A stretch of DNA of 64,000 bases from NCBI RefSeq assembly GCF_003664255.1, contig NZ_RCCV01000001.1, forward strand, positions 3,596,001 to 3,660,000, written 5' to 3'. This DNA is from Micromonospora sp. M71_S20. Lineage in GTDB: Bacteria; Actinomycetota; Actinomycetes; Mycobacteriales; Micromonosporaceae. The notes below the pieces were generated by a model. It searched no databases. It saw nothing but the letters and a program-made list of their open reading frames with translations, and was not told the origin of the DNA. This document shows, piece by piece, positions 1-64,000 of the stretch. The translations under genes were made by a program, and so were the position numbers. Each line of letters opens with the position of its first letter. Position 1 is the first letter of the stretch.

Positions 1-660
1 GCGCTGCACCCGAGGGTGATCGGCGCCATGCGGACGATCGGCGGGGTCACCGACCGAGGGCTGAAGACCGCGAACTTCCACATGCTGCGCGAGGCGGCCA
101 TGCCCGCGGTGCTGACCGAGAACCTCTTCATCGACAGCGTCGCCGACTCGAACCTGCTCAAGCGGGCGGACTTCATCACCGCCGTCGCCCGGGGGCACGC
201 CGAGGGTATCGCCGCCTACCTCGGCCTCGGCACCACCAACCCGCCGCCCACGGGCGGCACCATCGTGGACAACGCCACGGCGGGGCGGTTCACGGCGAGC
301 ACCAACTGGGGCACCTCCTCGTACTCGGCCCAGCGCTACGGGGCCGACTACCGCTTCGCCAACCCCACGCCCGCCAGCGACGCCGCCTGGTTCAAGGTGA
401 ACATCCCGACGGCCGGCGACTACCGGATCGAGGTGCGGCACCCGGCCGACCCCGGTTACAACAGCTCGGCCCCGCACGTCGTCGTCACCGCCTCGGGCAA
501 CCGCACGGTCAACGTGGACCAGCGCTCCAGCGGCGGCGTGTGGCGCTCGCTGGGCACCTTCGGACTGGCCGCCGGTGACCGCAACCTGGTCGCGGTGAGC
601 CGCTGGACCAGCACCCCCGGCTACGTGGTGGCTGACGCCGTCCGGGTCACCAAGGTCTGA
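1..660 (+). CDS. N-acetylmuramoyl-L-alanine amidase, C-terminal part (5' end outside window)
   Basis: The reading frame is open from base 1, so the start lies upstream. The first 75 or so residues match the end of an Amidase_3 (zinc amidase) domain, including the late catalytic Glu in the LTENLFIDS motif and the closing helix before AAYLGLG. A short TTNPPPTGGT linker leads to a beta-rich module of about 130 residues that resembles the golvesin/Xly-type cell-wall-binding domain (VDNATAGRFTAS at its start, GYVVADAVRV at its end). The family cleaves the amide bond between muramic acid and L-Ala in peptidoglycan; with the binding module it is expected to act outside the cell. The signal peptide cannot be seen here. 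Family call is firm; the substrate range is inferred. Confidence 0.85.
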   Translation, partial: ALHPRVIGAMRTIGGVTDRGLKTANFHMLREAAMPAVLTENLFIDSVADSNLLKRADFITAVARGHAEGIAAYLGLGTTNPPPTGGTIVDNATAGRFTASTNWGTSSYSAQRYGADYRFANPTPASDAAWFKVNIPTAGDYRIEVRHPADPGYNSSAPHVVVTASGNRTVNVDQRSSGGVWRSLGTFGLAAGDRNLVAVSRWTSTPGYVVADAVRVTKV

Positions 661-676
661 CCGCACCGCCCTGGGG

Positions 677-714
677 GCGGACCGGGATCGTGTGACCACA
701 GGATCCCGGTCCGC
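677..714 (+). terminator. Hairpin terminator of the amidase gene
   Basis: A perfect 13-bp stem (677-689 with 702-714) with a 12-base loop starts 17 bases after the amidase stop. The stem can be extended outward with one G-U pair. There is no T-run, which is usual in this kind of genome. Confidence 0.7.
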
Positions 715-979
715 TCCCACGTCCGTGCCAGTTGTGGAATTCGCGCACCCGGCAGACCAGGACCGCGCCGCCGGCCGATCCTCCTCCGGCCACAGTCGCC
801 GCTGCTGCCCGCCGTGGTGGAGCGCGATCCGGGCCCAGCACACTCAGGCGCCTGTGGTGTCCACGGCCGCGACTGTACCGAGGGGACGACAGCCCTGCGA
901 GCCGCCGCGGGCGGGCATCGACGCGGACGCCGGGCCGGCGATCGACGGGCGTCACCCGGGCCGCCGACGACACGCCCGA
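715..979. other. Gene-free stretch before the nrd control region
   Basis: Several frames are open here, as expected at this GC content, but none has a family signature or a ribosome site. I see no gene. It leads into the promoter and riboswitch of nrdAB. Confidence 0.5.
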
Positions 980-1026
980 GACCGACATGTGGGGTGTGAC
1001 AACGACGCCAACCCTATATATGGTGT
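980..1026 (+). promoter_or_regulatory. nrdAB promoter with two NrdR-like boxes
   Basis: The 16-mer at 1011-1026 (ACCCTATATATGGTGT) agrees at 14 of 16 positions with the known NrdR box acaCwAtATaTwGtgt. A weaker box at 980-995 has its centre exactly 31 bp upstream, the three-turn spacing typical of NrdR pairs, but agrees at only about 8 of 16. A promoter fits across them: -35 GTGACA (996-1001), 17-bp spacer, -10 TATGGT (1019-1024), so bound NrdR would cover the -10. The pairing and role are inferred from the family. Confidence 0.7.
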
Positions 1027-1029
1027 CGG

Positions 1030-1222
1030 CGCAGCTGGTTCGGCCGCTCATCCGGAGCGGTCGAGGCAAGAGGGAACCCGGTGGGAATCCGGGACTGCCC
1101 CGCAGCGGTGAGTGGGAACGACCGCCGTCATCAGCACTGGGCCGCCAGCGGCCTGGGAAGCGACGGCCAGTAGGAGACCGGCGAGTCCGGTCGCGCCCGC
1201 GAGTCCGAAGACCTGCCAGTGC
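1030..1222 (+). ncRNA. Cobalamin (B12) riboswitch upstream of nrdAB
   Basis: The conserved core is present in order: GAACCCGGTGGGAATCCGGG (about 1074-1093), ACTGCCCCGC (1094-1103), CACTGG (1135-1140), GGGAAGC near 1157, GCGCCCGCG, and the B12 box AGTCCGAAGACCTGCC (1202-1217). Riboswitches of this class bind adenosylcobalamin and shut off the downstream gene. About 150 bases remain before nrdA for the expression platform. In Streptomyces the class Ia nrdABS operon is controlled this way, which matches this placement. End points are approximate. Confidence 0.9.
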
Positions 1223-1374
1223 GCCGTACGCCCGCATCCGGGTGTGCGGCGGTCCGAGGCCGCGTGGGACGGCCGACGCCATCCCGACGCGTGCCCGGCG
1301 CGCGTCGTCGTCGGTGTCCGCTCCCCGCGTGCCCAGGAATTCCGTCTGGGATCAAGGCTCGCGAGGAGTGAGTG

Positions 1375-3786
1375 GTGACAGTCACCGAGGTTGTTCCGGC
1401 CGACGATGCGGCCGTGGCGGGCCAGCGGCGGCCGCAGATGCGGGTCCGCAAGCGCGACGGCGGCACCGAGGCGGTCGACGTCAACAGGATCGTCCGTGCG
1501 GTCGAGCGGTGGGCCGACGACCTCGCCGACGTCGACCCGCTGCGGGTGGCGACCCGGACGATCAGCGGCCTGTACGACGGGGCGACGACGGCCGAACTGG
1601 ACCGGCTGTCCATCCAGACCGCCGCGGAGATGCTCGGTGAGGAGCCGCAGTACTCGCGGCTGGCCGCCCGCCTGCTGGCCGGGTACGTCGACAAGGAGGT
1701 CCGCCGGCAGGGCATCGGCTCCTTCAGCGAGGCGATCCGGCGCGGCCACGCCGAGGGCCTGATCGGCGACGACACCGCGGCGTTCGTCGCCGCCCACGCG
1801 AGCGCCCTCGACGCGGCCGTCGATCCGCGCGGTGACCTGCGCTTCGAGTACTTCGGGCTGCGGACGGTCTACGACCGGTACCTGCTGCGCCACCCGACGA
1901 GCCGGCTGGTGCTGGAGACCCCGCAGTACTGGCTGCTTCGCGTGGCCTGCGGCCTGTCGCAGGCACCGGACGAGGCGATCGAGTTCTACCGGCTGATGTC
2001 GAGCCTGGCGTACCTGCCGAGTTCGCCGACGTTGTTCAACTCCGGCACCCGGCACACCCAGATGTCCTCCTGCTACCTGGTCGACTCCCCGCGCGACGAG
2101 CTCGACTCGATCTACCAGCGGTACGCGCAGGTGGCGAACCTGTCGAAGTTCGCCGGAGGGATCGGCATCGCGTTCTCGCGGGTCCGCTCGCGGGGCGCGC
2201 TGATCAGGGGCACCAACGGGCAGTCCAACGGGATCGTGCCGTGGCTGCGGACGTTGGACGCCTCGGTGGCGGCGGTCAACCAGGGCGGCCGGCGCAAGGG
2301 GGCGGCCTGCGTCTACCTGGAACCGTGGCACCCGGACGTCGAGGAGTTCCTCCAACTGCGGGACAACACCGGTGAGGACGCCCGGCGCACCCACAACCTG
2401 AACCTGGCCAACTGGATCCCGGACGAGTTCATGCGGCGGGTGGAGTCCGACGGGGTGTGGTCGCTGTTCGACCCGGACGTGGTGCCGGAGCTGCCGGACC
2501 TGTGGGGGGAGGAGTTCGACGCGGCGTACCGGGCCGCCGAGGAGCAGGGCCGCTACGTGCGGCAGGTCCCGGCGCGGGAGCTGTACGGACGGATGATGCG
2601 CACCCTCGCCCAGACCGGCAACGGGTGGATGACGTTCAAGGACGCCGCGAACCGGCTGTGCAACCAGACCGCCGAGGCGGGCAACGTGGTGCACCTGTCC
2701 AACCTGTGCACCGAGATCGTCGAGGTCTCCAGCGACGCCGAGACCGCCGTGTGCAACCTCGGTTCGGTGAACCTCGCCGCCCACCTGGGCGCGGACGGCA
2801 TCGACTGGGAGCGGCTGCGCGCCACCGTCCGCACCGCCGTGACGTACCTCGACCGGGTCATCGACATCAACTACTACCCGACGCCGCAGGCGGCGGCGAG
2901 CAATCCCCGCTGGCGTCCCGTCGGGCTCGGCCTGATGGGCCTGCAGGACGTGTTCTTCGCGCTGCGGCTGCCGTTCGACTCCCCGGCCGCCCGGGAGTTG
3001 TCCACCCGGATCAGCGAGGAGCTGTACCTGACCGCCCTGGAGACCTCCGCCGACCTGGCGCGACGCTCGGGCGCCCACCCGGCGTACGGGCAGACCCGGG
3101 CGGCGCGCGGGCAGCTGCAACCCGACCTGTGGGGTGTCACGGGGACCCAGACGGCGCGGTGGAGCGCGCTGCGGGAGCGGGTCGCCGCGTACGGGCTGCG
3201 CAACTCGCTGCTGGTGGCGATCGCGCCGACCGCCACCATCGCCTCGATCGCCGGTTGTTACGAGTGCATCGAGCCGCAGGTGTCCAACCTGTTCAAGCGC
3301 GAGACCCTGTCGGGGGAGTTCCTCCAGGTCAACACCGCCCTCGTGCGGGAGTTGAAGGCGCGTGGCCTGTGGACGGAGCGGATCCGCTCGGCGATCAAGC
3401 GCGCCGAGGGCTCCGTGCAGGACGTCGCGGAACTGCCGGCCGAGGTGCGGGAGCTGTTCCGTACCGCATGGGAGCTGCCGCAGCGGGCGCTGATCGACCT
3501 GGCCGCGGCCCGCGCCCCGTACATCGACCAGTCGCAGTCGTTGAACCTGTTCCTGGCCGCGCCGACGATCGGCAAGCTCTCCTCGATGTACCTGTACGCC
3601 TGGAAGGCCGGGCTGAAGACGACGTACTACCTGCGTTCGCGGCCGGCCACCCGGATCCAGCAGGCCACCGTCGCGCCCGTCGGGCCGGCCCGCGCCGCCG
3701 CCGGCGTGGTCGCGGCGGTGGCGACCGTCGACGAGGCGCTGGCCTGCTCCCTGGAGAACCCCGAGTCGTGCGAGGCCTGCCAGTGA
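1375..3786 (+). CDS. nrdA: Class I ribonucleoside-diphosphate reductase, alpha subunit
   Basis: Large subunit of ribonucleotide reductase, which makes deoxyribonucleoside diphosphates for DNA synthesis. It has 803 residues. An ATP-cone lies at about residues 20-110 (MRVRKRDGG onward), for allosteric activity control. The substrate-site cysteines are C233 (SSCYLVD) and C460 (AVCNLGS); the radical-site triad is N443-x-C445-x-E447 (NLCTE). A C-terminal CEAC pair (799, 802) is the thioredoxin-type shuttle. GTG 1375 is chosen because GAGGAG (1363-1368) sits 6 bases before it; GTG 1372 is the alternative. The gene overlaps nrdB by 4 bases. It sits behind the B12 riboswitch and NrdR-like boxes, so a B12-dependent class II enzyme elsewhere in the genome is expected. 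Confidence 0.95.
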   Translation: MTVTEVVPADDAAVAGQRRPQMRVRKRDGGTEAVDVNRIVRAVERWADDLADVDPLRVATRTISGLYDGATTAELDRLSIQTAAEMLGEEPQYSRLAARLLAGYVDKEVRRQGIGSFSEAIRRGHAEGLIGDDTAAFVAAHASALDAAVDPRGDLRFEYFGLRTVYDRYLLRHPTSRLVLETPQYWLLRVACGLSQAPDEAIEFYRLMSSLAYLPSSPTLFNSGTRHTQMSSCYLVDSPRDELDSIYQRYAQVANLSKFAGGIGIAFSRVRSRGALIRGTNGQSNGIVPWLRTLDASVAAVNQGGRRKGAACVYLEPWHPDVEEFLQLRDNTGEDARRTHNLNLANWIPDEFMRRVESDGVWSLFDPDVVPELPDLWGEEFDAAYRAAEEQGRYVRQVPARELYGRMMRTLAQTGNGWMTFKDAANRLCNQTAEAGNVVHLSNLCTEIVEVSSDAETAVCNLGSVNLAAHLGADGIDWERLRATVRTAVTYLDRVIDINYYPTPQAAASNPRWRPVGLGLMGLQDVFFALRLPFDSPAARELSTRISEELYLTALETSADLARRSGAHPAYGQTRAARGQLQPDLWGVTGTQTARWSALRERVAAYGLRNSLLVAIAPTATIASIAGCYECIEPQVSNLFKRETLSGEFLQVNTALVRELKARGLWTERIRSAIKRAEGSVQDVAELPAEVRELFRTAWELPQRALIDLAAARAPYIDQSQSLNLFLAAPTIGKLSSMYLYAWKAGLKTTYYLRSRPATRIQQATVAPVGPARAAAGVVAAVATVDEALACSLENPESCEACQ

Positions 3787-4817
3787 CCGCCACGACCACC
3801 AGCGAACCGAGGACCACACACATGCTGCTCGACCCGGGGATGGATCTCACCCTGCGCCCGATGCGCTACCCGCACTTCTTCGACCGCTTCCGCGACGCCA
3901 TCCGCAACACCTGGACGGTGGAGGAGGTCGACCTGCACGCTGACCTCGCCGACCTCGACCGGCTCTCCCCGGCCGAGCGGCACCTGGTCAGCCGCCTCGT
4001 CGCGTTCTTCGCCACCGGCGACACCATCGTCGCCAACAACCTCGTGCTCAACCTGTACCAGCACGTCAACTCGCCGGAGGGCCGGCTCTACCTGTCGCGG
4101 CAACTGTTCGAGGAGGCCGTGCACGTCCAGTTCTACCTCAACCTGCTCGACACCTACGTGCCCGACGAGACCGAACGCTTCGCCGCGTTCGCCGCCATCG
4201 AGAACATCCCGTCGATCCGGCGCAAGGCGGAGTTCTGCTTCCGCTGGATCGACTCGCTGGGCGAGCTGCGGCAGCTGCGTACCCGACAGGACCGGCGGGC
4301 CTTCCTGCTCAACCTGATCTGCTTCGCCGCCTGCATCGAGGGGTTGTTCTTCTACGGCGCCTTCGCCTACGTCTACTTCCTGCGCTCCCGGGGGCTGCTG
4401 CACGGCCTGGCGTCGGGCACCAACTGGGTGTTCCGCGACGAGTCCATGCACATGGCCTTCGCCTTCGACGTGGTGGAGACGGTCCGGGGGGAGGAGCCGG
4501 ACCTGTTCGACGACGAGCTGGCCGCTCAGGTGCGGCAGATGCTCGCCGAGGCCGTCGAGTGCGAGGTCCAGTTCGCCGAGGACCTGCTCGGCCAGGGGGT
4601 ACCCGGGCTGTCCCTGGCCGACATGCGCGAGTACCTGCAACACGTCGCCGACCGGCGGCTCGCGCAGCTCGGCATCCCCGCCCACTACGGCTCGACCAAC
4701 CCGTTCGCGTTCATGGAGTTGCAGGACGTCCAGGAGCTGTCGAACTTCTTCGAGCGGCGCGTGTCGGCGTACCAGGTCGGGGTGAGCGGCACGGTGGCCT
4801 TCGACGACGACTTCTAG
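3783..4817 (+). CDS. nrdB: Class I ribonucleotide reductase, beta (radical-bearing) subunit
   Basis: Ferritin-like small subunit that holds the di-metal centre and tyrosyl radical used by NrdA; 344 residues. All expected ligands are visible: D80, E111 and H114 (in EEAVHVQFY), E186 (ACIEGLFF), and E220 and H223 (RDESMHM). Y118 lies four residues after H114, at the place of the E. coli radical Tyr122. The GTG start overlaps the nrdA stop (GTGA), which suggests translational coupling. ATG 3822 with GAGGA 8 bases upstream is an equally good start and would remove 13 residues. No nrdS-like gene follows; the next gene is convergent. Confidence 0.94.
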   Translation: MTATTTSEPRTTHMLLDPGMDLTLRPMRYPHFFDRFRDAIRNTWTVEEVDLHADLADLDRLSPAERHLVSRLVAFFATGDTIVANNLVLNLYQHVNSPEGRLYLSRQLFEEAVHVQFYLNLLDTYVPDETERFAAFAAIENIPSIRRKAEFCFRWIDSLGELRQLRTRQDRRAFLLNLICFAACIEGLFFYGAFAYVYFLRSRGLLHGLASGTNWVFRDESMHMAFAFDVVETVRGEEPDLFDDELAAQVRQMLAEAVECEVQFAEDLLGQGVPGLSLADMREYLQHVADRRLAQLGIPAHYGSTNPFAFMELQDVQELSNFFERRVSAYQVGVSGTVAFDDDF

Positions 4818-4836
4818 TACGGCGGGCCGCCGCGGA

Positions 4837-7800
4837 TCACGTCGCCTCCATCGAGACGTCGAAGGCGACGTCGCGGACGTCGGCGACCGGGTGCCCGCGC
4901 AGCAGGTGCAGCAGGTCCCGCCAGGGTGCGGACCAGCCGTACGCCCTGCCGGCGCCGGCCAGGGCCACCGCGAACAGGCCCGTGGTGGCCTCGCCCCGGG
5001 CGGCGAGGGAGCGGGCCGTGGCGAGCACCGCCTCGGCGTCGAGGACCGTCGGGGAGGCGGTGCGCCCGCCGAGGAGGTGAGCGAGCCGGGCGGCGAGTGC
5101 CGGCCGGTCCGCCACCAGTTCCGCGATCGTGAGGATCTCGGCGGTGAGCTGCCCGGGTGTCGCGTCGCCGAGCGGCAGCACGCTGGTCAGCAGGGTGCCC
5201 GCCTGGGCCACGTACGCGCGGTGCCGGCCCAACTCGTCCGCCGCCCGCCGGACCGGCGCCGGGTCGCGCTGTGGCCCGAGGGTGCGGGACACCGCGGCCA
5301 CCACGGCGTCGATCCGGCGCCGGGCCGGGCGGTCCCCGGTGGGGCCACCGGGGTTCGCGTCGGCGTCGTCGATGCGCACGAGGTCGCGCAGGGCGGCGGC
5401 GAGCACGTCCCGCTCGGGGCGGTCCGGGTGGCGCAGCACCGCGTCCACCATCGGGCGCACCCGCTGCCAGTCGTACTGCCCGCCCAGGTCGGTGAGCGCC
5501 GCCAGGATCAGGTCGGTGAGGTCGGGCGCCCAGGGCAGCCAGTGCACGAGCTGGGGCCAGGCGAGCCGCCCGACCTCACGGTCGGGGCTCGCGCAGGCCT
5601 GGGCGACGAGGGCGGCGTAGCGGGGGCGCTGCGGTGCCGCGACCCCGTCGGGCGGGGTCGCCAGCACGGTCAGCGACTCCTCCCGGCTCCCGACGACCGC
5701 CTCTTCGAGGATCGGCCAGCTCTCCGGCGCGTGCAGTCGCTGCCGGGCGGCGGCGACGATCGCCGCCCGTACGTCGCGGTGCTGGCCGGGCTGGCGCCAC
5801 GCCGACACCAGCACCGCCATCGCCTCCGGCGGACCGAAGCGGCCGAGCAGCCGGACGGCCTGCTTGCGGCTGGTCACCTTGCCCCGCCCCAGGGCGACGC
5901 CGGCCAGCGGGGCCACCAGGTCGGCCGGGCGGGTGAAGCGGACGGCGCGGGTGGCGGCGTACAGGGCGACCCTGGCCCGCTCGTCGTCGGCGTGGGACAG
6001 CAGCAACGGCAGTGCCTGGTCGGGCCGGTCGGTCCACGGCAGGGCCGTCAGGGCCGCCTCGGCCAGGGTGACGTTCGGTGAGTCGACGTGGCGCAGCACC
6101 AGCTCGCGCCCGGCGTCGGGCACCGGCGCGGCGGCCCGTACGGCGGCGGCCCGTACGGCGGCGGCCCGATGGTGCAGCGGGGTGCCGGCGTCGGCGGCGA
6201 GCCGCGCCTGCAGCCGTACGAACGCCTCCTGCTGGTGGGGCGTCCACCGCTCGGCGTGCACGGGCTGGCCAGGGATCCAGCGGGTGCCGGCGGTGAGGAA
6301 CGCGCCCTTCGGCGGGTGCCGCAGCACCCGGTCGAGCAGGTCGGTGCGTCGGGCGCTGACGGTCCGCCACACCGTGGGCAGGGTGATGGTCGAGCTGTCG
6401 GAGTGCAGCACGTACGCCACCCGCTGCGCCCGGGTCCCCGGGTCGGCCAGCCACAGCTCGACGGCCTCCCGCACGACGGCGGCGACGGTGCCGGGGGCCG
6501 TCGCCCGGCGCAGCAGTTCCTGGAGTTCGGGCACGTGCCAGGCCCGCCGCCCCAGGGCCCAGGTCACCGCGAACAACGCGGTGAACTGGCCCCGGGCCAT
6601 ACCGGCCTCGACCCATCCGCGCAGCCGGGCGAAGACGAGCGTCTCCTGGCCGCGGCGCAGCGTCTTGTCGAACCGCCCGAGCGGCGGCAGCCGGTGCCCG
6701 CCGAAGAGCCGGTCGAGGGTGTCCAGCGCCCAGCGCAGCAGGGCCGGTTCGTCGACGTGCCGACCCAGCACCCGGGCGGCGAGGGTGCCGAGCGCGGCGA
6801 GGGTGCGCGTCGACGCGTCGCGAGTGGTCGTGGCGTCGACGGTGATCCGGGTCAGCACCTCGACGGCGTCCGCGCGCAGCAACGGGGCCAGGTTCGCCAG
6901 CTCCGCCAGCGCCACGGCCCGGACCGGGTCCTGCTCGTTGCGCAGCCGGTCCAGCCTGGTCAGGGCCTCGGCCGCCGCGGCGGGGTCGCGGCTGCGCCGG
7001 GCGGCGGCCAGGAGCAGTTCGTACGCGACGGCCCGGTCGCGCGCGTCGGCGGCGCGCAGGGCGGGGGTGAGCGCCGCCGACGCCGCCGGCCAGGGCAGCA
7101 GGGCGCTCCACGAGCGCACCTGCGCCTCGTCGTGGCGGACGTCGTCGAGGGCGAGCACCCGGCGTGCCTCCCGCTCCCGCCAGGCGTGCGGCAGCACCTC
7201 CATCAGCGGCGCGTCGGGGATCCGGGCGGCCGTGTCGACGTCGGCGAACACCGCGTCGTACAGGCCGCCCCGCCGGGACGGGGGTAGCGCCGCCAACAGC
7301 CGGTCCAGTGAGTTGTTGCGGCCGCGTACCCGCCGACCCAGTGCGACCAGGTCCGCCTGCGGCAGCCGGACGAGCCGACGCAGCAGCGTCGGGGGCAGCC
7401 ACTGGTAGCCCACCCAGTCGGCGCGCGACGGCGCGGTCAGCAGGGCCAGCACCCGGCGCGGCGCGGACGCGGCGAGCGGCCCGTAGTCCGCCAGGTCGCC
7501 GGGGAGGCGTCCGGTGGGCGCATACCGTTCGAGCAGCGTCAGCGCGCGTTCCGGTCGACGCCGGCCGGCGAGCAGGACCCGCGCGCCGTGCGTGGACCAC
7601 CAGTGGTCCCGCTCGCCGGGGTGGATGTCGGGCAGCGTCGACTCCGCGTGGTCGAGCACCACGTCGCCGTGGCGACGGGCCAGGCAGACGGAGTTCGACA
7701 ACGCGTGTTCGACGGCCGGCAGCAGCCGGCGGACGGTGTCCGCCCCGCAGGCGGGCAGCAGGGCGACCGCCTCGACGGCGCCGAAGCGCCCCAGCACGCC

Positions 7801-8205
7801 GTCGACCAGGCCGTCGGCGACCGCCGGCCGGCGCAGGTGCCGCAGCGACCGGTAGACCAGGTGACGCAGGTCGGCCGGCGCGTCCTGCACGAAGGCGCGC
7901 AGGTCGTCGCCGGCGAGCCAGCCGGCGCGCAGGCCCGCCTTCACGGCGACCGCCCGGATCGTGCCGTGCGGGTCGCCGAGCGCCGCCCGCACCGCCGCGT
8001 GGTCGCCGACGATCCCGGCGGCGGTGACGGCCAGGAACCGGTGGTACGACGACGCCTCGCCGCGCAGCTCCGCGAGGATCTCCGGCAGCTCGCCCCTGCC
8101 GGCCGTCTCGCGGGCCCGGCGGGCGAGCGTCGCCATCCGCTCCCGGTGGGCGAGCGCGTCCAGGTCGCCGAGCAGCCGTCGTGTTGATCTCCGCACGTCG
8201 CTCAT
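4837..8205 (-). CDS. Giant HEAT-repeat protein, function unknown
   Basis: A 1122-residue protein made almost wholly of short amphipathic helix pairs with HEAT-like spacing, such as the stretches around AAAVRAAAVRAAAPVPDAG and AVLVSAWRQPGQHRDVRAA. No catalytic motif, signal peptide or membrane segment is seen. Such solenoids usually serve as protein-binding scaffolds. It is convergent with nrdAB, with only 19 bases between the two stops. Its ATG overlaps the stop of the ltrA remnant upstream (ATGA), so it may once have been co-translated with it. Homologues of this size are, as far as I know, uncharacterised in actinomycetes. Confidence 0.8.
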   Translation of the reverse strand: MSDVRRSTRRLLGDLDALAHRERMATLARRARETAGRGELPEILAELRGEASSYHRFLAVTAAGIVGDHAAVRAALGDPHGTIRAVAVKAGLRAGWLAGDDLRAFVQDAPADLRHLVYRSLRHLRRPAVADGLVDGVLGRFGAVEAVALLPACGADTVRRLLPAVEHALSNSVCLARRHGDVVLDHAESTLPDIHPGERDHWWSTHGARVLLAGRRRPERALTLLERYAPTGRLPGDLADYGPLAASAPRRVLALLTAPSRADWVGYQWLPPTLLRRLVRLPQADLVALGRRVRGRNNSLDRLLAALPPSRRGGLYDAVFADVDTAARIPDAPLMEVLPHAWREREARRVLALDDVRHDEAQVRSWSALLPWPAASAALTPALRAADARDRAVAYELLLAAARRSRDPAAAAEALTRLDRLRNEQDPVRAVALAELANLAPLLRADAVEVLTRITVDATTTRDASTRTLAALGTLAARVLGRHVDEPALLRWALDTLDRLFGGHRLPPLGRFDKTLRRGQETLVFARLRGWVEAGMARGQFTALFAVTWALGRRAWHVPELQELLRRATAPGTVAAVVREAVELWLADPGTRAQRVAYVLHSDSSTITLPTVWRTVSARRTDLLDRVLRHPPKGAFLTAGTRWIPGQPVHAERWTPHQQEAFVRLQARLAADAGTPLHHRAAAVRAAAVRAAAPVPDAGRELVLRHVDSPNVTLAEAALTALPWTDRPDQALPLLLSHADDERARVALYAATRAVRFTRPADLVAPLAGVALGRGKVTSRKQAVRLLGRFGPPEAMAVLVSAWRQPGQHRDVRAAIVAAARQRLHAPESWPILEEAVVGSREESLTVLATPPDGVAAPQRPRYAALVAQACASPDREVGRLAWPQLVHWLPWAPDLTDLILAALTDLGGQYDWQRVRPMVDAVLRHPDRPERDVLAAALRDLVRIDDADANPGGPTGDRPARRRIDAVVAAVSRTLGPQRDPAPVRRAADELGRHRAYVAQAGTLLTSVLPLGDATPGQLTAEILTIAELVADRPALAARLAHLLGGRTASPTVLDAEAVLATARSLAARGEATTGLFAVALAGAGRAYGWSAPWRDLLHLLRGHPVADVRDVAFDVSMEAT

Positions 8206-8653
8206 TGTGTCGGTCGGGGGGCCGTTCCGCCGACCCGTTTCCCCCCGGGGCCTGCCGGCGGCGGCGCGACGGCGCGCAGCGAGGTGGTCGTGGCGACCAC
8301 GACGCCGACCGTCGCGAGCAGCACCAGCGACGCGAGGCTGGGCAGTGCGGCGGTCGCCGGAGCGGCGAGCACCACCACCAGCAGTCCGAGCATCCGACGC
8401 CGGCAGAACCGGCCTGTCGCGCGTCTCCAGATCAGTTGGTCGCCGGCGAGGAAGACGACAGCAGCGCGACCACCAGGAACCCCTCGAACAGCCCGGTGGG
8501 GTGGAAGTTCGCCGACATCAGCTCGGTGACGTTGAAGAACGCGTAGACGAAGACCAGGTCGAGGAACAGTTCCAGGCGGGTCACCCCGCCCGGACCGGGC
8601 TGGATCCGCCCGGACACCGCGGCGCGGATCCGCCCCGTTCCCGACGCTCTCAT
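8202..8653 (-). pseudogene. ltrA: Remnant of a low-temperature-requirement A (LtrA) membrane protein gene
   Basis: Translation from ATG 8653 gives the classic LtrA opening: VTRLELFLDLVFVYAFFNVTE, then more residues to a stop at 8432. In another frame, from about 8440 down to 8202, comes a typical LtrA end (RRATGRFCRRRMLGLLVVVL and the following hydrophobic helix). Intact LtrA proteins have about 380 residues; here roughly 50 N-terminal and 60 C-terminal residues remain, joined out of frame. An internal deletion near 8430-8460 is the simplest explanation. LtrA is a multi-pass membrane protein of unclear role. Confidence 0.75.
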
Positions 8654-8782
8654 CGGCACCCGACCACTCTCCCAACCGGCGGGCAGGCGCCACGCGGGAT
8701 CGCCGAAGCCGAGCCTGGGGCGTCGGGAGTCGTCGGGCGTACCGCCGACCGCCCGGGGGCGGGCGCCTTGCCGGCGTCTGCC

Positions 8783-9451
8783 ATGCTCGGGCCGGTGACG
8801 ACCGGCCGCCCCAGCACTCCTCGCACCCACCGCCGCGTCCGCAGCCGCCGCACCCGGATCGTGCTCGTCTCCGGTGCGGTCGCGGTGGTCCTGGCCGTCG
8901 CCGTGTTCGTCGTCGCGGTGGTCGTGCCGCTGGTGCGGCCGGCGGGTCCGCGCCCGCTGTTCCAGCTTCCCGTCGCGTGCGGGGAGACGTGGCAGCTGGG
9001 CACCTATCCCGGTCACGACGACTACGACGTGGACCTGTTCCCGACCGAGGGCAAGGCGTGGGGGCGGCCGGTGCTCGCGTCCTACGCGGGGGAGGTCACC
9101 GTGGCGGGGATCAACGGGTCGCTGGGTGGCCGTACGCCCGAGGACCCGGACGGGCCGCGTGGCCGCGGCGGCGGCTACTGGGTGAAGATCGACCACGGCG
9201 GCAAGTGGGAGACGCAGTACCTGCACCTGCTCGAACCGCCGCTGGTCCGGGTCGGTCAGCGGGTCGCCCAGGGTGAGCAGATCGGGCGGGTCGGCAGCAC
9301 CGGCAACTCCGGGGCGCCGCACCTGCACTACGAGCAGCGCCGGGGCTGGGAGAAGGTCGAGGCGTACTTCGACGGGGTGCCGTCGGGCATCACCCACGAC
9401 GACACCGAGTACACGGTCAAGCGCAAGAGCAACAACTGCGTGCCCGGATGA
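8783..9451 (+). CDS. Membrane-anchored M23 (LytM-type) peptidoglycan peptidase
   Basis: 222 residues. A basic N-terminus is followed by one hydrophobic segment (about residues 31-53, IVLVSGAVAVVLAVAVFVVA), so it is anchored in or secreted across the membrane. The rest is an M23 metallopeptidase fold: HDDYDVDLFP carries the first zinc-ligand His/Asp region, the middle has the beta-sheet with YWVKIDHGG, and GAPHLHYE carries the HxH motif. M23 enzymes cut peptide cross-links in cell-wall murein. GTG 8795 is an alternative start; no clear ribosome site is seen. It is convergent with the DUF899 gene. Confidence 0.85.
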   Translation: MLGPVTTGRPSTPRTHRRVRSRRTRIVLVSGAVAVVLAVAVFVVAVVVPLVRPAGPRPLFQLPVACGETWQLGTYPGHDDYDVDLFPTEGKAWGRPVLASYAGEVTVAGINGSLGGRTPEDPDGPRGRGGGYWVKIDHGGKWETQYLHLLEPPLVRVGQRVAQGEQIGRVGSTGNSGAPHLHYEQRRGWEKVEAYFDGVPSGITHDDTEYTVKRKSNNCVPG

Positions 9452-9454
9452 CCG

Positions 9455-9471
9455 CCGCCGGTCGCCGGCGG
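9455..9471. terminator. Short hairpin between convergent genes
   Basis: Perfect 7-bp stem (9455-9461 with 9465-9471) with a TCG loop, lying between the M23 stop and the DUF899 stop. It can serve both strands. Confidence 0.55.
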
Positions 9472-9475
9472 GAGG

Positions 9476-10204
9476 TCAGTGGCTGGGGCTGCCGGCGGCG
9501 TCCGTGGCGTAGGTGTCGTGGTGGGGGAACTCGTTGACGTAGCGCTGCCTGCCCAGCGGCGTCAGGTCCAGGAAGTTGTACGTGTTCAGCAGCGGGTCGA
9601 GGCCGCGGCCGTACACGGAGTAGGTGTGCAGGATCCGGTCGCCGTCGCGGACGAAGACGCTCAGGCCGTGGCTCTCGCCCCGCAGGTGGTGGGTGAGGCC
9701 CTGCGCCGCCAGGGTCTCGGCGTCCTTGTAGTTGTATTCCACCGGGGCGACGGCCGGGTCCATGGTGACGTGGAAGTCGTAGTTGAAGTCGCTGCCGTGC
9801 GAGGAGTACCAGGGAAAGCGCCAGCCCATCCGGCTCTTGAACGCCGCGATGGTCGAGAACGGCGCGCGGGAGACCACGGCGAGCGTCGTGTCACTGGCGT
9901 GCAGATGCGTGAGGTGCCCGAAGTTGTCGACCAGCAGGGAGCAACTCGTGCACCCCTCGGCCCATTCCGGGTCGAACATGAAATGGTAGACGATCAACTG
10001 TCGTCGTCCCTCGAACATGTCGGCCAGCCGGACGGGGCCGGCGGGTCCGGCGAAGGAGTAGTCCTTCTCGATGGCGACTGCCGGCAGTTGGCGCCGGAGC
10101 GCGTTGGCCCGGTCCCGCAGGCGGGTGATTTCCTTCTCGTGGTCGAGCAGCTCCTTGCGGGCGTCGATCCACTCGTCCCGGGACACGACCTTCGGTTCAA
10201 TCAT
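9476..10204 (-). CDS. DUF899 family, thioredoxin-like protein
   Basis: 242 residues, full family length. It opens with the family's MIEPKVVSRDEWIDARKELL helix. A thioredoxin-like core follows, with LIVYHFMFDPEWAEGCTSCS, where the CxxC (CTSC) marks the would-be redox site, and later RFPWYSSHGSDFNYDFHV. The family is related to peroxiredoxins and thioredoxins, but no reaction is established. No signal peptide, so it is cytoplasmic. The ATG has GAAAGG 10 bases upstream. Confidence 0.85.
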   Translation of the reverse strand: MIEPKVVSRDEWIDARKELLDHEKEITRLRDRANALRRQLPAVAIEKDYSFAGPAGPVRLADMFEGRRQLIVYHFMFDPEWAEGCTSCSLLVDNFGHLTHLHASDTTLAVVSRAPFSTIAAFKSRMGWRFPWYSSHGSDFNYDFHVTMDPAVAPVEYNYKDAETLAAQGLTHHLRGESHGLSVFVRDGDRILHTYSVYGRGLDPLLNTYNFLDLTPLGRQRYVNEFPHHDTYATDAAGSPSH

Positions 10205-10530
10205 CGAGGACACGCCTTTCCGCTGGAGCGCCTGGCCCATTCTTGTCGGGCGGCACGTGACCACACCAGCCTCCGCCCGGTGCCTTGGGATTCCCATTCC
10301 GTACTCCGTTCCGGCGATTCCGCCGGCCGGTCGGAGACGATGTGCAGGTCGGCTGGTCCGCCCTCGACGCCCGGCCGGCCCGCGTGCCGGGAAACGGCAC
10401 CGGCGTGAGCCGGTGAAGTGCGCACTCTCGAATAAGGCCCGTGTCGCTCCTGGCGCCCGGGTTCGACGACGGGAGCCGCTCGCACCCGGCCCTCCAGCGG
10501 TCGGGGGCGACGCCTCGCCGGCCCCGGCGA
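10205..10530. other. Divergent intergenic region
   Basis: Lies between the DUF899 gene (leftward) and the hydrolase (rightward). I see no family-bearing frame and no clear operator. It must hold the DUF899 promoter. Confidence 0.4.
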
Positions 10531-10536
10531 TACGGT
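10531..10536 (+). promoter_or_regulatory. Leaderless -10 box of the hydrolase gene
   Basis: TACGGT (TAnnnT class) lies 7 bases before GTG 10544, the spacing of leaderless actinobacterial genes. It argues for 10544, not 10535, as the start. Confidence 0.5.
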
Positions 10537-10543
10537 GTGGCGC

Positions 10544-11260
10544 GTGGGCGAGTCGAACATCGGGGCGTTGCGGGCCGTCACGGTCGACGGAGTGGCCCTG
10601 GCCTATCGCGTCGCCGGCGACCCGACCGACCCACCCATGGTGCTGCTGCACGGCCTCGGCGAGGACGAACGCGACTGGCACGGCGTCCTGGCCGCGCTCG
10701 CCGCCCGGCACCGGGTGTACGCGCTGGACCTGCGCGGCCACGGCCGCAGCGACCACCCCGGCCGGTACTCGCTCGAGTCGATGCGCGACGACCTCGTCGG
10801 GTTCCTCGACGCGGTCGAGGTCGAGCGGTGCGTGGTGATCGGCCACTCCATGGGTGGGGCCGTGGCGATCCTGCTCGCCGAGGCCGCCCCGCACCGACTG
10901 ACCCATCTGATCCTGGAGGACGTGGCGGCACCCCGACCCGGCGCCCTCGAACGGCCGCCCCTGCCCCCGCCGGACACGCCCACGCCGTTCGACTTCGCCG
11001 CCGTCAACGCCATCCGCGCCCAGCTCAACGACCCCGACCCGGCCTGGTGGGACCGTACCGACGCCGTCGACGTGCCGACCCTGGTGGTCGGCGGCGGCCC
11101 GGGCAGCCCCATCCCGCAGCACCTGCTCGCCGAGATGGTCGACCGGATGCCCGACGCCACCCTCGTCACGATCCCGGCCGGGCACGACGTGCACGCCGGC
11201 CGGCCGGCGGAGTTCCTGGCCGCGGTCGACGGCTTCCTCGTCGCCCGCGCCCGGCACTGA
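10544..11260 (+). CDS. Alpha/beta-fold hydrolase
   Basis: 238 residues. The fold is clear: oxyanion HGLGEDERDW, the LDLRGHGRSD turn, and the nucleophile elbow GHSMGG with Ser102. The histidine is in AGHDVHAG near the end. After strand 7 (TLVVGGGPGSP) the usual Asp is absent, so the acid may be donated from another strand or the catalytic triad may be incomplete. Possible roles include esterase, lactonase or haloperoxidase-like; the sequence does not decide. Likely translated from a leaderless mRNA. Confidence 0.8.
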   Translation: MGESNIGALRAVTVDGVALAYRVAGDPTDPPMVLLHGLGEDERDWHGVLAALAARHRVYALDLRGHGRSDHPGRYSLESMRDDLVGFLDAVEVERCVVIGHSMGGAVAILLAEAAPHRLTHLILEDVAAPRPGALERPPLPPPDTPTPFDFAAVNAIRAQLNDPDPAWWDRTDAVDVPTLVVGGGPGSPIPQHLLAEMVDRMPDATLVTIPAGHDVHAGRPAEFLAAVDGFLVARARH

Positions 11261-11389
11261 ACCGCCCGACCCGGGGCGCCCGACCGCCCGGGCCGCAGCC
11301 GGCGAGCCGTCCGGCGCTGCCGCGCCGGACCGTCACGGGAGACCGCACTAGTCTTGCCCGGCGGGTCCGGGTCGAAGGGGGCAGGTCAG

Positions 11390-12166
11390 ATGGGGGAGCG
11401 GTCGGTACGGGAGGCCGCGGCGCTGTTGGCGCAGGCTCGGCGCGTCGTGGTCTTCACCGGCGCGGGCGTCTCCGCGGAGAGCGGTGTGCCGACCTTCCGT
11501 GACGCCCTCACCGGCCTGTGGCGCAGCTTCGACGCGCAGCGGCTCGCCACGCCGGAGGCCTTCGACGACGATCCCGCGCTGGTCTGGGGCTGGTACGAGT
11601 GGCGACGCGCCACCGTGCGGCGGGCCCACCCGAACGCGGGTCACGTGGCCGTGGCCGCGATCGAGGCACGCGTCCCCGGCACGGTCGTCGTCACGCAGAA
11701 CGTCGACGACCTGCACGAGCGCGCCGGCTCGGTCGCGCCGATCCACCTGCACGGCAGCCTCTTCGCGCCACGCTGCTCGGCCTGCGCCCGTCCGACGCCG
11801 GTGCCGGACGAGGCCGCGGAGGAGCCGGGTGAGGGCCGGCGCATGCCCCCGCCCCGGTGCGCGCGCTGCGCGGGCCCCGTCCGACCCGGGGTGGTGTGGT
11901 TCGGTGAGGCGTTGCCGACCGCCGCGTTGGAGGCCGCCGTGGAGGCGGCGTCCACGTGCGACCTGTTCGTGACCGTGGGCACCTCGGGCCTGGTGTATCC
12001 CGCCGCCGAGATCCCGCAGGTGGCCGCCCGCTTCGGCGCCACCGTGCTTCAGGTCAACCCGCAGGAGACGCCCCTGGACGCCGTGGCGGACGTGAACCTG
12101 CGCGGCCCGGCCGCCCAGGTGCTTCCCGCCCTCGTGCACGCCGCCTGGGGCGCCGAGCCGGCGTGA
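11390..12166 (+). CDS. NAD-dependent protein deacylase, sirtuin class III
   Basis: 258 residues. The sirtuin marks are complete: GAGVSAESG (24-32), QNVDD (103-107), catalytic H121 in HLHGS, zinc cysteines C129/C132 and C157/C160, and GTSGLVYPAA. Y69 and R72 (WYEWR) form the Y-x-x-R pair that, in CobB and SIRT5, binds acidic acyl groups, so succinyl- or malonyl-lysine removal is predicted along with deacetylation. The ATG is preceded by AAGGGGGCAGG. It is convergent with the Sel1-repeat gene. Likely target is acyl-lysine on metabolic enzymes. Confidence 0.9.
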   Translation: MGERSVREAAALLAQARRVVVFTGAGVSAESGVPTFRDALTGLWRSFDAQRLATPEAFDDDPALVWGWYEWRRATVRRAHPNAGHVAVAAIEARVPGTVVVTQNVDDLHERAGSVAPIHLHGSLFAPRCSACARPTPVPDEAAEEPGEGRRMPPPRCARCAGPVRPGVVWFGEALPTAALEAAVEAASTCDLFVTVGTSGLVYPAAEIPQVAARFGATVLQVNPQETPLDAVADVNLRGPAAQVLPALVHAAWGAEPA

Positions 12167-12218
12167 CGACGCGCGGGAGCGTCCGGTGCGGCAGACCGAC
12201 CGGCCGGCGCCCGCCGGG

Positions 12219-13169
12219 TCAGGAGGGCCGGCGCATCCCGAGCTGGTCCAGCCAGCCGTCCACGTCGAATCCCTGGGCCTCGGCCCGGTCGAGCCACTCG
12301 GCGGCGCGGGCCGGATCGGTGGGCACGCCGGAGCCGAGCAGATACATCACCCCGAGGGTGGCCGTGGCCCGCGGGTTCCCGGCGTTCGCCGCCCGCTCGT
12401 ACCAACTGGCGGCGACGGCCTCGTCCCGGGGGAACCCCCGCCCGCTGGCGTACATGGCCGCGACGTTGTACAGGGCGCGGGGGTGCTCGCGCTCGGCGGC
12501 GCGCAGCAGCCACTGCCGGGCCGCCGCCTCGTCGCGCGCCACCATGTCCCCGGTGTCGTGCAGCACGTGCAGCTCGAACATCGCGTCGGCGTTGCCGGCC
12601 TCGGCGGCCTGCCGGTGGTACGCGACCGCCGCCTCGCCCTCGCCCAGCAGGTAGTGCACGATGCCGGACCAGTAGCGCGCCTCCCCGGTCGGGTCGTCGG
12701 CGCGCAGCGGCTCCAGCAACGTCAGCGCGTACCGCCCGACCCGGTCCACGGCCTCCCGGCCGACGGCGGCGAACAGGTACGCGCCCTGGCGGTTGCCGTG
12801 CCCGGCGGCCTCGGCGAAGCAGCGCAGGGCCGCGTCCAGGACATCGTTCCCGCTGGTGGGGAACGGGTGCGGCGACGGCCACGCCGGCGGCTGCGCGACC
12901 GGCAGGTCGAGCAGCCGGCGTCCCAGAGACACCCACACGTCGGTCCGACCGGCCCGCGCGGCGGCCAGGTAGCCCCGGAGCAGCACCTCGTACGCCTGGA
13001 CCGGCAGGATCCCGATCATCACGTCCCCGCGGACGATCCGGCCGTCGATCTCCCGGCACAGCCCTTCGAGGTACGCGGCGTCGAGCGGGTCGGCGGCCGT
13101 CACCCGCGCGGCCTCGGCGAGCAACTCGTCACCGGGGGCGGACGGGGCGGTGGCAGGGGTCAAGGTCAC
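12219..13169 (-). CDS. Sel1/TPR-type repeat protein
   Basis: 316 residues, soluble. The C-terminal half has three or four Sel1-like repeats of about 36 residues (NADAMFELHVLHDTGDMVAR, then ALYNVAAMYASGRGFPRDEA, then ATLGVMYLLGSGVPTDPARA). These helical repeats usually bind partner proteins. The N-terminal half is helical without a known domain. The GTG start at 13169 has a -10 TAGGGT 6 bases before it, so the gene looks leaderless. Confidence 0.8.
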   Translation of the reverse strand: MTLTPATAPSAPGDELLAEAARVTAADPLDAAYLEGLCREIDGRIVRGDVMIGILPVQAYEVLLRGYLAAARAGRTDVWVSLGRRLLDLPVAQPPAWPSPHPFPTSGNDVLDAALRCFAEAAGHGNRQGAYLFAAVGREAVDRVGRYALTLLEPLRADDPTGEARYWSGIVHYLLGEGEAAVAYHRQAAEAGNADAMFELHVLHDTGDMVARDEAAARQWLLRAAEREHPRALYNVAAMYASGRGFPRDEAVAASWYERAANAGNPRATATLGVMYLLGSGVPTDPARAAEWLDRAEAQGFDVDGWLDQLGMRRPS

Positions 13170-13191
13170 GCCGACACCCTACTGTCGGCGT
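13168..13191 (-). promoter_or_regulatory. Inverted repeat over the promoter and start of the Sel1-repeat gene
   Basis: Arms ACGCCGACA (13168-13176) and TGTCGGCGT (13183-13191), with 6 bases between, are perfect. On the minus strand the repeat contains the TAGGGT -10 (13181-13176) and reaches the GTG start. It could be an operator or a 5' hairpin. Confidence 0.5.
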
Positions 13192-13369
13192 CCACGCGTC
13201 CGCCGCACCCGTCCCGGGTGCCGGCCCGGGCGGGATCTGTCACACAACCGTCATCGGCCCGAAGCATGACCGCGCATCCCGGCCGGCAGGTTGTGGCTGA
13301 ACGCGAGCGCACGCCCGCGCGGGCGGCGGCGACGCCGCACGGACGCGGTGGAAGGAGGGGACCGCCACG

Positions 13370-13951
13370 ATGAGCGTCGTCCGGGGTGACGAGCACACGA
13401 CACTGGTCTGCGACGTCTGCGGTGAGACGGTCGTCGAGGCGGCGGGCGATCCGACCGGCGTGGTCTGGGAGCTGGTGTCCGACCACGACTGGACCGGCTC
13501 GCCCCTCGCCGACGGTCCGCACCGCTGCGCCCACTGCACCCTGCTGGCGGGTCCCGGTGACGCGACCACGGCCGGCCCGGGCGGGATCCTCGGCATCGAC
13601 CATCGCGGGGACGCGACCGTCATCACCTGCGCGGGGGACATCGACGTCGAGGGCGCGGGCACCCTGCGGGCGGCCCTGCAGCACGCCGCCGACATGGGCG
13701 GACACGTCGTCGTCGACCTGACCAACGTCCGCCTGATCGACTCCACCGGGCTGGGGCTGCTCGTCGGCGCCCACCGGGACTGCGCCGCACGGGGCGCCAC
13801 GCTGAGCCTCGCCGCGCCGTCGCCGTTCCTGCGGACCGTCCTGCGGACCCTGCGCCTGGACGAGGTGCTCCCGGCGTACGACAGCCGCGCCGAAGCGGTC
13901 GCCCGGGTGACGGGCGCCGGGACGGACGCGCCGCCCGGACGCCTGCGCTGA
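13370..13951 (+). CDS. STAS-domain (anti-anti-sigma type) protein with N-terminal Cys-pair module
   Basis: 193 residues. The C-terminal STAS domain (about 70-180) has the usual order: VITCAGDIDVEGA, VVVDLTNVRLIDSTGLGLL and the closing helix. S125 in DSTGLG is at the phosphorylation site used by SpoIIAA-type anti-sigma antagonists. The first 60 residues carry CDVC (14, 17) and CAHC (53, 56), a likely zinc site that is not part of a standard STAS antagonist. No kinase or sigma gene adjoins. The start is set by AAGGAGGGG before ATG 13370. Role in partner-switch signalling is inferred. Confidence 0.82.
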   Translation: MSVVRGDEHTTLVCDVCGETVVEAAGDPTGVVWELVSDHDWTGSPLADGPHRCAHCTLLAGPGDATTAGPGGILGIDHRGDATVITCAGDIDVEGAGTLRAALQHAADMGGHVVVDLTNVRLIDSTGLGLLVGAHRDCAARGATLSLAAPSPFLRTVLRTLRLDEVLPAYDSRAEAVARVTGAGTDAPPGRLR

Positions 13952-14001
13952 ATCCGGCTGACGGACGTGGCCCACCTGTTGATGCCCGTCCCGTGGCAGG
14001 C

Positions 14002-14017
14002 ATGTTATCGCTGACAT
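14002..14017. promoter_or_regulatory. Arabinose-regulon operator 1 (far upstream of araB)
   Basis: ATGTTATCGCTGACAT differs at one base from the operator at 28453. It lies 432 bases before araB with no gene in between. Confidence 0.65.
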
Positions 14018-14179
14018 CGCCGCCCACGAACTACCTTCCCCGGGCTGTGGCACCGTGTCGCGGCTCGGCGCGTTCGGCTCTCATGGATCCGTGAGGGTCC
14101 CAGGTCACCGCGCTACCGATTGGGGTCCGCCTCCTTGCGGGCGGCCGCCCTCGGCTTGTTGCTGCGGCCGAAGGCCCTC

Positions 14180-14195
14180 ATGTTGTCGTTAACAG
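14180..14195. promoter_or_regulatory. Arabinose-regulon operator 2
   Basis: ATGTTGTCGTTAACAG, a 16-mer with the same half-sites. On the minus strand it abuts an ATG (14181) that opens only a 22-codon frame ending at 14113; that frame has no known match and may be the stub of a lost divergent gene. Confidence 0.6.
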
Positions 14196-14377
14196 TATCG
14201 GGCCCCGACGTCAGGCGGTGGTGGCCGGGCGGCGGCCCGGCGACGCGTGCGGTCGGCCGCCCGTTGGGCGGTCGGGCCGCGCGGTCGCCGTTCCCGTGGT
14301 GACCGGCGCGGTGTCCCCTGCGCGGGACCGGACGCCCTGTTGATCCCTCCGTTACGGAGCTGTTGCCGATGGACACC

Positions 14378-14406
14378 TTGACGGCGCTATATGTGAGCGT
14401 TAACAC
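14378..14406 (+). promoter_or_regulatory. araB promoter with overlapping operator 3
   Basis: ATGTGAGCGTTAACAC (14391-14406) is the third operator copy. It overlaps the likely -10 (TATATG, 14388-14393, or TAACAC, 14401-14406); TTGACG (14378-14383) is the candidate -35. A repressor here would block transcription of the whole ara operon. The 481-base region before araB holds no other gene. Confidence 0.65.
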
Positions 14407-14433
14407 TAGCCCCGTCGTCGATCGGAGGTGGGC

Positions 14434-16119
14434 ATGAGCAGTGTGGACGGTAGCGGGGAGCGGTACGTGGTCGGAGTGGACTACGGCACCCTCTCCGGGC
14501 GGGCCCTGGTGGTCAGGGTCCGTGACGGCGCGGAACTCGGGACCGCGGTGCACGAGTACCGCCACGGCGTCATCGAGTCCGCGCTCCCCGACGGCGGTCC
14601 CGCCTTGCCCCCGGACTGGGCCCTGCAGGACCCGCAGGACTACCGCGACGTCCTGCGGCACGCCGTCCCCGCCGCCGTGGCCGACGCCGGGGTGGATCCG
14701 TCGCTGGTCATCGGGATCGGCACCGACTTCACCGCCTGCACCGTCCTGCCGACGCTCGCCGACGGCACCCCGCTGTGCGAGATCCCGGAGCTGCGCCACC
14801 GGCCGCACGCGTGGGTGAAGCTGTGGAAGCACCACGCCGCCCAGTCGCACGCCGACCGGATCAACGCGCTGGCCCATGAGCGGGGCGAGCCGTGGATCGG
14901 CCGCTACGGAGGCAAGATCTCCGCCGAGTGGCAGTTCGCCAAGGGGCTGCAGATCCTGGAGGAGGACCCGGAGATCTACCGGCGCGCCGAGCGTTTCATC
15001 GAGGCGGCCGACTGGATCGTCTGGCAGCTCAGCGGCGAGGAGACCCGCAACGTCTGCACCGCGGGCTACAAGGGCATCCGGCAGGACGGTCGCTACCCGT
15101 CGGCGGAATACCTCGGCGCGCTCAACCCGGGCCTGGTCGACTTCGTGACCAAGCTGGACGGTCCGCTGCTGCCCCTGGGCGGCCCGGCCGGCACCCTCAG
15201 CGCCCGCGCCGCCGCCTGGACCGGGCTGCCGGCGGGCATCGCCGTCGCGGTCGGCAACGTCGACGCGCACGTCACCGCTGCCGCCGCCCAGGCGCTGGAG
15301 CCCGGCCGGCTGGTGGCCATCATGGGCACGTCCACCTGCCACGTCCTCAACGGCACTCACCCGGCCGAGGTGCCGGGCATGTGTGGCGTCGTCGACGGCG
15401 GCATCAGCGCCGGCGCCTGGGGCTACGAGGCCGGCCAGAGCGGGGTGGGTGACATCTTCGGCTGGTTCGTCAGGCACGCCGCCCCGGCCGGATCCGACTC
15501 GCACGAGCGGCTTACCGAGTTGGCCGCCGCCCAGCCGGTCGGCGCCCACGGCCTGGTGGCGCTGGACTGGTGGAACGGCAACCGATCGCTTCTGGTCAAC
15601 CACGACCTCAGCGGTCTGATCGTGGGGCTGACGCTGGCCACCCGACCGCAGGACGTCTACCGGGCGCTGTTGGAGTCCACGGCGTACGGGACCCGGATGA
15701 TCGTCGAGGCCTTCGTCTCGGCCGGGGTGCCGGTGACCGACCTCGTCGCCGCCGGTGGTCTCACCTCGAACCGGCTGCTGATGCAGATCTACGCCGACGT
15801 CATGAACCGCCCGCTGAGCGTCATCGGCTCCGCCCAGGGCCCGGCACTGGGCTCGGCGATCCACGCGGCCGTCGCCGCCGGGGCGTATCCCACGGTCCGC
15901 GAGGCGTCGGCGGCGATGGGCCGGGTCGACGAGGGCGTCTACCGGCCGGACCCGCGGAACGTGCGGGTGTACGACGCCCTCTACGCCGAGTACCGCGCGC
16001 TGCACGACCACTTCGGCCGCGGCGCCGACGACGTGATGCTCCGCCTGCGGGCGATCCGGAACGCGGCCGTCGACGCGGCCGCGGCACAGACCGACTCGGT
16101 TCTGGAGGTGGTCGGATGA
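14434..16119 (+). CDS. araB: L-ribulokinase
   Basis: 561 residues, the usual AraB length. It phosphorylates L-ribulose to L-ribulose 5-phosphate, step two of L-arabinose breakdown. FGGY-kinase marks: the N-terminal GVDYGTLSGRALVV loop, GIGTDFTACT, the AraB-typical GYKGI..., IMGTSTCH, and the C-terminal VAAGGLTSNRLLMQI. ATG 14434 follows GGAGG (14424-14428). It is the first gene of the ara operon; its stop overlaps the araD start (ATGA). Confidence 0.95.
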   Translation: MSSVDGSGERYVVGVDYGTLSGRALVVRVRDGAELGTAVHEYRHGVIESALPDGGPALPPDWALQDPQDYRDVLRHAVPAAVADAGVDPSLVIGIGTDFTACTVLPTLADGTPLCEIPELRHRPHAWVKLWKHHAAQSHADRINALAHERGEPWIGRYGGKISAEWQFAKGLQILEEDPEIYRRAERFIEAADWIVWQLSGEETRNVCTAGYKGIRQDGRYPSAEYLGALNPGLVDFVTKLDGPLLPLGGPAGTLSARAAAWTGLPAGIAVAVGNVDAHVTAAAAQALEPGRLVAIMGTSTCHVLNGTHPAEVPGMCGVVDGGISAGAWGYEAGQSGVGDIFGWFVRHAAPAGSDSHERLTELAAAQPVGAHGLVALDWWNGNRSLLVNHDLSGLIVGLTLATRPQDVYRALLESTAYGTRMIVEAFVSAGVPVTDLVAAGGLTSNRLLMQIYADVMNRPLSVIGSAQGPALGSAIHAAVAAGAYPTVREASAAMGRVDEGVYRPDPRNVRVYDALYAEYRALHDHFGRGADDVMLRLRAIRNAAVDAAAAQTDSVLEVVG

Positions 16120-16799
16120 ACAGCGAGGTGGCCCGGCAGGTGCGCGCGCTGCGGGAGACCGTTGCCCGCCTGCACGGTGAGCTGACCCGCTACCAGTTGG
16201 TGGCGTGGACCTCCGGCAACGTCTCGGCGCGGGTTCCCGGTCAGGACCTTCTGGTGATCAAACCCAGCGGCGTCGACTACGACGACCTGACGGCGGACAC
16301 CATGGTCGTCTGCGACCTGAACGGGACCGTCGTCGACGGAGGCGGTGCCCCGTCCAGCGACACTGCGGCGCACGCCTACGTCTACCGCGCCATGCCCGAG
16401 GTCGGCGGCGTCGTGCACACGCACAGCAGCTACGCCACCGCCTGGGCGGCCCGGGGCGAGGCGATCCCGTGCTGGCTGACCGCCCAGGCCGACGAGTTCG
16501 GCGGGGAGATCCCGGTGGGGCCGTTCGCGCTGATCGGCGGCGACGACATCGGCAAGGGGATCGTCAGCACCCTGTCCGGGCACCGCTCACCCGCGGTGCT
16601 CATGCGCAACCACGGGGTCTTCACGATCGGCAGGGACGCCCGGGCGGCGGTGAAGGCGGCGGTGATGTGCGAGGACGTCGCCCGCACCGCCCACCTGGCG
16701 CGCGCGGTCGGGCACCCGCTGCGGATCGCCCAGCCCGACATCGACTCGCTGCACGACCGGTACCAGAACGCCTACGGCCAACGGCCGGTCACCGGCTGA
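16116..16799 (+). CDS. araD: L-ribulose-5-phosphate 4-epimerase
   Basis: 227 residues, class II aldolase/adducin family. It converts L-ribulose 5-phosphate to D-xylulose 5-phosphate, feeding the pentose phosphate pathway. Zinc ligands are in place: H101 and H103 (VVHTHSSYA) and H166 (MRNHGVF). SGNVSAR and PSSDT form the phosphate-binding region. It overlaps araB by 4 bases, so the two are coupled. AraB, AraD and AraA together make a full arabinose pathway. Confidence 0.95.
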   Translation: MNSEVARQVRALRETVARLHGELTRYQLVAWTSGNVSARVPGQDLLVIKPSGVDYDDLTADTMVVCDLNGTVVDGGGAPSSDTAAHAYVYRAMPEVGGVVHTHSSYATAWAARGEAIPCWLTAQADEFGGEIPVGPFALIGGDDIGKGIVSTLSGHRSPAVLMRNHGVFTIGRDARAAVKAAVMCEDVARTAHLARAVGHPLRIAQPDIDSLHDRYQNAYGQRPVTG

Positions 16800-16904
16800 C
16801 GAACCTCCTGACCGGCACGACTCCTTCTCGCACCGACACACGCCGTCACCCCCGGGCGCGCGCCCGCAGGCAAGCGCCCGGCTCACCCACCCCGAGGAGA
16901 ACCG

Positions 16905-17903
16905 ATGAGAACCAGGAGAACGGCACGCACCATCATCGCGGTCGTCGCCACCGTGCTGCTCGCGGGCAGCGCGTCGGCCTGCGGCAACAGCGACACCGGC
17001 GCCGGCGGCGACAGCGGGGGCGGTGACAAGCTCGTCCTGGGCTTCTCGCAGGTCGGCGCGGAGAGCGGCTGGCGGACGGCGAACACCACCTCGATCAAGG
17101 AGGCCGCCGCGGCGGCGGGAGTCGAGCTGAAGTTCGACGACGCGCAGCAGAAGCAGGAGAACCAGATCAAGGCGATCCGGAACTTCATCCAGCAGAAGGT
17201 CGATGTCATCGCCTTCTCGCCGGTGGTGGAATCCGGGTGGGACACCGTGCTCAAGGAGGCCAAGGACGCCGGCATCCCGGTGATCCTGACCGATCGCTCC
17301 GTCGACTCGGCCGACAAGTCCCTCTACAAGACGTTCCTTGGCTCGGACTTCGTCAAGGAGGGCCGGCTGGCCGGCGAGTGGCTGGTGGAGCAGACCAAGG
17401 GCGCCAGCGGGCCGGTGAACGTCGTCGAGCTCCAGGGCACCACCGGCTCGGCGCCGGCCAACGACCGCAAGGAGGGCTTCGCCCAGGCGATCGCGGCCAA
17501 CCCGAACCTGAAGATCGTCGCCTCGCAGTCGGGTGACTTCAAGCGGGCCGACGGCAAGCAGGTCATGGAGCAGTTCCTCAAGGCCAACCCGAAGATCGAT
17601 GTGCTGTTCGCGCACAACGACGACATGGGCCTGGGCGCGCTGGAGGCGATCACCGCCGCCGGCAAGGTGCCCGGCAAGGACATCCTCATCATCACCATCG
17701 ACGCGGTGAAGGACGGCATGCAGGCCCTCGCCGACGGCAAGTTCAACTTCATCGCGGAGTGCAGCCCGCTGCTCGGCCCGCAGCTGATGGACCTGGCGAA
17801 GAAGGTCCACGCCGGTGAGGAGGTGCCGGTCCGGATCGAGACCGAGGAGACCACCTTCACGCAGGAGCAGGCCAAGGCGGCACTGCCCGACCGCAAGTAC
17901 TGA
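16905..17903 (+). CDS. Sugar ABC importer, periplasmic-type binding protein (YtfQ-like), probably for L-arabinose
   Basis: 332 residues. A secretion signal ends near SASAC (C25), a weak lipobox that would tether it to the outer face of the membrane. The mature part is a ribose/galactose-type binding fold; LGFSQVGAESGWRTANTTSI is the hallmark of the YtfQ galactofuranose-binding branch. ABC and permease genes follow. In E. coli the YtfQRT-YjfF system takes furanose sugars; being between araD and araA, this copy most likely takes arabinose. A strong hairpin follows the stop and may raise its level over the membrane parts. Confidence 0.9.
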   Translation: MRTRRTARTIIAVVATVLLAGSASACGNSDTGAGGDSGGGDKLVLGFSQVGAESGWRTANTTSIKEAAAAAGVELKFDDAQQKQENQIKAIRNFIQQKVDVIAFSPVVESGWDTVLKEAKDAGIPVILTDRSVDSADKSLYKTFLGSDFVKEGRLAGEWLVEQTKGASGPVNVVELQGTTGSAPANDRKEGFAQAIAANPNLKIVASQSGDFKRADGKQVMEQFLKANPKIDVLFAHNDDMGLGALEAITAAGKVPGKDILIITIDAVKDGMQALADGKFNFIAECSPLLGPQLMDLAKKVHAGEEVPVRIETEETTFTQEQAKAALPDRKY

Positions 17904-17910
17904 TCGACGC

Positions 17911-17941
17911 CGGGGTCGCCGTCCGGCGGACGGCGACCCCG
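17911..17941 (+). terminator. Intra-operon hairpin after the binding-protein gene
   Basis: Perfect 14-bp stem (17911-17924 with 17928-17941) with a GGC loop, 8 bases after the stop and 53 before the ATPase. Inside an operon such a hairpin acts as a leaky terminator or protects the upstream mRNA. Confidence 0.6.
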
Positions 17942-17993
17942 ATCCGTCGCTCGCTCCTGTCCTACCGACACCATCCAGAAGAGGTCCGATGGG

Positions 17994-19535
17994 ATGACGG
18001 ATAGCCGTCCGGTCCTGACCATGACCGGGATCAGCAAGAGCTTCCCCGGGGTACGCGCGCTCCACGACGTCGACTTCCGGCTCTTCTCCGGCGAGGTCCA
18101 CGCCCTAATGGGCGAGAACGGTGCCGGCAAGTCGACCCTGATCAAGGTGTTGACCGGCGTCCACGGCATCGATGACGGCATCGTCACCCTCGACGGCGAG
18201 CAGGTCGCGTTCCGCGGCCCGATGCAGGCGGCGGCCTCCGGCGTGAGCACCGTCTACCAGGAGGTCAACCTCTGCGCCAACCTGTCCGTGGCGGAGAACA
18301 TCTTCATCGGGCGGGAGCCGCGCCGCCTCGGCGCCATCCGGTGGGGCGAGACGCGACGGCGGGCGCGGACCCTCCTGGCGCGGCTGGACCTCGACATCGA
18401 CGTCACCGCGCAACTGGGGACGTACTCGCTGGCGGTGCAGCAGATGGTCGCGATAGCGCGGGCCATCGACGTACGGGCCCGGGTGCTGATCCTCGACGAG
18501 CCGACGTCCAGCCTGGACGCCGGCGAGGTCGCGCAGTTGTTCCGGATCATGCGGCAGTTGCGCGACGAGGGCATGGCGATCCTCTTCGTCACCCACTTCC
18601 TCGACCAGGTGTACGGCATCGCCGACCGCATCACCGTGCTGCGCAACGGCACGCTCGTGGGGGAGTACCGGACCGGGGAGCTGCCCCAGTTCAGCCTCGT
18701 CGAGAAGATGATCGGCAAGGAGCTCGACGTGCTGGAGCGCCTCGACGAGCAGCAGCGACGGACCGCCGTCGTCCGGTCCGACGAAGCCCCGTTGGTGGAG
18801 GCGACGGGCCTCGGCCGCCGGGGCGCGGTCGCTCCGTTCGACCTGCGGATCCATGCCGGCGAGGTGGTCGGGCTCGCCGGCCTGCTCGGCTCCGGCCGTA
18901 CCGAGGTGGCGCGGTTGCTGTTCGGCGCCGACCGCGCCGACCAGGGCAGGGTCGTCGTCGACGGCGGCGCGACGCCGGTGCGCGGTCCCGTCCAGGCCAT
19001 CGACCGCGGCGTCGGGTTCTGCTCGGAGAACCGCCGCGCGGAGGGCATCGTGCCCGAGCTCTCGGTGCGGGAGAACATGATCCTCGCGATGCAGGCCGCG
19101 CGCGGCTGGCTGCGACCCGTTCCCCGCCGACGCCAGGACGAGCTGGTCGAGAGGTACGTCAAGGCGCTCAGCATCCGGCCGGCCAACCCGGACCTGCCCG
19201 TTCGTAACCTCTCCGGAGGCAACCAGCAGAAGGTCCTCCTGGCCCGCTGGCTCATCACCGAGCCTCGTCTGCTGATCCTCGACGAGCCCACGCGCGGCAT
19301 CGACATCGGCGCGAAGGCTGAGATCCAGAAGCTGGTGGTGCAGCTCTCCGACGGCGGTATGGCGGTGCTGTTCATCTCCGCCGAGTTGGAGGAGGTGCTG
19401 CGGCTGAGCCACCGCGTCGCCGTGATGCGTGACCGGACGATGGTGGCCCACCTCGACAACGACGGCACCCTCGACGCCGACCGCGTCATGCAGACCATCG
19501 CGAGTGGAACCGGCAGCGCGGAGGTCCACCGATGA
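17994..19535 (+). CDS. Sugar ABC importer, double ATPase (YtfR/RbsA-type)
   Basis: 513 residues with two ABC domains. The first has Walker A GENGAGKST (40-48), a loose signature (LAVQQMVAIARA) and ILDEPTSSLD. The second has a degenerate P-loop (GLLGSGRTEV) but a full signature LSGGNQQKVLLARWL and ILDEPTRGIDIG. This one-active, one-degenerate layout is normal for the carbohydrate-uptake-2 family. It powers sugar uptake through the two permeases that follow. ATG 17994 follows AGAAGAGG. The stop overlaps the next start (ATGA). Confidence 0.92.
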   Translation: MTDSRPVLTMTGISKSFPGVRALHDVDFRLFSGEVHALMGENGAGKSTLIKVLTGVHGIDDGIVTLDGEQVAFRGPMQAAASGVSTVYQEVNLCANLSVAENIFIGREPRRLGAIRWGETRRRARTLLARLDLDIDVTAQLGTYSLAVQQMVAIARAIDVRARVLILDEPTSSLDAGEVAQLFRIMRQLRDEGMAILFVTHFLDQVYGIADRITVLRNGTLVGEYRTGELPQFSLVEKMIGKELDVLERLDEQQRRTAVVRSDEAPLVEATGLGRRGAVAPFDLRIHAGEVVGLAGLLGSGRTEVARLLFGADRADQGRVVVDGGATPVRGPVQAIDRGVGFCSENRRAEGIVPELSVRENMILAMQAARGWLRPVPRRRQDELVERYVKALSIRPANPDLPVRNLSGGNQQKVLLARWLITEPRLLILDEPTRGIDIGAKAEIQKLVVQLSDGGMAVLFISAELEEVLRLSHRVAVMRDRTMVAHLDNDGTLDADRVMQTIASGTGSAEVHR

Positions 19536-20602
19536 ACACCGTCGCCGACCGCCTCCGGCCGCTGACCGGCCACCGGCTGTTCTGGCCCGCGCTCGTACTG
19601 GCGATCATGATCGCCGCCAACACGATCTACCGACCCGGCTTCCTCGCCATCGAGGTCAAGAACGGGCACCTCTACGGCACCCCGGTCGACATCCTCCGTC
19701 TGAGCGCCCCGCTGATCCTGGTCGCGCTGGGCATGACCCTGGTGATCGCCACGGGCGGAATCGACCTGTCCGTCGGCTCGGTCTGCGCGACGAGCGGCGC
19801 CATCGCCTGTCTCCACATCAGCCAGGCGCCCGACCAGGACAGCCCGTCCACCGTGTTCACCGCGCTGGCACTGGCCTTCGGCGCCGCGCTCGTGCTCGGC
19901 GCCTGGAACGGGGTGCTGGTCGCCGTCATCGGCATCCAGCCCATCATCGCCACGCTGATCCTGATGGTGGCCGGCCGGGGGCTCGCGCAGCTGGTCACCG
20001 AGGGGCAGATCATCACGATCAACTCCGGTCCGTACCGCGCGATCGGGCTCGGGCACTTCCTGACCCTCCCGCTGGCCGTCTTCATCGCCCTGGGGGCGGC
20101 CCTGCTCATCGCCGCGTTCACCCGTCGCACCGCGCTCGGCCTGATCGTCGAGTCGGTCGGTGGCAACGCCGAGGCGAGCCGGCTGGCCGGCATCCGCTCC
20201 AGCCGCGTCATCTTCCTGGTGTACGTGGTCAGCGCCGCCTGCGCCGCGGTCGCCGGGTTCATGATGACCGCCAACGTCTCCAGCGCCGACGGTAACGCCG
20301 CCGGCCTCTGGGTGGAGCTCGACGCGATCCTCGCGGTGGTCATCGGCGGCACGTCCCTCGCCGGCGGCCGGTTCTCCCTCGGCGGCACCATCCTCGGCGC
20401 GCTGATCATCCAGACTCTCACCACCACGGTCTACGCGATGAACATCTCGCCACAGACGTCGCTGCTGTTCAAGGCGGTCGTGGTCATCGCCGTCTGCCTC
20501 ATCCAGTCGCCGGCGTTCCGGGCCCGGTTCAGCCGCCGTCGCGGCGGGGTCACGCCCAGGCCCACCGCGCGGCGGCGGGAGAAGGAGCAGGTGCCGTCAT
20601 GA
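19532..20602 (+). CDS. Sugar ABC importer permease 1 (YtfT-like)
   Basis: 356 residues, about 8-10 membrane helices, BPD_transp_2 family. The signature [10 protein letters not shown] after the third helix is typical. Helix NNTIY-type opening and the [20 protein letters not shown] loop near residue 270 are shared with sugar CUT2 permeases. It pairs with the next permease to form the channel. ATGA overlap at both ends indicates tight co-translation. Confidence 0.92.
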
Positions 20603-21591
20603 GCAGCACGTCACTGACCACCGCCCGTGGCTGGCGTCCCCGCGTACCCCGACGGCACGTTCCGGTCCTGGCCACCCTCGCCCTCCTGCTGGTCATGTAC
20701 GGCGTCGGCGTGTCCCAGTACCGGGCGTTCTCCAACGTGCAGGTCGTCTTCAACGTCTTCATCGACAACGGCTTCCTGCTGGTCGTCGCGGTCGGCATGA
20801 CCTTCGTGATCCTCACCGGCGGCATCGACCTGTCGGTCGGCTCCGTCGTCGCGATGACCGCGATGGTGTCGGCGTCACTGCTGCAGAACGGGTTGCCCGC
20901 GGCCCTGGTGCTGCTCGTCGCGCTGCTGATCGGCCCGACCCTCGGGTTCCTGATGGGCTGCGCGATCCACTTCTTCGAGATCCAGCCGTTCATCGTCACC
21001 CTCGCCGGGATGTTCTTCGCCCGGGGCATGTGTACGTTCATCAGCGACGCGTCCATCCCCATCACCGACGGCTTCTGGACGGCGGTCTCCCAGGAGCGCA
21101 TCGGCGACCCGCGCGGCAACTTCGTGTCGGTCATCGTGCTGATCGCGTTCGCGGTGGTGCTGGTCGCCGCGTACGTGCTGGCGTACACCCGCTTCGGCCG
21201 CAACGTGTACGCAATCGGCGGCAACCCCCAGTCGGCGCTGCTGATGGGCCTTCCGGTCGGTCGTACCCGGATCGCCGTCTACACCGTCAGCGGGCTCTGC
21301 TCGGCCATCGGCGGCATCCTGCTGTCGTTCTACACGCTCTCCGGCGCACCGCTGATCGCCGTCGGCATGGAGTTGGACGTGATCGCGGCGGTCGTCATCG
21401 GCGGCACCGTGCTCACCGGCGGGTCCGGCTACGTGTTCGGCACCGTGCTGGGTGTGCTGGTGCTGGGCGTGATCCAGACCCTGATCACCTTCGACGGGAG
21501 CCTGAACTCCTGGTGGACGAGGATCGTGATCGGTGGCCTGCTCTTCGCCTTCATCCTCCTCCAGCGCCTCATCGGCATCCGCTTCAAGTGA
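20599..21591 (+). CDS. Sugar ABC importer permease 2 (YjfF-like)
   Basis: 330 residues, multi-pass, same family as its neighbour. It has [20 protein letters not shown] and the [20 protein letters not shown] loop. The presence of two different permeases is the mark of the YtfQRT-YjfF type rather than AraFGH, which uses one AraH. It overlaps the upstream permease by 4 bases; araA starts 26 bases downstream. Confidence 0.92.
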
Positions 21592-21617
21592 CCGCCCATC
21601 TCGCGGAAGGCAACTGC

Positions 21618-23120
21618 ATGGCAACGCACCCTCAACCCGAGGTCTGGTTCCTCACCGGAAGCCAGGGCCTGTACGGCGAGGACACCCTCCGGCAGGTCGC
21701 CGAGCAGTCCCGGCAGATCGCCGCGCAGCTCGACGACTCGCCGGGGATGCCAGTCAGGGTGGTCTGGAAGCCGGTCCTGACCTCCAGTGCCGACATTCTC
21801 AGGGCCTGCCGGGACGCGGCAGCGCAGGGAGCCGTCGGGGTGATCGCCTGGATGCACACCTTCTCGCCGGCCAAGATGTGGATCGCCGGCCTGGACGCCC
21901 TGCGGACGCCGCTGCTGCACCTGCACACCCAGGCCAACGTCCTCCTGCCGTGGGACGAGATCGACATGGACTTCATGAACCTGAACCAGGCCGCGCACGG
22001 CGACCGCGAGTTCGGCTTCATCCAGACCCGGCTCGGCGTGGCCCGTAAGACCGTCGCGGGGCACGTGAGCGACCCGCGGGTGATCGCCCGGGTCGGCGCG
22101 TGGGCGCGCGCGGCGCTCGGGTACTCGGCGATGCGGTCGTTGCGGCTGGCCCGCTTCGGCGACAACATGCGCGACGTCGCCGTGACCGAGGGCGACAAGG
22201 TCGAGGCGGAGCTGCGGTTCGGCGTCTCGGTCAACACCTACGGCGTCAACGACCTCGTGGCGGTCGTCGACCAGGTGGCCGAGGCGCGGGTCGACGAGCT
22301 GGTCACGGAGTACGACGACACGTTCCGCGTCGACCCGCAGCTGCGGCCAAGCGGGGCGCGACACGACGCCCTGCGTTACGCCGCGCGCCTGGAACTGGGC
22401 CTGCGTTCCTTCCTCGACGAGGGCGGCTTCCGGGCCTTCACCACGAACTTCGAGGACCTCGGCGGTCTGCGCCAACTGCCCGGCATCGCGGTGCAGCGGC
22501 TGATGGCCGACGGTTACGGCTTCGGCGGCGAGGGCGACTGGAAGACCTCCGTCCTGGTCCGCACGCTCAAGGCGATGGCGGTCGGCGTCCCGGGCGGGAC
22601 CTCGTTCATGGAGGACTACACCTACGACCTCACCCCGGGCGACGAGTTGGTGCTCGGCGCACACATGCTCGAGGTCTGCCCGACGATCGCCGGCGACACG
22701 CCGAACGTGGAGATCCACCCGTTGAGCATCGGTGGTCGGGAGGACCCGGTGCGCCTGGTGTTCAGTGCCGCGCCGGGCCCGGCGGTGGTGCTCGGCATGG
22801 CGGACCTGGGGGACCGTTTCCGCCTGGTGGCCAACGAGGTGGACGTGGTGGCGCCGCCGTGCCCGCTGCGGAGGCTGCCGGTGGCCCGGGCCGTCTGGCG
22901 GCCCCGTCCGCACCTGGCCGGATCGGCGGAGGCGTGGATCACCGCCGGCGGGCCCCACCACACCGTGCTGTCTCAGGCCGTGGGGGTCGAGGAGCTGCAC
23001 GACCTGGCGCAGATGACCCGTACCGAGCTGGTGGTCATCGATGCCGACACCGAGCCTCGCCGCTTCGCCGACGAGATCCGATGGAACCAGGCGTACTACC
23101 GTCTCGCCCGGGGGTTCTGA
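21618..23120 (+). CDS. araA: L-arabinose isomerase
   Basis: 500 residues, the family's length. It interconverts L-arabinose and L-ribulose, the first step of the pathway. The metal and proton-transfer residues line up with E. coli E306, E333 and H350: here E305 (GGEGDW), E332 (SFMEDYTYD) and H349 (LGAHMLE); the last His is in [11 protein letters not shown] 21618 follows GGAAGG. It is the last gene of the operon and is followed by a terminator hairpin. Confidence 0.96.
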
Positions 23121-23151
23121 GCCGAACCGTAGCGATGGAACCGTGCCGCAA

Positions 23152-23173
23152 GGAACGCGCTTCGGCGCGTTCC
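23152..23173 (+). terminator. Terminator of the ara operon
   Basis: Perfect 9-bp stem (23152-23160 with 23165-23173) closed by a TTCG tetraloop, 31 bases after araA. The remaining bases up to the regulator gene (23174-23488) show no gene. Confidence 0.75.
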
Positions 23174-23488
23174 CACGGAACGCGACACGGCGGCACCGCT
23201 CGCACTGTCGGGCAGTCGTATTCCGGCCGCCCCGACAAACCGCCAAGCAGGAACCTCCTACTTCCATCCGCCAACTGGCTCTGATCGCCGATCCGGCAGC
23301 CCGACTGCCGGATCGGCCGCACCAGGGCCGGCGGTACTGCTGGCGTAGACTGTCGGCGTTCCAGCCTCGGTCAACCGGCACGCGCCTCGGCGTGCCGGCG
23401 GCGAGGGTGATGTCGTACCACGAAGGCCGCTCCCGTCGACGTCCGACGTGGCGCAGTCGCCGGAGGGGGCGGGCGGGGGGAAGGCGAG

Positions 23489-24499
23489 GTGGCCGTGCGC
23501 GGTCCTGCGATGACGGACGTGGCTCGCCTCGCAGGCGTCTCCCACCAGACGGTGTCCCGGGTCCTCAACGGGCATCCCAACGTGCGCGAGCAGACCCGGC
23601 TGCGGGTCCAGGCGGCCATCGCGGAGCTCGGCTACCGGCCCAACCGCGCGGCCCGGACGCTGGTCACCGGCCGGTCCCAGGTGATCGGCGTGGTCGCACA
23701 GAACACCACCCTCTACGGTCCGGCCTCGCTGCTGGCCGCCCTGGAGCAGGCGGCCGCCGAGGCGGGGTTCGCGGTCAGCGTCGGCAGCGTGAGCGACCTC
23801 GACCACCAGTCCATCTCTGCGGCGGTGGAGCGGCACCTCGCGCACCGGGTCGCCGGCATCGTGGTGATCGCGCCGGTCGAGTCGGCGGGGGAGGCCCTCG
23901 AACGGCTCCCCAAGGACGTTCCGTTGGTCACCGTCGACGGCGACCCGCGCCGTCCGGTGCCCCTGGTGACGGTCGACCAGGTCGCCGGGGCCCGAGCTGC
24001 CACGCAGCACCTCCTCGACGCCGGGCACCGGACGGTCTGGCACGTCTCCGGGCCGGCGGACTGGTTCGACAGCGCCGGCCGGATCGACGGATGGCGCGAG
24101 ACGTTGCAGGAGGCGGGCGCCGAGGTGCCGCCGCTGCTGCCGGCGGACTGGTCGGCGGCCGCGGGGTACCGGTGCGGACAGATGTTGGCGCGGATGCCAG
24201 AGGTCACCGCGGTCTTCACCGCCAACGACCATCTGGCGCTCGGTGTGCTGCGGGCGTTGCACGAGCACGGCCGGCGGGTGCCGGACGACATCAGCGTGGT
24301 GGGCTTCGACGACGTGCCCGAGGCGGCGTACTTCATCCCGCCGCTGACCACCGTGCGCCCCGACTTCGCCGCGGTCGCCCGAGCGAGTCTGGAACTGCTG
24401 CTGGCGCAGATGGAATCCGACATCGTCGGCCCGCTGCGGCAGACGGTCGCGCCCACCCTGGTCGCCCGTCGCAGCGTCGCCGCCCCGCCACGGCGCTGA
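23489..24499 (+). CDS. LacI-family transcriptional regulator, probable arabinose repressor
   Basis: 336 residues. The N-terminal LacI helix-turn-helix is at residues 8-30 (MTDVARLAGVSHQTVSRVLNG), with the hinge helix RPNRAARTLVTGRS. The rest is a periplasmic-binding-like effector domain, ending with FDDVPEAAYFIPPLTTV. LacI proteins bind short dyads and let go when a sugar binds. Its place after araA, and the five dyads near ara and GH43 genes, make it the likely regulator; that link is inference. GTG 23489 follows a purine-rich GGGGGGAAGGCGAGG. Confidence 0.88.
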   Translation: MAVRGPAMTDVARLAGVSHQTVSRVLNGHPNVREQTRLRVQAAIAELGYRPNRAARTLVTGRSQVIGVVAQNTTLYGPASLLAALEQAAAEAGFAVSVGSVSDLDHQSISAAVERHLAHRVAGIVVIAPVESAGEALERLPKDVPLVTVDGDPRRPVPLVTVDQVAGARAATQHLLDAGHRTVWHVSGPADWFDSAGRIDGWRETLQEAGAEVPPLLPADWSAAAGYRCGQMLARMPEVTAVFTANDHLALGVLRALHEHGRRVPDDISVVGFDDVPEAAYFIPPLTTVRPDFAAVARASLELLLAQMESDIVGPLRQTVAPTLVARRSVAAPPRR

Positions 24500-24731
24500 C
24501 CCGGCCCGTCCCACCAACGGCAGGACGGCACCGGTGGTTCCGCCGCGCCGCCGCTTGGCTGGACCACGGCGGAGCTCCCGCCGTGACCGAGCGGACTGCC
24601 CGAGGCGTCGCGGCGGCCCGTCCGTAGGGCGCGAGGCGGGAACCCGCCTCCCCGCCCGACGGTCGGTGCCGCACGAATCCGTAGGTCCGCGATTTGCGCA
24701 GTCCGGCCGATCGAGGTGACCCCGGCAGGCC

Positions 24732-24760
24732 TTGACAAGTATAAATGTTAACGCAAACAT
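24732..24760 (+). promoter_or_regulatory. Promoter with arabinose-regulon operator 4
   Basis: A perfect TTGACA (24732-24737) is followed, at -10 distance, by the dyad ATGTTAACGCAAACAT (24745-24760). The low-GC patch stands out. It lies 412 bases before the GH43-AbfB start, with a gene remnant in between. 24500-24731 holds no gene that I can see. Confidence 0.7.
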
Positions 24761-24879
24761 TACTGCTGATGTTCCGCGAAGGAGACGCCACCGTCATGTG
24801 GCCCGGTTCGCCCGCGCTCTTCCCGGCTGGGCGAGGCCGTACGGCCGGCGAGCGGCGGCGTCGTCACGCTGGTGTCGCG

Positions 24880-25141
24880 GCCCCTCGCCCGGCGTCGGCG
24901 GCCTTCGGGGATCTCGACGGGGCCAACCAGCAGTGGCACCTGAGCCGTTTCGGCGACGACCCGCCCGCCGCGGCGCCACCGCCCACGGCGACCCCGCCGG
25001 CGTCCTGCCCTCAGCCCGGCAGGGGTGTCCGGCGACATCGGCGTGCACGATCCGACCGTGGTCAGGCGCCCCGACGGCGGCTACCTCGTCGCCCACACGG
25101 GGACCGGATACGACGCGGCCGGTTGGCCCTACCTCTACTGA
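24880..25141 (+). pseudogene. Remnant of a GH43 arabinanase-type gene
   Basis: Two frames carry family pieces. One reads DGANQQWHLSRF, like the end of a ricin-type lectin repeat, then CPQPG near 25005. The next frame, from 25025, reads VSGDIGVHDPTVVRRPDGGY and then LVAHTG to a stop at 25139-25141. The VHDPT run is the catalytic-Asp start of GH43 arabinanases. The rest of the domain is gone. So an arabinanase gene has been frame-shifted and cut down next to the operator-bearing promoter. Confidence 0.6.
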
Positions 25142-25172
25142 CCGACGGCCGCCCGCGACCTCAGGAGCGAAG

Positions 25173-26693
25173 ATGCAGCCACCCCGTCCACCCCGCCCCT
25201 CGGGCCGGGTCACCCGCCGAACCGCCGGTACGCGGCGCGCCGGCCGCCGTACCGCGCCCCGCCTGCGGTCGGCCCTGACCACGATGATGCTGGTCCTCGC
25301 CATGGGGGTCGGCCTGCCGATGGCCGGGCCGGCGCATGCCGCGCCGGCGGTGAACTACACCAACCCGCTGGCGGAGCAGCGGGCCGACCCGCACATCTTC
25401 AAGCACACCGACGGCTACTACTACATGACCGCGACGGTGCCGCAGTACGACCGGATCGTGCTGCGCCGGGCCAGCACGTTGCAGGGACTGGCGACGGCGA
25501 CGGAGACGACGATCTGGTACCGGCACACCAGCGGGGAGATGGGCGCCCACATCTGGGCACCGGAGATCCATTTCATCAACAACAGGTGGTACGTCTACTT
25601 CGCCGCGGGCCGGACCGACGACGTGTGGCGGATCCGGATGTACGTGCTGGAGAACGCGAACCCGGACCCGCGTACCGGGTCGTGGACCGAACGCGGCCGG
25701 ATCACGACGCCGTGGGACACCTTCAGCCTGGACGCCTCGACCTTCGTGGCCAACGGGGTGCGCTATCTGACCTGGGCGCAGCAGGAGCCGGGCATCTCCA
25801 CCAACTCCAACGTCTACATCGCCCGGATGGGCGGCAACCCGTGGCAGATCACCGGCACGGTGACCCGGCTCGTCGTGCCGACGTACGACTGGGAGACCCG
25901 CGGTTTCCGGGTGGCCGAGGGACCGGCCGTCATCCAGCGTGACGGACGCCTCTTCCTGACCTACTCGGCCAGCGCGACGGACGCCAACTACTGCCTCGGG
26001 ATGCTGAGCGCCTCCGCCACCGCGAACCTGCTCGACGCCGCCTCCTGGCGCAAGAGCCCGACCCCGGTGTTCGCCAGCAACCCGGCCACCGGTCAGTACG
26101 GCCCCGGCCACAACTCGTTCACCGTCTCGGAGGACGGGCAGAGCGACATCCTGGTCTACCACGACCGCAACTACCGGGACATCGTCGGCGACCCGCTCGA
26201 CGATCCGAACCGGCGGACCAGGATCCAGAAGGTGTACTGGAACGCCGACGGTACCCCGAACTTCGGCATCCCGGTGCCCGACGGGCCCACGCCCGTTCGG
26301 CTGCGCTCGCACGACCTGACCACCAGCTACGTCCGGCACTACGACCACCGGGCCCGCGTCGAGCCGGACGTGGCCAGCCTGGCCGACTCGCAGTTCCGTG
26401 TCGTCACCGGCCTCGCCGGCGCCGGATCGGTGTCGCTGGAGTCGACCAACTTCCCGGGCCACTACCTGCGCCACCGCGACTTCGCCCTGTACGTCGAGCG
26501 CGACGACGGCTCGGCCCTGTTCCGCGGCGACGCGAGCTTTCACCGTCGGCCCGGCCTGGCCAACGCGGCCGGGCTCTCCCTGGAGTCGCAGAACTTCCCG
26601 GGCCGGTACGTGCGCCACCGGGCCGGACTGCTCCAGTTGGAGGCGGTGGGTTCGAGCGCCGAGCGTGCCTCCGCCACCTTCCACCTGGAGTAG
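25173..26693 (+). CDS. Secreted GH43 arabinofuranosidase/arabinanase with AbfB domain
   Basis: 506 residues. A long basic N-terminus and a hydrophobic stretch (about 35-53) end at AHA-AP, a secretion signal. The GH43 five-blade propeller has D in RADPHIFKH (base), D in FSLDAST (pKa Asp) and E in VAEGPAV (acid). The last 140 residues are an AbfB (CBM42) beta-trefoil with repeats SVSLESTNFPGHYLRHRD and GLSLESQNFPGRYVRHRA, which binds arabinofuranose side chains. It should release arabinose from arabinan or arabinoxylan outside the cell, feeding the ara importer. AGGAG lies 5 bases before ATG 25173. Confidence 0.88.
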   Translation: MQPPRPPRPSGRVTRRTAGTRRAGRRTAPRLRSALTTMMLVLAMGVGLPMAGPAHAAPAVNYTNPLAEQRADPHIFKHTDGYYYMTATVPQYDRIVLRRASTLQGLATATETTIWYRHTSGEMGAHIWAPEIHFINNRWYVYFAAGRTDDVWRIRMYVLENANPDPRTGSWTERGRITTPWDTFSLDASTFVANGVRYLTWAQQEPGISTNSNVYIARMGGNPWQITGTVTRLVVPTYDWETRGFRVAEGPAVIQRDGRLFLTYSASATDANYCLGMLSASATANLLDAASWRKSPTPVFASNPATGQYGPGHNSFTVSEDGQSDILVYHDRNYRDIVGDPLDDPNRRTRIQKVYWNADGTPNFGIPVPDGPTPVRLRSHDLTTSYVRHYDHRARVEPDVASLADSQFRVVTGLAGAGSVSLESTNFPGHYLRHRDFALYVERDDGSALFRGDASFHRRPGLANAAGLSLESQNFPGRYVRHRAGLLQLEAVGSSAERASATFHLE

Positions 26694-26847
26694 GCGGTCC
26701 ACGGGCCGGCGTGGCGCCGCGGTCGGCGCACGCCCTCTCCCGCCTTCGTCACCACCACCGATCCGGGCCGGGTGCTGGGGCCTTCCCGGCAGTGGGACGC
26801 CCGGGCGGAGGTCCCACCCCGTCCGGGCCCGGCGAACGGCCCCTGGT

Positions 26848-26881
26848 GCCGGCGCCCCGGGCTGCTCTCCGGGGCGCCGGC
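26848..26881. terminator. Hairpin between convergent GH43 genes
   Basis: Perfect 13-bp stem (26848-26860 with 26869-26881), 8-base loop. It lies 15 bases from the stop of the leftward gene's tail, and can stop transcription from both sides. Confidence 0.65.
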
Positions 26882-26896
26882 GGCGGGACCGGACCG

Positions 26897-27104
26897 CTAG
26901 GAGGTGATCCGGAAGGTGGCATCCTGCCGGTCGGTGACGCTGGACGAAGCGCTGAGCGGGTCGATGCGTAGCAGGTAACCGGCGTGGCGCAGGTAGCGAT
27001 CCGGGAAGTTGTGCGAGCGGAACGACGTCCACGACGAGTCGGCGAGCCCGGCGGTGCGGTGGAAGGTGGCGTCGGCGCGGAACGTCACGGTGTTGTCGTT
27101 GAGA
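26897..27104 (-). pseudogene. Out-of-frame tail of the GH43-AbfB gene
   Basis: This frame reads NDNTVTFRADATFHRTAGL and on through SFRSHNFPDRYLRHAGYLLR to TAG at 26897. It is the last third of an AbfB domain. It joins the upstream gene only if two bases are removed from the CTCTC run at 27105-27101; the corrected gene would have 461 codons. Confidence 0.75.
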
Positions 27105-28284
27105 GGCGGACGGCGTAGCCGCTGTGCCGCAGGAAGTTGCCGGGCCGGTTCACGGACTCGAAGGAGACCCCGGCGGAGTCGGCGAGGCCGGGCGTCATCC
27201 GCCACATCTGGTCCTGGTACGGGTCGAACGGGTACGCGTCGACGCGGCCCACACCGTTGAGGTGCCGCACGAAGTGGTCCGGGAAGTTCGACGACTTCAG
27301 CCGGACCCAGTTCGGCGTACCCCACCGGCTGATCACTCCGTTGTACTCCGCCTCGGTGATGCCGACGATCGAGCCGTGTTTGGCGTTCAGCGGTGGGGTG
27401 TAGTCGCGCTGGTTCAGCATCGACCAGGAGTTGCTGCCGAGGTTGCCGGTCGACCACAGGTAGAAGTCGTTGTTGACCGGGCTGAACGAGTCACCCCAGA
27501 GCCACCAGCCGGCGCTGTCGTTGCGCCTGACGAGGTGCGCTGCCTCGATGGCGTTGCCCTGTCGCAGACCGCTGGTGTAGGTGGTGAAGCTGTGCGGAGC
27601 GCCCGTGCTCGACCGGGCGCCGTACAGATACCCGTCGGCCAGGTTCTTGTAGTACAGGTACGTGACGCCGCCGTCGACGTGGATGTCCGCGTCGAGCACC
27701 GGGAATCCGGGGCTGAAGTAGGTCTGTGGGGAGCTCACGGTGCGGAAGTCGGTCGTGTAGTTCACCAGGAAGAGGTCCGCGGTCGTGTTGGCGGAGTAGA
27801 CGATGGCGTACTGGCCGCGGCCGGCATCCCAGAAGACCGATGGTGCCCAGGTGTGGACGTTGGCGTAGGTGTGCATCCGGATGCGCCGGTACCCGGTGAA
27901 ACCGGTGAGGTTGGTCGAGTCGTACACGTGCAGGTACTGGCTGCTGCGGCTGAAGTCAACGCCGCGCAGGTCGGTGGCGACCACCACGAAGGTGCCGTCC
28001 TGCTTGCGGTGGATGAACGGGTCCCGGAGACCGAGTTCGCCGGCGGTCGGGGTGACGACCGGGGCGTTCTGGTTCAGCGGCGTCCAGTTCAGACCGTCCC
28101 GGCTGACGGCGAGGTGCAGGCCGTAGTCGGCCCCCGACTGGTTCGGCGACTCGGTGAAGTAGGTTTTGAGGTACGCGGTGTGGGTCGCGGCCGAGGCCGC
28201 CCGGGGGGTGATCGTCAGGCCGGCGGCGGTGGCCGCGCCGGTCGCGACCGCGCCCAGGGCGAAGGCTCGTCGGGTCAGGGCCAT
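27085..28284 (-). CDS. Tat-exported GH43 glycosidase, AbfB domain cut by a frameshift
   Basis: 399 residues as read. The N-terminus has a twin-arginine signal (TRRAFALGAVATGAATAAG). The GH43 propeller is complete: D in GLRDPFIHR, D in VLDADIHVDGG and E in AIEAAHL. The AbfB trefoil starts near residue 325 (KSSNFPDHFVRH) but the frame ends after GYAVRLSTTTP, because of a CTCTC run (27105-27101) with two extra bases. The catalytic domain should still fold; sugar binding is impaired. ATG 28284 follows AGGAAGG. An arabinose operator lies 169 bases upstream. Sequencing error cannot be ruled out. Confidence 0.82.
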   Translation of the reverse strand: MALTRRAFALGAVATGAATAAGLTITPRAASAATHTAYLKTYFTESPNQSGADYGLHLAVSRDGLNWTPLNQNAPVVTPTAGELGLRDPFIHRKQDGTFVVVATDLRGVDFSRSSQYLHVYDSTNLTGFTGYRRIRMHTYANVHTWAPSVFWDAGRGQYAIVYSANTTADLFLVNYTTDFRTVSSPQTYFSPGFPVLDADIHVDGGVTYLYYKNLADGYLYGARSSTGAPHSFTTYTSGLRQGNAIEAAHLVRRNDSAGWWLWGDSFSPVNNDFYLWSTGNLGSNSWSMLNQRDYTPPLNAKHGSIVGITEAEYNGVISRWGTPNWVRLKSSNFPDHFVRHLNGVGRVDAYPFDPYQDQMWRMTPGLADSAGVSFESVNRPGNFLRHSGYAVRLSTTTP

Positions 28285-28452
28285 GGGTGACCTTCCTCGT
28301 GGTGGTGGTGCGACGGGGCGGGGCGGGGCGGGACTCTGCCGAGCCGGATGGACGACGGCCGTGGCTCGACGCCCGTCGGATGCGTGTCGCGCCGCCCCGC
28401 CGGCCGCCGGGAGACGCCCGGCAGAGGCAGTCACAGCCATGCATACGGCTCT

Positions 28453-28468
28453 ATGTTATCGCTAACAT
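28453..28468 (-). promoter_or_regulatory. Arabinose-regulon operator 5
   Basis: ATGTTATCGCTAACAT, the most symmetric copy. It lies between the leftward GH43 gene and the rightward GH64 gene; by function it belongs to the GH43 gene. Confidence 0.7.
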
Positions 28469-28590
28469 AACCGGCGGGCTGGTGCATGGCAAGGCATGAC
28501 CGCCGGGGAGCGGCCGGTGTGGCAGTCGATCGACGGGCATGCGGTGCCCGGCCCGATCGAGCCGGGAGGAAGCACATCGGCATGTGTCTA

Positions 28591-28638
28591 TTGACAGGAG
28601 AGCCGCCTCGGCCCGACGCTGAGAGAGCGCTCTCTCAG
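28591..28638 (+). promoter_or_regulatory. GH64 promoter with 20-bp palindromic operator
   Basis: TTGACA (28591-28596) is the -35. The perfect palindrome CTGAGAGAGC/GCTCTCTCAG (28619-28638) sits over the -10 to start region. It is of the GC-centred LacI/CebR type. The same 16-bp core, one base different, precedes the GH55 gene at 44175. Confidence 0.75.
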
Positions 28639-28666
28639 TCGCCACCACCCCTGAGGAGGACCTTTC

Positions 28667-30265
28667 GTGAAGCTACGAAGAAGGCTGCTCGCCGCCGTGT
28701 CCGCGCTGGTCGCCGCCGTCCCGGTGACCCTCGCCGCATCCCCCGCCCACGCCGTCGGCCCCGCGCTGCTGCCCGTCACGGTCACCAACAGCACCGGCCG
28801 CGGCGAGGCCGTCCACCTGTACGTGATCGGCGTGCAGCTGTCCAGCGGCCGCCTCGGCTACGTCAACCAGGGCGGCACCTTCGTCCCGTGGTCGGGCGGA
28901 CAGCTCCCGCCGTCGCCCGCGCCGGACGCGTCGATCCCGGGCCCCGGCAACGGCGGCAGCACGACCATCCGGTTCCCGCGCGGGTTCTCTGGCCGCGTCT
29001 ACTTCTCCTTCGGCGAGAAGCTGAAGTTCTTCCTCACCCCGGACGGCCTGGTCCAACCCGCGCCGTGGGCGGCCGGCGACGCCAACCGCGACATCCTGTT
29101 CGACTGGAGCGAGTTCACCTACAACGACGCCGGACTGTGGCTCAACAGCTCGCAGGTCGACATGTTCGCGGTGCCGCACGCGGTCACGGTGACCGGTGCC
29201 ACCGGCGTCACCAAGCGCACCGGTGACGTCGTCGCGGGAGGCCGCAACGCGATCATCGAGGGCGTCCGGTCCCAGCCGGGCTGGGCCAACACGGTCCACA
29301 CCCGCTCCGACGGGACGGTGTTGCGGGTGCTCGCGCCCGGCAAGGCGGCCGGCGCCGGCCTGTTCAGCGCCACCTACCTGGACTCCTACATCGCGTCGGC
29401 CTGGAACGCGTACACGACCAAAACGCTGACCGTGGTGCCGTTCGCCGACCAGCCGAACACCCGCTACTTCGGGCGGACCTCGGGCAACGTCATGACCTTC
29501 ACCAACAGCGCCGGCCAGCGGGTCGCCTCCTTCAACCGGCCCTCCTCGGCGAGCGTCTGGGGCTGCGACGGCGACCTGCCCGCACCCAACGACCCGGTCG
29601 TCGGCCCGATCTCCCGGACGCTCTGCGCCGCGCTGAACCGGGGCACGCTCGGCACCATCGACACCCAGCCCAGCACCAACGCCGCCGAGTTCTACCGCAA
29701 CAACCCGACGAACCACTACGCCCGCGTCATCCACGCCAACATGACCGACGGCAAGGCGTACGCCTTCGCCTTCGACGACGTCGGCGCGTTCGAGTCCCTG
29801 GTCCACGACGGCGACCCCCGCGCGGCCGGGATCGTCCTGAGCCCGTTCGGCGCCACCGGTGGCGGACCGGGGAACCCCGGCGGCGCGGTACCCGTGCTGA
29901 GCAACTGGAACAACAAGTGCATCGACGTGCCGAACGCGAACTTCGTCGACCGCGCGCAGTTGCAGATGTGGAGCTGCAACGGCACCGACGCGCAGAAGTG
30001 GACGTTCACCGGCGACACCGTGCGCAGCCAGAACAACAAGTGCATGGACGTCGACGGCGGCGCGACCGGCAACGGCGCGGTCGTCCAGCTCTACACGTGC
30101 AACGGTACGGGCGCGCAGCGGTTCACCCTGACCGCGGCCGGTGACCTGGTCAACGTCCAGGCCGGCAGGTGCGTCGACATCCGGGAGTGGAACAGCGCCG
30201 ACGGCGCGAAGCTCCAGCTCTGGGACTGCGCGGGCACCGCCAACCAGAAGTGGCGCAAGGGCTGA
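28667..30265 (+). CDS. Secreted GH64 endo-beta-1,3-glucanase with ricin-type (CBM13) domain
   Basis: 532 residues. A Sec signal ends at SPAHA (about residue 29). The GH64 domain (about 34-395) has E149 (FDWSEFTYND) and D165 (SSQVDMFAVP), 16 apart as in the known laminaripentaose-producing enzyme (E154, D170). The last 125 residues form a ricin-type trefoil with three repeats ending in QKWTF, QRFTL and QKWRK. It splits beta-1,3-glucan of fungal walls or laminarin. GTG 28667 follows GAGGAGGA. It carries its own palindromic operator. Confidence 0.92.
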   Translation: MKLRRRLLAAVSALVAAVPVTLAASPAHAVGPALLPVTVTNSTGRGEAVHLYVIGVQLSSGRLGYVNQGGTFVPWSGGQLPPSPAPDASIPGPGNGGSTTIRFPRGFSGRVYFSFGEKLKFFLTPDGLVQPAPWAAGDANRDILFDWSEFTYNDAGLWLNSSQVDMFAVPHAVTVTGATGVTKRTGDVVAGGRNAIIEGVRSQPGWANTVHTRSDGTVLRVLAPGKAAGAGLFSATYLDSYIASAWNAYTTKTLTVVPFADQPNTRYFGRTSGNVMTFTNSAGQRVASFNRPSSASVWGCDGDLPAPNDPVVGPISRTLCAALNRGTLGTIDTQPSTNAAEFYRNNPTNHYARVIHANMTDGKAYAFAFDDVGAFESLVHDGDPRAAGIVLSPFGATGGGPGNPGGAVPVLSNWNNKCIDVPNANFVDRAQLQMWSCNGTDAQKWTFTGDTVRSQNNKCMDVDGGATGNGAVVQLYTCNGTGAQRFTLTAAGDLVNVQAGRCVDIREWNSADGAKLQLWDCAGTANQKWRKG

Positions 30266-30272
30266 CCCGCTC

Positions 30273-30304
30273 GGCGGATGGCGGCGACCCCGTCGCCATC
30301 CGCC
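30273..30304 (+). terminator. Terminator of the GH64 gene
   Basis: Perfect 11-bp stem (30273-30283 with 30294-30304), 10-base loop, 7 bases after the stop. Confidence 0.7.
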
Positions 30305-30450
30305 CCGGCCCGGACCGTCGGGGCGACCGGCGTCCGTCGCGTCCGCTGTGCCATCGTGGTGCTGCCATCGGACGTGCCGGACACCGGCATCCGGCAGGTG
30401 CCGCGACGCCGCCGCGCCGGCCGTGGCGTCGACGGGAAGGGGAGCGGGCG

Positions 30451-31587
30451 ATGGGGGAGCAACGGTCCGGGCCGCTCAGCGGCATCCTGGTCGCCGACTT
30501 CTCGCGGATCCTCGCCGGACCGTACGCGACGATGCTCCTCGCCGACCTCGGCGCCGAGGTGATCAAGGTCGAAGGGCCCGGCGGGGACGACACCCGGACC
30601 TGGATGCCGCCCGTGCGCGAGGGCACCTCCACCTACTACCTCGGCGTCAACCGCAACAAGCGGTCCATCGCCCTCGACCTCGCCGACCCCGCCGACCTGG
30701 ACGTCGCCCGGGAACTCGTGCGCCGCGCCGACGTGATGATCCAGAACTTCCGGCCCGGTGGCCTGCGGCGCTTCGGCCTCGACTACGACAGCGTCGCCGC
30801 CGTCAACGAGCGGATCGTCTACGCCTCGATCAGCGGGTTCGGCGCCGGTGCCGGTGCCAGCCTGCCCGGCTACGACCTCGTGGTCCAGGCCGCGTCCGGC
30901 CTGATGAGCCTCACCGGCGAGCCGGACGGCCCGCCCTACAAGGCCGGGGTCGCCGTGTTCGACGTGATCGCGGGCCTGCACGCGGCCGTCGGCATCCTCG
31001 CCGCCCTGCACCACCGCGACCGCTGCGGCACCGGCCAGCACGTCGAGGTGGACCTGCTCTCCTCCGCGCTGTCCGGCCTGGTCAACCAGACCAGCGGCCA
31101 CGTCGCCGGTGGCGCGACGCCGTTCCGGATGGGCAACGGGCACCCGAGCCTGTTCCCGTACGAACCGCTGCCCACCGCCGACGGCGACCTCGTCGTCATC
31201 GCCGGCAACGACGGCCAGTTCCGTAAGCTGTGCCAGGTCCTCGGCCTGCCGGAACTGCCCGACGACCCCCGGTTCGGGCGCAACCAGGACCGCACGGTCA
31301 ACCGGGAGGCCCTGCGGCCCCTCCTGGTCGCGCGACTGGTGCGGCGGACCCGCGACGAGTGGTTCCGGGACCTGCGCGCGGCGGGCGTGCCGTGCGCCCC
31401 GATCAACACGGTCGCCGGGGGCGTCGACCTGGCCCGGGAACTCGGGCTCGACCCGGTGGTCTCCGCCGGCGGCGTGCCCGGCATCCGCCACCCGATCGGC
31501 CTCACCGCCACCCCGGCGCGCTACGACCTGCCGCCGCCCGGGCTCGACGAGCACGGCGACGAGATCCGCAACTGGCTGGCCGGCTGA
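30451..31587 (+). CDS. CaiB/BaiF-type (class III) CoA transferase
   Basis: 378 residues. It opens with GPLSGILVADFSRILAGPYA, the family hallmark, followed by ADLGAEVIKVE. The catalytic Asp that forms the acyl-anhydride is D171 (AVFDVIAGLHA), at the place of formyl-CoA transferase D169. The family moves CoA between organic acids; the substrate is not set by sequence. No dehydrogenase or hydratase adjoins. The start is set by GGAAGGGGAG before ATG 30451. Confidence 0.88.
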   Translation: MGEQRSGPLSGILVADFSRILAGPYATMLLADLGAEVIKVEGPGGDDTRTWMPPVREGTSTYYLGVNRNKRSIALDLADPADLDVARELVRRADVMIQNFRPGGLRRFGLDYDSVAAVNERIVYASISGFGAGAGASLPGYDLVVQAASGLMSLTGEPDGPPYKAGVAVFDVIAGLHAAVGILAALHHRDRCGTGQHVEVDLLSSALSGLVNQTSGHVAGGATPFRMGNGHPSLFPYEPLPTADGDLVVIAGNDGQFRKLCQVLGLPELPDDPRFGRNQDRTVNREALRPLLVARLVRRTRDEWFRDLRAAGVPCAPINTVAGGVDLARELGLDPVVSAGGVPGIRHPIGLTATPARYDLPPPGLDEHGDEIRNWLAG

Positions 31588-31596
31588 CGCCGTACC

Positions 31597-31630
31597 CGCT
31601 ACGCCTGCCGTCTCGCTACGCCTGCCGTCT
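31597..31630. repeat. 17-bp tandem repeat, two copies
   Basis: CGCTACGCCTGCCGTCT occurs at 31597-31613 and 31614-31630, with a partial third CGCT. It lies just after the CoA-transferase stop. The rest of 31588-31857 has no gene; it must hold the kdp promoter, but I cannot name the boxes. Confidence 0.7.
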
Positions 31631-31857
31631 CGCTCTCGCCACGCCGGCCGCCGCGCCTGCCGGGCGGTGATCCGGTAGGAGGTCGCCGGTGAGCGGCGTC
31701 ACGCCGGAGCCCGGCCGCGTGAAGAAGGCGTCAAGAAACGCGTCGCCGCCGTCATGATCGCGTGATGACCCCTGTCCCTCGCGGAGCCACGGAGTTTCGA
31801 TTGCCCGGCACGGCCGGAAGGCGGTCGTGACGAGCGGTTCCGGCAAGAGGAGTCAGC

Positions 31858-31941
31858 GTGTCCGACGTGGTGTTCGTCCTGGTGACGGTGGGGCTGTTCG
31901 CCGCACTCGTCCTCGTGGTGAGGGGTGTGGAGAAGCTGTGA
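31858..31941 (+). CDS. 27-residue membrane peptide at the head of the kdp operon
   Basis: GTG 31858 opens [20 protein letters not shown], then VRGVEKL, one membrane helix with a short basic tail. AGAGGAGTCAGC precedes it, a good ribosome site. Its stop overlaps the kdpF start (GTGA), so it is co-translated with kdpF. It is not KdpF and looks like a second small subunit; similar peptides head kdp operons in other actinomycetes as I recall. Role unknown: perhaps stabilising KdpFABC. Confidence 0.7.
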
Positions 31942-32027
31942 ACGCCGTCGATGCCGTCGGCCTGGTGCTGGCGCTGGGCCTGGGTGTGTTCATGGTCGTC
32001 GCGTTGCTGTTCCCGGAGCGCTTCTGA
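31938..32027 (+). CDS. kdpF: Potassium-transporting ATPase small subunit KdpF
   Basis: 29 residues, one membrane helix, ending in the KdpF signature LLFPERF. It overlaps the upstream peptide by 4 bases and kdpA by 1 (TGATG). KdpF stabilises the KdpABC complex in the membrane. Confidence 0.88.
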
Positions 32028-33682
32028 TGTCCACGACGGCAGCCGGCGCCCTCTTCGTCATGTCCCTGGTGGTGGCCCTGGTCGCCGTCCACCGGCCGTT
32101 CGGCGACCACCTGTATCGGGCGGTCGCCGGGACCCGGCACTCGCGCCTCGAGCGCGGTATCTTCCGCCTGGTGGGGGTCGACCCGGCCGCCGGGCAGACC
32201 TGGGGCGTGTACGCCCGGGGCGTACTGGCCTTCTCCGCCGTGTCGATCCTGTTCCTGTACGCCTTCCAGCGGTGGCAGGACCACCTGTGGCTGTCGCTCG
32301 GCCGCGACCCGGTCGTCGCCCACGGCGCCTGGAACACGGCGGTGTCGTTCGTGACCAACACGAACTGGCAGTGGTACCCGGGCGAGTCGACGATGGGCCA
32401 CCTGGTGCAGATGGCCGGCCTGGCGGTGCAGAACTTCGTCTCCGCCGCCGTCGGGATCGCCGTGGCGGTGGCCCTGGTCCGTGGCTTCGTCCGTGCCCGC
32501 ACCGGTGAGCTGGGCAACTTCTGGGTCGACCTGACCCGGATCACGCTGCGGGTCCTGCTGCCCGTCGCGGTCGTCGGGGCGCTGGTGCTGATGGCCGGCG
32601 GGGTGGTGCAGAACCTCTCCGGCGGCACCGACGTCGCCACCCTGGCCGGTGGCGCCCAGACCGTCACCGGCGGGCCGGTGGCCAGCCAGGAAGTGATCAA
32701 GCAGCTCGGCACCAACGGCGGTGGCTTCTACAACGCCAACAGCGCGCACCCCTTCGAGAACCCGACCCCCTGGACGAACTGGATCGAGATCTTCCTGATC
32801 CTGCTGATCCCGTTCAGCCTGCCGCGCGTCTTCGGCCGGATGGTCGGCCAGACCCGGCAGGGCCACGCGATCGTCGCGGTCATGGCCGTCCTCGCGATCG
32901 CGAGCGTCACGTTGACCAACGCCTTCGAGCTCGCCGCCGGCGGCACCGTCCCGCAGTCCGTCGGTGCCGCGCTGGAGGGCAAGGAGGTCCGCTTCGACGT
33001 GTCGAACTCGGCCACCTTCGCCGCCGCGACGACGCTCACCTCGACCGGGGCGGTGAACTCGTTCCACGACTCGTACACCGCGCTGGGGGGCATGATGACG
33101 CTGGGCAACATGATGCTAGGCGAGGTCGCGCCGGGCGGCGTCGGCGCCGGCCTCTACGGAATGCTGGTCCTCGCCCTGATCACGGTGTTCGTGGCCGGGC
33201 TCATGGTCGGCCGCAGCCCCGAGTACGTGGGCAAGAGGATCGGCTCGCGCGAGATCCGCCTGGCCTCGCTGTATTTCCTGGTCACCCCGGCCCTCGTGCT
33301 GGTCGGCACCGCCGCCGCCTTCGCCACCGGCAACCACGTGACCGCGCTGAACGTCGGCCCGCACGGCCTCACCGAGGTGCTCTACGCGTTCACCTCGGCC
33401 AGCAACAACAACGGCTCGGCCTTCGCCGGCATCACGGTGAGCACGCCGTGGTGGAACACCGCACTGGGCCTGTGCATGCTGCTCGGCCGGTTCCTGCCGA
33501 TCATCTTCGTGCTCGCCCTGGCCGGCTCGCTGGCCCGCCAGCGCCCCGTGCCCGCCTCCGCGGGCACCCTGCCGACCCACCGCCCCCTGTTCGTCGCGAT
33601 GGTCGCCGGCGTCACGGTGATCCTCGTGGCGCTGACCTTCCTGCCCGCGCTCGCGCTCGGCCCGCTGGCCGAAGGGCTGTGA
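32027..33682 (+). CDS. kdpA: Potassium-transporting ATPase, K+-channel subunit KdpA
   Basis: 551 residues, about 10 membrane helices, member of the SKT channel superfamily. The four selectivity-loop regions can be picked out: [36 protein letters not shown] and ASNNNGSAF. It passes K+ to KdpB under severe K+ limitation. The ATG at 32027 overlaps the kdpF stop. KdpB follows within 25 bases. Confidence 0.96.
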
Positions 33683-33702
33683 CCCCCATGAGGAAAGAGA
33701 CC

Positions 33703-35888
<2,186 letters not shown>

Positions 35889-35889
<1 letters not shown>

Positions 35890-36770
35890 TGCGCCTGCCC
35901 ACCTGGCTCTCCGCACACGTGGCCGCGCTGCGCGCGCTGCTGGTCCTCACGGTGCTGCTCGGCCTGGCCTACCCGCTCGCACTCGTCGGCGCCGGTCGGC
36001 TGCCCGGGCTGCGTGACAGGGCGGACGGGTCCCTGCTCAGCTCCGACGGCCGGCCGGTCGGCAGCGCGCTGATCGGTCAGGTGTTCACGGACGCCGACGG
36101 CGAGCCCCTGCGCCGCTACTTCCAGTCCCGGCCGTCGGCCGCCGGCGACGGCTACGACCCGACCTCCACCGCGGCGTCCAACCTCGGCCCGGAGAGCGTG
36201 GTCGACACGCTCGCGGCGGACCCGCGCGAGTCGAGCCGGAGCCTGCTCAGCCAGGTCTGCGCCCGCAGCCGCGCCGTCGGCGAACTCGAGGGCGTCGACG
36301 GCCGGCGTCCCTACTGCACCGCCGACGGCGTGGGAGCGGTGCTGGCGGTGTTCCGCGCGGACGGGCTGACCGGCCCCGTCACCCGGGTCGTCAGCGTCAA
36401 CCAGAGCGTGCCGGCCATCCCGTTCCTCACCGCGTACCAGGGGGTGGCCGTGGAGCTGGCCCGGCCCGGCGAGGACCTCGTGGTCGCCGGAGGGCTGATC
36501 GTGCCGGTCCGCGGCGACGCCCCGCAGGCCCCCGCCGTGCCCGCCGACGCGGTCACCGCCAGCGGCAGCGGCCTCGACCCGCACATCAGTCCGGCGTACG
36601 CCGACATCCAGGTGGCCCGGGTGGCCCGCGAGCGTGGCGCGGATCCGATGGTGGTCCGGCGTCTCGTCGCCGAGCACACCCGTGGGCGGGCGCTCGGCTT
36701 CATGGGCGCCCCCGCCGTCGACGTGCTCGCCCTCAACCTCGCCCTCGACGAGGCGCTGCCCGTCGCGTGA
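35889..36770 (+). CDS. kdpC: Potassium-transporting ATPase subunit KdpC
   Basis: 293 residues, longer than the usual 190. One N-terminal membrane helix (about 15-35) precedes an extracytoplasmic domain. Family motifs: GSALIGQVF, YFQSRPSAAGDGYDPTSTAASNLGP and SGSGLDPHISPAYADIQV. The extra length is an insert at about residues 130-200 (around RPYCTADGVGAVLAVF and VVSVNQSVPAIPF). KdpC helps the pump bind ATP and assemble. It overlaps kdpB by 1 base. Confidence 0.93.
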
Positions 36771-36862
36771 GCGTCGGCGTGGGGCGGGGCCAGCTCACCC
36801 CGCCCCACCCGTGGTCCGTGGTCCGACGGCCGGCCGTGCCGGTGATCAGGGAGGATGTCTGC

Positions 36863-39411
36863 GTGCCCAGGGGAGAACTGCGCATCTACCTCGGGGCCGC
36901 GCCCGGCGTCGGCAAGACGTACGCGATGCTGGAGGAGGCCCGGCGACGCGCCGGGCGCGGCACCGACGTGGTGGTCGGCCTGGTCGAGACCCACGGCCGC
37001 GCCCAGACCGCCGCGATGCTCGGCGACCTGGAGGTGTTGCCGCGTCGGGTGGTGACCTACCGAGGCGCCGCGTTCACCGAGATGGACCTCGACGCGGTGC
37101 TGGCCCGTCGGCCCGAGGTCGCCGTGGTCGACGAGCTGGCCCACACCAACGTGCCCGGCTCCCGTCACGAGAAGCGCTGGCAGGATGTCCAGGAACTCCT
37201 CGACGCCGGCATCAGCGTCCTGTCGACCGTCAACGTCCAGCACCTCGAATCGGTCAACGACGTCGTCGCGCGCATCACCGGCACCACCCAGCGGGAGACG
37301 GTGCCCGACGCGGTGGTCCGCGCCGCCGGGCAGGTCGAGCTGGTCGACATGACCCCGGAGGCGCTGCGCCGCCGGATGGTTCACGGCAACATCTACCCAC
37401 CCGACCGGATCGACGCGGCCCTCGGCAACTACTTCCGGATCGGCAACCTCACGGCCCTGCGCGAGCTGGCCCTGCTGTGGCTGGCCGACAAGGTCGACGA
37501 GCAGCTCGGCGCATACCGCGCCCAGCAGGGCATCTCCGAGACCTGGGAGGCCCGCGAGCGGGTGGTGGTGGCGCTCACCGGCGGGCCGGAGGGCGCGACG
37601 CTGGTCCGTCGTGCCGCGCGGGTCGCGGCCCGCAGCAAGGGCGCGGACCTGCTCGCCGTGCACGTCGCCCGCAGCGACGGGCTGGCCGGCGCCGACCCGG
37701 CGCAGCTCGCCCGGCAGCGTGTCCTGGTGGAGAGCCTCGGGGGCACGTACCACCAGGTGCTCGGCACCGACATCCCGGCGGCGCTGCTCGACTTCGCCCG
37801 GGGCGTCAACGCCACGCAGCTGGTGCTCGGCGCGAGCCGGCGCGGGCGGTTCGCGCAGCTCTTCTCCCGCGGCGTCGGGGTGACCACCACGGCGCTGTCC
37901 GGGCCGATCGACGTGCATCTGGTCACCCATCCGCAGGTCGGACGGGGGCGGCGCGGCGCGGGCGTGCCGGCCGCGCTGTCGCGGCGGCGCCGGCTGCTCG
38001 GCTTCGGCCTCGCCGGGCTCGGCATGCCGCTGCTGACCGTGCTGCTGCGCGCGCTGCCGGACCTCAGCCTCACCAACGACATCCTGCTCTTCCTCACCGG
38101 CGTCGTCGGGGTCGCGCTGGTCGGCGGGCTGTGGCCGGCGCTGGTCGCCGCGCTCGGCAGCTCCCTGCTGCTCAACTGGTTCTTCACGCCCCCGTTCCGG
38201 ACGTTGACCATCGCCGAGGCCGACAACCTGCTCGCCCTGGGCGTTTTCGTCGCCGTCGCCGTCGCCGTCAGCGGGGTCGTCGACGTCGCGGCGCGGCGCA
38301 CCAGGGAGGCCGCGCGTGCCTCCGCCGACGCGCAGACCCTGGCCACGGTGGCCGGTGGCGTCCTACGCGGCGAGCGGCCGCTGCCCGCGCTGCTGGACCG
38401 GCTGCGCGAGACGTTCGGGCTGCGCGCGGTCAGCGTCCTCGAACTGGTGGCCGACGCCGGGGGTCGGCCGGGGCGGGCCAGCGAGGACGAGGCGTGGCGC
38501 ATCGTGGCCAGCGTCGGCGAGGACCCGGCGGGCAACCCGGGCGCGGGCGAGACGGCCGTGCCGGTGGACGACCGGCTCACCGTGGTGCTCTCGGGCCGGC
38601 GGCTGGAGGCGGCGGACCGGCGCGTCGTGGAGGCGTTCGCCGCCCAGGCCGCCGTCGCGCTGCGGCAGGAACGCCTCGCCGAGGAGGCGGCCAGCGCCCG
38701 GCCGCTCGCCGAGGCCGACCGGATGCGTACGGCGCTGCTCGCCGCGGTCAGCCACGACCTGCGCACGCCGCTGGCCTCGGCGAAGGCCGCGGTGAGCAGC
38801 CTGCGCAGCCCCGACGTCGAGTTCGACGCGGCCGACCGCGAGGAGCTGCTGGCCACCGCCGACGAGTCCCTGGACCGGCTCGGCCGGCTCGTGGCGAACC
38901 TGCTGGACATGAGCCGCCTACAGGCCGGTGTCCTCGGCGTGACCCGCGTGCCGCTCGGGTTGGAGGACGTGGTGCCCCGGGCCCTGGACGAACTGGGTCC
39001 GGCGGCCGCCGACGTCAGCACCGACATCCCCGCCGACCTGCCCGCCGCCACCGCCGACCCGGGGCTGCTGGAACGGGTGCTGGTCAACATCGTCGCCAAC
39101 GCGCTGCGGCACAGCCCGCCCGGGCGGCCCCCGGCCATCACCGCCAGCGCCCACGCCGGGCAGGTGGAGTTGCGGGTCGTCGACACCGGCCCCGGCATCC
39201 CCGAGGACCAGTGGGAGCACGTCTTCCTGCCGTTCCAGCGCCTCGGCGACCGGGACAACGCCACCGGCGTCGGTCTCGGCCTGGCCCTGTCCCGTGGTCT
39301 CGCCGAGGCCATGGGTGGCAGCATCACCCCCGAGACCACGCCCGGGGGCGGTCTCACCATGGTGCTGCGGTTGCCCGCCGCCACCCCGAGCGTCGCGGAG
39401 GGGCAGCAGGA

Positions 39412-39415
<4 letters not shown>
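36863..39415 (+). CDS. kdpD: Potassium-sensing histidine kinase KdpD
   Basis: 850 residues. Order of parts: KdpD N-terminal domain with Walker A GAAPGVGKT (11-19), a Usp-like domain (about 230-350), four membrane helices near 380-490, a GAF-like domain, HisKA with AAVSHDLRTPLAS, and HATPase with NIVANALRHSP and DTGPGIPE. It senses low K+ and phosphorylates KdpE. GTG 36863 is chosen: AGGGAGG (36848-36854) is 8 bases upstream and the protein then starts like known KdpD (VPRGELRIYLGAAPG). GTG 36767 gives a longer frame that overlaps kdpC. Confidence 0.94.
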
Positions 39416-40095
<680 letters not shown>

Positions 40096-40097
40096 GC

Positions 40098-40118
40098 GCG
40101 GTCGGGGCACCCGACCGC
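40098..40118 (+). terminator. Terminator of the kdp operon
   Basis: Perfect 9-bp stem (40098-40106 with 40110-40118), GCA loop, 2 bases after the kdpE stop. Confidence 0.75.
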
Positions 40119-40179
40119 CGACCGCGCGGCCGCCCTCCTACCCCGGAGGGGTGCGACCGCGCGGCCGGTGTCCGGCGGC

Positions 40180-41520
40180 TCAGCGGCCCTGGAGAGCCCT
40201 GACGTTGTCGCCGAAGGTCCAGCCCTTCGACCCGTCCCAGTTCAACGACCAGGTCATCAGGCCCTTCAGGCCGCCGCGGTAGGTGTTCCACGCCTGGGCG
40301 ACCGTCGCCGGGGCCATGTGGCCGCCCCCGGCGCCGGGCTGCGCCGGCAGTCCGGGGACCTGCTTGTCGTACGGGACCCGGATGGTGGTGCCCTGGACGA
40401 CCAGCCCGGCGTTGAGGCAGTCGGTCTGGGCGGTGAAGCCCTGCACGGTACCGGCCGGGTAGGAGTCGCCGGAGCAGCCGTACATGCTGCCGTTGTAGTA
40501 CTGCATGTTCAGCCACCAGAGCCGGCCGTTGTCGGCGTACCGCTTGATGATCGGCAGGTACGCGCCCCAGATGGAGCCGTAGGTGACGCTGCCGCCGGTG
40601 ACGTACGCGGTCTCCGGTGCCATGGTGAGGCCGAAGCCCGCCGGCATCCGCGCGAGCACCCCGTCGATGATGCGGATGAGGTTCGCCTGCGACGGGGAGA
40701 GCTGGGAGATGTTCCCGCTGCCGGTGAGCCCGGTCTCGATGTCGATGTCGATGCCGTCGAAGTTGTACCGCTGGAGGATCGGCACCACGGTCGCGACGAA
40801 CCGGTCGGCGACGGCGGCCGAGCTGAGGTCGATCCCGGCGGTCGCGCCCCCGATCGACAGGAGGATGGTCAGGCCGGCCGCCTTGGCGCGGCACATCTCG
40901 GCGGGGGTGGGCACCCTGACGGTGGCGTCCATGCCGTCCTCCCAGAGCACGGTGCCGTCGGCGCGGATGACGGGGAACGCCGCATTGATCACGTTGTACC
41001 CGTGCGCGGGGATCCGGGGGTCGGTGATCGGGATCCATCCCAGCGGCGGGTGGACGCCGTTCGCCGCGCCGTCCCAGTTCTCCCAGTAGCCCTGGAGCAC
41101 CTTGCCGGTCGGCTTCGGCTTGCCGGCGCAGGTGTCCGGGCCGGGCGTGGGCGTCGCGGTGGGTGTCGGCGTCGGGGTGGGGGAGGGCCCCGACGTGGCG
41201 GTCGGGGTGGGTGACGGCGTGCCGCCGCCGTCGCAGGCGCCGAGGTCTCTCCAGAGGGAGGGCGTCGCGGCGGGGTTCCAGCCGGCGCCCGGCGGGGGCG
41301 TGTGCGTCACCAGCGCCTGGTAGGAGCGTCCCGCGTAGCTGACCCGGCTGCCGGCGGCGTACGTGGTGCCCTCGGCCCAGGCCGGCGCGGCGCAGGCCGC
41401 GAGGGCGACGTCGGGGGCGGTCCTCGCGGCGGCGCGACCGTCCACGGCGGGCACGGCCGCCAGGGCGGCGGTGAGCGCCGCGCCGGCCAGCAGCGCGGGC
41501 ATCGTACGTCGAAGTCGCAT
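40180..41520 (-). CDS. Secreted GH18 chitinase with N-terminal carbohydrate-binding domain
   Basis: 446 residues. A Sec signal covers about the first 30. A CBM5/12 module (about 44-95; WAEGTTYAAGSRVSYAGRSY) binds chitin, then a Pro-Thr linker (100-128). The GH18 barrel follows, with SIGG at 222-225 and DGIDIDIE at 255-262, where E262 is the proton donor. Y in MQYYN and the W in WSLNWD complete the site. It breaks chitin outside the cell. GAGGAGGAA precedes ATG 41520. It is convergent with kdpE. Confidence 0.94.
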   Translation of the reverse strand: MRLRRTMPALLAGAALTAALAAVPAVDGRAAARTAPDVALAACAAPAWAEGTTYAAGSRVSYAGRSYQALVTHTPPPGAGWNPAATPSLWRDLGACDGGGTPSPTPTATSGPSPTPTPTPTATPTPGPDTCAGKPKPTGKVLQGYWENWDGAANGVHPPLGWIPITDPRIPAHGYNVINAAFPVIRADGTVLWEDGMDATVRVPTPAEMCRAKAAGLTILLSIGGATAGIDLSSAAVADRFVATVVPILQRYNFDGIDIDIETGLTGSGNISQLSPSQANLIRIIDGVLARMPAGFGLTMAPETAYVTGGSVTYGSIWGAYLPIIKRYADNGRLWWLNMQYYNGSMYGCSGDSYPAGTVQGFTAQTDCLNAGLVVQGTTIRVPYDKQVPGLPAQPGAGGGHMAPATVAQAWNTYRGGLKGLMTWSLNWDGSKGWTFGDNVRALQGR

Positions 41521-41550
41521 GGCATTCCTCCTCGTCGATGGCGGGAGGCT

Positions 41551-41575
41551 ATCAGTTAACTTTATTAAATGAAAC
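41551..41575 (-). promoter_or_regulatory. AT-rich patch in the chitinase promoter region
   Basis: About 25 bases of low-GC sequence with AGTTAACT and TTTATTAAATGAAA stand out 31 bases before the chitinase start. It is probably promoter or operator DNA; I cannot name the binding protein. Confidence 0.4.
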
Positions 41576-41732
41576 GGTGAGCCGAAGGCGGGGCGTGGGG
41601 CGAGCCGTCGCGGGCGGCCGGAGGGAATTCGGTAAAACTTTTCGCCGACATCGATAATGGCCGTGGAGCTAATCTCCGCAACGGGATACCCTCCTGGGGA
41701 CCACCCGACGTCCATCGTGGAGGAGATCGAGC

Positions 41733-42092
41733 ATGCGCAGGTTGATGTCGGCGATCGGAGCCGGAGCGATGCTGACCGTGGGGCTGCTCGCCGGCGCCGG
41801 CCCGGCGCAGGCGGCGAGCTGCACGCTCGTGCAGTCCGAGATCTACAACGGGGCCAACATCATCGCCTGGTCGCAGGGCCTGCAGGGCTGCTCCGGCGAC
41901 GTCTACTGGGAGATCCAGTCGGGCGACGCCGGCGGCTGGCAGGTCGTGCAGAGCGGCACCACGCACTACGCCAACGAGGTGCAGAGTTACTACGGCGACG
42001 TCGAGCTGCCGTGTTACCTGCGGGTCTACGCGAAGTTCGGTACCCAGGAGAAGCTGACCCAGCCCGCGCGCAACAACAACTGCGCCGGCTGA
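41733..42092 (+). CDS. Small secreted protein, function unknown
   Basis: 119 residues. A Sec signal ends at AQAAS (about residue 29). The mature 90 residues have four cysteines (in ASCTLV, LQGCSGD, LPCYLR and NNNCAG), enough for two disulfides, and read as beta-rich. I do not recognise the family. GAGGAGATCG precedes the ATG. It stands between chitinase and GH55 genes, so a role in wall or glucan handling is possible but unsupported. Confidence 0.75.
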   Translation: MRRLMSAIGAGAMLTVGLLAGAGPAQAASCTLVQSEIYNGANIIAWSQGLQGCSGDVYWEIQSGDAGGWQVVQSGTTHYANEVQSYYGDVELPCYLRVYAKFGTQEKLTQPARNNNCAG

Positions 42093-42140
42093 AGACCGGG
42101 TCGGACGGGGCGGGGGTGCGCGCCCCGTCCGACCCGGTCT
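42093..42140. terminator. Long perfect hairpin between convergent genes
   Basis: A perfect 20-bp stem (42093-42112 with 42121-42140) with an 8-base loop starts on the base after the small secreted gene's stop, and ends 10 bases from the GH55 stop. It is a strong two-way terminator. Confidence 0.8.
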
Positions 42141-42150
42141 CCCGCAACGG

Positions 42151-44025
42151 CTACGGAGCGGGGTACCGCGTGACGTAGACGGGTTCGCCGACCCGCGTCA
42201 TGTCGGCCGCCGCGCCCACGCCGTTGACCACGTGGTCGATCGTGCCGGCGCTCAGGTTCACGGTCATGACGTGGTGCAGCCTGACGCCCGGGGCGACGGG
42301 GACCTCGAAGCCGTTCTCCGTGTGGATCGACGGGTTGTTCTGGTTGAACACGTACACCCCGCCGCCGTGCAGCGTGTGGTGCCGCACCCGGTCGCCGACC
42401 TTGTACCCGGCCCAGCCCTCGACGGCGCCGTTCATCCAGTCGGCCTGCGTCGGCGGGTCGTACGGCAGCTCGTTCTGGTAGAGGACCGTCGTGCCGTGCT
42501 CGCCGTTCCAGACCGTGTTGTACCGCTGGAAGTGCTCGACGAACAGGCCGGTGGCCGTCACGTGGTCGCCGTTGATGACGGCGCCGTAGCGGCCGGTGTT
42601 GGTACGCCAGCGGTCGGTGTCGCCGTTGACGCCCTCGGTGAAGCCCTCGACCCCGTGGTCCCCGCGCCACACCCAGGTGTGGTCGATCAGGACGTGGTCG
42701 GCGTTGACCTCCAGCGCGGTGTGCGTCCTGCCGATGTGCGGCCCGCCGACGCGGAAGTACACGTCGGACAGCGTGATGGGGTTGCGCGGGGTGCTGGCGT
42801 TGCGGCCGTGCATGCGCCCCACGCGCAGCAGCACCGGCGACTCGGTGAGGCCGGCGTCGACGGTGACCCCGGCGACGACCACGCCGGGCACGCCGGCGAC
42901 GTCGAGCGGAACGGCGCCGTCGACGGCGGTCAGCGTGGCGTGGCCGATGCCGAGGACCACGGTGTCGGGCCGCTTGATCTCGATGCTGCGGGCGATGTCG
43001 TACACGCCGGGGGTGAGCAGCAGGTGCTTGCCGCGGGCGAGCTGACTGTTGATCACGTGCACCGGATCGGACGGCTTGGCGATGAAGAAGTCCCGGATGC
43101 CGATGGTGCGGCCCGGCGTCACGCCGTCGCCCCAGGAGATGCCCCGACTGTCGCGCCGGACGGCGGGGACGCGGACCTGGTACCGGCCCCGGTCGTCGAC
43201 GAACAGGTACGGCTTCTCCCTGCTCACCGGCGTGGTGTCCAGCGTGGTGTACGGCGGGTCGGGGAAGTCGGCGTCGTCGGGGGCGCCCACGGTGCCCGCG
43301 AAGACCTGGTTCCACACCGCGTTCGACCAGCTCTCGACCTCGCTGTTGCGGGTGAGCCACTGCTGCTGGGAGCCGTTGGTGGTGGCGGGCAGCCGGGAGT
43401 CGGCGATGAAGCCGCCGCTGGCGAACTGCGGGCCGGCGGTGCAGTAGTCCATCAGCGACAGGCCGCCGCCGCTGATGTCGAGGCGGCGCATGGACACCGC
43501 CTGGGACACCGCCCAGAAGTTCGCCGAGAAACGGCAGCCGTCCTGGCCGGAGGCGTTGATGGACAGCGACAGGTTGGACAGGGTGCGCCAGAAGTTGACC
43601 AGGGCGATGCAGTTGCCGGTCCCGCCGCCTTCGAGGCAGCGGTTGTAGGTCTCGATCTTGCCGTTGACGGTGACGTCGGTGGGGGAGGCGCCCAGGCCGG
43701 AGACCTCGGTGTAGTAGCCGACCTTCACGTGGAGGGGCTGCGCGGCGGTGCCGTAGCTGCCGGGCCTGAAGAGGTACGCGTGCCGCGCGGTGCCCATCTC
43801 GGCGTCGACCTGCCGGGCGTGCGCCGCGTCGAGGGTCGCCTGGATCTCGGCGACCGGTGTGTCGGGGTCGAAGATCGTCACGTTGGGCCCGAAGTCCGGG
43901 GCGCCGTGGCGGGCCGGTCCGGCGGTGGCGGCCGTGCCCGTGGTGCCGGCGACCGCCGTCAGCACCAGGCCGAGGGCGAGCGTCCGGCGGAGCCGCCGTC
44001 GCGCGTCGGGGGACTGCATCCTCAT
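42151..44025 (-). CDS. Secreted GH55 exo-beta-1,3-glucanase-type protein
   Basis: 624 residues with a Sec signal of about 35. It reads as a double beta-helix and shares, from memory, many strings with Streptomyces SacteLam55A: FGPNVTIFDP, GYYTEVSGLG, TTPVSREKPYLF, RGISWG, TGLFVEHF and YQNE. E509 in NGEHG matches the proposed acid of that enzyme (E502). Proteins of this kind are often mis-named adenylyl cyclase. It should release glucose from the ends of beta-1,3-glucan. Start ATG 44025 with GAGAGGA upstream; ATG 44019 is alternative. It shares its operator with the GH64 gene. Confidence 0.85.
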   Translation of the reverse strand: MRMQSPDARRRLRRTLALGLVLTAVAGTTGTAATAGPARHGAPDFGPNVTIFDPDTPVAEIQATLDAAHARQVDAEMGTARHAYLFRPGSYGTAAQPLHVKVGYYTEVSGLGASPTDVTVNGKIETYNRCLEGGGTGNCIALVNFWRTLSNLSLSINASGQDGCRFSANFWAVSQAVSMRRLDISGGGLSLMDYCTAGPQFASGGFIADSRLPATTNGSQQQWLTRNSEVESWSNAVWNQVFAGTVGAPDDADFPDPPYTTLDTTPVSREKPYLFVDDRGRYQVRVPAVRRDSRGISWGDGVTPGRTIGIRDFFIAKPSDPVHVINSQLARGKHLLLTPGVYDIARSIEIKRPDTVVLGIGHATLTAVDGAVPLDVAGVPGVVVAGVTVDAGLTESPVLLRVGRMHGRNASTPRNPITLSDVYFRVGGPHIGRTHTALEVNADHVLIDHTWVWRGDHGVEGFTEGVNGDTDRWRTNTGRYGAVINGDHVTATGLFVEHFQRYNTVWNGEHGTTVLYQNELPYDPPTQADWMNGAVEGWAGYKVGDRVRHHTLHGGGVYVFNQNNPSIHTENGFEVPVAPGVRLHHVMTVNLSAGTIDHVVNGVGAAADMTRVGEPVYVTRYPAP

Positions 44026-44174
44026 CGTTCGTCCTCTCCGCCGGCCGGGACGGGTGCCGGGCTCGGCGACGTGGTGGGGAGGTGTTCCGGCGCGGGCGCG
44101 GGTGGGCGCGCCGATGGCCGGCTCGCGGTCGTCGTCGACCTGCCTCGTGGGGCGGCGGCGGGGACAGCGCACTC

Positions 44175-44190
44175 GTGAGAGCGCTCTCTC
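44175..44190 (-). promoter_or_regulatory. Operator upstream of GH55, matching the GH64 operator
   Basis: GTGAGAGCGCTCTCTC differs by one base from GAGAGAGCGCTCTCTC at 28621-28636. It lies 150 bases before the GH55 start. The rest of 44026-44455 shows no gene; the two genes here run apart. Confidence 0.7.
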
Positions 44191-44455
44191 GCCGCCGCGA
44201 CTTCTATCACGCCGTGAAAGAAGGGTTGGCATGTTTCTACCCTGTCGATCCGTCCGGCGCTACCGCTGCGCCGCCGCGATCAGGGCAGGTTCCCGTGGGG
44301 CCTGTTCCCGCCGGGCCACCGCACGTGCGCGGCCGGTGTCCCTGCGTGACGGCGTGGGCACGGTGCCGCTCCACGACCTCTGGGGCTCGACCGAGGTCGT
44401 GAGGGCCGTCGATGGTAGGAATGTGCGTCCGGTGCGGGTGGTCAGCGGGGGTGCG

Positions 44456-46369
44456 ATGTCGGAGATTCCTGACGCGGTGGTGGCGGAGTTGGCGGGGCGC
44501 GTGGCCGCCGCGTTGCCGCTCATCGCCGCCCGTGTTCCGACGGCACCGGCGGCCGAGCTCGGTCGGCTGCGGGCGGTCGCCGAGGGCGACACCTGGCCGA
44601 CCCGCGAATCGACCCTCGGACACCGGGCGGTAGCGGGGTTCCGCTCCGGCTCCGGGACCGGGCCGGACGACTCGCCGGTGCGGGACGCTCTCGGCTCGCT
44701 GCCACCGTTGCTCACCGAACGCCTGCTCGGCGCGCTGGAACTGACCGTGGCGGAGCTGGACCTGGCGGGCACCACCCCGGACCTGACCGGCCTCCTGGGC
44801 GCACCGTTCACCGGCACGTTCGGCATCGCGATCCTCAGCGGGCAGAGCGAGGCGATCACCGGCGCAGCCGTGCTGGAACAGGTCCGGCCCGGCGTGTCGG
44901 CGCTGGTCGCCGCGCTGGCCCGCCGGCTGGCCAGCCACCCGCAGACGGCCGCTCTCCTGACGGTTGGACCCGGCATCACCGCCGAGCAGGACATCGCCGC
45001 GGCGCATGGTGCGAACCAGCTCGCGCTGGCCGTGGCCACCGCCACCGCCGTCCTGCACCGGGTCGGCATCCACCCCAGGGCCACCGAACCACCGGCCGTG
45101 CTCGGCGTGGCGATCGGCACCGCCGTCCTGCTGCTCCGCCGGGCCCCGATGCCCACCGGCTACGCCGCGGCGTTGCTCGCCCGGGCCCGGGCGGAGTACC
45201 TGCTGCCCCGCCACTGCAGCGGGTCGGCGATGGTGTCGGGGCACCGGTTCGCGCTGCTGGAGGGCACTGGCGTCCCGGACGTCGACTTCGGCGGCAACGG
45301 ACTGGTCGCGGTCGTCCCGGGCGGCGTGGTGATCCGCACCGGTGTCGAGAGCGGACACGTGCGGACCATGTTGAGCGTCCTGGACGGGCCGCCACCGGAG
45401 GTCGCGACCGGATGGGAGGAGATCGTCGAGGTCAGCTGGCAGGCGGCCGTCGGCGGCGCCTCGGTGCTCGTGCCCCGCGCCGGTGAGTCACGCCTGAGTC
45501 AGGCCACCCCGCCCTGGCCGGGCGACTACCGGCTGCGGGTGCACGCCCGGGGGCGGGACGAGACCGACGAACGCGACGCCGAACACTACGAGCTGGTGGT
45601 GTGGCAGGCACCCGCCGCACCCGAGGTCGTGCATGCCCGTACGGACCGGCTCGGCCACCGGCTGCGCGGCGAGCCGGAGCCGGCGCGGCCCGAACGGCCC
45701 GAAGCCGCCTACCGATGGGTGCGTCAGAGCAGCCTGGGCCAGGCCGCGACGGTCACGGTGGTGACCGGGGCAGGCGTGGCGGACGTGCTGCGCGCCTTCG
45801 GGGCGGACCCGGCCCGACGGGAGTCGATGCGGGCCATCGGCGAGGAACTGATGCGGCGGCGGTCGATCGACTCGTGGGTGGCGGTGGCGGACATCGGTGG
45901 CGCCGTGCTCGCCGTCGAGTACAGCGGCTGGCAGGGCTCGACCGCGCCCGTGCTGACGCGCGCGTCCGCCCACGGCCGGGCCGCCAGCATGTACTGGAAC
46001 GTCAACGCGGTCACCCGGCTGTCGTTCGCCGAGCACGGCGAAGTGCTGCTGTCGGTGGAGCCGTTCGGCGACCTCGACGCGCCACCACCGGTCGCCGCGA
46101 CCCTCGCGGGCCTCGACTTCGCCGATCACCACCGGGGCAAACCGCTGATGGGCCTGGTCGCGGTGCAGCGGTTCACCGGCCACGGCGTCACCGGCGAGGA
46201 CCTGGCCCGGATCGAGGCCGCCGACGTCGGTTTCCGGATCCTGCCGGACCTACCCACCCTGTACCCGCGCCGGCCGCAGCCCGACGGCGCGCTCGGCCGG
46301 GCCCTGCCCACGCCGGTTCCGCTCCCGCCGCAACCCGGCGGCCCGCTCGGCCCGCCCCCGACGCGCTGA
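44456..46369 (+). CDS. Large protein with C-terminal DUF6461-like domain, function unknown
   Basis: 637 residues. The first 420 have no domain I recognise; they include an Ala/Leu-rich helical part (about 125-250). The C-terminal part, about 425-590, resembles DUF6461: VTVVTGAGVADVLRAFGADP, SWVAVADIGGAVLAVEYSGW and AASMYWNVNAVTRLSFAEHG. DUF6461 proteins are common in actinomycetes and resemble SMI1/KNR4-like folds, without a known task. It has no signal peptide. The tail is Pro-rich. Coding-like sequence continues past the stop in another frame (46370-46692). Confidence 0.7.
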   Translation: MSEIPDAVVAELAGRVAAALPLIAARVPTAPAAELGRLRAVAEGDTWPTRESTLGHRAVAGFRSGSGTGPDDSPVRDALGSLPPLLTERLLGALELTVAELDLAGTTPDLTGLLGAPFTGTFGIAILSGQSEAITGAAVLEQVRPGVSALVAALARRLASHPQTAALLTVGPGITAEQDIAAAHGANQLALAVATATAVLHRVGIHPRATEPPAVLGVAIGTAVLLLRRAPMPTGYAAALLARARAEYLLPRHCSGSAMVSGHRFALLEGTGVPDVDFGGNGLVAVVPGGVVIRTGVESGHVRTMLSVLDGPPPEVATGWEEIVEVSWQAAVGGASVLVPRAGESRLSQATPPWPGDYRLRVHARGRDETDERDAEHYELVVWQAPAAPEVVHARTDRLGHRLRGEPEPARPERPEAAYRWVRQSSLGQAATVTVVTGAGVADVLRAFGADPARRESMRAIGEELMRRRSIDSWVAVADIGGAVLAVEYSGWQGSTAPVLTRASAHGRAASMYWNVNAVTRLSFAEHGEVLLSVEPFGDLDAPPPVAATLAGLDFADHHRGKPLMGLVAVQRFTGHGVTGEDLARIEAADVGFRILPDLPTLYPRRPQPDGALGRALPTPVPLPPQPGGPLGPPPTR

Positions 46370-46692
46370 CCGGGCCGTCCGAACCGGAACTGAGGGACCT
46401 GGCCTGCTGGATCGCCGCGGAGGCGGCCCGCGGCGCGGGGCTCGGCGACGACCCGGACGTCGTCGCCAGCGTCGCCGCTCGCGCCCTGACCCCGGACGCG
46501 CACCTGCGTGCCCGCCGGTCCCAGCTCGACGACGGCGAACACCGCTGGGTCTGGCCCGCCCTGCACCGGGCGCCCCACGGGGACCCGGCAGCCTCGGTCA
46601 CGGCCACCCTGCTCGCGACCGACACGCCCATCCCCGGAGCGCCTACGGTTCCGCTTTCGGGGGGACAGCGTTCGGCGGTGGCCCGTGACAGG
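46370..46692 (+). other. Coding-like stretch without a start codon
   Basis: In the frame that continues into the next gene, this reads as protein: SEPELRDLACWIAAEAARGA, SVAARALTPDAHLRARRS, DDGEHRWVWPALHRAPHG. No ATG or GTG opens it; a CTG overlaps the previous stop (CTGA). It is either the end of the DUF6461 protein after a frameshift, or the N-terminus of the membrane protein from a rare start. Confidence 0.45.
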
Positions 46693-47553
46693 ATGCGGCC
46701 CGTGCCTTTTGCTCCGCTTCTCATGACCGCGGCGGCATGCGCCGCAGTGCACGCCGCCGGCGTCCTGGTGGCTCGCCCGGTGTGGCGCTACGCCGAGGTG
46801 CTGAGTATCGGTCTGCTGCTTGTCCACGCCGTGCGCAGCGGACGACCTGTCCCACGCTGGGCGGTGCCGGCGGCGCTAGCGGTGCTGCTCGTGGACGCGG
46901 TCCGGACGATGCCGGCCGAGCCCGACGGCGAAGGCCACGAGTGGAAGGTGCTGCGGCCGGGCAGCGGCATCGACGTACCGTCCGGCTTCGAGTTTGGTGT
47001 GTCCGTGTCATGGGCGTCGTCGGCCGCGGCCGCGCTGCTGCTCGTGGTGTGGCGAGCCGGCGGCTGGCGGCGGCGCCCGGTGGCCGCCGCATCGGCGGCC
47101 GCTGCGCTGGTCGTGGGATATGCGGTGGTCCGGGTCGTCGACATCTGGCTCGCCGTACGCTCGGAACGCTGGTGGTACGTGAGCGACGTCGGCGACGTGT
47201 CGACGGGGGTGACCCTGTCCGTGCTGCCGCCGCTGGCGCTCGCGCTGACCGCGCTGGCGCTCGCCGCGGTGCTGGCCGGTCACGGGCGGCGGCTCGCCGC
47301 GATCGGCGCGGCGCTGCTGGCCGTGGTGGCGCTGCCGCATCTGGACGCCAGCATCGGCGCGCTGTCGCTGCCGCTCTCCGCAGGTGACCGAACGGCCCTG
47401 TTCACCTGGCACGTCATCACGCCCACGCTGTCGATGCCGCAACCCGTCGCAGCGCTCACGGCAGCGGTGGAGCTGGTCGCGCTCCTGGTGCTCGTTGCGG
47501 GCCTGACCGGATCTCCCCGAGCGGTACGAGCCGTACCGGCAGGAAGGTCCTGA
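46693..47553 (+). CDS. Multi-pass membrane protein, function unknown
   Basis: 286 residues with about seven membrane helices (for example LLMTAAACAAVHAAGVLVA, AAALLLVVWRAGG, SVLPPLALALTALALAAVLA and LVALLVLVAGL). No family motif is seen. The frame is open upstream to 46370, so a longer product is possible; GTG 46702 with AGGA 8 bases upstream is the best-supported start, ATG 46693 the longer choice. It runs with the DUF6461 gene. Confidence 0.6.
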   Translation: MRPVPFAPLLMTAAACAAVHAAGVLVARPVWRYAEVLSIGLLLVHAVRSGRPVPRWAVPAALAVLLVDAVRTMPAEPDGEGHEWKVLRPGSGIDVPSGFEFGVSVSWASSAAAALLLVVWRAGGWRRRPVAAASAAAALVVGYAVVRVVDIWLAVRSERWWYVSDVGDVSTGVTLSVLPPLALALTALALAAVLAGHGRRLAAIGAALLAVVALPHLDASIGALSLPLSAGDRTALFTWHVITPTLSMPQPVAALTAAVELVALLVLVAGLTGSPRAVRAVPAGRS

Positions 47554-47610
47554 ACACGCTCCTCGCGTCGGCCACGCCGTAGCGGGCACCGGGGGAGCGG
47601 AGCCGCCCGG

Positions 47611-47898
47611 TCACCCGTCGACGGCCAGGCGGACCGTGACCGTGTCTCCCACCGCCAGCCCCTCGGCCCGACGCACGGCTGCCTTCACCGGCACGAGGTA
47701 GCGCCCGTCCTTGGGGAAGAGCGACGTGCTCCAGCCGGTCTTCCCGATCCGGGCCGCGACCGGGATCATGCCCCAGCCGTAGCTCACCCCCGCGGACCGC
47801 GCGGCCAGCTCCTGGCACCCGTCCTCGGGGACGGTGACGAAGTGCCACGGCGCGGGGCCCCTCCAGAACCACAGCTCACCACTGAACTCCAGGTCCAT
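47611..47898 (-). CDS. DUF1905 domain protein
   Basis: 95 residues, a small beta-barrel type: FSGELWFWRGPAPWHFVTVP, then GWGMIPVAARIGKTGWSTSL, FPKDGRYLVPVKAAVR. This is the full DUF1905 pattern; the task is unknown. The gene looks leaderless: TATGCT (47910-47905) stands 6 bases before ATG 47898. Confidence 0.82.
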   Translation of the reverse strand: MDLEFSGELWFWRGPAPWHFVTVPEDGCQELAARSAGVSYGWGMIPVAARIGKTGWSTSLFPKDGRYLVPVKAAVRRAEGLAVGDTVTVRLAVDG

Positions 47899-47999
47899 CC
47901 GATCAGCATAGGAGCGGGGACCGACTTCTTCGGACGGGCGGGTGCCGCCGGCCCGGGTAAGCGGTGCGCCGGCCGGCGGCACTCGCGTCGCCGGCGCTG

Positions 48000-48866
48000 A
48001 TGGGGCAGCATTCCCCCGTGCTCCTGATCGTTCCCTCGGACCCGCTGCGACCGCGCCACCCGGACGCCCACTTCGCTCCTGAGGCACGCGCCGCCCAGGA
48101 GGCCGGCGTCGAGGTCGCCGTCGTCGACCACGACGCGTTGGCCCGTGGCGACGACGTGTCGCGGGCGGTGTCGCGGGTGACTGTCGAGGGCGTCGCGGTC
48201 TACCGCGGCTGGATGCTGCGCAGCGAGCGGTACGCCGCCTTCGCGGACGCGTTGGCCCGCCGGGGCGTCAGCCTGCGTACGAGCGGCGAGCAGTACCGGC
48301 GCGCCCACGAGCTGCCGGGCTGGTACCCGGACCTGGTCGAGCTGACGCCAGCCTCGGCGTGGACGGTCGGCACGGAGCGCGCCGACTTCGACCGGGCGAG
48401 GCGCGCGCTCGGCGGCGGGGCGGCGGTGCTGCGCGACTTCACCAAGTCGTTGAAGCACCACTGGCACGAGGCGGCGTTCGTTCCGGATCTCGACGACGGC
48501 GATGCCGCGTGGCGGGTCGCGAGCCGCTTCGTCGACCTGCGCGGCGACGACCTCGTCGGGGGTCTGGTCCTGCGGCGGTTCGAGCGGTTCACCACCGCCG
48601 AGGTCCGCACGTGGTGGGTCGACGGCGGCTGTGTCCTGGTCGGCGCCCATCCCGACAGTCCGCACGACATGCCGCCGGAGGCGTTCGACGCGGGTCCGGT
48701 GAGCGGGCCGGTGGCGGCGCTGGGGCTGCCGTTCGTGACCGTGGACCTGGCGCGGCGCGCCGACGGCGTCTGGCGCATCGTCGAACTCGGTGACGGGCAG
48801 GTCAGCGACCGACCGTCCACCATCGACCCGGCCGTCCTGGTCGGTGTCCTGCGTCGTGGGGCCTGA
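48000..48866 (+). CDS. ATP-grasp domain (DUF4343-like) protein
   Basis: 288 residues. The N-terminal half is a Rossmann-like region (VLLIVPSDPLRPRHPDAHF). The C-terminal half has ATP-grasp strings: AVLRDFTKSLKHHW, LVGGLVLRRFERF, EVRTWWVDGG and WRIVELGDGQVSDRP, where the last holds the metal-binding Glu. Related proteins may ligate or modify; no substrate is known. GTG 48018 is an alternative start. It is divergent from DUF1905 by 101 bases. Confidence 0.75.
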   Translation: MGQHSPVLLIVPSDPLRPRHPDAHFAPEARAAQEAGVEVAVVDHDALARGDDVSRAVSRVTVEGVAVYRGWMLRSERYAAFADALARRGVSLRTSGEQYRRAHELPGWYPDLVELTPASAWTVGTERADFDRARRALGGGAAVLRDFTKSLKHHWHEAAFVPDLDDGDAAWRVASRFVDLRGDDLVGGLVLRRFERFTTAEVRTWWVDGGCVLVGAHPDSPHDMPPEAFDAGPVSGPVAALGLPFVTVDLARRADGVWRIVELGDGQVSDRPSTIDPAVLVGVLRRGA

Positions 48867-48870
48867 CCTC

Positions 48871-48881
48871 CGAAACTTCCG
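48871..48881 (+). promoter_or_regulatory. Xylanase-type operator-like site
   Basis: CGAAACTTCCG matches 10 of 11 bases of CGAAACTTTCG, the element reported before actinomycete xylanase genes. It lies 276 bases before the GH10 start. A looser CGAAAGAATCCG follows at 48958. The rest of 48867-49156 shows no gene. Confidence 0.4.
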
Positions 48882-48973
48882 GTCCCTCGGTCGGTGCCGG
48901 GCCGGCTGGCAGGCAGGGTGGGAGCCCGACTGAGGTGACGGCGTCGAACACACCCATCGAAAGAATCCGATAA

Positions 48974-50554
<1,581 letters not shown>

Positions 50555-50559
50555 CCCGT

Positions 50560-50599
50560 CGACGGCCCGGCGCGGACGCTCTCCCGCGCCGGGCCGTCG
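50560..50599 (+). terminator. Terminator of the xylanase gene
   Basis: Perfect 16-bp stem (50560-50575 with 50584-50599), 8-base loop, 5 bases after the stop. Confidence 0.75.
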
Positions 50600-50664
50600 G
50601 CGCCGCACACGCCTCACACCGTGCGCACCGGCACCCGCGGCGTCCGCGGTCCCCGACGCGTCCC

Positions 50665-52316
<1,652 letters not shown>

Positions 52317-52485
52317 GCGCAGCCGAGCCCACAGTTCGCCGGCGGGCGTCGATACCCGGCAGCACCGCCCTGTCGGCGGTCAGGTCCCTGCGGAATGGCC
52401 ACCGCCCGAACCGCCCCGGTACGCCCGTCGTGCAGCCCCTCTCAGCACCGCGGGCAGATCAGGATCGGGGACCGTCTCCGGGGCG

Positions 52486-53772
52486 TCAGCGGGGCCGGGC
52501 CTCGGCGGTGGTGGCCGTTCCCTCCGACTGCCGCTGCTCGGGTACCGGGGGTCGTCGCATCGTCCGCCAGGGGCCGCCGAGCAGCGGAGTGAGCACGACC
52601 AGCAGGTAGCAGGTACCGACGGCGAGCAGGGTGGCGGTGGTGCCGAACCGGTCGGCGGCCAGGCCGGCCCCGAGGGCGCCGAGCGGCATGGCGGCCCAGG
52701 CGCTTGCGCCGATCACGCCGTACACGCGCGCCCGCATGTGTGCGGGCACCCGTTCGAGTTTCACCGCGCCGATCAGCGGGTTGATCGCGCCGGCGGCGAG
52801 GCCGGCGACCGCGAAGACCGCGGCCACCACGGGCAGCGGCGGGGCGGCGGCGAGGGCCCAGAAGGGCGGGGCGCCGGCGACGGCGAAGGCGGTGACGAAG
52901 GTGGCCCGGCGGGGCAGCCGGTGCCCGACGGCGCTGAAGAGCAGCGAGCCGACCAGCGCGCCTCCGCCCATCGCGCCGACCAGCAGGCCGAACGCGGTGG
53001 CCCCGCCGAGGTCCCGCGCGGCGACGACCGGCAGCAGCACGTTGCTCTTGGTGGCGTCGAAGAGGTTGGTGACCAGCACCAGCAGCACCATGGCGCGCAG
53101 CAGTGGTTCGCGGATCAGGAAGTGCAGCCCGGCCATGAAGTCCCGCCAGTAGCCGCCGGAGGCTGCCGTCGGGCTGTCGGCCGGCCGCAGGCTCGCCGGC
53201 ACCAGCACCGCGACCGCTGCCGCCGAGACGGCGAACGTGACCGCGTCCACTGCCAGGGCGGTCAACGCGCCGAGCGTGCCGACCAGCAGGCCGGCCAGCG
53301 GCGCGCCGAGCAGGCGGGCACCGCGTTCGGTGGCCTCGAACCAGCCGATCGCCCGTTCGATCGGCACCCCGGCGGCGGTCGCCGCCTCGGGCAGCAGCGC
53401 GGTTCGGGCCGTCTGACCGGGGGTGTCGAGCAGGCCGCTGACGAACACCAGGGCGAGGAGCGCCGGGAAGGGCAGCCCGACGGTGGCGTGCAGCAGCGGT
53501 ACGGCGGCGATCGTCACGCCGGAGACCAGGTCGGCCAGCACGCTGGCCCGGCGGTAGCCGATCCGGTCGACGAGCACGCCGCCGAAGGCGCCACCGAGCA
53601 CGACCGGGGCGGTGGCGAACGCGCCGGCGAGCCCGGTGGCGGCGAGGGAGTCCGTCTCGGCCAGCACGTGGAGCGGCAGCGCGATCAGGGTCAGCATGTT
53701 GCCGGTCAGCGAAACCGTGTGGCCGATCAGCAGCCCGAGCAGCGGGGCCCGGCGTGACGTGGCCGGTGTCAT
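52486..53772 (-). CDS. MFS transporter (macrolide-efflux/MFS_3 type)
   Basis: 428 residues, 12 predicted helices. The loop after helix 2 has GVLVDRIGYRRASVLADLVS, the family's motif A. GLLDTPGQTARTALLPEAA is typical of the MefA-like/MFS_3 branch, which exports drugs or siderophores. Substrate unknown. It overlaps the upstream ArsR gene by 4 bases (ATGA), so the regulator and pump are one unit. Confidence 0.85.
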   Translation of the reverse strand: MTPATSRRAPLLGLLIGHTVSLTGNMLTLIALPLHVLAETDSLAATGLAGAFATAPVVLGGAFGGVLVDRIGYRRASVLADLVSGVTIAAVPLLHATVGLPFPALLALVFVSGLLDTPGQTARTALLPEAATAAGVPIERAIGWFEATERGARLLGAPLAGLLVGTLGALTALAVDAVTFAVSAAAVAVLVPASLRPADSPTAASGGYWRDFMAGLHFLIREPLLRAMVLLVLVTNLFDATKSNVLLPVVAARDLGGATAFGLLVGAMGGGALVGSLLFSAVGHRLPRRATFVTAFAVAGAPPFWALAAAPPLPVVAAVFAVAGLAAGAINPLIGAVKLERVPAHMRARVYGVIGASAWAAMPLGALGAGLAADRFGTTATLLAVGTCYLLVVLTPLLGGPWRTMRRPPVPEQRQSEGTATTAEARPR

Positions 53773-54341
53773 CGCGGGTCGCGGAAGGCGTGGTAGATGA
53801 GGGCGATCGTGCGGGCGTCGGCTCGGCCGGCGTCGCTGCGGGCGCGCCAGCGTTCGGCCAGGGCCGCCAGGTCCGCGCGCAGCTCCACCAGCTCGTCGCT
53901 GGTCAGGTGCAGCGTGGAGTCACTGCTGGTGGTGCCGCGTACCCACTCCGGATCGAGGGTGGCCTCAGCGTCGAGATAGGTCCGGATGCGGTCGACGTAC
54001 CGGTCGAGGATGGCGCGGCGCAGCAGATCGGAGGCGGCCTTGCGTTCCGGGTCGGCCAGCGCCTCGACCGGCTCCCACGAGGTGCGGGTGTGCGCCGCCC
54101 GCCACCAACGTTCGCGCCGGTTGCGGGCCAGCTCGGGGACCTCGCGGACGAAGCCGTGCTCCGCCAGCTTGCTCAGGTGGTAGCTGACCGAGCCGACCGC
54201 CTCGCCGGTGACCTCGCTCAGCGCCCCGACCGTCTGCGGGCCGCGGACCCGCAGCTCGCCGAGCAGGCGCAGCCGCGTCGGATGCGCGAGCGCCCGCATG
54301 GCGCGGGGATCGGTGAGGTGCAGGGTGGAACCATCCGTCAT
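53769..54341 (-). CDS. ArsR-like winged-helix transcriptional regulator
   Basis: 190 residues. A winged helix is at about 10-90: MRALAHPTRLRLLGELRVRG, VSYHLSKLAEHGFVREVP. This is the ArsR/SmtB-like (HTH_20) branch without metal cysteines, so the ligand is likely organic. The C-terminal 100 residues form an added helical domain. The gene looks leaderless (TAGTCT 6 bases before ATG 54341). It likely represses itself and the MFS pump through the inverted repeat just upstream. Confidence 0.85.
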   Translation of the reverse strand: MTDGSTLHLTDPRAMRALAHPTRLRLLGELRVRGPQTVGALSEVTGEAVGSVSYHLSKLAEHGFVREVPELARNRRERWWRAAHTRTSWEPVEALADPERKAASDLLRRAILDRYVDRIRTYLDAEATLDPEWVRGTTSSDSTLHLTSDELVELRADLAALAERWRARSDAGRADARTIALIYHAFRDPR

Positions 54342-54354
54342 CGCACAAGACTAG

Positions 54355-54390
54355 ATATACAAGGAATGAAGGACAAGAACTCTTGTATAT
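54355..54390. promoter_or_regulatory. Inverted repeat, likely operator of the ArsR-MFS unit
   Basis: Perfect arms ATATACAAG (54355-54363) and CTTGTATAT (54382-54390), 18 bases between. It abuts the TAGTCT -10 (54353-54348) of the regulator gene. It is one of the lowest-GC sites in the window. Confidence 0.65.
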
Positions 54391-54514
54391 AGCGGCGTGT
54401 GGCGTGTGGCGGGTGCCGAGACGGCGATTCTCGTGGCATCGACGTGCACGGCCACTGCCCGACAACCGGCTTCGCGGCCCTCTGGCACGTTCTCGGTGGG
54501 TCCGAGCAGGTCCG

Positions 54515-54580
54515 TGCCCGCCGGACGCGGGTGCCGCGGTCTTGCCCGCCGGACGCGGGTGCCGCGGTCTTGCCCGCCGG
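54515..54580. repeat. 28-bp tandem repeat, about 2.4 copies
   Basis: Units start at 54515, 54543 and 54571 (partial); each begins TGCCCGCCGG and ends GCCGCGGTCT. It abuts the 3' end of the CHAT gene. Confidence 0.7.
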
Positions 54581-57211
54581 TCAGCCGGCGCCGAAGCAGA
54601 CGAAGGCGGCGGCGGTGGCATGGGCGGCACCGCCGCCGTCGGTGTCGAACGCGCGCTGGGCCTCGGCGAGCGCCGCCGCCGGCGCAGCACCGGCACGCAT
54701 TCGCCGGTGCAGGTCCAGCATCAGCGCGGTGGTCAGGTCGGCCGGGACCGGCAACACGGTGGCGATCAGGCTGCGGGTGCCGAGGGCCAGCAGCACGGCG
54801 GTGAAGCCCATCACCTCGTCGCCCGGCCGGACGCCGGAGAGGCCGGAGTCGCAGGCGGAGAGCACCACACAGCCCGGTGGGCGGGTCAGCCGCTCCAACT
54901 CGTACGCGGTCAACGGCCCGTCGGCCAGTTCCAGTGTGGAGAAAAGAGGGTTGTCGGCGCGGAAGGTGCCGTGCGCGGCGACGTGCGCCAGCCCGGTCCC
55001 GTTCAGCGCGTCGGTGACCGCGTCGGCGGTGGCAGCGCAGCCGGTGAGGGAGCGGGAGCCGGGCAGGGCCGCGCCGAGCTGGCGTACCTCGGTCTCGGCG
55101 GCCGGTAGCCGGGGCCCGGCCACCAGCACCGGCGGGCCGGCCGGGACGATCCGCCCGACGGCGCGCAACCAGACCGTCGCCGAGGGCGCCACCGTCACCG
55201 GCCGGCCGGCACAGGTCGGCAGGCCCGACCAGGGCACGGCGTGCAGCGCGCCGATCGGGACGATCACCAGTGGCCGGTCGCCCAGCAGCCGGCGTACCGG
55301 GTCGAAGAGCTGCCGGTCCAGCGCGGTGGTGGCGAACTCGACCCCGGCCCGGGCGCTGGCCGAGTCGCCGGTGGTGACCAGCCGGCGCAGGCCGAACCGG
55401 TGCAGGCGGGCCCGGCCCAGCGCCTCGTCGAGCGGGCCGAGGTCGTGCAAGCTGGTCCGGCCGTCGCGGACGAGTACCGCCCGCAGCCGTGGCCCGTGCG
55501 CCACCAGCTCCAGCAGCACGGCGTCACCGAGCGCGGCGGCGAGGGCGCCAACCGTGGGCGGTGCCACCAGGCCGCCGCCGTCCGGCTCCCGCGCCCCGCC
55601 GTCCGCGCCCCGGGCCAGTTCCCGGATGCGCTGTTCGAGTCGGCCCTGGCTGCGCCGCAGCGCGTGCACGGGATGCCCGGCGAGCAGCGCGTCCTCCAGG
55701 GCGGTGCTGACCATCCGCAGCTCGGCCAGGGCGGCGGCCAGCCCGGGGTCCTGCGGCGGTTGCACCGCGCGCATCCGCAGGGCGTTGGCCCGCCAGCGTT
55801 CCGCCCAGGCCAGCACCTGGGCGGGCGTGCCGGTGCGGACGGCGATGTCCAGCCCTTCGGTGGCCAGTTCGTGCCCGTACGCCCCGCTGTGCGCGCGAAG
55901 CTCGGTGGCGCCCAGGGAGGCCCGGTGCCCGTCGAGCACCGCCAGTCCCCGGCGCAGGGCCCGGGCCGCGCCCCGCAGGTCACCGTCGAGCCGGCGACGC
56001 AGGGCGAGCGCGTACCAGCCCTGGGCCCGGTGCGGCGCGGTGCCCCGGCGGTGCGCGCGGGCCGCCACCGCCAGCAGCTCGGCCGCCTGGGCGGGCCGGC
56101 CCATCGCCTCGGCCAGCCGGGCGGCCTCGATCCGGGTGGTCAGCGCCGGCGAGGGCCAGCCGGTGGCGTCGAGCTGCCCGGCGGTTCGCACCATGGCGGT
56201 CAGCAGGGCCGTCGACCGGGTGCCCCTTGCGAACTCGGCGCGCAGCTCGACGTGCCGGGCGAAGGCGGCCCAGATGCGGCGTCCCTGGCGACGGAAGCGG
56301 GCCCGGGACGAGGCGGCGGCGGTCGCGGCGGTGTCCAGGTCGCCGGCGAGCAGCGCCGCCCGGGCCCGGGCCAGCAGCGCCTCGGCGAGATCCGAGGCCA
56401 TGCCCCGCCGCCGCAGCTCCGTCACGGCGGAGGCGGCGACCTCGACCGCCTCGTCGACCAGCGGCACCGAGAGCAGCAGTTCGAACCGGTCCAGCAGCAG
56501 TGCCGGACGGGGCACCGACAACCGGCGGTACTCGTCGCCGACGGCGGCGAAGGTGCGCAGGGCGCCCGCGACGTCGCCGCGCTGGCCGGCGGCGATGCCG
56601 ATGTTCCAGCGGGCGTCGGCGGCGGCCAGGTCGAGCCCGAGCCGGCTGAAGATGGCCGCGGAGCGGAACAGGTCGTCGTCGGCGTCCCGGCTGGTGCCCC
56701 GGTGGGCGTTGAGCAGTCCACGGTTGTTGCGCGCCCGCGCCTCCAGCAGCAGGTCGCCCTCACGCTGGGCGATCTCCACCGCGAGGCCGTAGTCCCGGAC
56801 CGCCTCGTCGAACCGCCCCCGGTAGTGCAGCACGACGCCCCGCTGCATCCGGGCCCGGCCGGCGTCGGCGCCGGTCAACCGGGGGAGGGCCAGGGTCACC
56901 GCGCGTAGCGCCGCGCCGGTGCGTCCGGCGTTGGCCAGGACGTACCCGAGGCTCATCCGGGCCAGTGCCCGCACCCGGGGCGAGTCGGTGACCCGCACCG
57001 CCCGGCGCAGGTGCCGTAGGGCGCCCGGCAGGTCGTTGAGCTCCCGCAGGGCCAGCCCGATGGCGCGTTCGGCGGTGGACCGCTCGTCGGCGTCGGGGTG
57101 GCCGACGGCGAGGACCTGCCGGGCGATCGCGATCGCCTCGCGGGGGTAGCGCTGGACTGCGTCGAGCGCGGCCTGGGCCGGGACGGCACCGGGAACGGCG
57201 CTGTCGGCCAT
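54581..57211 (-). CDS. TPR-CHAT protease (caspase-like)
   Basis: 876 residues. The first 550 or so are tetratricopeptide-like helices (ALRHLRRAVRVTDSPRVRAL, VVLHYRGRFDEAVRDYGLAV, ARNNRGLLNAHRGTSRDADD). The C-terminal 330 residues are a CHAT domain: VIVPIGALHAVPWSGLP, then catalytic H747 (HVAAHGTF) and C787 (VLSACDSG). CHAT proteins are cysteine proteases of the separase/caspase clan; the TPR part likely senses or binds a partner. Cytoplasmic. It is divergent from the S8-sigma operon with 187 bases between. ATG 57211 has only a weak ribosome site. Confidence 0.88.
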   Translation of the reverse strand: MADSAVPGAVPAQAALDAVQRYPREAIAIARQVLAVGHPDADERSTAERAIGLALRELNDLPGALRHLRRAVRVTDSPRVRALARMSLGYVLANAGRTGAALRAVTLALPRLTGADAGRARMQRGVVLHYRGRFDEAVRDYGLAVEIAQREGDLLLEARARNNRGLLNAHRGTSRDADDDLFRSAAIFSRLGLDLAAADARWNIGIAAGQRGDVAGALRTFAAVGDEYRRLSVPRPALLLDRFELLLSVPLVDEAVEVAASAVTELRRRGMASDLAEALLARARAALLAGDLDTAATAAASSRARFRRQGRRIWAAFARHVELRAEFARGTRSTALLTAMVRTAGQLDATGWPSPALTTRIEAARLAEAMGRPAQAAELLAVAARAHRRGTAPHRAQGWYALALRRRLDGDLRGAARALRRGLAVLDGHRASLGATELRAHSGAYGHELATEGLDIAVRTGTPAQVLAWAERWRANALRMRAVQPPQDPGLAAALAELRMVSTALEDALLAGHPVHALRRSQGRLEQRIRELARGADGGAREPDGGGLVAPPTVGALAAALGDAVLLELVAHGPRLRAVLVRDGRTSLHDLGPLDEALGRARLHRFGLRRLVTTGDSASARAGVEFATTALDRQLFDPVRRLLGDRPLVIVPIGALHAVPWSGLPTCAGRPVTVAPSATVWLRAVGRIVPAGPPVLVAGPRLPAAETEVRQLGAALPGSRSLTGCAATADAVTDALNGTGLAHVAAHGTFRADNPLFSTLELADGPLTAYELERLTRPPGCVVLSACDSGLSGVRPGDEVMGFTAVLLALGTRSLIATVLPVPADLTTALMLDLHRRMRAGAAPAAALAEAQRAFDTDGGGAAHATAAAFVCFGAG

Positions 57212-57291
57212 GCCAAGAAGAATCCCGCAGTCGCGCTGCCCGGTCAATCGCGTCCGGGTGTACGGGCATCAGTCGCCTGAGCGACGATCAA

Positions 57292-57319
57292 TTGACACCC
57301 GACTATCCTTTGAAATAAT
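57292..57319 (+). promoter_or_regulatory. Strong housekeeping-type promoter of the S8-sigma operon
   Basis: TTGACA (57292-57297), 16-bp spacer, AATAAT (57314-57319, 5 of 6). Such a near-consensus promoter is rare at this GC content. The near-palindrome GGAGAGCGCTTCC (57334-57346) lies just after the start region and may be an operator. Confidence 0.6.
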
Positions 57320-57398
57320 CGTCCCGGTGCCTCGGAGAGCGCTTCCGTAGCCGCCCGGCCCGTCGCCGACCACGCATCTTCGACCGCCTGGAGGACCG

Positions 57399-58709
57399 GT
57401 GCCGTCTGACGACTCCTTCGCGTCGCGCCCGCCCGCCGGGTTGTCCCGTCGGCAGGTCGTGGCCTGGTCCACCCTGGCCGCCGCGGCGGTGCCGCTCGGT
57501 CTCGTCGGGCGGGGCGGCCCGGCCGCCGCCGGCGAGTCGCCCGACGCGACCTACCAGCGCGTCTTCCTGGAGGCCCTGGCCGCCGACCCCGACCTGCGCC
57601 GGTACGCCGTCGAGGGCCGGGAGTTCCTCTACCGGCCCCGGCAGTTGCTGGTGGCTCACCCGGACGTGCAGCGGGTCGTGAGCCGGCTGCGCAGCTACGG
57701 CTACCCGGTCACCGAGGGTGTCGGCTTCGGCGGGGTCGCCCGGCTCCGCTTCGCCGCCGAGACCGACATCCCGTCGGTGGTGACCAGGCTCCGCGACCCG
57801 CAGCAGTGGCCCGGGCAGCCGGCGCCCCTGGTCCAGCCGCACCACGCCCTGCTCGGCTTCGGCAACATCATGGGTAACCCGGGCGGTCCGCCCCGGGTCG
57901 CCGCCGCGTTGCCGGCGCCGGATCCGGCGCGCGCGGGTGAGGGCGCGGGAGTGACGGTGGGGATCTGCGACACCGGCATCTGGCGGCAGGCCGGTTCCCG
58001 TCATCCGCAGTGGCTGGCCGGCAGCTATCTTCCCGAGGTCGACGACGAGGACGCGGTCTACGTCGGCGCGGACGTGCTGGCGCTGCAGGGTGGTCACGGC
58101 ACCTTCGTCGCCGGAGTGGTCCGGCAGGCCGCGCCGGGCGTACGTTTCGATCCCGAGGCCGCGCTGAACGCCACCGGCGTCGGCGACGAGGAGATGCTGG
58201 TCGCCGCCCTCGGCCGGCTCGGTCCGCAGGTGTCGGTCGTCAACCTCTCGTTGGGCTACTTCACCCAGGACGACCAGCCCCCGTTGCCGCTGGTCAACGC
58301 GTTGGCAGGGCTGCCCGGCAGGGCGGTGGTGGCGTCGGCGGGCAATGCCGGCACCAGCCGGCGGGCGTGGCCGGCCGCCCTGGACCGGGTCCTGGCGGTG
58401 GGCGCGGTGAGTGCCGGCTCCACCGGCCCGGTGCCGGCGCCGTACAGCAGCTACGGACCGTGGGTGGACGCCTGCGCCCTGGGGGATCGGACCAGCACCT
58501 ACGTCAGGGGTCGGCTCCAGTTGCCGGGACAACCGATCCGGTACTTCGACGGCTTCGCCGCCTGGGCCGGCACCTCGTTCGCCACCGGCCACGTCGCCGG
58601 CCGGCTGGCCGCCCTGATGACCAGCGCCGGGCTCGGCGCGGAGGCGGCCCGAGCCGCGCTGGTCGCCGGCCCGCGCTGGCACCCCGACTACGGCGTACTC
58701 GTCGCGTGA
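57399..58709 (+). CDS. S8 (subtilisin-family) serine protease
   Basis: 436 residues. A twin-arginine-like signal or anchor (SRRQVVAWSTLAAAAVPLGL) starts at residue 16. A helical domain of about 130 residues precedes the protease, which has D191 (ICDTGIW), H233 (GGHGTFVAG), N316 (ASAGNAG) and S393 (AGTSFATG). All four key residues are present, so it should be active, probably outside the membrane. GTG 57399 follows GGAGGA. A sigma gene follows after 31 bases, so they are likely one operon. Confidence 0.9.
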   Translation: MPSDDSFASRPPAGLSRRQVVAWSTLAAAAVPLGLVGRGGPAAAGESPDATYQRVFLEALAADPDLRRYAVEGREFLYRPRQLLVAHPDVQRVVSRLRSYGYPVTEGVGFGGVARLRFAAETDIPSVVTRLRDPQQWPGQPAPLVQPHHALLGFGNIMGNPGGPPRVAAALPAPDPARAGEGAGVTVGICDTGIWRQAGSRHPQWLAGSYLPEVDDEDAVYVGADVLALQGGHGTFVAGVVRQAAPGVRFDPEAALNATGVGDEEMLVAALGRLGPQVSVVNLSLGYFTQDDQPPLPLVNALAGLPGRAVVASAGNAGTSRRAWPAALDRVLAVGAVSAGSTGPVPAPYSSYGPWVDACALGDRTSTYVRGRLQLPGQPIRYFDGFAAWAGTSFATGHVAGRLAALMTSAGLGAEAARAALVAGPRWHPDYGVLVA

Positions 58710-58740
58710 GGCCGGCATCGGCGCCCCGGGCGTCGTACCG

Positions 58741-59379
58741 GTGAGCGAGCGCGGCACCGTCGGGCTTGTCGCCGCCGCCTCCTGCGGTGACGAGCGGGCG
58801 TGGGGTGAGTTGGTGCGCCGCTACACCCCACTGGTGCTCTCGGTGATCCGGTCGTACGGACTCGACCAGGTCGACGCGGCGGACGTCAACCAGACCGTCT
58901 GGCTGCGTGCGGTGGAGCACCTGGGACGGCTGCGGGAGTCGAACGCCCTGCCCGCCTGGCTGATCACCACCACCCGACGCGAGTGTTACCGGCTGCTTCG
59001 CCTCGGCCGGCGGACCCAGCCGTTCGACCCGTACGACGACTCGGTCGACGGGCACGTCGGTGCCCGTCTGCTGGTGGATCCGGTCACCCCGGACGAGGAC
59101 CTGTTGCGCGCCGAGCGGCAGCAGGCGCTGCGGGAGGCGTTCGCGCAGTTGCCGCCGCGCTGCCGGGACCTGCTGGCGCTGCTGATGGCCGATCCGCCGG
59201 TCAGCTACCGCGAGATCGGCGCCCGGTTGGGCATGCCGGTGGGTAGCGTCGGTCCGAGCCAGGCCCGGTGCCTGCACAAGCTGCGGAACTGTCCGGCACT
59301 CGCCCCGTTCCTCAGGGCGCGTCCGGGCGACGAGGGGAGCGGAGGTGACCGGGATGGAGCCGTGGCCGCCAGCCGCTGA
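58741..59379 (+). CDS. ECF-type RNA polymerase sigma factor
   Basis: 212 residues. Sigma region 2 is at about 20-90 (WGELVRRYTPLVLSVIRSYG, DAADVNQTVWLRAVEHLGRL, LPAWLITTTRRECYRLLR), and region 4 at about 130-190 (REAFAQLPPRCRDLLALLM, SYREIGARLGMPVGSVGPSQ). It directs RNA polymerase to a small target set. There is no classic zinc anti-sigma gene; the next gene overlaps by 35 bases and may play that part. GTG start. Confidence 0.9.
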   Translation: MSERGTVGLVAAASCGDERAWGELVRRYTPLVLSVIRSYGLDQVDAADVNQTVWLRAVEHLGRLRESNALPAWLITTTRRECYRLLRLGRRTQPFDPYDDSVDGHVGARLLVDPVTPDEDLLRAERQQALREAFAQLPPRCRDLLALLMADPPVSYREIGARLGMPVGSVGPSQARCLHKLRNCPALAPFLRARPGDEGSGGDRDGAVAASR

Positions 59380-59818
59380 CGACGCCCTGCTGGCCGAGTT
59401 GAGGGCCGCCCTGCGGGACTCCGGCCCGGTGCCGGAGGAGTTCCTGGCCGCGGCCCTCGCCGCGTTCAGCTGGCGGACCGTCGACGCCGAACTGGCCCTC
59501 GCCGAGCTGACCTTCGACTCGGCCTGCGACCCGGAACCGGCCGGTCTCACCCGGTCCGCCGGCTCGGCGCGCACGCTGACGTTCCGCACCGGTGCGGTGG
59601 TGGTCGAGATCGAGGTGACCCCGACCGGCATCGTCGGGCAGCTCTCCCCGGCCCGGGGCGGGCGGGTCACCGCCCGGACCTCCCTCGGCCCGTACGAGGA
59701 GGTGCCGGTGGACGCGGTCGGCTACTTCTCGATGGGGATGCCGCCCGCCGGTCCGGTCCAGCTCTGCGCCCGCACCGCCGGGTACGCGGTGGCGACCACC
59801 TGGGTCACCCTGCGCTGA
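59345..59818 (+). CDS. Small protein with C-terminal beta-sandwich, candidate sigma partner
   Basis: 157 residues. The first 60 are helical (LLAELRAALRDSGPVPEEFL, AALAAFSWRTVDAELALAEL). The rest looks like a transthyretin/carboxypeptidase-regulatory-like beta domain (TFRTGAVVVEIEVTPTGIVG, VPVDAVGYFSMG, GPVQLCARTAGY). No signal or membrane helix. It overlaps the sigma gene by 35 bases, so the products are made together. I have seen like proteins beside sigma, CHAT and S8 genes in other actinomycetes; none has a proven task that I know of. Confidence 0.75.
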   Translation: MTGMEPWPPAADDALLAELRAALRDSGPVPEEFLAAALAAFSWRTVDAELALAELTFDSACDPEPAGLTRSAGSARTLTFRTGAVVVEIEVTPTGIVGQLSPARGGRVTARTSLGPYEEVPVDAVGYFSMGMPPAGPVQLCARTAGYAVATTWVTLR

Positions 59819-59856
59819 CCCGGACACCGAGCGAACCCGGAGGCCGGCCGGGCGGA

Positions 59857-59889
59857 ACGGAGGTCGCGGGCCCCGTCCGCGACCTCCGT
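59857..59889. terminator. Two-way terminator
   Basis: Perfect 13-bp stem (59857-59869 with 59877-59889), 7-base loop, between the convergent genes ending at 59818 and 59909. Confidence 0.78.
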
Positions 59890-59908
59890 CCCTGCCCTCT
59901 GCGGGCGC

Positions 59909-60952
59909 CTACTTGGCCCGCGGGGCCACCGTGATGTCGTACCGCACTCCGCCGAGGTCGGCCCGCTCGGCGCCGGTGGTGTCCGGGCCGACCTGGGTCA
60001 CGTTGACGGCGATCCTCTCCTGGGTCGGCACGGTCGCCGTGAAGTGCAGCGAGAAGGCGAGCCGCTCACCGGGGTTGAGCTCCAGGTTGTCCAGGCTGGC
60101 CTGGCCGATGTCGACGATCTCGACCTGGTTGCGGCCTACCTCGCGGACACCCTTGCCGGCCTTGCCGCCCTTGGCCCAGCGCTCGAACAGGGTCGGGCCG
60201 AGGTCCGCGACGAGCCGGCCACCGGCGGCCTGGAACGGTGCCCCGGTCTGGCTGAAGACCACGCTGCTGCGGGCCGGCCGGGTCAGCGTGTTGCCGATGG
60301 CGAACGGCCGCGTCTGCGCCTGGCCACCGGCGGTCACCGCCACCGAGTCCACGTTGCGCCAGGCGATGTTGTTGTTGTGACGGGTGTTGACGCCGATGTC
60401 CGGTCCCTCGAAGGTCATCGGGTCGTTGGGGGAGATCCAGCGGGCCAGCAGGCAGAAGTGACCCGGGCCCGGCACGTTGTCCCACGGGATGGTGACCGAG
60501 GTGACGCCCGGGTAGACCGGCACCGCCATCGCGCCGATCTGCGTCCACGCGCCCGGCCAGGCCGCCCCGCCGCCGGGCGTGGTCCGGTAGACCCAGATCG
60601 TGCCCTCCTCCATCACGCTGTCGCCGTACGGGCCGGGGTTGCGCAGCTTGATGAAGATGTAGTTCCGCTGGCCGACGATCGGATTCTGGCTGGTCGCGCA
60701 CTCGACGGCGGTGTGACAGACCTTGATGTCCGGGCTCTGCCAGAGCGGGTTGAGCGCGTGCGGTTCGAGCCCCACGTCGGCGGCCGTGTCCTTCATGTAC
60801 ACGTCGACCGCGGCGGCGGTGGCGGGGCCGTCCGCCGGGCCGGCCAGTGGCGCGGCACCGGCTGCGGTGACGGACAACAGCGTCGCCAGTGCCGCGCCGG
60901 TGAGCAGGGCGAGCGTCGAACGACGCGCTCTTCCCGCGAGTCTGGTAGACAC
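59909..60952 (-). CDS. Secreted protein, function unknown
   Basis: 347 residues. A Sec signal covers about the first 35 (LALLTGAALATLLSVTAAGA). The mature part is beta-rich with YMKDTAADVGLEPHALNP, NYIFIKLRNPG, HFCLLARWISPNDPM and NNNIAWRNVDSV; it looks like an extracellular beta-sandwich pair. I recall the GHFCLLARW and NNIAWRN strings from other secreted bacterial proteins without a known job. GTG 60952 is chosen because GGGAGGA lies just before; ATG 61015 is upstream but has no ribosome site. Confidence 0.75.
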   Translation of the reverse strand: MSTRLAGRARRSTLALLTGAALATLLSVTAAGAAPLAGPADGPATAAAVDVYMKDTAADVGLEPHALNPLWQSPDIKVCHTAVECATSQNPIVGQRNYIFIKLRNPGPYGDSVMEEGTIWVYRTTPGGGAAWPGAWTQIGAMAVPVYPGVTSVTIPWDNVPGPGHFCLLARWISPNDPMTFEGPDIGVNTRHNNNIAWRNVDSVAVTAGGQAQTRPFAIGNTLTRPARSSVVFSQTGAPFQAAGGRLVADLGPTLFERWAKGGKAGKGVREVGRNQVEIVDIGQASLDNLELNPGERLAFSLHFTATVPTQERIAVNVTQVGPDTTGAERADLGGVRYDITVAPRAK

Positions 60953-61126
60953 ATTTCCTCCCGATGATGGGGGATCGCCGTTCGCCCCGAGGTGGTGGCG
61001 TGGGCGGGTGGACATCCTTACGGAGCCCGATCGATGCGAGTAGATACATCTGCCGCCGGCGGGTGATGTCAGATGGTGGGAGTTGCCGTCAAGCCGGCGA
61101 AAGCCGCGCAGCGCTCGGACGTGCGC

Positions 61127-61555
61127 TCAACTGCGTCGGTTGATGACCGCGAAGGCGGCCGCCCCGACCAGGACCTCCGCCAGGATCAGCAGCGCCAGCA
61201 TCATCTCGACCGCGGCGCCGAGCCCGATCGCGATCCCCGCCACGCCGGTGAGCGGCAGCGCGAGCAGCCCGAGCACGGCCAGGGCACGGGTGAGGACGGC
61301 GTCGTCCCGCTCGTCACCCGACTGGGACCACGCCCGCTCGAAGGCCGTGGTGCGTTCCGGTCGCCTGCTGAGCCGCCACGCCATCACCGCGACACCGATC
61401 AGCCCGACCGCCGCGCCCTGGAGGAAGCCCACTCCCATGTTCCCGGGCGCGTGCTCACGCAGCAGCAGGCCCACGGCGATCAGCAGCGCCACGGTCGCCA
61501 GGCCGACGCCGAGAGCCAGGGCCCTGCGCTTGTCCGTGTGCCGATCAGTCGACAT
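61127..61555 (-). CDS. Small four-helix membrane protein paired with XRE regulator
   Basis: 142 residues with four membrane helices (LGVGLATVALLIAVGLLL, FLQGAAVGLIGVAVMAW, LAVLGLLALPLTGVAGIAI, MLALLILAEVLVGAAAFAV) and a charged loop RPERTTAFERAWSQSGDERD. This resembles the DUF2178-type partners often encoded with small XRE regulators. It overlaps the regulator by 11 bases. Role unknown. Confidence 0.75.
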   Translation of the reverse strand: MSTDRHTDKRRALALGVGLATVALLIAVGLLLREHAPGNMGVGFLQGAAVGLIGVAVMAWRLSRRPERTTAFERAWSQSGDERDDAVLTRALAVLGLLALPLTGVAGIAIGLGAAVEMMLALLILAEVLVGAAAFAVINRRS

Positions 61556-61736
61556 GGAAGATCTCCTCGACGGTGCGGTGGAAGTGGCGCGCGATGGCGA
61601 TGGCCAACGGCAGGGAGGGGTCGTAGCGGCCGTTCTCGATCGAGTTGATCGTCTGTCGCGAGACGCCCAGCGCCTGGGCCAGCTCGCGCTGGGACAGCCC
61701 GGTGGCCAGCCGGAGCGCGCAGAGGTCGTTCTTCAC
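61545..61736 (-). CDS. Small XRE-family transcriptional regulator
   Basis: 63 residues, all of it a helix-turn-helix: LRLATGLSQRELAQALGVSR, QTINSIENGRYDPSLPLAIA. It matches the short stand-alone XRE regulators that end in the FHRTVEEIF motif. GTG 61736 is chosen because AGGGGG sits 5 bases upstream; GTG 61742 would leave no room. CTTG/CAAG repeats just upstream are its likely target. Confidence 0.88.
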   Translation of the reverse strand: MKNDLCALRLATGLSQRELAQALGVSRQTINSIENGRYDPSLPLAIAIARHFHRTVEEIFHVD

Positions 61737-61752
61737 GAACACCCCCTGATGT

Positions 61753-61812
61753 CAAGTGAACTTGTCGCGACAAGCGTGCTTGACACTCTCCGGGATTGTC
61801 AAGCTCGCTTGT
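61753..61812. promoter_or_regulatory. Cluster of CTTG/CAAG inverted repeats
   Basis: CTTGTCGCGACAAG (61761-61774) is a perfect 14-bp palindrome. Further half-sites: CAAG 61753, CTTG 61779, TCAAG 61799 and CTTG near 61808. This is probably the XRE regulator's own operator. The rest up to 61996 shows no gene. Confidence 0.55.
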
Positions 61813-61996
61813 CTCCGGCGAGGGCTCGCCGGCCCCACCGACGCCCCGTGGCGACGTTCCGGCCGGGAACGCGGGCGACGGCCCACTCACTGTCCGATGA
61901 CCGACGCGCTACTGACTGCCACGGCCCTTCGGGTGCTACCTCTTCGCGGGCGTCCGGCCGACCGGGTCGGGCCGGCAGAGCGAAGGAGCCCTCCAC

Positions 61997-63331
61997 ATGT
62001 TCCCGTTTCCCGACGAAGCGACCAGGAAGGCACTCGATCTCGGCCGGCGCGAGGTGTTCCAGACCTACCGGGTGCTGATGGCCTGCGAACTGCAGCGGCT
62101 GCGCCCCGTCGTACGGGCGCTGCCGGCGGGGCTGCGCCGGGACCGGTTGACCGCCCGGCTCGACAAGGTCGCCGCCCTGGCCGTCGGGACCTGGCTGCAG
62201 CAGATCTCGGAACGCGGCGCGACGATGCACCAGGCGGCCACCCTGTTCAAGGAGGTGCAGGACTCTCTCGACGGGGTCGTGCCCTCCGTCGTCGGCAATC
62301 CCCACCTCACCGCCGCTCTGGACGAACTGAAGACCAGGATCGTCGACGTCATGAACGACGACAGGAGTCCCACGCACGTCGCCGTCAACACCGCGTTCGC
62401 GCGTCTGTTCGGGTCCACCTCATCGGTGGCCAAGGCGCGTTTCGCGCAGACGGTCACGGCCCTGCGGGCGCTGCTCACGCGCACCGACGGCCGACGGTCG
62501 GGATTCGTGTGCAACCTGTCGCTGCCCGACGGGATGGGCGCGCTGGCCAGCGGTCAGGGCGACACCGCCATCATCAACGTGGGTCGCTCCGCGCTCGACG
62601 GGACGATGCACCTGTGGGAGCTCGCCGCCACGCTCGTGCACGAGGGTACGCACATCCTGGCGGACAACCCGACGGTCGACATCGTCTACCGCCACCGCAA
62701 CGCCGCCTACTACCTGCAGGGCCAGATCGCCCTGCAGAACGCCGCCAACTTCGAGCAGACCGTCTACGAGGCGTTGGGCCAGGGTGGCCCGTTCCCCACC
62801 GACGCCGAGGTGGCCGCCATGCGGGGCCGCAGTGCGCCCCGGACGGACTCGCTGCACACCGTGCTCGCGTCCCGCATCACCCGTGCGTGGGTGCGCACCT
62901 ACGACTTCACCTGCCTCGACTTCACCAGGACCGACCTGCCCAAGCCGGTCGCTCTCGTGCTCACCGACCTGCCGCAGGACCGGGCGTACGCGCCGTTGAC
63001 CAAGGCGTACATGGAGGCACTGCACGCGGCGATGCTGGCGCTGATGCGGGCGGAGGAGCGGCTGGTGGTGCGGGCCGAGCCGAAGATGCTGAACCACTCG
63101 ACGGTGATCAACTCGGACGGCACCATCCGGTTCACCATCAACTCCGACCTTGCCGCTCAGACTCCCGTGGCCCAGCTCCTGCACTGGATGCTCGACGAGC
63201 TCGTCGCCGAGGCGAAGTGCCAGATCCCCAAGGACACGGCGCAACTGCTGGCCCTGATCCTGGGCATCGAGAAGTTCGACCGGGACAACGTGCACGACGT
63301 GCTGAACGACTTCTACGGCTCCTTCCACTGA
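61997..63331 (+). CDS. Protein with HExxH zinc-protease-like motif, function unknown
   Basis: 444 residues. The middle has LVHEGTHILADN, with H215-E216-H219 as an HExxH zinc site, and E253 (NFEQTVYEALG) as a possible third ligand. The N-terminal 150 are helical; the C-terminal 120 mix helix and strand (HSTVINSDGTIRFTINSDL). No signal peptide. I do not know a named family; it may be a toxin-type or effector metalloprotease. ATG 61997 follows GAAGGAG at 8 bases. It has no evident partner gene. Confidence 0.65.
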   Translation: MFPFPDEATRKALDLGRREVFQTYRVLMACELQRLRPVVRALPAGLRRDRLTARLDKVAALAVGTWLQQISERGATMHQAATLFKEVQDSLDGVVPSVVGNPHLTAALDELKTRIVDVMNDDRSPTHVAVNTAFARLFGSTSSVAKARFAQTVTALRALLTRTDGRRSGFVCNLSLPDGMGALASGQGDTAIINVGRSALDGTMHLWELAATLVHEGTHILADNPTVDIVYRHRNAAYYLQGQIALQNAANFEQTVYEALGQGGPFPTDAEVAAMRGRSAPRTDSLHTVLASRITRAWVRTYDFTCLDFTRTDLPKPVALVLTDLPQDRAYAPLTKAYMEALHAAMLALMRAEERLVVRAEPKMLNHSTVINSDGTIRFTINSDLAAQTPVAQLLHWMLDELVAEAKCQIPKDTAQLLALILGIEKFDRDNVHDVLNDFYGSFH

Positions 63332-63464
63332 GCGGCGGCCGCCGAGCGCCGCCGCCCAGGCGATGCCTGGCGGTGCTCGACTCGATGCCGCCCCCCGTGA
63401 CGCCGGGGACGTACCCATCGACCACAATCGGAGGCCGTCAGCGTCCACAGTCGAAAGGACCCGA

Positions 63465-63761
63465 GTGAAGCGCCGCCTTCTGCACGCCCTGACGGTCGCG
63501 ACCGTCGTCTTCTCCGGTACGGCCGTGGTGGCCGCGCCGGCCTCGGCGAGCGACGCGTGGGGCATCGTCTGCAACCTCCGGCAGAACACCTGGCTGCGCG
63601 CCGAGCCGCACGGCCACGTGCTGCTCACCCTGACTGCCGGGCGCGGGTTCCGCTGGCACGGTCAGGTCTCGGCCGTCGACGACGACGTCTGGATCTACGG
63701 CCACGGCGCCGAGCACCCGTCCGTGGACGGTTGGGTCCCGGCCGGCAACACCACCTGCTGA
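63465..63761 (+). CDS. Small secreted SH3-like protein
   Basis: 98 residues. A Sec signal ends at APASAS (about 29). The mature part reads as a bacterial SH3 fold (CNLRQNTWLRAEPHGHVLLT, FRWHGQ, DDVWIYGHG, GWVPAGNTTC) with two cysteines that may form a disulfide. Such domains bind cell wall. GTG 63465 follows GAAAGGAC. Confidence 0.7.
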   Translation: MKRRLLHALTVATVVFSGTAVVAAPASASDAWGIVCNLRQNTWLRAEPHGHVLLTLTAGRGFRWHGQVSAVDDDVWIYGHGAEHPSVDGWVPAGNTTC

Positions 63762-63813
63762 GCCGGCACGTGAGCAGGGGCGGCCGCCGCGCGCTGCCGT
63801 CCCGTCGCAGGGC

Positions 63814-63852
63814 GACGGCCGGGATCCGCTGACCACGCCCATCCCGGCCGTC
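63814..63852 (+). terminator. Terminator after the small secreted gene
   Basis: Perfect 12-bp stem (63814-63825 with 63841-63852), 15-base loop. From 63853 to 64000 there is no gene I can support; an ATG at 63976 opens a frame that runs off the window, with no proper ribosome site. Confidence 0.6.
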
Positions 63853-64000
63853 CCGCCGAGCCTGGACACCGAACGCCACCGCGGCGCCGACCCGATCGGG
63901 GGCGGCGCCGCGGGTGGTTCCGGCGCAGCCCGCTTCGGCACGCCACCGGCGGAGGTTCCGGTGCGAAAGTAAGGCATGACAAGGCAGAGCGACGGTTACG

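What the first reader, a model, noticed from the sequence alone, without database searches (positions are those of the whole stretch)
54581..59818. TPR-CHAT protease, S8 protease, ECF sigma factor and small beta-domain protein form one divergent module
Seen: an intact TPR-CHAT (H747, C787) diverges from an operon of an intact S8 protease, an ECF sigma factor and a 157-residue protein that overlaps the sigma gene by 35 bases. There is no classic anti-sigma. Known: in type III-E CRISPR a TPR-CHAT protease cuts Csx30 and thereby frees a sigma factor (CASP-sigma). Inference: here, without CRISPR, the CHAT protease may cut the small protein to release the sigma factor, with the S8 protease as the sensor or effector outside the membrane. 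This would be a stress or defence switch by proteolysis.
Basis: partly seen in the sequence, partly recalled or inferred. Interest (0 to 1): 0.78.

Follow-up and report, generated by a model that had tools for sequence, protein, structure and literature searches.

The report
Protease-cut sigma switch, ECF54 type
Four linked genes in a soil bacterium look like a stress switch in which a caspase-like protease cuts a small inhibitor protein at one never-changing arginine to set free a transcription factor; the gene grouping was already known, but the small protein's likely role and the predicted cut site give it a simple test.

Summary
In detail: an intact TPR-CHAT protease diverges from an S8 protease, an ECF sigma factor (SIG) and a small protein (SML). 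The four genes are a real module. In 101 loci chosen for SML, SIG is present in 98, S8 in 95 and CHAT in 94, in many gene orders. [quoted passage not shown]

What this work adds:
(1) The "carboxypeptidase" of ECF54 is probably SML, whose beta-sandwich is carboxypeptidase-regulatory-like, not a peptidase.
(2) In one divergent clade SML carries an anti-sigma-like domain (10 of 14 at E up to 1, best 1.7e-5).
(3) One arginine (R67) in SML's predicted-disordered linker is invariant in 233 of 233 sequences and 14 of 14 of the divergent form.
(4) CHAT folds like Craspase TPR-CHAT and separase.

Best model: CHAT cuts SML after R67 and frees SIG; S8 is more likely an output than the cutter. Cleavage, sigma binding and trigger are not shown. 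The window's own SML shows no anti-sigma similarity by sequence.

The parts
54581..57211 (-). TPR-CHAT protease, 876 aa from the ATG at 57211 (ORF opens at TTG 57247)
   Evidence: Pfam CHAT and TPR; model pLDDT 90.8; closest folds Craspase TPR-CHAT and separase
54971..54973 (-). codon of catalytic His747 of CHAT
   Evidence: H in 76 of 84 rows, the rest gaps or one X; invariant in 35 of 35 in A4
54851..54853 (-). codon of catalytic Cys787 of CHAT
   Evidence: C in 79 of 84 rows, the rest gaps; invariant in 35 of 35 in A4
57217..57248 (-). conserved promoter-like site of CHAT (TTGAC, then a -10-like element just before the ATG)
   Evidence: TTGAC site listed for 15 of 16 loci; no hit in L054
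57291..57321 (+). conserved promoter-like site of the S8-SIG-SML operon, ATTGAC-N16-RAAKAATYG
   Evidence: aligned in 16 Micromonospora-type loci; the strict pattern occurs once in the 7.8 Mb genome, control 0
57399..58709 (+). S8 (subtilase) protease, 436 aa, with Tat-type signal peptide
   Evidence: Pfam S8; catalytic residues conserved; Tat motif
57444..57536 (+). Tat-type signal of S8 (SRRQVV, hydrophobic stretch, A-x-A)
58741..59379 (+). ECF sigma factor SIG, 212 aa (ECF54-type context)
   Evidence: Pfam r2 and r4; TIGR02937 E 2.4e-24; context as published for ECF54
59372..59518 (+). SML N-terminal part (residues 7-55: two helices and one strand), candidate sigma-binding part
   Evidence: AlphaFold2 model; no profile similarity to anti-sigma domains in this form
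59519..59569 (+). SML linker, residues 56-72, lowest confidence at 64-69
   Evidence: residues 57-74 correspond to 11-28 residues across 86 mapped representatives
59552..59554 (+). codon of invariant Arg67, predicted CHAT cut site (R67|S68)
   Evidence: R in 233 of 233 rows and 87 of 87 cluster representatives; five different codons in 114 mapped locus ORFs
59570..59815 (+). SML beta-sandwich, residues 73-154, CarboxypepD_reg/Ig-like

Best explanation
The four genes form a soluble proteolytic sigma switch. At rest the small protein SML holds the ECF sigma factor SIG inactive through its N-terminal part (inferred). A signal, probably sensed through the TPR array of the TPR-CHAT protease, activates CHAT (inferred). 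CHAT then cuts SML in its flexible linker after the invariant Arg67, parting the sigma-binding end from the beta-sandwich end, and SIG is freed (inferred from the conserved site). SIG drives a response that includes or accompanies S8, a second protease (inferred). S8 has an export signal in the window's clade and most likely acts as an output rather than as the cutter of SML. Shown here: the genes, their linkage and co-occurrence, intact active-site residues, the invariant arginine in a linker predicted to be disordered, the anti-sigma-like domain in one clade of SML, and the separase/Craspase-like predicted fold of CHAT.
Against: The N-terminus of the window's form of SML shows no similarity to anti-sigma domains: NCBIfam antisigma in 0 of 91, long versus short N-termini E 0.73, no anti-sigma chain among the PDB hits. 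An invariant arginine could be a docking or structural residue. Craspases cut Csx30 at a non-conserved site, so a CHAT protease does not need one. Within one gene order the distance correlations do not single out SIG-SML or CHAT-SML. No sigma binding, cleavage or signal was tested. 7 of 49 SML genomes have no family CHAT at E 1e-60, and the one of these searched more deeply has none at 1e-20 (G585). Linkage is not strict: three opened CHAT regions (L177-L179) have no SIG or SML in view. The 101 loci were picked by SML similarity, not at random.
Confidence: 0.52

Rival explanations
1. There is no anti-sigma. The proteases act on SIG itself, as proposed in print for ECF54, and SML is an adaptor that presents SIG to CHAT or S8; R67 is a docking residue.
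For: A review of non-canonical ECF factors reports the proposal of proteolytic control of ECF54 without an anti-sigma. SML nearly always stands beside SIG (95 of 101 loci within 120 nt on the same strand).
Against: Anti-sigma-like domain in the long form of SML; R67 lies in the least ordered, length-variable stretch, odd for a docking residue.
Confidence: 0.17
2. S8, not CHAT, cuts SML at R67; CHAT activates S8 or is a separate arm.
For: No export signal of S8 was seen in most lineages examined. Over all loci CHAT-S8 distances have the second-highest partial correlation after SIG-SML (0.46 and 0.55).
Against: S8 carries a Tat signal in the window's clade and a Sec-like one in the long-form clade, where the Arg is kept. 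The S8 columns taken as S1 pocket (numbering recalled) are not consistently acidic: D or E in 21 of 93 at residue 317, mostly F, S, A, L or C at 323.
Confidence: 0.13
3. SML is an anti-sigma released by conformational change. R67 is part of a binding interface for CHAT or SIG and is not cut.
For: Invariant residues often mark interfaces; a linker may fold on binding (general knowledge).
Against: Its neighbours vary, with small residues on the C-terminal side (A, S or G in 72 of 87), as at a cut site.
Confidence: 0.13
4. Chance or passive neighbourhood: four unrelated genes side by side.
For: None found.
Against: 98, 95 and 94 of 101 loci in many orders; co-retention when unlinked.
Confidence: 0.01

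Closest known systems
ECF54 sigma group context (Casas-Pastor 2021, Huang 2015; not read, seen only as cited in passages of PMC8999054)
   Same: ECF sigma with conserved neighbours holding CHAT, subtilase and carboxypeptidase domains; proteolytic control proposed
   Different: In the passages seen no anti-sigma is named. Here the 'carboxypeptidase' reads as a regulatory-like beta-sandwich on SML, the anti-sigma candidate, with an invariant arginine
Type III-E CASP/Craspase: Cas7-11, Csx29 (TPR-CHAT), Csx30, CASP-sigma (PMC10028731, PMC11106740; abstract and passages)
   Different: No RAMP-domain match in this genome. SML is 154 aa and its profile matches no PDB sequence at E below 0.2. The predicted site is invariant, whereas Craspase sites differ (A|S, L|D, M|K). 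An S8 gene is added
DdvA of Myxococcus xanthus, transmembrane anti-sigma with a CHAT domain (PDB 8rot, 8rw5)
   Different: One fused membrane protein; here anti-sigma candidate and CHAT are separate proteins
Separase (CHAT-like clan CD protease; clan recalled)
   Different: Bacterial, about 10-16% identity; own specificity untested
EACC2-caspase-ECF sigma-TPR neighbourhoods (PMC8195603, passages)
   Same: Caspase domain beside an ECF sigma and a TPR protein; autopeptidase activation proposed
   Different: Other domains (EACC2, DUF1822); no S8 or SML mentioned in the passages seen

Membership tests
ECF54 sigma group | ECF sigma with regions 2 and 4 only | tested here: met
ECF54 sigma group | Conserved neighbours: CHAT, subtilase, carboxypeptidase-type domain | tested here: met
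   (the carboxypeptidase-type match is weak); feature list as cited in PMC8999054
ECF54 sigma group | Sequence falls in the ECF54 subtree or profile (model SFT86700.1) | not tested
   The ECF54 profile and that sequence were not obtained; of 6482 sigma relatives the 120 listed do not name that record
Type III-E CASP/Craspase | TPR-CHAT protease with His-Cys dyad | tested here: met
Type III-E CASP/Craspase | Cas7-11/gRAMP effector (RAMP domains) in the genome | tested here: not met
   PF03787: 0 matches in own genome; control rings in 4 of 14
Type III-E CASP/Craspase | Csx30-like inhibitor | tested here: inconclusive
   No Csx30 among PDB sequence matches to the SML profile and none in the rows shown of the fold searches, which is no proof of absence
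Anti-sigma factor (ZAS/zf-HC2/RskA-type domain) | Recognisable anti-sigma domain in the window's SML | tested here: not met
Anti-sigma factor (ZAS/zf-HC2/RskA-type domain) | Recognisable anti-sigma domain in long-form SML homologues | tested here: met
   10 of 14 NCBIfam antisigma at E up to 1, best 1.7e-5 (cut-off not shown); Pfam hits weak and, where shown, below cut-off; RskA first in PDB at E 0.25
Anti-sigma factor (ZAS/zf-HC2/RskA-type domain) | Binds and inhibits the cognate sigma | not testable with these tools
   needs experiment
CHAT/separase-like clan CD protease | Caspase-like fold with His and Cys | tested here: met
   (predicted fold)
CHAT/separase-like clan CD protease | Arg at P1 | not testable with these tools
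   only the invariant Arg of the presumed substrate

The most novel reading that the evidence does not exclude
ECF54 modules are a widespread CRISPR-free counterpart, perhaps the source, of the Craspase switch: a separase-like, arginine-specific TPR-CHAT protease releases an ECF sigma by cutting a soluble anti-sigma at one universally conserved arginine. The 'carboxypeptidase' of ECF54 is the missing anti-sigma, and type III-E CRISPR placed an RNA-guided sensor on such a CHAT-inhibitor-sigma triad.
Probability: 0.28. Interest if true: 0.85.

Novelty: new variant of a known kind. Interest (0 to 1): 0.62.

Why it matters
ECF54 is listed in the review seen here as a sigma group with protease neighbours and no anti-sigma, and I found no experiment on it in the held library. 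If SML is the inhibitor and R67 the cut, one substitution tests the whole mechanism. It would suggest that TPR-CHAT control of sigma factors is a general bacterial device, of which the CRISPR type III-E protease and the Myxococcus anti-sigma DdvA are special cases.

Tried and rejected
Distance correlations among the four proteins (82 loci; 53 after thinning): over all layouts SIG-SML and CHAT-S8 pair up (partial 0.55 and 0.46), but within the single layout CHAT< S8> SIG> SML> (27 loci) the six partials run from 0.18 to 0.42 with overlapping ranges, so this is not used as proof. Before, 9 of the 101 loci lacked one of the four genes and 10 more with cut, broken or duplicated genes were dropped by hand.

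The similarity of the short-form SML N-terminus to anti-sigma domains was sought and not found. A Csx30 or anti-sigma match was not among the rows shown in the fold searches of SML.

A scan with a strict promoter pattern found only the own promoter. The two divergent promoters look sigma-A-like (TTGAC, A...T; consensus recalled) and do not show what SIG recognises.

S1-pocket mapping of CHAT was not possible without coordinates. For S8 it rests on recalled subtilisin numbering. Direct proof of ECF54 membership through SFT86700.1 was not reached: one search gave 6482 sigma relatives and that record is not named in the 120 listed.

Rows dropped: of 18 ORFs, 14 were aligned as A5; the two pieces of a frame-broken L162 ORF and L174 and L175 (short form) were left out. 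Of the 8 CHAT-only genomes G463 was not opened. The 20 regions and 18 were chosen by me from the listed places.

Literature: searches list no paper that by title or abstract start names SML as anti-sigma or the arginine. The two primary ECF papers could not be read, so they may say more.
Full report
WHAT IS THERE. The window lies in a 7.8 Mb genome, by the nearest named relatives of the small protein a Micromonospora. On the minus strand is a TPR-CHAT protein, 876 aa from the ATG at 57211. On the plus strand are an S8 protease (57399-58709), an ECF sigma factor SIG (58741-59379) and a small protein SML (59354-59818, 154 aa). Pfam supports the first three; SML has no Pfam or NCBIfam match of its own at E 0.01. 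Active-site residues of both proteases are intact and conserved. The genome has no RAMP-domain match and one other CHAT match by this profile at E 1e-5.

THE MODULE IS REAL. SML was used as the marker. It is found in 87 of 200 genomes drawn from the family and in 49 of 396 drawn across the phylum, some of these by weak matches to the beta domain only. A scan of named genomes gave 157 confirmed places, of which the best 80 were kept. With the window and 20 regions that I chose, 101 loci were examined: SIG in 98, S8 in 95, CHAT in 94. Gene order is shuffled (48 loci CHAT< S8> SIG> SML>, 23 loci S8< CHAT> SIG> SML>, the rest in many other orders), so the linkage is not just inherited synteny. Family CHAT, searched on its own at E 1e-60, is in 50 of 396 genomes and shares 42 with SML. 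Seven of the 8 CHAT-only genomes were opened and each has a divergent SML with SIG and CHAT. Of five genomes with no CHAT in view of SML, four have the CHAT elsewhere and one (G585) has none at E 1e-20; in three of the four, S8 lies next to that CHAT, and the fourth sits at a contig end. In three more genomes (G569, G284, G433; L177-L179) the CHAT region has no SIG or SML in view although the genome has SML elsewhere. So linkage is strong but not strict, and the parts are kept together even when apart.

ALREADY IN PRINT. A 2022 review (PMC8999054, passages) says that proteolytic control without an anti-sigma has been proposed for group ECF54 because carboxypeptidase, subtilase and CHAT proteins are conserved beside it, with a Geodermatophilus sigma as model. 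This is clearly the same context. It cites Casas-Pastor 2021 and Huang 2015, neither of which could be read. The association is therefore not new, and I found no experiment on it in the held library (searches).

THE INVARIANT ARGININE. R67 lies in that linker. It is Arg in 91 of 91 rows of A3 and in 233 of 233 rows of a larger, partly redundant set (120 locus ORFs and 113 proteins), 87 of 87 after clustering at 70% identity. Neighbouring columns vary widely. The next residue is A, S or G in 72 of 87 representatives, and the residue before is V or T in 62. The codon varies among five arginine codons (114 mapped, 6 not mapped). Control: 58 of 86 mapped representatives have exactly one Arg in the linker (24 have two, 4 have three); Arg is 6.8% outside it and 2.5% of other linker positions. 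This is what a conserved protease site looks like; a docking residue cannot be excluded.

AN ANTI-SIGMA FORM. In one clade (14 sequences from regions L161, L163-L173, L176 and L180) SML is about 190-214 aa with another N-terminus. That N-terminus matches, at E up to 1, NCBIfam 'anti-sigma factor' in 10 of 14 (best E 1.7e-5), Pfam zf-HC2 in 7 and RskA_N in 2 of 14, and its best PDB sequence is the anti-sigma RskA (E 0.25). The scores are low one by one but agree. Long and short forms are homologous over linker and beta domain (E 6.5e-12), and the arginine is again invariant, 14 of 14. Against this, the short form in the window shows no anti-sigma similarity in its own N-terminus, so for it the role is inferred by homology, position and gene coupling (SIG stop to SML start, median -1.5 nt; 95 of 96 same-strand cases within 120 nt).

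PROMOTERS. In the 16 Micromonospora-type loci the S8 operon has a conserved ATTGAC-N16-RAAKAATYG-type site, and in 15 of 16 a TTGAC site runs towards CHAT, ending just before its ATG. The strict S8-side pattern occurs once in the genome. Whether SIG reads these sites is unknown; they also resemble ordinary sigma-A promoters (consensus recalled).

WHAT DOES NOT HELP. Pairwise distance correlations suggest SIG-SML and CHAT-S8 pairs overall but not within a single layout.

VERDICT. The S8-as-sensor part is not supported. The module fits the known ECF54 context; the anti-sigma reading of the fourth gene and the universal arginine are what I add.

Noticed in passing
L145 (G534:C77:21427-41113) and L143 (G295:C7:12254-28700): Multiplied arrays: three SML, two S8 and two CHAT with a single SIG (L145), and two SML and two CHAT with one SIG and one S8 (L143); SML can stand beside CHAT or S8 away from sigma.
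   Followed up: partly
L067 and L068 (Blastococcus mobilis, one contig): Two neighbouring SML-S8-CHAT sets, with a SIG seen only near the second and facing the other way.
   Followed up: no
L161, L163-L169, L171-L173, L176, L180: S8 of the long-form clade has a Sec-like N-terminal hydrophobic stretch, while S8 in most other lineages examined has none: export of S8 seems to have been gained or lost more than once.
   Followed up: partly
G000:C1:445262-446188: A second, more distant CHAT protein in the same genome (67.7 bits).
   Followed up: no
window 59909-61015 (-): 368-aa protein without Pfam or NCBIfam match at E 0.01, with a hydrophobic stretch near the N-terminus, convergent with SML.
   Followed up: no
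window 61997-63331 (+): 444-aa protein with a sub-threshold match to Aspzincin_M35 (E 3e-5), another possible protease close by.
   Followed up: no
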